DNA from: Mageeibacillus sp. UBA3708
Lineage (GTDB): Bacteria > Bacillota > Clostridia > Saccharofermentanales > Saccharofermentanaceae
Assembly: GCA_002371375.1 (NCBI GenBank)
Contig: DFIB01000234.1
Span: 1-21,885 of the forward strand
Length of the DNA stretch: 21,885 nucleotides
Direction of reading: 5' to 3'
Shown: piece by piece, positions 1 to 21,885 of the stretch
Layout: the number at the start of each line of letters is the position of its first letter
How positions within the stretch are numbered: position 1 is the first letter of the stretch
Notes under the pieces: model-generated
What the model saw: the letters and a program-made list of their open reading frames with translations, nothing else
Database searches by the model: none
What the model was told of the DNA's origin: nothing
Position numbers and translations under genes: made by a program

Positions 1-180
1 TTACACAGAGCACTAGTCAGAATGACCGACTGACTCCTTGCTTCTCCTGATACCGGTCATTCAAGCCACTCCGGTCACCAAGTCACCCCGGTAAATCCCG
101 CAACAGCTTGCCCACATCATACTTACCCTTCTCCTCCCTCCCGGCTGAACTCCCCCACGGACTCCGTGAAGAGCCATAAA
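1..180. other. Gene-free stretch at the left edge
   Basis: No convincing gene is seen here. The minus strand has short open stretches, for example one ending near 89 as ...KYDVGKLLRDLPG, but none has a good start and ribosome site. An 8-bp inverted repeat (AATGACCG at 21-28, CGGTCATT at 54-61) could form a weak hairpin, and CCGGTCA occurs twice between 53 and 78. The function is unknown. Confidence 0.4.
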
Positions 181-211
181 AAATGCTGTCTCGAAGCAAA
201 TCGGGACAGCA
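178..211 (-). terminator. Intrinsic terminator of the feo operon
   Basis: A 10-bp stem (184-193 with 202-211, one G-U pair) and an 8-nt loop are followed on the minus strand by TTTTTT (183-178). It lies 47 bases after the stop of the Cys-rich peptide gene, so it should end the iron-transport transcript. The plus strand side also has a short T-run, so it may work in both directions. Confidence 0.85.
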
Positions 212-258
212 CTTTTATCATTCAGTCCGTTAAGCCCGCAACCGGAAACGGCAATCGG

Positions 259-438
259 CTATTTCTGAGGCTTGCTGTGGCACTTCCCCGCCAGCGCACA
301 TGAGGAACAGTTGCAGCCACAGGAACTCTTACCTGCTTTCTTATCTTTGATCATGCTGCGGACAGCAAAGAATACAGCTGCAACAACAAGTGCGATAACG
401 AGGATATTTACCCAGTTATTGGCAAGCCAGTCGAGCAT
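259..438 (-). CDS. FeoB-associated Cys-rich membrane peptide (59 aa)
   Basis: This is a small membrane protein of the FeoB-associated Cys-rich family that accompanies FeoB in many Firmicutes. It has one membrane helix (about residues 9-27), then a basic stretch (KDKKAGK) and a Cys-rich tail (CGCNCSSC, then a further Cys at 53). The tail may bind metal or help deliver iron, but that role is inferred. The ATG is one base after the feoB stop codon and its ribosome site (GGAG) lies inside the end of feoB, so translation is probably coupled. It is the last gene of the operon. Confidence 0.88.
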   Translation of the reverse strand: MLDWLANNWVNILVIALVVAAVFFAVRSMIKDKKAGKSSCGCNCSSCALAGKCHSKPQK

Positions 439-439
439 A

Positions 440-2869
440 TTATTTCTCCTTCACGACACCAATGTATTTCTTTGCAGGTCTGAACAAAAGATAGCACAGC
501 ACTGCAAGAACTATTATAGCAAACACAAGACCTATTGCGTTAACTGAACCTGTGAAGAGCAGTCCTATCTGATAGATCAAAAGTGATATCGCGTAAGCAA
601 AGACGCACTGATAGCCGATTGCAAACCAGGTCCATTTGGCACTGTTCATCTCACGCTTGATCGCACCGATTGCTGCAAAGCAGGGAGCACAAAGGAGATT
701 GAATACGAGGAAAGAGAATCCGGCAAGTGCCGTAAGTCCTTCGAAATCAAGGACACCGAATACACCGACTACTTCCTCTTTTGCAACAAGGCCCATTATT
801 GTGGCAACAGTTGCTTTGATGTTTGCAAATCCGACAGGAGCAAAGATCCACATCACAGACTTGCCGATGATGCCGAGCACGGAGGACTCAAGTTCCATGT
901 CAGGATCAAAGCCGAAGCCGTCACCGGTATTTCCGAATACCGAACCGAACCAGATGAGGATTGAGGAGATAAGAATGATGGTGCCGGCTTTCTTGATGAA
1001 AGACCAGCCGCGCTCCCACATGGATCTTAAGAGATTGCCTATCGTGGGAAGGTGATATGCGGGAAGCTCCATGACGAACGGAGCAGGATCTCCTGCAAAC
1101 ATCTTTGTCTTCTTGAGAATAATACCTGATATTATTACTGAAGCTACACCAATAAAGTATGCGGCAGGAGCTACCCAGACGCCACCCCATAAAGTATGAC
1201 GGAAGAGTGCCGCCGTAATAAGTGCTATTATTGGCATCTTGGCCCCGCAAGGAATAAATGTTGTCGTAATCAGAGTCATCTTGCGGTCACGCTGACTCTC
1301 AATAGTACGGGATGCCATTATACCGGGAACTCCGCATCCTGATGCTACAAGCATAGGAATAAAGGACTTACCTGACAAACCGAATCTTCTGAAGATCCTG
1401 TCAAGCACAAACGCTACTCTTGCCATATATCCGCAAGCTTCAAGGAATGCCAGGAGCAGGAACAGGACGAGCATCTGAGGAACAAATCCGAGCACTGCAC
1501 CGACGCCGCCGACGATTCCGTCGACCACAAGCCCGGTAACAAATTCGTTGGCACCTGCTTTCTCAAGAAGAGAGGATACAAGATCGGGAATTGAAGGGAC
1601 AAAAACACCGCCTTCAACTTCATCCATTCCGGGCGATGTGAACTCGCCTTCCTCATCAAGTGCGCCTGATGCCGTAAGAGGTTCTGACAGATCAAAGCCT
1701 TTCTCTGCAAGCTCATCGGCAAAGAAACCGTAGTCTTCTTCGAACGCGCCGAAATCAGCTTCTTCGAAGTCACCCTGAAGATTCTCGGCACCTGATATAT
1801 CCTGTGCAGCAGCAGCATCTATCACTGCCTTGACATCATCTGTAAATACGGATTCACCTGCCCACTCATCGACCATCGCGTCGTATTTGGACTGACCGAT
1901 CCCGAACAGATACCAGCCGTCACCGAACAGGTTGTCATTCGTCCAATCTGTCGCCCATGCACCTACCGTGGACATCGATATAAAGTATACGAGCCACATG
2001 ATAACGGCGAATATAGGCAGCGCCAGGAATCTGTTCGTTACGATCTTATCAATCTTGTCAGATGTTGACAGTGAAGCCTTATTCTTCTTTTTGTAGCAGC
2101 TCTTAATGATCGAAGCGATATAGACGTATCTCTCATTTGTGATGATTGACTCCGCATCGTCGTCGAGTTCCTTCTCTGCGGCAGCGATGTCTTTCTCGAT
2201 ATGCTCGAGCTTATCCTTGGAGATACCGAGTTTGGTGATTATCTTCTCATCTCTCTCGAAGATCTTGATCGCATACCATCTCTGCTTATCGGCAGCCATG
2301 TCATGTATCGCAGCTTCCTCAATATGAGCCAGTGCATGCTCGACAGGTCCGGAGAAAGAGTGAGGCGGAACTGTCTTTGTTCCCTCTGCTGCCTTGACTG
2401 CTTCCTCTGCCGCTTCCATGATCCCCGTTCCCTTGAGTGCAGAGATCGCAACAGCCTTACAGCCCATCTGTTTACCGAGCATGTCAAGGTCTATGGTATC
2501 TCCGTTCTTGCTAACAAGATCCATCATGTTGACGGCCATGACAACCGGGATACCCAGTTCCGTAAGTTGCGTGGTGAGATAGAGATTACGCTCCAGATTA
2601 GTACCGTCAACTATGTTAAGGATTACATCAGGATTCTCATCAATGAGATAATTACGGGCCACGACCTCCTCGAGAGTGTATGGTGATAACGAATAGATAC
2701 CCGGAAGATCGGTGATCGTTACACCGTCGTGTTTCTTGAGCTTACCTTCCTTCTTCTCCACCGTTACGCCGGGCCAGTTGCCGACGAACTGATTGGAGCC
2801 TGTGAGGGCATTGAACAGGGTAGTCTTACCACAGTTCGGATTGCCCGCTAAAGCGATCTTAATGTTCAT
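440..2869 (-). CDS. feoB: Ferrous iron transport protein B
   Basis: FeoB is a GTP-dependent Fe(II) transporter of the cytoplasmic membrane. The N-terminal G domain shows G1 GNPNCGKT (9-16), G3 DLPG (54-57), G4 NMMD (114-117) and G5 SALKG (143-147). A helical regulatory domain follows to about residue 250, then the first membrane helix (about 281-300) and the core with GYMARVAF, a CGVPG-type motif and the late CAPC motif. At 809 aa it is longer than most Firmicutes FeoB proteins, because about 100 residues (roughly 325-425), very rich in Asp and Glu, are inserted after the first helix. The ATG follows GGAAGGA by 11 bases. The gene sits 24 bases after feoA and is followed at once by the Cys-rich peptide gene. 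Confidence 0.97.
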   Translation of the reverse strand: MNIKIALAGNPNCGKTTLFNALTGSNQFVGNWPGVTVEKKEGKLKKHDGVTITDLPGIYSLSPYTLEEVVARNYLIDENPDVILNIVDGTNLERNLYLTTQLTELGIPVVMAVNMMDLVSKNGDTIDLDMLGKQMGCKAVAISALKGTGIMEAAEEAVKAAEGTKTVPPHSFSGPVEHALAHIEEAAIHDMAADKQRWYAIKIFERDEKIITKLGISKDKLEHIEKDIAAAEKELDDDAESIITNERYVYIASIIKSCYKKKNKASLSTSDKIDKIVTNRFLALPIFAVIMWLVYFISMSTVGAWATDWTNDNLFGDGWYLFGIGQSKYDAMVDEWAGESVFTDDVKAVIDAAAAQDISGAENLQGDFEEADFGAFEEDYGFFADELAEKGFDLSEPLTASGALDEEGEFTSPGMDEVEGGVFVPSIPDLVSSLLEKAGANEFVTGLVVDGIVGGVGAVLGFVPQMLVLFLLLAFLEACGYMARVAFVLDRIFRRFGLSGKSFIPMLVASGCGVPGIMASRTIESQRDRKMTLITTTFIPCGAKMPIIALITAALFRHTLWGGVWVAPAAYFIGVASVIISGIILKKTKMFAGDPAPFVMELPAYHLPTIGNLLRSMWERGWSFIKKAGTIILISSILIWFGSVFGNTGDGFGFDPDMELESSVLGIIGKSVMWIFAPVGFANIKATVATIMGLVAKEEVVGVFGVLDFEGLTALAGFSFLVFNLLCAPCFAAIGAIKREMNSAKWTWFAIGYQCVFAYAISLLIYQIGLLFTGSVNAIGLVFAIIVLAVLCYLLFRPAKKYIGVVKEK

Positions 2870-2893
2870 GTATTATGTTCCTTCCTTCTTTGT

Positions 2894-3115
2894 TTATTCA
2901 ACCTCAACCATCTCTGCATCAGCTTTGCGCAGCGACAGCTCATATCCTCTTACCGTAACCTCTACCGGGTCACCGAGAGGCGCAACCTTGCGGACATAGA
3001 TCTCAACGCCTTTTGTGATGCCCATGTCCATAATCCTGCGCTTAACGGCACCTTCGCCGTGCAGCTTTACAACCTTACAGGTCTGCTTTACCTTCATGTC
3101 TCTTAATGTCTTCAT
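2894..3115 (-). CDS. feoA: FeoA domain protein
   Basis: This 73-aa protein is a single SH3-like FeoA domain, which works with FeoB in Fe(II) uptake in the cytoplasm. Typical features are the central KRRIMDMGITKGVEI segment, the PLGDP turn and a final strand starting EVTVRGYELSLRK. AGGAGG precedes the ATG by about 5 bases. It lies 19 bases after the other feoA-like gene and 24 bases before feoB, so the three are co-transcribed. It matches the classic FeoA pattern better than its upstream paralogue. Confidence 0.94.
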   Translation of the reverse strand: MKTLRDMKVKQTCKVVKLHGEGAVKRRIMDMGITKGVEIYVRKVAPLGDPVEVTVRGYELSLRKADAEMVEVE

Positions 3116-3134
3116 ATTTCCCTCCTGTGTATAT

Positions 3135-3347
3135 TTAGACCATGATCTTCATTGCCATCTCTTTGTTCAGCGCGATCCTCGACTCTTTGACCTTGATGAT
3201 CACATTGCCCTCAGTCACGTTAATGAGCGTGATGTTCCCGCCCGGAACAATCCCGAGGTTCTCAAGATGGCGCTTAACATCCGGGCTTCCGCCAACCTTT
3301 CTTACAATCTGTTCTTCTCCCCTGTCTGCTACCAGTATCGGCATCAT
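3135..3347 (-). CDS. Second FeoA-like protein
   Basis: This 70-aa protein is a second FeoA domain, with VKRHLENLGIVPGG as the typical core and IALNKEMAMKI as the closing strand. Two tandem FeoA paralogues before feoB are common in Clostridia; their division of labour is not known to me. AAGGAG lies 5 bases before the first of two adjacent ATG codons, so the start could be 3347 or 3344. A hairpin-forming palindrome at 3361-3388 lies just upstream of the ribosome site. Confidence 0.92.
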   Translation of the reverse strand: MMPILVADRGEEQIVRKVGGSPDVKRHLENLGIVPGGNITLINVTEGNVIIKVKESRIALNKEMAMKIMV

Positions 3348-3360
3348 TTCCGCTCCTTTC

Positions 3361-3388
3361 GCGCAAGTTAGTCTGCGCTAACCCGCGC
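3361..3388 (-). promoter_or_regulatory. TTAG-N6-CTAA palindrome before the second feoA
   Basis: The plus strand carries TTAGTCTGCGCTAA (3368-3381), the same TTAG-N6-CTAA pattern found twice at the operon promoter. Flanking bases extend it to an 11-bp imperfect stem (3361-3371 with 3378-3388, two G-U pairs in the minus RNA). It is either an internal operator for the same regulator or an mRNA hairpin. No clear promoter was seen here, and the T-run lies on the upstream side in the minus RNA, so it is not a standard terminator. Confidence 0.55.
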
Positions 3389-3399
3389 CGCAAAAAAAA

Positions 3400-3651
3400 T
3401 TACTTCCCAAACAAACCGTGCTTCACATAGGGTTCAATACTCATCCCGGTGACAATATATCCCGCGCCTTCAATGGCAGTTCTTACTTCTGACTCATCTA
3501 CCGGCCCGTCAAATATGAAGGTCGTAAGCTTCTTTTTGCGTGATGATCTGATATTCTTCGCACCCGGATACAGACGTCTGACAGAGTCATTTACATGTGC
3601 CTCGCACATACCGCAAGACATTCCCTCAACGCTCACTTTAACCTGCTGCAT
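3400..3651 (-). CDS. Heavy-metal-associated (HMA) domain protein
   Basis: This 83-aa protein is a stand-alone HMA fold with the metal site GMSCGMC (Cys13 and Cys16), as in copper chaperones and P-type ATPase N-termini. Here it is the first gene of the feo operon, 52 bases before the feoA genes. An in-frame ATG 8 codons further upstream exists, but AGGAGG (3661-3666) lies 9 bases before the ATG at 3651, so this start is preferred. The cargo is unknown: the family normally binds Cu(I) or other soft metals, whereas the operon points to iron. The centre is unusually basic (RSSRKKK). Confidence 0.85.
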   Translation of the reverse strand: MQQVKVSVEGMSCGMCEAHVNDSVRRLYPGAKNIRSSRKKKLTTFIFDGPVDESEVRTAIEGAGYIVTGMSIEPYVKHGLFGK

Positions 3652-3678
3652 CCGTGTTTCCCTCCTGCTAAGCAACTT

Positions 3679-3708
3679 GTTAGTGATCGCTAATTAGCAA
3701 CCGCTAAC
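3679..3708. promoter_or_regulatory. Tandem operator pair at the feo promoter
   Basis: Two abutting palindromes, TTAGTGATCGCTAA (3680-3693) and TTAGCAACCGCTAA (3694-3707), lie directly downstream of the -10 box and cover the expected transcription start. Together with the copy at 3368-3381 they share TTAG-N6-CTAA with a conserved CG before CTAA. The half-sites resemble those of DtxR/IdeR/MntR-type metal repressors. Iron-dependent repression is inferred from this and from the operon content. Confidence 0.65.
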
Positions 3709-3736
3709 ATTATATAACTGTCATATCAGATTGCAA
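3709..3736 (-). promoter_or_regulatory. Sigma-A promoter of the feo operon
   Basis: On the minus strand TTGCAA (3736-3731) is followed, after 16 bases, by TATAAT (3714-3709). Transcription should start near 3702, inside the tandem TTAG-N6-CTAA operators. Confidence 0.8.
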
Positions 3737-3954
3737 GTGTTTTTTGAGCCCGCAGCTGCTTGTATCCTTTTTCCGCAAGATTATAAAAATCTTCCGTAAA
3801 TTTACGGAATGATTGCCGTTTTTCTTCGGAAGCAGTGACGGCAATAGCGAGTGCATGAGGCAGCAAGCAGTCCGGCTTTGTGTTCTCTGTACAAGTTGCC
3901 CGCGTACGCAAAAAAGTGCTCAACTTAATTGGATCTCTGTGCAGATTTATCTGC
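3737..3954. other. Intergenic region with palindrome and hairpin; possible gene remnant
   Basis: No standard gene is supported. The minus strand is open from 4034 to 3726 and its last 50 or so codons read like protein (ending ...EKGYKQLRAQKTLAI), but no start with a ribosome site is seen and it overlaps the start of the YnzC-like gene. It may be a decayed fragment. The region also holds a perfect 18-bp palindrome, TTCCGTAAATTTACGGAA (3792-3809), and an 8-bp inverted repeat ATTGCCGT/ACGGCAAT (3812-3819, 3838-3845). Confidence 0.4.
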
Positions 3955-3982
3955 TTGCATAACAGAAATATGAATGTATCAT
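3955..3982 (+). promoter_or_regulatory. Probable promoter of the YnzC-like gene
   Basis: TTGCAT (3955-3960), a 16-base spacer and TATCAT (3977-3982) form a plausible sigma-A promoter. The expected start of transcription falls on or next to the ATG at 3990, and no Shine-Dalgarno sequence is visible, so the mRNA may be leaderless. Confidence 0.5.
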
Positions 3983-3989
3983 TATACCT

Positions 3990-4199
3990 ATGACTATTAA
4001 CGAGACAATTAAGCGTATCAACGAACTGGCACACAAGGCCAAGACAGAAGGACTCACGCCCGCAGAGGTTGAGGAACGTGAGAAACTGCGCAATATCTAC
4101 AGGCAGAACGTGATCGGCAACCTGAGAGCGCAGCTTGACAACACTTCCATCAAGGAAAAGGACGGAACGGTCATAAGGCTTAAGCCAGGGCGCTCCTGA
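3990..4199 (+). CDS. UPF0291 / DUF896 (YnzC-like) protein
   Basis: This 69-aa cytoplasmic protein belongs to the small helical UPF0291 (DUF896) family, known from Bacillus YnzC and YmzA. The family pattern is clear: TIKRINELAHKAKTEGLT, then EVEEREKLRNIYRQ, then a conserved tail ...NLRAQLDNTSIKEKDG. The molecular function is not established. Its last 20 bases overlap the end of the convergent ZnuA-like gene. No ribosome site precedes the ATG, which is unusual for this window. Confidence 0.9.
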   Translation: MTINETIKRINELAHKAKTEGLTPAEVEEREKLRNIYRQNVIGNLRAQLDNTSIKEKDGTVIRLKPGRS

Positions 4200-5136
4200 G
4201 TACTTCCAGATTCTTCTCCATCACTGACAGATATGTTGCTCCGCTTGCCACATCGGAAGATGTTATTCCCTGCATGGAATCAAGCGTAAGTATCTGTTCG
4301 TTTTTGTCTGTTGTATTATCAACAATCGTCTTGGCAATGCTCTTGTCTCCGCCCTCTATCGTAAGCACGGCGTTAAGATCGAGTTCATTTACTTTGTTTG
4401 CCAGGAAAATAACCGTATCGAAGCTTGCCTCCGTCTCGGCTGAACATCCCTTGAAAGCGGCATAATAATCAAGTCCGTAATCATCTGTCATATATCTGAA
4501 CGGGAATCTGTCACCGAACAGCAATGTCTTCACTCTGCCGCCTTCTGCAACCTCCTTATACCCGGCATCAAGTTCCGTCAGCTTCTTTGTATAAGATTCG
4601 AGATTGGCCTCATACTTGCTCTTATTATCAGGATCGAGTTTAATAATCTCTCCGGCGATCTTATTTACCAGCACCTGAGCATTCTTAAGCGACAGCCAGA
4701 TATGCTCATCGTATTCAACCTCCTCTTCGCCTTCTTCCTTCTCCATTCCCTCGACTTCCTCTTCTTCCTTCAAAGATTCGCCGAGCACATCAAAGAGATC
4801 AAGTACAACCATCTTATCGTTAACAGCCCCCTTGAGAACATCATCGACCCAGGCATCAGACTCACCTCCGACGTATATGAACATATCACAAGAAGATACC
4901 TTGACTATATCCTGCGCGGTCGGCTGAAAGCTATGCAGATCGACGCCGTTATCAAGGAGCATCGTAATCTCCACATTATCAGAATCACCGACGATACTCT
5001 TCACCCAGTCATACTCAGGGAAAATGGTGGTAACTATCTGAATCTTTTTGCCCGATGATCCGGGAGCAGTGTTGCATGCTGCAAATACTCCGGTCAGCAT
5101 TACAAGCATTACGATAATGGAAATATATTTCTTCAT
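4180..5136 (-). CDS. Zn/Mn-type ABC transporter substrate-binding lipoprotein
   Basis: A ZnuA/AdcA-family (cluster A-I) metal-binding lipoprotein, 318 aa, anchored outside the membrane. It has a signal peptide with a lipobox ending FAAC (Cys21). Likely metal ligands are His68 (GVDLHSFQP), His145 (DEHIWL) and acidic residues near 209 and 261-264; the usual third His appears as Asp in FGDRFPF. The loop before DEHIW, often His-rich in ZnuA, is instead Glu-rich (about 122-143). The start at 5136 is chosen because GGAGG lies 5 bases upstream and a signal peptide follows. No permease or ATPase gene adjoins it, so it must pair with a transporter elsewhere. A Fur-family box overlaps its promoter. Zinc is most likely, manganese possible. 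Confidence 0.92.
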   Translation of the reverse strand: MKKYISIIVMLVMLTGVFAACNTAPGSSGKKIQIVTTIFPEYDWVKSIVGDSDNVEITMLLDNGVDLHSFQPTAQDIVKVSSCDMFIYVGGESDAWVDDVLKGAVNDKMVVLDLFDVLGESLKEEEEVEGMEKEEGEEEVEYDEHIWLSLKNAQVLVNKIAGEIIKLDPDNKSKYEANLESYTKKLTELDAGYKEVAEGGRVKTLLFGDRFPFRYMTDDYGLDYYAAFKGCSAETEASFDTVIFLANKVNELDLNAVLTIEGGDKSIAKTIVDNTTDKNEQILTLDSMQGITSSDVASGATYLSVMEKNLEVLRSALA

Positions 5137-5160
5137 ATGGTCCTCCGTTAAAAGCAAAAA

Positions 5161-5175
5161 TGAAAATCATTTTCA
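5161..5175. promoter_or_regulatory. Fur-family (probably Zur) operator
   Basis: TGAAAATCATTTTCA is a perfect 7-1-7 inverted repeat, the form bound by Fur, Zur and PerR regulators. It starts right after the -10 box of the znuA-like gene and covers its transcription start, the position expected for a repressor. Zur is favoured because of the gene it controls. Confidence 0.8.
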
Positions 5176-5204
5176 ATTTTATTGACGCACCTCCTTTTTG
5201 TCAA
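5176..5204 (-). promoter_or_regulatory. Sigma-A promoter of the znuA-like gene
   Basis: On the minus strand TTGACA (5204-5199) is separated by 17 bases from TAAAAT (5181-5176). This is close to consensus, as expected for a gene held down by a repressor. Confidence 0.88.
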
Positions 5205-5229
5205 GCATAAATACGAGTATCACGGACAC

Positions 5230-5258
5230 TTGATTATCTATAGATTGTTATCTATTAT
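5230..5258 (+). promoter_or_regulatory. Promoter of the aldo/keto reductase gene
   Basis: TTGATT (5230-5235), 17 bases, TATTAT (5253-5258). The spacer contains the perfect 10-bp palindrome ATCTATAGAT (5236-5245), which could be an operator. The promoter diverges from that of the znuA-like gene. Confidence 0.65.
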
Positions 5259-5295
5259 TTAATTCAGATAAAACATATCAAAGGAGATCCGGACA

Positions 5296-6147
5296 ATGGC
5301 CGGCGTTGCAAAAACTCTTACTCTCGCGAACGGGATCACTATTCCCTCAATAGGATTCGGAACATGGCAGACTCCAGACGGCGATATTGCAGCAGAATCC
5401 GTTAAGAATGCGATTGAAGCAGGCTACCGTCACATAGATACAGCTCAGGCATACGGTAACGAGGCCGGTGTAGGCGAAGGAATAAGAATGAGCGGTATTG
5501 ACAGAAGCGAGCTTTTTGTCACCACGAAGCTTACGAATGATAACCATACATATGAACTGACGAAATCGTCTTTCAAGAAGTCGCTTGAAGACCTCGGTCT
5601 TGACTATGTTGACTTATTCCTGATTCACTGGCCGCGACCTCTGAGATTCATGGATAACTGGCAGAGGGCCAATGAAGAGACATGGCGGGCTATGGAGGAG
5701 CTTGTTGATGACGGCAGGATCAGAGCAATTGGTCTGAGCAATTTCCATCGTCATCACATAGATGCACTCCTTCAGACTGCAAGGATAAAGCCGGTTGTTA
5801 ACCAGATAAGATTGTGCCCGGGCTGCACCCAGGATGAACTTGTAAACTACTCAAGAGAATGCGGCATGATGCCGGAAGCATACAGTCCTCTCGGAACCGG
5901 TAAGATATTCAACGTGGATGAAGTGAAGGCGATGGCTGACAGATACGGCAAAAGTGTTGCACAACTCTGCATAAGGTGGAGTCTCCAGATGGGTTTTATC
6001 CCTCTCCCGAAGTCGGTCAATGCTGACAGGATCAGAGAGAATCTTGATGTGTATGATTTCGAGATTTCTGCAGAGGACATGAATATCCTTACAGGACTTA
6101 CAGAATGCGCAGGCGGAGCTCCCGACCCTGATAACATGCCGTTCTGA
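5296..6147 (+). CDS. Aldo/keto reductase
   Basis: A cytoplasmic NAD(P)H-dependent oxidoreductase of the AKR superfamily, 283 aa, the normal length. The catalytic tetrad is complete: Asp48 and Tyr53 (HIDTAQAYGN), Lys78 (VTTKL) and His111 (LIHWPRP). The SNF motif (IGLSNF) and the late cofactor-binding stretch (PLPKSVNADRIREN) are present. It resembles the AKR5-type bacterial reductases that act on 2,5-diketogluconate, methylglyoxal and similar carbonyls; the real substrate cannot be read from sequence. AAAGGAG precedes the ATG. It is followed after 103 bases by two redox genes on the same strand, which may share its function. Confidence 0.95.
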   Translation: MAGVAKTLTLANGITIPSIGFGTWQTPDGDIAAESVKNAIEAGYRHIDTAQAYGNEAGVGEGIRMSGIDRSELFVTTKLTNDNHTYELTKSSFKKSLEDLGLDYVDLFLIHWPRPLRFMDNWQRANEETWRAMEELVDDGRIRAIGLSNFHRHHIDALLQTARIKPVVNQIRLCPGCTQDELVNYSRECGMMPEAYSPLGTGKIFNVDEVKAMADRYGKSVAQLCIRWSLQMGFIPLPKSVNADRIRENLDVYDFEISAEDMNILTGLTECAGGAPDPDNMPF

Positions 6148-6192
6148 TTGTGCATTTGTACCAAACATATCAACAATCTTTATAGAATCGAT

Positions 6193-6245
6193 AATCACTC
6201 CTTTTGGTAGAATTAAGAGGTAATCAATATCCGAGAGGAGTGATT
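6193..6245 (+). promoter_or_regulatory. Internal promoter and SD-masking inverted repeat before the CrtI-like gene
   Basis: AATCACTCC (6193-6201) is complementary to GGAGTGATT (6237-6245), which includes the Shine-Dalgarno of the next gene. Between them TGG plus TAGAAT (6205-6213) forms an extended -10 promoter. A transcript running in from the aldo/keto reductase could fold the SD into a 9-bp stem, while one starting at the internal promoter would lack the upstream arm. The regulation is inferred. Confidence 0.45.
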
Positions 6246-6250
6246 TCATT

Positions 6251-7804
6251 TTGCCCTGTAAATATGATGTTATAGTAATCGGCGCCGGCAATGGCGGTCT
6301 TATGGCAGCTTTGCGCGCATCCAAATTAGGTCTCAAAACACTCGTCATTGAACGTAATAACACGGTTGGCGGAGCAGCTGCAAGTTTTGTGAGAGGAAGG
6401 TTCGAATTTGAAGCTTCCCTTCATGAGATGCCCGACTTCGGTCAGGGCGAACTTCGCGGCAATCTGGGCAGGCTCTTCGATGAACTGGGGATCAATGTTA
6501 ACATGGTTCAGCTGCCTTACGCATACAGACTCGTAGTCGCACCCGGAGATAACATAGAGTTCGATGTCACCGTGCCTCACGGACGAGGAAGATTCACCGA
6601 ATTTATGGAGAGTCAGTGTCCGGGGATAAAGCCGAAGATAGATCTCATATTTGATGCAGCCGAAGAACTTGAGAGAGGTCTTGCATATAACGGCAAGATG
6701 AGAGGCAGACCCGATCCGGCCGTTCTCAAGAGCGACTATTCATCTTTCTGCAAGCTTATGAGCCTGTCTGCCGGTGAGTTTTTCAGAGTTATCGGACTGC
6801 CGCAGAGAGCGATCGATATAATCGGTGCTTACTGGCCTTATCAGGGATCCGACCTTGATACGATCGATGCGTCGAGATTCATACTCATGATCGCCGGATA
6901 TTTCGGAGGAGGGGCATATATCCCGTCGATGACGTCGCACGAGCTGGCCAATGCCATCGAGAAGCGCGCCAGGGAATGCGGATGTGATTTTATATACAAC
7001 CGCTCAGCAGTGTCTATAGGGACGAAGAACGGCGCAGTCGATTCGGTAACACTGTCAGACGGGACAACATATCAGACATGTGCGGTTATCTCGAATGCTT
7101 TCCCCGATGACGTATATGCAAAGATGCTGGACGACAAGTCACTGATCCCGGAATTCGAGCTCCGCAAGGCAAAGGCACGCAGGCTCGGATTCAGAGGATT
7201 TGTAGTATACCTCGGACTGGACAAGTCACCTGAGGAACTCGGCATCAGGGATTACAATGTTTTCCTCAATTCCACAACAGACACTTCGGTCCTGTTCAAG
7301 CACGCAAGTTCGCCTTCGCTTCTTGAAGACCCGGCAGATAATATCACATGCACCTGCCTCAATATTGCAAGACCCGACTGCTCTCCCGAGGGGACTACAC
7401 ATTTCGCGATCACCATGGCTCTCGCATCGGATGCATGGGAGAAGGTTTCCGTTGACGATTATCAGGGTGCCAAGCGGAGAATGGCAGTCAAGATGATCGA
7501 CCGTGTCGAGAAGGTGCTCGGATATGACCTGAGGAACAACATTGAAGAGATAGTAACTGCCTCACCTTCAACGTTTGCAAGGTATATGGGTACGCCTCAG
7601 GGTTCGATCTACGGATATCATTCGGACGTTTGGGACGGCATGAGCGCAAGGACTCTTGCAGGAGGCTCGGAGCAGACCGTACCGGGACTGTTCTTCTGCG
7701 GTGCACACGGCAACAGATTGTCGGGCTTCCTCCCCACTCTCGCAGGCGGTGAACAGATCGCTTATCCCGTCATGGGTTATGTTATGGGAGGTGGTAAGCA
7801 ATGA
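6251..7804 (+). CDS. CrtI / retinol-saturase-like FAD-dependent oxidoreductase
   Basis: A 517-aa flavoprotein of the phytoene-dehydrogenase/retinol-saturase superfamily. The N-terminus has the dinucleotide-binding fold (VIVIGAGNGGLMAA, residues 7-20), Glu34 for the ribose and a Gly pair at 40-41. The C-terminus has the family's second FAD-contacting segment (PGLFFCGAHGNRLSG ... TLAGGEQ). The start is a TTG at 6251 preceded by GAGGAG; no in-frame ATG is available nearby. It overlaps the next gene by four bases (ATGA), so the two are translationally coupled. No carotenoid pathway genes are nearby. Members of this family oxidise or reduce C=C bonds of isoprenoids and other lipids; the substrate here is unknown. 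Confidence 0.85.
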   Translation: MPCKYDVIVIGAGNGGLMAALRASKLGLKTLVIERNNTVGGAAASFVRGRFEFEASLHEMPDFGQGELRGNLGRLFDELGINVNMVQLPYAYRLVVAPGDNIEFDVTVPHGRGRFTEFMESQCPGIKPKIDLIFDAAEELERGLAYNGKMRGRPDPAVLKSDYSSFCKLMSLSAGEFFRVIGLPQRAIDIIGAYWPYQGSDLDTIDASRFILMIAGYFGGGAYIPSMTSHELANAIEKRARECGCDFIYNRSAVSIGTKNGAVDSVTLSDGTTYQTCAVISNAFPDDVYAKMLDDKSLIPEFELRKAKARRLGFRGFVVYLGLDKSPEELGIRDYNVFLNSTTDTSVLFKHASSPSLLEDPADNITCTCLNIARPDCSPEGTTHFAITMALASDAWEKVSVDDYQGAKRRMAVKMIDRVEKVLGYDLRNNIEEIVTASPSTFARYMGTPQGSIYGYHSDVWDGMSARTLAGGSEQTVPGLFFCGAHGNRLSGFLPTLAGGEQIAYPVMGYVMGGGKQ

Positions 7805-9534
7805 GTTCAGAGAACCTCAGAAATGCATTGGATAAGGTCGATATCGGCCGCTTTGATCAGATAATCCCTGCAAGACGCGCTCAGATCGCCAAGTCGGCGG
7901 CAGAGATGCCTCTTGCCGGAGATAAATACAACACTAACATTATCGCGGCATCACTTCATCCCACCTCACAGACTATGACCGTTACGGATGTAAAGGATCT
8001 GCCGGGAGCTAAGGTATTCCGCCTTAAGTCTGATTCACCTGCTCCGTTCGCAGCAGGTCAGTACATCAGCGTTGAAGCAGTGATCGGCAATACTGTCACA
8101 TCCCGTCCATATGCGGTCTCGTCCTCACCTGCCGATGCGGCGAAGGGCTTCTATGAGATAACCGTAAAACGTGTCAGGGACGGATTCGTATCATCTTATA
8201 TCCTCGATAACTGGAAGGTCGGAACTACCGTTACATGTTCTGCACCGGAAGGTGAGCTTTACTATGAACCCTTAAGAGACAGCAGGTACGTGGTGGGGCT
8301 TGCGGGCGGCTCGGGAATCACTCCCTTCCTGTCCATGGCAAGAGCAATACGTGACGGCGTCGAAGACTTCGATCTGACACTTCTCTACGGATGCCGCCGG
8401 GAGGATGAGATACTGTACCGTGAAGAACTTGATGAACTGGCAAATAGCGTCCCCTCCTTCCGCGTTGTCTACGTATTGTCTGACGAGTCGAAAGAAGGAT
8501 ATGAGAGCGGATTCTTGTCATGCGCAATGATAAACAAATACAAGCCTTCTGAAGATTATACGGTTTTTGTATGCGGTCCTGCCGCAATGTATGAATACGA
8601 GCGCGGAGAGATCGCAAAGCTCGGGCTGCCGGCAAGACGTGTCAGATACGAAGCAGCAGGAACACCTGCCGCACCGGACGGAACGTCTGCTCAATATACG
8701 ATTACCGTTGATCTTCCTGATAAGCGGATAAAGATACCGGCCAAGTCGGATGAGACTATCCTTACGTCTCTCGAACGTTCCGGGATCAAGACAAAGAACC
8801 GCTGCCGGAGCGGTGAATGCGGGTGGTGCAGGACCCGCCTCAGATCCGGTGATATCTATGCTCCCGAGTCCGCTGAATCGAGGCGCAGATCAGACGTGGA
8901 ATACGGTTTCATCCATCCATGTGTGACCTTCCCCCGCAGCGACTTGCATATAATGGTCGACACCGACCTTGGAGAAGTAAAAATAGAGGTAAAAGACATG
9001 AAGAAGAAAGAACGCAAGATGGGCCTGATCATGGCGATCATCATCTCACTCGCAATGGGTGTGCTTGTTGCATTCCTGATCCCCAAATTCAACCCTCAGG
9101 CAGCTGAACAGCAACCGGTAGCAATACGTTACATCTCTAATATCCTGATGTCAGTTGTAACCGGTATCATCGTCGCATTTATCGTCCCTCTGGGCAGGAT
9201 AGGCAGAGCCCTGACAAAGAAGGCAAACGCCAATCCGCCTTCCATGAAGTTCACGCTCCTGAACTCCATCCCTATGGCTGTTGGCAACACTCTTATCGTC
9301 AGCCTTGTCTGCAGTCTTGTCGGAGTTCTCATGGCACGTTCCCACATGCCTCCGGAAGCCCTGGCCAATGTACCGCCCTTCCTTCCCATGTGGCTCGTCA
9401 GCTGGGCTCAGCTTCTCGGACCGACATTGGTCGTCAGCTATATTCTTGCTGTTCTTCTCTCGCCTTTCGTAAGCCAGGCAGTCGGCCTCGGCGGACCTCC
9501 GACAGGCGGAGATATCCCCAGGGACAACAGATAA
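7801..9534 (+). CDS. Ferredoxin-NAD(P) reductase with [2Fe-2S] domain fused to a four-helix membrane domain
   Basis: A 577-aa electron-transfer protein. Residues about 58-155 form an FAD domain (RPYAVSSSP, 102-110), 160-285 an NAD(P) domain (GGSGITPF, 169-176; CGP, 258-260) and 298-395 a plant-type [2Fe-2S] ferredoxin with Cys335, 340, 343 and 374 (C-X4-C-X2-C-X30-C). From residue 400 a new domain begins: a basic start (MKKKERKMG) and four probable membrane helices (about 407-428, 444-466, 488-512, 532-556). It would move electrons from NAD(P)H to a partner, plausibly the coupled flavoprotein, at the membrane. At the junction AGAGGT (8985-8990) lies 7 bases before the ATG of codon 400, so the membrane part may also be made alone or come from a recent gene fusion. 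Confidence 0.88.
   Translation: MSSENLRNALDKVDIGRFDQIIPARRAQIAKSAAEMPLAGDKYNTNIIAASLHPTSQTMTVTDVKDLPGAKVFRLKSDSPAPFAAGQYISVEAVIGNTVTSRPYAVSSSPADAAKGFYEITVKRVRDGFVSSYILDNWKVGTTVTCSAPEGELYYEPLRDSRYVVGLAGGSGITPFLSMARAIRDGVEDFDLTLLYGCRREDEILYREELDELANSVPSFRVVYVLSDESKEGYESGFLSCAMINKYKPSEDYTVFVCGPAAMYEYERGEIAKLGLPARRVRYEAAGTPAAPDGTSAQYTITVDLPDKRIKIPAKSDETILTSLERSGIKTKNRCRSGECGWCRTRLRSGDIYAPESAESRRRSDVEYGFIHPCVTFPRSDLHIMVDTDLGEVKIEVKDMKKKERKMGLIMAIIISLAMGVLVAFLIPKFNPQAAEQQPVAIRYISNILMSVVTGIIVAFIVPLGRIGRALTKKANANPPSMKFTLLNSIPMAVGNTLIVSLVCSLVGVLMARSHMPPEALANVPPFLPMWLVSWAQLLGPTLVVSYILAVLLSPFVSQAVGLGGPPTGGDIPRDNR
8985..9000 (+). promoter_or_regulatory. Internal ribosome site and ATG at a domain junction
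   Basis: AGAGGT (8985-8990) followed after 7 bases by an in-frame ATG (8998-9000). The downstream sequence looks like a genuine N-terminus of a membrane protein. This may be a vestige of a separate gene or an active internal start. Confidence 0.5.
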
Positions 9535-9561
9535 ACCTGTAATTCATAAACGGGATCATTT

Positions 9562-9591
9562 AGCAGGGGCTGCCATTGTGCAGTTCCTGTT
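9562..9591 (+). terminator. Probable terminator between the redox cassette and the RT gene
   Basis: A 10-bp stem (9564-9573 with 9580-9589, two G-U pairs) and a 6-nt loop are followed by only TTT on the plus strand. It sits between convergent genes and is weak as a terminator. Confidence 0.45.
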
Positions 9592-9604
9592 TGCTGTACG
9601 GCTT

Positions 9605-10807
9605 CTATGAACCGTAATACTCCCCCACAAGGCTCCTTAATCCGAGAGCCTTCATGTCCTCATAGCTTACGCGGAACCGCCCCTTCCCGTGCGTTCCGCT
9701 CACAAGATACCTCACGCAATCCTGCGCGTAATGATCGATCACCTTCAGGCTCCTGTCGGTGTTGATCACCGGGAAATACCACTTGCTCCATGTCAGCTCA
9801 TTGTCGCTCATCTCATCAGCCGAGTGCTCAAAAAGCTTGCTGTTGAATATCCTGATGAATGCAGAAGCTCCTCTTACCGGGAGCTCCCCCTTTCGGGCTG
9901 TCCAGCGCATCAAAGCACGCATCTTGCGGCGCATCTTTGCCTTGATCTTGAGGACAGATGCCGGAGCGATATCGATCACACCGGCGCGGTAGCAGAAGCC
10001 AAGGAACACCCAGCCTTCACCGGGAGTACTGTAAGACTCCTTGTCCGGATTGACCGTAAGCCCCCGTGAGGCAAGATACTCCCTGACATACGAAGCATGT
10101 CTGCGTACCTCCTCTTCAGTCTTTCCGAGGATCAATATGTCATCCGAATACCTGGCATAAGGTATGCCCCGCTCATAAAAATACCTGTCCAATCCGCGCA
10201 GATACAGATTGGCAAAAAACGAAGCCTGAGGGGTGCCTGCCATGATCCCTTTGTTCTCGGTAATTACGGTATCGCCGTCTATTACGCGTTCCTCTTCCAG
10301 GAGATCTCTCAGGAAAGCATAAAGCACCGGATCGTCACTCATCACATGTTCCAGTTCGGGGATAAGTTCCGCTACAGGAATTGAATTAAAGTAATTGCTT
10401 ATATCGACCTTGTAGGAATACATACGGTCCACGCCTTCGAGGCCCGTCAGATAGCGCAACGCATCTTTGACTGTCCTCCCCGGTCTGAAGGAATACAGAT
10501 TCGGACAGAACAGATGATCGTACCTCCGGAGAAGCAAATGCGTCATGAGCTTCAGGACGATATTCTCGTCATGGGGATAAGTGTATACCGTCCTCTTCTT
10601 GGCGGATGACATCTTGCTGATAACAGACTTGCGCGGAATAGGAAACGGAACGCCGCTATTTATGTTCCTGCAAACATCCGCATAACGCCCTTCGTCGATA
10701 AAACTCCTCAGAACTTTAATAAATCGTTTGGTGCAGCTAAGCGAAGACTTGTATTCGCAAAATCTCTCCCAGCTTGCGGGGCTTGCAAGTTCATCGATCA
10801 ATGACAT
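9605..10807 (-). CDS. Reverse transcriptase of uncertain class
   Basis: A 400-aa RNA-directed DNA polymerase. RT motifs are seen in order: KKRTVYTYPHDENIVLKL (70-87), YSFRPGR (105-111), catalytic SYKVDISNYFN with Asp135, KGIMAGTPQASFFANLYL (186-203), the active site YSDD (220-223), GLTVNPDKE (249-257) and WVFLGF (266-271). A basic thumb-like and C-terminal domain follows, ending ALGLRSLVGEYYG. It lacks the endonuclease domain of many group II intron proteins, the retron NAXXH and VTG signatures, and the motif 4 SQ of DGR RTs. GGTGGAG lies just before the ATG. A structured inverted-repeat segment ends 13 bases upstream, suggesting an ncRNA template or partner as in retrons or defence-associated RTs. 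The class is open. Confidence 0.9.
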   Translation of the reverse strand: MSLIDELASPASWERFCEYKSSLSCTKRFIKVLRSFIDEGRYADVCRNINSGVPFPIPRKSVISKMSSAKKRTVYTYPHDENIVLKLMTHLLLRRYDHLFCPNLYSFRPGRTVKDALRYLTGLEGVDRMYSYKVDISNYFNSIPVAELIPELEHVMSDDPVLYAFLRDLLEEERVIDGDTVITENKGIMAGTPQASFFANLYLRGLDRYFYERGIPYARYSDDILILGKTEEEVRRHASYVREYLASRGLTVNPDKESYSTPGEGWVFLGFCYRAGVIDIAPASVLKIKAKMRRKMRALMRWTARKGELPVRGASAFIRIFNSKLFEHSADEMSDNELTWSKWYFPVINTDRSLKVIDHYAQDCVRYLVSGTHGKGRFRVSYEDMKALGLRSLVGEYYGS

Positions 10808-10820
10808 TTCTCCACCATAT

Positions 10821-10993
10821 AAAAACAGAAAGAGGAATCATTAAATTCCGTATATATACGGAATATACCAGACCGTACATGAACCTGCTGCCTGCGAAGC
10901 GTTTATAACGGTTCATGCCTGATCCGCCACAGGCGCCACGAAAGGGCATCCTCTTTCTGTTTTTGACTTGTATTGCAGGCTTATTAGCCTGAC
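10821..10993 (-). ncRNA. Candidate structured RNA partner of the reverse transcriptase
   Basis: On the minus strand AAAAACAGAAAGAGGA-type and TCCTCTTTCTGTTTTT-type arms (10964-10949 and 10836-10821) form a perfect 16-bp inverted repeat enclosing 112 nt. Inside are a UGCC/GGCA-closed stem with a CGCC-UGU-GGCG hairpin, an 8-bp stem CATGAACC/GGTTCATG, and a perfect 18-nt palindrome TTCCGTATATATACGGAA (10846-10863). A further hairpin, CAGGCT-AATA-AGCCTG (10976-10991), lies at the predicted 5' end. The layout (promoter, long closing stem, stem-loops, RT gene) is that of a retron msr-msd or of a DRT ncRNA. The branching AGC/UAGC expected just after the first arm in retrons is not seen. Confidence 0.65.
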
Positions 10994-10999
10994 AGGACA

Positions 11000-11027
11000 A
11001 TTATACCATGTCAGATCACTCTGACAG
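11000..11027 (-). promoter_or_regulatory. Promoter of the structured RNA and reverse transcriptase
   Basis: An extended -10, TGG plus TATAAT (11008-11000), is preceded after 16 bases by CTGTCA (11027-11022), a 4/6 match to the -35. It overlaps the stop codon of the YcxB-like gene. Transcription should begin near 10993, at the base of the first hairpin of the RNA. Confidence 0.75.
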
Positions 11028-11547
11028 AGATATTATTCTCCTTTATGAAGGACAGGATACTGTTCTTATTCTCAGCATTGGTAAATATGATCAAGCCTGA
11101 TTCCACAGTCTTTGGAAAGAAGACGATGCACTTGTCAAATGATCTGACGAATGCGATCGAATCCCACTTGAGCCTGACCTGCTGAACTCCGTTCATGTCA
11201 TCTTCTATCCCATCTTCATCGAGCGTGAACACGCTCTTGCCGGCCGACTGAGCCATCTTATTGATCCTCTGCTTATAAATAATGATCGCAAAAAGGCATA
11301 GGAACGCCACAAGTCCGTCGAGCGACAGAGCAACTATGTCAAGGTAGCTGAAACGCCACAGGAATCCCACTGCAAGGAGGATCCCGCAGAATATTGCGAT
11401 CAGTATAAGTCCTATTATCTGCTGCTTCAGAAAGTTCTTTAACCTGCACTCCGGATTCTTCTGAAGATTCCTGTAATTCGCCATTATGTTGGCTACTTCC
11501 CCGAAATACTCCTTATCTCCGTGCTTGTCATGCTCGAATCTCAACAT
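11011..11547 (-). CDS. YcxB-like two-helix membrane protein
   Basis: A 178-aa protein with two membrane helices (about 44-64 and 71-91) and a cytoplasmic C-terminal domain that resembles the YcxB-like domain (VFTLDEDGIEDDMNG ... WDSIAFVRSFDKCIVFFPK). The function of this family is not established. The start at 11547 is preferred over an upstream ATG because GGGAG precedes it and the extra N-terminus lies over the terminator of the upstream operon. It ends just before the RNA/RT promoter and no terminator separates them. Two-TM proteins serve as effectors in some retrons, but YcxB-like genes are also common on their own, so a link with the RT is speculative. Confidence 0.8.
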   Translation of the reverse strand: MLRFEHDKHGDKEYFGEVANIMANYRNLQKNPECRLKNFLKQQIIGLILIAIFCGILLAVGFLWRFSYLDIVALSLDGLVAFLCLFAIIIYKQRINKMAQSAGKSVFTLDEDGIEDDMNGVQQVRLKWDSIAFVRSFDKCIVFFPKTVESGLIIFTNAENKNSILSFIKENNISVRVI

Positions 11548-11582
11548 GGTCCCGATCTCCCTCTTGTTAATAATCTTTATCA

Positions 11583-11591
11583 AGTATAACA
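11583..11591 (-). promoter_or_regulatory. Extended -10 promoter of the YcxB-like gene
   Basis: On the minus strand TGT plus TATACT (11591-11583) forms an extended -10; no good -35 is present. It would give a leader of about 30 nt. Confidence 0.5.
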
Positions 11592-11603
11592 CATACTCAA
11601 AAT

Positions 11604-11635
11604 AAAACTGCCTCATCACATGATGAAGCAGTTTT
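11604..11635 (-). terminator. Terminator of the PadR operon
   Basis: A long stem, AAAACTGC (11604-11611) with GCAGTTTT (11628-11635) plus TCATC/GATGA inside, is followed on the minus strand by a T-rich tail. The arms make it active in both directions. It starts five bases after the end of the 81-aa gene. Confidence 0.85.
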
Positions 11636-11639
11636 CCGT

Positions 11640-11885
11640 TTATGCCACCGCCTCAAGCGGAACATCGATAAAGGCGATCCCTGCAGGGTTGTCCCTCAGC
11701 TGTCTCCTCGTCAGTTCCAGATATCTGACGGCCTCCCCGGAAGACATGGCACATCCGTATCGCCTGTCTCCCTTAGTCACGATAAGTCCGCAGCCTTGCG
11801 CTTCACTTATCATGCCGTAACTTATGTCTTTTACATCGTTTATCATAACAAGCTTGCTGTCGCTGTCACTGTAGCAGATACTCAT
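11640..11885 (-). CDS. Hypothetical 81-aa protein of the PadR operon
   Basis: I do not recognise this protein. It is soluble, with no signal peptide or membrane helix. It shows predicted short strands (KLVMINDVKDISYG, GLIVTKGDRRYG) and a helix (EAVRYLELTRRQL), and has two Cys (32 and 45). The start at 11885 is chosen because AGGAGG lies 10 bases upstream; an ORF extending 25 codons further back overlaps the previous gene. It is 49 bases after the DUF4097 gene and just before the operon terminator, so it is probably the fourth gene of that operon. Confidence 0.7.
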   Translation of the reverse strand: MSICYSDSDSKLVMINDVKDISYGMISEAQGCGLIVTKGDRRYGCAMSSGEAVRYLELTRRQLRDNPAGIAFIDVPLEAVA

Positions 11886-11934
11886 GTTGAGATGTCCTCC
11901 TTTCGAGATGCTGAAGTGTTCCTGATATGTGCGC

Positions 11935-12864
11935 TCAGGCAACGCTGTCAAGTGCAACATCGCCGCTGACCGTGTCTACACTTACCAAGGGCATTCCCTT
12001 GATGTTTGAAGGAAGTGAGATATCGCCTGATGTTGTGTCAACGTCGAACTCGTGCTCACCTGCTACTGTTCCCTTAACGTCGCCGGATGTAGTGGAGATG
12101 TCGATATTGTCTGCATTGATCGCAGTAACGGTAACTTCGCCGCTGACCGTTGATACTTTTGTTGTGCCGGCCGTTACATTTGTGAGAGTTACATCGCCTG
12201 ATGTAGTATCGATGTCAACCGTTCCGCTTACGGAAGTTCCGCTGAGTGATACCTCTCCGCTTATCGTATTGAAATCCACTCCGGAACCGCTTACATTAGC
12301 AGCCGTGATGTTTCCGCTTGTTGTATTCACATTGACACCGCTTACCATCTTGCAGAGTGCCGAGACATCGCCGCTCACCGTGCTTATCACCGTACCGTCG
12401 AAGCTGTAGTCCCCGGGAACATTAACATCGCCGCTCACCGTGCTGACATTAAGAGACCCGTATTCACCGGCGGGGATATAGACTGTTGTAACGATCTCCT
12501 CAGTGCTGGTATTCCACCAGTTGCCGATATTGATCCTCAGCCACCAGGGTGTATTATCCTCATCCTTATAAACGATCTTCAGCGTATCTCCGGATACATC
12601 GATCTTGTGCTTATAATTGTCATTGTCATAGTACTCGATCTTCACCTGTCCGTCTGCTGAGGGCTTGAACACTACATCTGCAGAGACCTCTGACACATCG
12701 ATGTTGCTGAATTTGTCTGTTACGACCGTCTCCTGCTTTGTGTACTTGCCTCCGCCGAGTCCGCCCTTGCCGGCTGCCGTGATCGCTCCGACCACTGTAA
12801 GTCCTATGCCTGTTACCACCAGAATGATCGCCGTGATCAATACTATCTTTGCTGCCTTGCTCAT
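11935..12864 (-). CDS. DUF4097 repeat protein, membrane-anchored
   Basis: A 309-aa protein with one N-terminal membrane helix (about 7-30) and a Gly-rich linker, then an extracellular DUF4097-type beta-helix. Nine copies of a (V/I)STVSGDV-like motif occur about every 20 residues from about 138 to the end, for example VSTVSGDVNV, ISTVSGDVSA, VDTTSGDISL. The family (LiaG, YvlB relatives) is linked to envelope stress, though its exact role is unclear. GGAGG in the last codons of the upstream DUF1700 gene lies 8 bases before the ATG. It follows PadR and DUF1700 genes, the standard Firmicutes arrangement. Confidence 0.9.
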   Translation of the reverse strand: MSKAAKIVLITAIILVVTGIGLTVVGAITAAGKGGLGGGKYTKQETVVTDKFSNIDVSEVSADVVFKPSADGQVKIEYYDNDNYKHKIDVSGDTLKIVYKDEDNTPWWLRINIGNWWNTSTEEIVTTVYIPAGEYGSLNVSTVSGDVNVPGDYSFDGTVISTVSGDVSALCKMVSGVNVNTTSGNITAANVSGSGVDFNTISGEVSLSGTSVSGTVDIDTTSGDVTLTNVTAGTTKVSTVSGEVTVTAINADNIDISTTSGDVKGTVAGEHEFDVDTTSGDISLPSNIKGMPLVSVDTVSGDVALDSVA

Positions 12865-12867
12865 ATC

Positions 12868-13479
12868 TTAAGCCTCCTTATTCTTTCTGCTTATTATCTT
12901 TCCCTTGATCCATTTACTGAACTTCCCGACAAGCTCTATCATCCACACCGTCAATGCCTTGGCCGGGAAGAACAGGAGCATTGCAAGTCCCATTGCGAAG
13001 ACCGCTACACCCATCTGCATGACTATTGCCGTGCCTCCGCCCATAATCAGTGTCGTGATCGAAGCAACCAGTGTGACGATTCCCGCAAATCCGAGTGCTG
13101 CAACGATTATGAAGAACGCGATCACCAGAACTGCAAGTACGATCACAAATGTAAGTGCCAGGATACCTGCCGTAAGCATCAGAGGGAACCAGAGCGGGAA
13201 CCCCAGTACCAGCAGTACTATCTCCCAGGCCTTGAACGACTTCTTCGGCTTGGCTTTGGCCTGTGCCTTCATGAGCTTGGGAAGCGGCATATCCATCATG
13301 ATCTGATTGGCTATCTCATCCGGTGTGCCGATCGCCGCAACTGCCTGATCCTCAGTCAGTCCCTCCTCCATCCTGTCGCTTATCGCTTCCTCATAAAACT
13401 CCAGAGCCTTATTAATGTCTTCTTCGCTCAAGCCCTTGAGCTTCTCTCTGACTGCCTGCAAAAAATCGTTCCTGTTCAT
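12868..13479 (-). CDS. DUF1700 membrane protein
   Basis: A 203-aa protein. The N-terminal 65 residues form the helical DUF1700 domain (NRNDFLQAVREKLKGLSEEDINKALEFYEE type, with AAIGTPDEIANQI). After a Lys-rich linker there are about three to four hydrophobic helices (about 84-172) and a basic tail. It is a predicted inner-membrane partner of PadR/DUF4097 systems; the role is not known. The ATG at 13479 overlaps the padR stop by four bases (ATGA) and has AGGTGG upstream, which rules out the longer ORF. Confidence 0.9.
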   Translation of the reverse strand: MNRNDFLQAVREKLKGLSEEDINKALEFYEEAISDRMEEGLTEDQAVAAIGTPDEIANQIMMDMPLPKLMKAQAKAKPKKSFKAWEIVLLVLGFPLWFPLMLTAGILALTFVIVLAVLVIAFFIIVAALGFAGIVTLVASITTLIMGGGTAIVMQMGVAVFAMGLAMLLFFPAKALTVWMIELVGKFSKWIKGKIISRKNKEA

Positions 13480-13793
13480 GCTGCATCCACCTCTCTGACT
13501 ACATAATCGTAAATCGCCATCACTTCTTTCCATTCCTCCGCGAAAGCCGTGAGCCTCTGCCGTCCAACATCCGTTATGTGGTAGTACTTCCTCAGTCTTC
13601 CGTTGTGTTCCACCGAGTTAACGGTCAGGCATCCGGCCTCCTCAAGCCGTCTCAGGATCGGATAAAGAGTGGATTCCGATATTGTTAGATACGGCTTGAT
13701 ATCTTTGATGATCTTGTAGCCATACGAATCTTCAGTCTTAATGGCCGCAAGAACCAGGATATCGAGCAAACCTCTTTTGATCTGTGCATCCAT
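13476..13793 (-). CDS. PadR family transcriptional regulator
   Basis: A 105-aa winged-helix regulator of the PadR-s1 type. It shows the family pattern: KRGLLDILVLAAIKTEDSYG, SESTLYPILRRLEEAG (recognition helix) and LRKYYHITDVGRQRL (wing). It has no long C-terminal dimerisation domain, typical of short PadRs that sense cell-wall or drug stress. It heads the operon with DUF1700, DUF4097 and the 81-aa gene and overlaps the second by four bases. AGGAGGT precedes the ATG. It probably represses its own promoter through the 17-bp repeats upstream. Confidence 0.93.
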   Translation of the reverse strand: MDAQIKRGLLDILVLAAIKTEDSYGYKIIKDIKPYLTISESTLYPILRRLEEAGCLTVNSVEHNGRLRKYYHITDVGRQRLTAFAEEWKEVMAIYDYVVREVDAA

Positions 13794-13816
13794 GTCTAAT
13801 ACCTCCTAACGAGCTA

Positions 13817-13845
13817 TACTATACGACACGATGTATTCCGTGTCA
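13817..13845 (-). promoter_or_regulatory. Sigma-A promoter of the padR operon
   Basis: On the minus strand TTGACA (about 13845-13840) is followed after 17 bases by TATAGT (about 13822-13817). The spacer contains the imperfect inverted repeat GACACG-N8-CGTGTC. Confidence 0.85.
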
Positions 13846-13897
13846 AGAGGTATTTTGTAAGACGATGTATTTTGTGGAACGAGGCATAGGATGCCGC
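13830..13897. repeat. Tandem 17-bp direct repeats over the padR promoter
   Basis: Units start at 13830 (GATGTATTCCGTGTCAA), 13847 (GAGGTATTTTGTAAGAC) and 13864 (GATGTATTTTGTGGAAC), with a degenerate fourth at 13881 (GAGGCATA...). The period is exactly 17 bp. The units cover the -35 region, so they are probably operator sites for PadR or another regulator. Confidence 0.65.
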
Positions 13898-14082
13898 AGG
13901 CGGCCTATATCCTTGATCGACAGACATAAGAATTCTGTTTCCGCGGTTTTTTAAAATCTTTCCGCGAAAAATGCGGAAAGATTCTTGATATTTGCGGATT
14001 CCGCAAGATTTCAGATTTTTCCCGCAATTTCTGCGGAAAAAATGCCGTTTTCCTGCGGAAACGCCGGCCGGTACATGTCTGT
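13887..14082. repeat. Cluster of GC-rich hairpins with GCGGAAA / TTTCCGC arms
   Basis: No gene is supported here. At least four inverted repeats share TTTCCGC/GCGGAAA: ATCTTTCCGC/GCGGAAAGAT (a perfect 10-bp stem around 13967), TTGCGG-ATT-CCGCAA (about 13992-14006), CCGCA-ATTTC-TGCGG (about 14022-14036) and CGTTT/AAACG (about 14046-14063). ACAGACAT (13920-13927) and ATGTCTGT (14075-14082) could close the whole set. A separate hairpin, AGGAT GCCGC-AG-GCGGC ATCCT, lies at 13887-13913. It may be a structured RNA or a dispersed repeat element. Confidence 0.5.
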
Positions 14083-14115
14083 ATCATCTTCCAAATTTAC
14101 TTTCCAAAAAACAAC

Positions 14116-14147
14116 AGACCCTTGTAACGAAGTGTTTACAAGGGTCT
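14116..14147 (-). terminator. Terminator after tRNA-Gly
   Basis: A perfect 12-bp stem (14116-14127 with 14136-14147) and an 8-nt loop are followed on the minus strand by GTTGTTTTTT. It lies 4 bases beyond the CCA end of tRNA-Gly. Confidence 0.92.
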
Positions 14148-14150
14148 TAG

Positions 14151-14226
14151 TGGAGCGGGATACGAGGCTCGAACTCGCGACTTTCAGCTTGGGAAGCTAA
14201 CACTCTACCAACTGAGTTAATCCCGC
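14151..14226 (-). tRNA. tRNA-Gly (anticodon CCC)
   Basis: A complete 76-nt cloverleaf including encoded CCA. The acceptor GCGGGAT/ATCCCGC, D stem ACTC/GAGT, anticodon stem TTAGC/GCTGA and T stem GCGAG/CTCGT all pair. The anticodon loop is TTCCCAA, so the anticodon is CCC, reading GGG glycine codons. Confidence 0.96.
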
Positions 14227-14242
14227 ACGGCCGACATATAGA

Positions 14243-14271
14243 ATATTAAATCATACGTCACCCTATGTCAA
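14243..14271 (-). promoter_or_regulatory. Promoter of tRNA-Gly
   Basis: TTGACA (14271-14266), 17 bases, TAATAT (14248-14243) on the minus strand. The -35 box lies in the last codons of the mannanase gene. Confidence 0.7.
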
Positions 14272-15337
14272 ATGCCGGAGCCAGCACTATGTAAGGTGTG
14301 GATGCAAATTTCAGGAAATCATCTGTCAGTTCATGTCTGACATTACCTTTAATATATGGGATCCAGTGTTGCGAATCTGAGAAATTGGCCCAGAAAAGCA
14401 TATATGCGACCTTGTGACGAGATACTATCTCCCCCGTCGCCGTAAACCATTCACGGGGATTTCCTGACGGAGCGAGGCCCTCATAGTAGCAAATACCGGA
14501 ATCGAGCATCCTCAATCCGATCTCTGTCACAGCAGGAATAATGCCATGTTGTCCCGCAATTGAACATAGTTTTTCCAACGAAGAATCCAGCATTTGTGCA
14601 TATCCGTCACCGTCAGCGGGTTTGTCGTGGTACAAGTCAATTCCTATGATATCTATAACATCGTCGCCGGGATATCTGGCCATATAATCATCGCAGTCGA
14701 TGACAGGTCCGTTGGGTGAATAACAGTAGGCAAAACTTGTTACACCGTGTTGTTCCAGGTAGGATACTGTGTATCGGAACAGTTCAATGTATTCCCCGTC
14801 AGTAATATGAGGTCTTCCCCACCAGAACCAGTCACCGTTGCACTCGTGGAAAGGCCTGAAGATCATGGGTATCATCTCGCCGTGCACATCTACGCACTGG
14901 CCTGTGAATTCGACGATCATGTCAAGGAACTTAAGGTACTTGGCATTGAGGTCGCCGCCCGGCATTATCCTTCTGCCGCAGTTGTCCGCCGTATTATTTG
15001 GCGAATAGTCATAGAATGTGTCAGGGCCGCCGAGCGAGAAGTTTGGCATGTGGGATGACAATGTGATGATGCAGCCCTCTTTGTGGAGATTCTTGACTAT
15101 CTTGATGAGGTCGTGCATCTTGCCCTCATACCCGAGAAAGCTCAGCGTGTCTATACCAACTACTGCCGGCATCCTTCCGGTTATGCGTTTAACATCCGAA
15201 TCCGTGCCATCGTGCACATCAATACTGATACCGATATGGCCGGCGTTCTGATGACCGAGAAGGATCTGATCTCTGTCCGTATATGACCTCAGCAGTTTAA
15301 GCATTTTATCCACAGAGGCAAGTCTTCCCTCCCGCAT
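14258..15337 (-). CDS. Glycoside hydrolase family 26 (beta-mannanase-like)
   Basis: A 359-aa single-domain GH26 enzyme, acting on beta-mannans or manno-oligosaccharides. The acid/base Glu165 is in FRPFHECNGDWFWWG and the nucleophile Glu272 in VTEIGLR; the early LLGHQNAGH motif and a WANFSDS segment also fit the family. There is no signal peptide and no carbohydrate-binding module, so it is probably cytoplasmic and may cut imported oligosaccharides. The ATG at 15337 has GGAGG 9 bases upstream; a GTG three codons earlier overlaps the stop of the preceding gene and is less likely. It is the last gene of the ABC-transporter transcript group. Confidence 0.9.
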   Translation of the reverse strand: MREGRLASVDKMLKLLRSYTDRDQILLGHQNAGHIGISIDVHDGTDSDVKRITGRMPAVVGIDTLSFLGYEGKMHDLIKIVKNLHKEGCIITLSSHMPNFSLGGPDTFYDYSPNNTADNCGRRIMPGGDLNAKYLKFLDMIVEFTGQCVDVHGEMIPMIFRPFHECNGDWFWWGRPHITDGEYIELFRYTVSYLEQHGVTSFAYCYSPNGPVIDCDDYMARYPGDDVIDIIGIDLYHDKPADGDGYAQMLDSSLEKLCSIAGQHGIIPAVTEIGLRMLDSGICYYEGLAPSGNPREWFTATGEIVSRHKVAYMLFWANFSDSQHWIPYIKGNVRHELTDDFLKFASTPYIVLAPAFDIG

Positions 15338-15342
15338 TGTAA

Positions 15343-16299
15343 TCACCCTCCGGTCTTGTATTTCTTCTGAAAATCTCCAAACGGGTCGTTAATGTCGCTG
15401 ATGTCGCCGCCCAGCTTCTGGATCGATGACATCATCTCATAGAACAGCTCGCGGCTGATATTATCCTGATTGCGGTTGATGTAATTCTTGAACATCTTGA
15501 CAGCGCGGTCGTCACCGTAGTCTGCAAGACAGATTACGGCGTAGATCTTATTCTTCATATATCTGAAGGCACGCCTCAGTTCATCGTAGATCACATCGCT
15601 CTTATTCTCTTTGCCGATTGCCGTCAGCATGATCACCAGGTCCTCACAGGGGCCCGTCATGCCTTCTTCCGCATGGATCTCGAGCTCGTCGATCAGCAGC
15701 GGAACTGACACTTCGGGGAATGCTTCAATATATTCTGATATAGATTCAGCAACAAAATCCCTTACCTGGGGATAGCTCATGAATCTGTCGAGGATGGCCT
15801 TCACAAATGCGGGCTCCTCCATCTTGATTAGCACATCAAGTGCTGCTCTGACCTTCTGAAATTCTATCTCGAATACTGAATCATCATCCTTCAGTTCCTC
15901 TTCGGTCCATGCCGCATTGCCGATGATTGCGGAGCAGTAATCGCAGATGCGGTCTCTGTTGCCGGAGGTCGCCATGCTTTCGATAAGGCTCTGCGGAACT
16001 CCCCTGTCGAGATTGAGCGCCGAATACTCAAGTGCCTCGCACAGTTCCTCAAAGTTCATCGCCTCGAAAACATCCCTCAGGCTCCTGCCGCCCAGCTGCT
16101 CATCGGGTTCGTTCTCAAGTTCATATGTCGCATCGTCAGTAGCCTTGGTAGCCAGAGCCTGTAACCTCTGTTCAAAGTCCTCCTCGGCTTCACTTTTCTT
16201 ATTCATAAGCTCGTCTGAATACTGATCTATCGTCTGTTCGAGTATCAGTTTGGACAATTCGTCGTAACGCTTAAGAACGGATACTATCTCTTCTCTCAT
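15343..16299 (-). CDS. Hypothetical helical-repeat (HEAT-like) protein
   Basis: I do not recognise this 318-aa acidic, soluble protein. Its first 60 residues are charged and likely coiled coil. From about 150 on it appears to be pairs of helices like HEAT repeats (FVKAILDRFMSYPQVRDFV, VPLLIDELEIHAEEG, IYAVICLADYGDDRAVKMF). Such proteins usually act as binding scaffolds. It starts 25 bases after the ABC ATPase gene with an AGGGG ribosome site and touches the mannanase gene downstream. Its position suggests the same transcript, though no functional link is evident. Confidence 0.8.
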   Translation of the reverse strand: MREEIVSVLKRYDELSKLILEQTIDQYSDELMNKKSEAEEDFEQRLQALATKATDDATYELENEPDEQLGGRSLRDVFEAMNFEELCEALEYSALNLDRGVPQSLIESMATSGNRDRICDYCSAIIGNAAWTEEELKDDDSVFEIEFQKVRAALDVLIKMEEPAFVKAILDRFMSYPQVRDFVAESISEYIEAFPEVSVPLLIDELEIHAEEGMTGPCEDLVIMLTAIGKENKSDVIYDELRRAFRYMKNKIYAVICLADYGDDRAVKMFKNYINRNQDNISRELFYEMMSSIQKLGGDISDINDPFGDFQKKYKTGG

Positions 16300-16324
16300 A
16301 TATGGAAATGCCCCTTAAGATCTG

Positions 16325-17119
16325 TTAAGAAAGAATAGCCTTATCATTCGAGAACTCTTCGCCTGATGCCTTCTCAAACTCGTTGAGAAGATCCTTTACG
16401 GTAAGTCTCTTCTTCTCTTCTCCTCTTATGTCAAGGATTATATTGCCGTTATTCATCATGATCAGCCTGTTGCCGTGAACGATCGCGTCGTGCATGTTGT
16501 GGGTGATCATGAGCGTAGTCAGATGATCTCTGTTAACGATCTTCTCCGTTGTCTCGAGGACAGTTGCGGCAGTCTTGGGATCAAGTGCTGCAGTATGCTC
16601 GTCGAGCAACAGGAGCTTAGGCTTCTGAAGAGTAGCCATGAGCAGCGTGATCGCCTGTCTCTGTCCGCCTGACAGAACACCAACCTTGGATGTAAGACGG
16701 TCTTCAAGGCCCAGGTTGAGTTCTGCAAGACGCGCTCTGTATTCTTCCCTCTGTTTCGAAGAGATGCCCCAGACAAGTCTTCTGCTGTGACCTCTCCGTG
16801 CTGCAAGTGCAAGGTTCTCATCTATACCGAGAGCTGATGCCGTACCGGTCATGGGATCCTGGAAAACACGTCCGATATAGGCTGCACGCTTATAATCGGG
16901 AATACCCGTGACATCTGTATCGTCTATCATTATCGTACCCGAATCAACAGGCCATACTCCCGCGATCGCGTTGAGGAGCGTGGACTTACCTGCACCGTTG
17001 CCGCCTATGACGGTAACAAAATCACCTTCCTGCATAGTCAGGCTGACACCGGTCAGAGCTCTCTTCTCATTGACCGTCCCGGGATCGAAAGTCTTGTGAA
17101 CATCAATTACCTTAAGCAT
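16325..17119 (-). CDS. ABC transporter ATP-binding protein (TrpZ-like)
   Basis: A 264-aa ATPase with Walker A GGNGAGKST (39-47), Q-loop Gln87, signature LSGGQRQ (149-155), Walker B LLLLDE (169-174) and the H-loop in ITHNMHD. It belongs to the type found with COG2984 and COG4120 proteins, an importer family linked in streptococci to tryptophan/tyrosine. GGAGGT lies 7 bases before the ATG at 17119, and the gene overlaps the permease by 8 bases, which excludes the longer ORF. It powers uptake by the upstream permease and lipoprotein. Confidence 0.92.
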   Translation of the reverse strand: MLKVIDVHKTFDPGTVNEKRALTGVSLTMQEGDFVTVIGGNGAGKSTLLNAIAGVWPVDSGTIMIDDTDVTGIPDYKRAAYIGRVFQDPMTGTASALGIDENLALAARRGHSRRLVWGISSKQREEYRARLAELNLGLEDRLTSKVGVLSGGQRQAITLLMATLQKPKLLLLDEHTAALDPKTAATVLETTEKIVNRDHLTTLMITHNMHDAIVHGNRLIMMNNGNIILDIRGEEKKRLTVKDLLNEFEKASGEEFSNDKAILS

Positions 17120-18080
17120 CTTTCTTACCTCCCTGGGAATTCTTGCCGGCCTTGCGGAATGAATTTGCCCTTGACTTCTTGATATAAGGAACGGCAAGGC
17201 ATATTGCTACGATTATGGATGTGAACAGCTTCATCATGTTCGGGTCCATCTTGAGCCACAGAACAAGTGTATAGATGAAGTAGTAGACGATCGCACCGAC
17301 CGCTATGAAGATCATCCTGAACGCGAAGTTCATTCTCTTGCCGAGTATGGCATCACCGATCACCTCACCGATGATGACTGCAGCAAGGCCGATAACGATC
17401 GCACCGCGGCCGCTGTTGACATCGGCAAATCCTGAATACTGCGCAAAAAGGCTTCCTGACAGGGCAACGAGACCGTTGCTTAATGCAAGCCCTATAACCT
17501 TGTTGAGGTTTATATTGATTCCCTGTGCTTTACTCATCTGCGGATTGCAGCCGGTAGATCTTATGGACATACCGCGTTCTGTTCCAAAAAACCAGTAAAG
17601 CAGACCAATTATAAATGCGACGAAGCAGAGGCTTACGACGATCGCCATATTGACGTTCCTTCCGCTGATGATAAGCGAATTGAATTTGTCGGCACCTACA
17701 GGCGTGTTAGCCTTGAAGCCCATTATCGCAAGGTTGATAGAGTAAAGTGCATATTGTGTAAGGATACCTGCGAGGATGGCAGGGATACCGAGTCTTGTGT
17801 GAAGGAGTCCTGTTACGAGTCCGGCAATGAGACCGCATACAAAAGCGATCGGGACAGCAACAGCAGCAGGAACGCCGTTAACAATGAGGATCACAGTGAC
17901 CGCACCGCCCGTGGAGAACGTACCGTCAACAGACAGGTCGGCTACGTCAAGTATCCTGAAAGTTATATATACACCAAGTGCCATCAATGCCCAGACCAAA
18001 CCCTGCGATACACTTGCAGGGATCCTGGATAATAGTCCCATTATGTCCAGCGACTGGAAATACGCAGTTATTGCGTCCAT
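17112..18080 (-). CDS. ABC transporter permease (TrpY-like)
   Basis: A 322-aa inner-membrane permease of the LivH-like fold with about eight hydrophobic segments and a basic C-terminal tail (KKSRANSFRKAGKNSQGGKK). Markers of this COG4120 group are LDVADLSVDGTFSTGG, RLGIPAILAGILTQ and GCNPQMSKAQGININ. It lies 102 bases after the substrate-binding gene, behind a hairpin that may lower its expression, and overlaps the ATPase gene by 8 bases. The likely cargo is an aromatic amino acid or a related small molecule. Confidence 0.9.
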   Translation of the reverse strand: MDAITAYFQSLDIMGLLSRIPASVSQGLVWALMALGVYITFRILDVADLSVDGTFSTGGAVTVILIVNGVPAAVAVPIAFVCGLIAGLVTGLLHTRLGIPAILAGILTQYALYSINLAIMGFKANTPVGADKFNSLIISGRNVNMAIVVSLCFVAFIIGLLYWFFGTERGMSIRSTGCNPQMSKAQGININLNKVIGLALSNGLVALSGSLFAQYSGFADVNSGRGAIVIGLAAVIIGEVIGDAILGKRMNFAFRMIFIAVGAIVYYFIYTLVLWLKMDPNMMKLFTSIIVAICLAVPYIKKSRANSFRKAGKNSQGGKKDA

Positions 18081-18115
18081 ACTAATTCAAACTCCTTTAG
18101 CACAAAAATTCGTCA

Positions 18116-18141
18116 GAGGGGAAATACCATTATTTCCCCTC
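18116..18141 (-). terminator. Intercistronic hairpin (partial terminator)
   Basis: An 11-bp perfect stem GAGGGGAAATA/TATTTCCCCTC with a 4-nt loop lies between the lipoprotein and permease genes, with ATTTTTG a few bases downstream. It may cut down read-through or protect the 3' end of the upstream message, giving more binding protein than permease. Confidence 0.65.
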
Positions 18142-18182
18142 CGGCGATAATTCTTGTTCAATTTTTGTTGATGTTGTTAAGA

Positions 18183-19169
18183 TCAGGAATCAAGAGCAAC
18201 ATATCCCTCAGGAACCTTTACTCCGAGCTGCTCGCAGATAGCAGGATTGTACTTCTTAACAGGGTTGGGATAGTAAGCGATAGGCATTGTAGCGATATCA
18301 GCCTTACCCTCGAGGATGTCAGCAGCCATCTCGCCTGTCTTCTTGCCGAGACCGTAGTAGTCGATGGAGAGAGTAGCAACGCCGCATCCCTTCATGATTC
18401 CCTCTTCGCCTGCGATGATAGGTGTCTTTGCAGGGAGAGCTACGTTGTTGATAGCCTCTGTGCATGAAGCAGCCGTATTATCTGTAGGGATGTAGAGAAC
18501 ATCACAGTTGTTGCAAGCCTCACCTACAACGCTTGTGATATCGTTGGAATCCGTGAAAGTATAGACGTTAACTGTCTTGCCTGCTTCTTCGAGGTATTTC
18601 TTAACAGTATCAGCCTGATACTTTGAGTTAGCCTCTGCAGAGCAGTATACGATACCTACTGTCTTGGAATCGGGGAAGAGCTCCGATACCATCTTAGCCT
18701 GCTCGTCGAGCGGGGGAAGATCTGACGTACCTGAGATGTTGCCGCCTACAGTACCGTTGAAATCATCGATACCAAGCGCAACGCCGTACTCCGTAACTGA
18801 TGTTCCGAGGATCGGGATCGTTGTTGTTGCCGTCTGAGCTGCCTGAAGTGCAGGTGTGGCGTTAGCCATGATAAGGTCAACGTTCTGTGATGCGAAATTC
18901 TGGCAGATCATTGTAGCCGTTGATGAATCGCCTGAAGCATTCTGTTCGTCGAAAACAACGTGATCAGCTCCAAGTCTCTCAATAAGAGCGTCCTTAAAAC
19001 CCTTCGTAGCAGCATCCAGAGCCTCGTGCTGAACGAGCTGACAGATACCGATCGTGTACTTATCCTTCTTGGGCGCGCTGCCTTCGCTGCCGCTTGTTGC
19101 ATTGTTGCAGCCTGCGATACCGAGCATCATAGCGCCTGCGAGGATAGCCGAAATGATTTTCTTGTTCAT
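18183..19169 (-). CDS. ABC transporter substrate-binding lipoprotein (TrpX-like)
   Basis: A 328-aa lipoprotein of the ABC_sub_bind family (PF04392, COG2984). The signal peptide ends in a lipobox LGIAGC (Cys21). Typical stretches are IGICQLVQHEALDAATKGF, ASQNVDLIMANATPALQAA, PILGTSVTEYG and YIPTDNTAAS, as in TrpX-type proteins. It binds the transport substrate outside the cell and passes it to the permease. A GGAG site precedes the ATG. It opens the trpXYZ-like operon under its own promoter. The assignment to tryptophan/tyrosine rests on family naming, not on direct evidence. Confidence 0.92.
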   Translation of the reverse strand: MNKKIISAILAGAMMLGIAGCNNATSGSEGSAPKKDKYTIGICQLVQHEALDAATKGFKDALIERLGADHVVFDEQNASGDSSTATMICQNFASQNVDLIMANATPALQAAQTATTTIPILGTSVTEYGVALGIDDFNGTVGGNISGTSDLPPLDEQAKMVSELFPDSKTVGIVYCSAEANSKYQADTVKKYLEEAGKTVNVYTFTDSNDITSVVGEACNNCDVLYIPTDNTAASCTEAINNVALPAKTPIIAGEEGIMKGCGVATLSIDYYGLGKKTGEMAADILEGKADIATMPIAYYPNPVKKYNPAICEQLGVKVPEGYVALDS

Positions 19170-19229
19170 AACCGTTCTCCTAATTTATAGAATGCTTTAC
19201 CGGACTAAAACGTCTGAAAAGCCTTGTTA

Positions 19230-19258
19230 ATAATAATATGTTTTACTGTAAAGGTCAA
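19230..19258 (-). promoter_or_regulatory. Promoter of the trpX-like operon
   Basis: TTGACC (19258-19253), 17 bases, TATTAT (19235-19230) on the minus strand. The leader is about 55 nt with no recognisable riboswitch or T-box. No terminator is seen between the NSS stop and this promoter. Confidence 0.8.
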
Positions 19259-19285
19259 ACAGAAAGTTGCTCAAAACACACCAAT

Positions 19286-20704
19286 TCACTTTTTGAACAG
19301 TCCTGCTATCCACTTATCAACGCCAAGCGACATCAGGAAGAGAACGAAGACAAGGATCGGAGCGATGAACCTTACCATGATACGGTACAGACCGGCACGG
19401 CCGAACCTCTCACCGTTTTTGGTTACTTCAGAAATAACATAGTCCGGCTTCTTGACCCATCCGATAAGAATGCATGTGGCGATGGTGACGACGGGCATGA
19501 GTATCTGATTACTTACATAATCCATGACATCGAGGATCTGACCATGTGAACCGTTGGGAAGCTTGACATCAAAGAAGAACACATTATATCCCAGGCACAC
19601 CAGAAGACCGATAAGAAGGGCGATCACGGTCTCTATTGCAACGCTCTTCTTACGGTCTGCCTTGAATCCGTCCATAAAAGAGGCAACGACTGCCTCAAGA
19701 AGCGACATTCCGCTCGTGATAGCCGCGAACAGGACCATTCCGAAGAATACCGCACCTACTATGGGGCCAACCCACCCCATTGACATGAATACCTTGGGGA
19801 GTGTCACGAACATCAGTGAAGGTCCGGAACTCATGCCCTCCGGGCCCATGAATACATATACCGCCGGAATGATCATGACACCGGCAAGGAATGCTACCAG
19901 AGTATCAAAGAATTCAATCTGGTTGATCGACTTGACAAGATTGGCTTTGTCGGGAACGTAAGACCCGTACGCTATCATGATACCCATTGCAACGCTGAGG
20001 CTGTAGAATAACTGACCCAGGGCATCCATTACTATATTGCAGAATTTACTGATATCTACTCCTTCAAAGCTCGGGATGATATAGACTTTCAAACCGTCCC
20101 ACCCTGAGATGGCTTTGCCGGCATTATCCTCACCCTTTATCATGAGCGAGAAAATTGCAATGACAACTACCATGATGATCAGTACAGGCATCAGGATGGT
20201 TGACATCTTCTCTATACCCCCGTTAACGCCGATAAATATGACAACGGCACACAGAATAGTAAAAATAACCATATAGATTATCGGTTCGAACTGCCCTGAT
20301 ATGAAGGAATCAAAGTATCCGTCAGCAACACAGTCCTCACCGTGTCCTGTCGCAAAAGCAACTAAGTATTTAAGCACCCAACCGCCTATAACACAGTAAT
20401 ACGGCAGTATGATAAAAGGGATAACACACGAGAATATACCGATCCAGCCCCAGCCCTTTTTGATGTCCCTGTAACTGGTTAACGGACTCTCCTTTGTCTT
20501 CCTTCCTATTGATACTTCTGTTGTAAGAAGAGCAAATCCGAAAGTAACTGCCAGAATCAGATATATAACGAGAAATAATCCCCCGCCATCCCTCGCGGCG
20601 AGATAAGGAAATCTCCAAATATTACCGAGTCCCACAGCACTGCCTGCCGCTGCAAGAACAAATCCGAGCGTCCCCTTGAAAGAGGCCTTTGAATTACCGG
20701 CCAT
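19286..20704 (-). CDS. Sodium-dependent transporter (NSS/SNF family)
   Basis: A 472-aa amino-acid:Na+ symporter of the LeuT/MhsT/TnaT fold. The first-helix signature is clear (GSAVGLGNIWRFPYLAARDGGG), and YSLSVAMGIMIAYGSY and FAAITSGMSLLEA carry the expected helix 6 and 8 sodium and substrate residues. About 11 membrane helices are predicted, as in MhsT, which takes up hydrophobic amino acids. AAGGAG lies 10 bases before the ATG. It lies next to a TrpXYZ-like ABC operon on the same strand, which hints at aromatic substrates. Only 34 bases separate it from the tRNA-Cys terminator, leaving no room for a normal promoter. Confidence 0.93.
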   Translation of the reverse strand: MAGNSKASFKGTLGFVLAAAGSAVGLGNIWRFPYLAARDGGGLFLVIYLILAVTFGFALLTTEVSIGRKTKESPLTSYRDIKKGWGWIGIFSCVIPFIILPYYCVIGGWVLKYLVAFATGHGEDCVADGYFDSFISGQFEPIIYMVIFTILCAVVIFIGVNGGIEKMSTILMPVLIIMVVVIAIFSLMIKGEDNAGKAISGWDGLKVYIIPSFEGVDISKFCNIVMDALGQLFYSLSVAMGIMIAYGSYVPDKANLVKSINQIEFFDTLVAFLAGVMIIPAVYVFMGPEGMSSGPSLMFVTLPKVFMSMGWVGPIVGAVFFGMVLFAAITSGMSLLEAVVASFMDGFKADRKKSVAIETVIALLIGLLVCLGYNVFFFDVKLPNGSHGQILDVMDYVSNQILMPVVTIATCILIGWVKKPDYVISEVTKNGERFGRAGLYRIMVRFIAPILVFVLFLMSLGVDKWIAGLFKK

Positions 20705-20738
20705 AACACCTGCTCCTTACTGATCTTCGATGCAAAAA

Positions 20739-20762
20739 GAGCAAGGATCGGTATCCTTGCTC
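20739..20762 (-). terminator. Terminator between tRNA-Cys and the NSS gene
   Basis: A perfect 10-bp stem GAGCAAGGAT/ATCCTTGCTC with a 4-nt loop is followed on the minus strand by TTTTTG. It ends the tRNA-Cys transcript but lies directly in front of the NSS ribosome site. Confidence 0.9.
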
Positions 20763-20771
20763 CCTGTCTTC

Positions 20772-20846
20772 TGGAGGTACCACCCAGATTTGAACTGGGG
20801 AATGGAAGTTTTGCAGACTTCTGCCTTACCACTTGGCTATGGTACC
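20772..20846 (-). tRNA. tRNA-Cys (anticodon GCA)
   Basis: A complete 75-nt cloverleaf with encoded CCA. The acceptor GGTACCA/TGGTACC, D stem GCC/GGC, anticodon stem GAAGT/ACTTC and T stem CCCAG/CTGGG pair. The anticodon loop CTGCAAA gives anticodon GCA. Confidence 0.96.
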
Positions 20847-20857
20847 GTTGCCGTAAT

Positions 20858-20886
20858 ATTATGCTAAATCGGCACGCGTTTGTCAA
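20858..20886 (-). promoter_or_regulatory. Promoter of tRNA-Cys
   Basis: TTGACA (20886-20881), 17 bases, CATAAT (20863-20858) on the minus strand, close to consensus. It is the nearest promoter upstream of the NSS gene. Confidence 0.88.
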
Positions 20887-20906
20887 GAAGATATAAGATA
20901 TCTTCT
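20886..20906 (-). terminator. Hairpin after rodA
   Basis: A 9-bp stem AGAAGATAT/ATATCTTCT with a 3-nt loop lies 5 bases after the rodA stop. Its only T-rich tail is TTGAC, which doubles as the -35 of tRNA-Cys, so it is a weak terminator. Confidence 0.5.
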
Positions 20907-20910
20907 CCCT

Positions 20911-21885
20911 CTATTTGCGGTCCATCGAGATATTGAGAATTATGCCGAACGAGATATAGTTGATCAGCATCGCTGTTCCTCCGAGACTGATAAATGGGAG
21001 AGGGATGCCCGTGATCGGAAGAAGGCCCACAGACATTCCCAGATTCTCGATAAAGTGGAACGCGAACGAGGCGCACAGGCCCGTTACCGTATATGACTGC
21101 GTCGGAAGCTTGGCACGGCTTGCTATAAACATGCACCTCGCCAGAAAGAAAAACGCCAGGACAACTATCGTCGTCGTACCGATGAACCCCAGCTGCTCTG
21201 ATACGGCCGTATAGATGAAATCACTCTCCTTGACAGGAACCGAAGTGAAGATCCCGGTATGGTTACCGGACAGACCGCCCGAGGCAATAGCCGCCTTGGC
21301 CTGAACAAGGTTATACTCGGCCTGAGGGTCTGAACCCGAGAACACCAGAGACAGGATCCTCGCCTTCTGATAGGGTTCAAGATAGAAAAACCACAGCGTG
21401 GGGGCAACAACTACGACACCTCCCGATATTGCCAGAAGGAAGTAACGGTATTTAACACCCCATACGAAAGATATACACACAAACGAGAAGACGATAACCA
21501 TCGCCGTACCGAAGTCGGGCTGCAGAAGGATGAGCATCATCGGCGGGCCGTACGTAGCGCCGAGGAGCAGAAGCCCCTTAAGATAGCTGATCTTCTTCTG
21601 CGTCATCTGCTCAAATATCTCGGCTGCAACCATTATAAGGCCGATCTTCATGAGCTCGGAAGGCTGGAAGTTACCGATAACGGGGAGATTGAGCCATGAA
21701 TCGGCACCCCAGGTTGATTTAAGTGAATATCCGTCTATCGGAACAAGTATAAGCAGGAAAAGACCGACACCATAGATGATCCTTCCTACAAGCTTGAGAA
21801 AATGTGTCTCGAGGATAGCGATAACAGTAGCGATGATCATTCCCGCTACTGTCGCATATATCTGTCTGTAGTAGTTTCCGGGGTA
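20911..21885 (-). CDS. rodA: RodA-type SEDS peptidoglycan polymerase (5' end beyond window)
   Basis: The C-terminal 324 residues of a SEDS glycosyltransferase that polymerises lipid II during cell elongation in the membrane. The frame stays open to the window edge, so the start is missing. Family segments: WGADSWLNLPVIGNFQPSELMK, LLQPDFGTAMVI, AVSEQLGFIGTT and the end motif NLGMSVGLLPITGIPLPFIS-LGG. The GM...TGIPLPF form matches RodA better than FtsW or SpoVE. The usual SYGG is SLGG here. About eight membrane helices remain. It ends with a short MDRK tail, which lacks the FtsW-type extension. Confidence 0.85.
   Translation of the reverse strand, partial: YPGNYYRQIYATVAGMIIATVIAILETHFLKLVGRIIYGVGLFLLILVPIDGYSLKSTWGADSWLNLPVIGNFQPSELMKIGLIMVAAEIFEQMTQKKISYLKGLLLLGATYGPPMMLILLQPDFGTAMVIVFSFVCISFVWGVKYRYFLLAISGGVVVVAPTLWFFYLEPYQKARILSLVFSGSDPQAEYNLVQAKAAIASGGLSGNHTGIFTSVPVKESDFIYTAVSEQLGFIGTTTIVVLAFFFLARCMFIASRAKLPTQSYTVTGLCASFAFHFIENLGMSVGLLPITGIPLPFISLGGTAMLINYISFGIILNISMDRK

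Follow-up and report, generated by a model that had tools for sequence, protein, structure and literature searches.

The uncharacterised reverse transcriptase group UG26 is associated with the RT-5 noncoding RNA and may form a Class-2-DRT-like system with it

The reverse transcriptase (RT) group UG26 and the RNA family RT-5, two catalogued orphans, are joined here into one system. The window, which is the whole stretch of 21,885 bases that was analysed, has a UG26 RT gene at 9605-10807 (-) and an RT-5 RNA that ends 13 bases upstream of the RT start codon. The tie between RNA and RT, the separate encoding of the RNA, a pseudoknot and a partner protein are new here. By analogy with better known systems, it seems probable that the RT and the RNA form a Class-2-DRT-like complex that makes RNA-templated, probably protein-primed, repetitive cDNA as an antiphage-type function. 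No link between UG26 and RT-5 was found in the literature searched, most subscription papers lying outside that search. Judged by title, a cold-seep virus paper (PMC10504277) is the only one among those listed for UG26 that deals with this RT group.

The RT is a protein of 400 aa with a Pfam RVT_1 domain and a predicted model with a pLDDT of 92.3. The initial annotation had reported an RT with a YSDD motif, and this motif is indeed the active site, at residues 220-223. The protein matches the PADLOC model RT_UG26 over its full length (7.5e-171, 566 bits), and the runner-up model scores 112 bits. The UG26 profile also matches all seven further relatives scanned. By these matches the window RT is a member of UG26, an "unknown group" of RTs that is uncharacterised but catalogued in PADLOC. 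The C-terminal tail contains the motif SLVxxYY, and its tyrosines Y397 and Y398 reach a conservation of at least 90% in two alignments, one of 66 and one of 63 sequences.

NAXXH and VTG are signature motifs of retron RTs. Neither was found when the translation of the window RT was read by eye, in agreement with the initial annotation, and the best retron model scores 43 bits against a cut-off of 235. The group II maturase model is also below its cut-off (104.6 vs 300 bits), the UG26 match exceeds the group II RTs widely, and there is no group II intron RNA among the three Rfam matches of the window. The RT and its RNA are, by sequence, neither a retron nor a group II intron. The window RT is also not of the UG17, UG28 or UG2 type, since its 566 bits for UG26 compare with 85.5 bits for UG17 (DRT10), 86.8 bits for Drt9 and 48.7 bits for the PADLOC Drt2 model; the NCBIfam Drt2 model gives 50.4 bits with a cut-off of 390. 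Drt9 and UG17 are the nearest DRTs among the PADLOC groups with a shown mechanism, although UG27, UG4 and the Cas1-fused RT score higher. The profile ranking favours a grouping with Class 2 (UG2, UG3, UG17, UG28), yet the Cas1-fused RT is similar at 91.5 bits. When PDB chains are scored with the UG26 profile, DRT9 (1e-19), Drt2 (1e-12) and Drt3a (6e-10) rank above AbiK, UG15 and DRT1, and the TERT chains give a weak match (1e-5). The earlier proposal of an RT that looks ncRNA-dependent, lies outside the retrons and has a DRT2/DRT9-type layout holds.

The RNA was identified by a match to Rfam RF03026 (RT-5) at 10833-10938, with 86.9 bits against a gathering cut-off of 45.7. This family reportedly entered Rfam from a structured-RNA survey of 2017. 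Our own extended covariance model, R1, matches 10815-10968 with 135 bits; it was trained on 47 RNAs, among them the window RNA. The strand at 10815-10968 has a folding energy of -57 kcal/mol (z -5.34), which is better than 200 of 200 dinucleotide shuffles. The unit at 10821-10964 (-) is 144 nt long and bounded by a perfect 16-bp inverted repeat that encloses 112 nt, as described initially together with the 13 bases before the ATG. Among the eight inverted repeats reported for the window (at least 14 nt long and at most 200 nt apart) it is the sole perfect one. The suggestion of a less-described class does not hold in that the RNA is already listed in Rfam and the RT group in PADLOC. The window also has two tRNA genes, at 14154-14226 (-) and 20775-20846 (-).

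The repeat forms the outer stem P1, with its 5' strand at 10949-10964 (-) and its 3' strand at 10821-10836 (-), the latter with five consecutive U at its end, just upstream of the RT start. Changes on both sides occur in five of the six alignable P1 pairs. Within P1, a P2/P2b stem capped by P2a lies at 10870-10925 (-): P2 pairs 10922-10925 with 10870-10873, P2b pairs 10913-10918 with 10877-10882, and P2a pairs 10898-10900 with 10887-10889. It is followed by the hairpin P3 at 10845-10864 (-). An 8-bp pseudoknot joins GCCUGUGG at 10927-10934 (-) to UCGCAGGC at 10890-10897 (-) in the hairpin loop of P2a. Three inner stem-loops had been proposed, and they do appear in the minimum-energy fold of this one sequence. 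The alignment keeps only two of them (P2/P2b with P2a, and P3), and the first is replaced by the pseudoknot, which had gone unnoticed initially.

Comparative analysis supports this structure. For 47 of 95 RNAs, picked for diversity and aligned with MAFFT (window RNA included), the cells of P1, P2, P2b, P2a, P3 and the pseudoknot are 93.1% paired, compared to 79.3% in shuffles. Pairing falls to 40-50% when the partners are slid by one to three columns; since the pairs were derived from the same alignment, this control is biased towards the structure and the double changes carry more weight. Changes on both sides are seen in 25 of 31 pairs vs 19.9 in shuffles, and compensatory changes had been named initially as a check of the stems. 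The pseudoknot is the best-kept helix, with 98.1% of cells paired and double changes in six of its eight pairs. P3 is the weakest (78.5% paired), partly because the alignment is ragged there. In a separate, simple search for the P1 stem, 86 of 95 RNAs exceed a score of 20, as do 28 of 475 controls whose upstream sequence was shuffled; the RNAs below 20 are those of loci L019, L052, L102, L103, L105, L109, L120, L124 and L135. The Rfam model has 104 positions and lacks P1, and its displayed structure line lacks the pseudoknot. The compensatory changes thus support, at the level of the alignment, two elements that are new here: the outer stem, which the Rfam model does not cover, and the pseudoknot of 8 bp.

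The RNA and the RT occur together. The RNA set consists of 95 RF03026 matches in whole genomes, two of which (L062 and L117) score under the Rfam cut-off, plus eight RNAs that adjoin UG26 genes of named records. Three loci (L021, L022, L023) duplicate others (L136, L144, L142), which leaves 100 distinct RNA loci. Among 59 genomes, 18 have both RNA and RT, one has the RNA alone (G002, RT not found), one has the RT alone (G056) and 39 have neither (Fisher 5e-13, kinship ignored). The G056 RT has 42% identity, with no RF03026 match in its genome and none by R1 beside the gene. In the 12 named UG26 loci the whole RNA lies upstream in nine and is cut in L029; the RNA match in L031 (38% identity) is not significant (E=0.33), and the RNA was not found beside the L026 gene (57% identity). 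A conserved associated ncRNA, one of the features of Class 2 UG/DRT systems, is present, with G056 and L026 as exceptions, and the upstream repeat noted at the outset is kept in most relatives. Two genomes, G542 and G1058, have two RT-5 copies each (L107, L118, L127, L146), every one with an RT within 80 nt.

In 70 of the 100 distinct loci the UG26 RT starts at most 300 nt downstream of the RNA. It starts at 627-1290 nt in three, is not in the available stretch in 25, and in two (L007 and L094) the sequence ends within 220 nt. We call RT-distant the 27 of 95 whole-genome RNA loci that lack an RT in the first 300 nt downstream; L132, with its RT at 627 nt, is a 28th such locus. Sixteen RT-distant loci were examined at length, and in 14 of them the same strand carries the RT 1.2-9.5 kb further downstream. 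The other two are G034, with its RT on another contig, and G002. In the two loci scanned for intervening genes, these include genes for glycoside hydrolase 43, HD-domain, LytTR and DUF7010 proteins. The close relatives G443, G454 and G115 have RNA and RT adjacent. All RT-distant loci are within the genus of the window, so they are not 27 independent events.

The RNA seems to have its own promoter. In the window an extended -10 promoter-like box, TGGTATAAT, lies at 11000-11008 (-), and its TATAAT (11000-11005) is 35 nt upstream of the P1 stem. This distance predicts a transcription start near 10993, about 29 nt upstream of where the stem begins and not at the stem's 5' edge as first proposed. 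Each of the 27 RT-distant loci has a perfect TATAAT upstream of its RNA, compared with 25 of the 68 other whole-genome loci, which include L132 and the two contig-edge loci. In 26 of the 27 RT-distant RNAs it stands 23-28 nt before the Rfam start. Since the RNA can lie kilobases from the RT with its own TATAAT, RT-5 is probably a free small RNA that acts in trans, and the initial view of an RNA tied in cis to its RT is not kept.

Within the window's genus, 52 of the 85 genomes have the system. The presence of the RNA is patchy, with 15 genomes out of 391 in the class and 31 out of 397 in one family, and a search of 398 genomes of the phylum gave two RF03026 matches, both already in the set. 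Close relatives of the RT were not found in phages (best among the matches listed, 31.6% identity) or plasmids (best among the matches listed, 28.7%, all under 60%). The exact RNA pattern was found in no viral contig, and an RT scan of viral contigs gave one matching stretch and no locus. With no close phage or plasmid relative, the system looks chromosomal. In G018 (L070) an element with a Tn916-type integrase lies between identical 34-nt repeats (3080-3113 and 10341-10374), each a copy of the RNA gene's 3' end, a layout that would fit use of the RT-5 RNA gene as an attachment site, like a tRNA gene.

A protein family without a Pfam or NCBIfam name is encoded directly upstream of the RNA in 43 of the 100 distinct loci. 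It occurs in Clostridia (for example L025:379-900), and many members end in GWWNTRxYVxxRxxxALG; the domain is tentatively restriction-nuclease-like. The gene order in L132 (G1115) is RNA, partner protein, RT. The partner was not found in the window or in its genome, which is 86% complete. Ten further window proteins (one with a desaturase-model match) and the neighbouring gene show no other defence family, and the window proteins scanned include metabolic and transport genes. A LiaG-family gene lies upstream in the window within 11935-13793 (-), a region with two more genes that we take to be a PadR-like regulator and a DUF1700-like gene; similar-looking genes also stand next to the RNA and the RT of G019.

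These observations suggest the following mechanism. The UG26 RT and the separate RT-5 RNA of about 145 nt would form a ribonucleoprotein, with the RNA able to act in trans. The RNA itself is a closed scaffold of three elements: P1, P2 with an apical hairpin whose loop pairs with the 5' part in a pseudoknot, and P3. The RT would take a short unpaired stretch of this RNA as template, over and over, and so give repetitive cDNA, by analogy with DRT9, DRT10 and DRT3a, for which the accessible parts of PMC12483538, PMC13174585 and PMC12632851 describe RNA-templated repeat cDNA. Priming would probably be from a tyrosine of the RT's own conserved SLVxxYY tail. Repetitive cDNA synthesis may then be part of an antiphage response, and the small partner protein of many relatives is a candidate for an effector or a cofactor.

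The best candidate for the copied stretch is the junction where P3 gives way to the 3' strand of P1. According to the accessible part of PMC12632851, DRT10 copies an A-B-A' stretch directly after a stem-loop. The junction holds direct repeats, and the candidate A-B-A' template of the window is AUUUAAUG-AUU at 10836-10846 (-), with a predicted cDNA unit of CATTAAAT. Other RNAs have GAUUUAAC-GAUUU, GUUUUAAA-GUUUU, CUGUUAAAUU-CUGUU and GCUUUAAU-GCUUU. The mean repeat in 68 unique junctions is 3.38 vs 3.17 when the first five bases are exchanged (p 0.01), and repeats of at least 4 make up 43% vs 33% after this exchange (p 0.035). With redundancy removed at 85% (62 RNAs), 75% (45) and 65% identity (30), the p values of the mean are 0.03, 0.08 and 0.03, and those of the share of repeats of at least 4 are not significant (0.08, 0.28 and 0.23). 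By junction type among 45 RNAs, p is 0.02 for UUUAA (22 RNAs) and 0.05 for the rest (8), and the signal is absent in the 15 UUCAA-type RNAs (p 0.43). Plain shuffles give a z of 5.3 for the junction and 5.4 for the conserved P2a loop, so conservation alone can yield such values. The A and A' ends touch the P3 and P1 helices, and fraying would be needed. The junction is therefore put forward as a candidate template with weak to modest support.

Other templates were considered and dropped. The internal loop J2b/2a has no repeat signal (z -0.1) and, by eye, long inserts in some RNAs. The conserved GGC..GGC around the P2a loop was rejected because this loop pairs in the pseudoknot and, by eye, the repeat is lost where GGC changes to GAC. 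An endless ORF like that of DRT2 is not indicated by the Rfam-matched unit, which shows no frame constraint: lengths modulo 3 divide 36/36/23 among the 95, and 16 of 95 stay open when repeated.

The same data were weighed for readings other than templated repeat synthesis in defence. The RNA could be a scaffold only, with the RT making untemplated DNA like the Class 1 DRT/Abi RTs; this would suit a junction template that is statistically not firm, a J2b/2a loop free of A-B-A' signal, and the presence of AbiK, UG15 and DRT1 within profile reach of UG26. However, UG26 scores DRT9, Drt2 and Drt3a above these three, and the RNA has a conserved, partly single-stranded junction after a stem as in DRT10, so that a pure scaffold is distinctly unlikely. 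Somewhat easier to credit, though still rather unlikely, is a vertically inherited cell function such as stress response or DNA repair with the same RT-RNA chemistry. The metabolic and transport genes of the window, the frequency of the system in the genus and the lack of close phage or plasmid relatives among the matches listed would agree with it. The patchy presence of the RNA in the class and in the one family argues against such a function, as does the fact that, in the accessible part of PMC12632851, the experimentally characterised UG enzymes are all implicated in phage defence.

Two readings tie the RNA closely to the neighbouring gene. Retron-like mechanics, in which the RNA would be an msr-msd copied once into RNA-linked msDNA, had been raised at first because of the layout, and the locus does have inverted repeats at both RNA ends and the RNA before the RT. 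The missing retron motifs, the low score of the best retron model and the 14 loci with an RNA 1.2-9.5 kb from the RT make this highly improbable. The position of the RNA 13 nt before the window RT, and within 300 nt of an RT in most distinct loci, could also suggest a cis-regulatory leader of the RT mRNA. We find this scarcely credible, since the RT-distant RNAs keep a TATAAT with no RT within 300 nt downstream and the RT was traced kilobases away in those same 14 loci. The Class-2-DRT-like, RNA-templated complex remains the reading that we prefer.

A close comparison for this complex is DRT10, which consists of a UG17 RT, an ncRNA and a SLATT protein. The window RT is near UG17 by profile, the ncRNAs are similar in size (137 nt in DRT10, about 145 nt in RT-5) and share the upstream position, and a stem-loop precedes the template of DRT10 and the candidate template of RT-5. 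A third gene is sometimes present in UG26 loci, and the order in L132 is the same as ncRNA-SLATT-RT in DRT10. The differences are that no SLATT gene was recognised among the window proteins scanned, that the UG26 partner is tentatively restriction-nuclease-like and often absent, that RT-5 can lie kilobases from its RT, and that its A-B-A' is weaker. RT-5 also has the 8-bp pseudoknot, and the accessible text of PMC12632851 uses the word "pseudoknot" once, for telomerase. DRT9 (UG28 RT and ncRNA) has a longer RT (499 aa vs 400 aa, 18% identity) and a long U-tract template with no conserved counterpart in RT-5. Its priming peptide, in the accessible part of PMC12483538, ends in SLNYDYE with priming tyrosines, which the near-invariant Tyr397 and Tyr398 of the UG26 tail recall. 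From the GsI-IIC group II intron RT and G2L4 the window differs in having no intron RNA and a maturase score under the cut-off.

Telomerase, with TERT and a separately encoded template RNA, offers a further likeness if the hypothesis holds: the RNA gene would be apart from the RT gene, with a pseudoknot and a template bounded on its 5' side by a stem. There is no sign of a linear DNA end as substrate for UG26, and the likeness is one of resemblance only. A fully telomerase-like machine is a tentative and doubtful extension; it would have a free-standing, promoter-bearing template RNA acting in trans, a pseudoknot, a stem-bounded A-B-A' and often a nuclease-like partner that responds to repetitive cDNA. 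The RNA gene can be inherited separately from the RT gene. UG26 and RT-5 are a natural test case for the reach of RNA-templated repeat synthesis among bacterial RTs, and for how template RNAs became unlinked from their RTs, as in telomerase.
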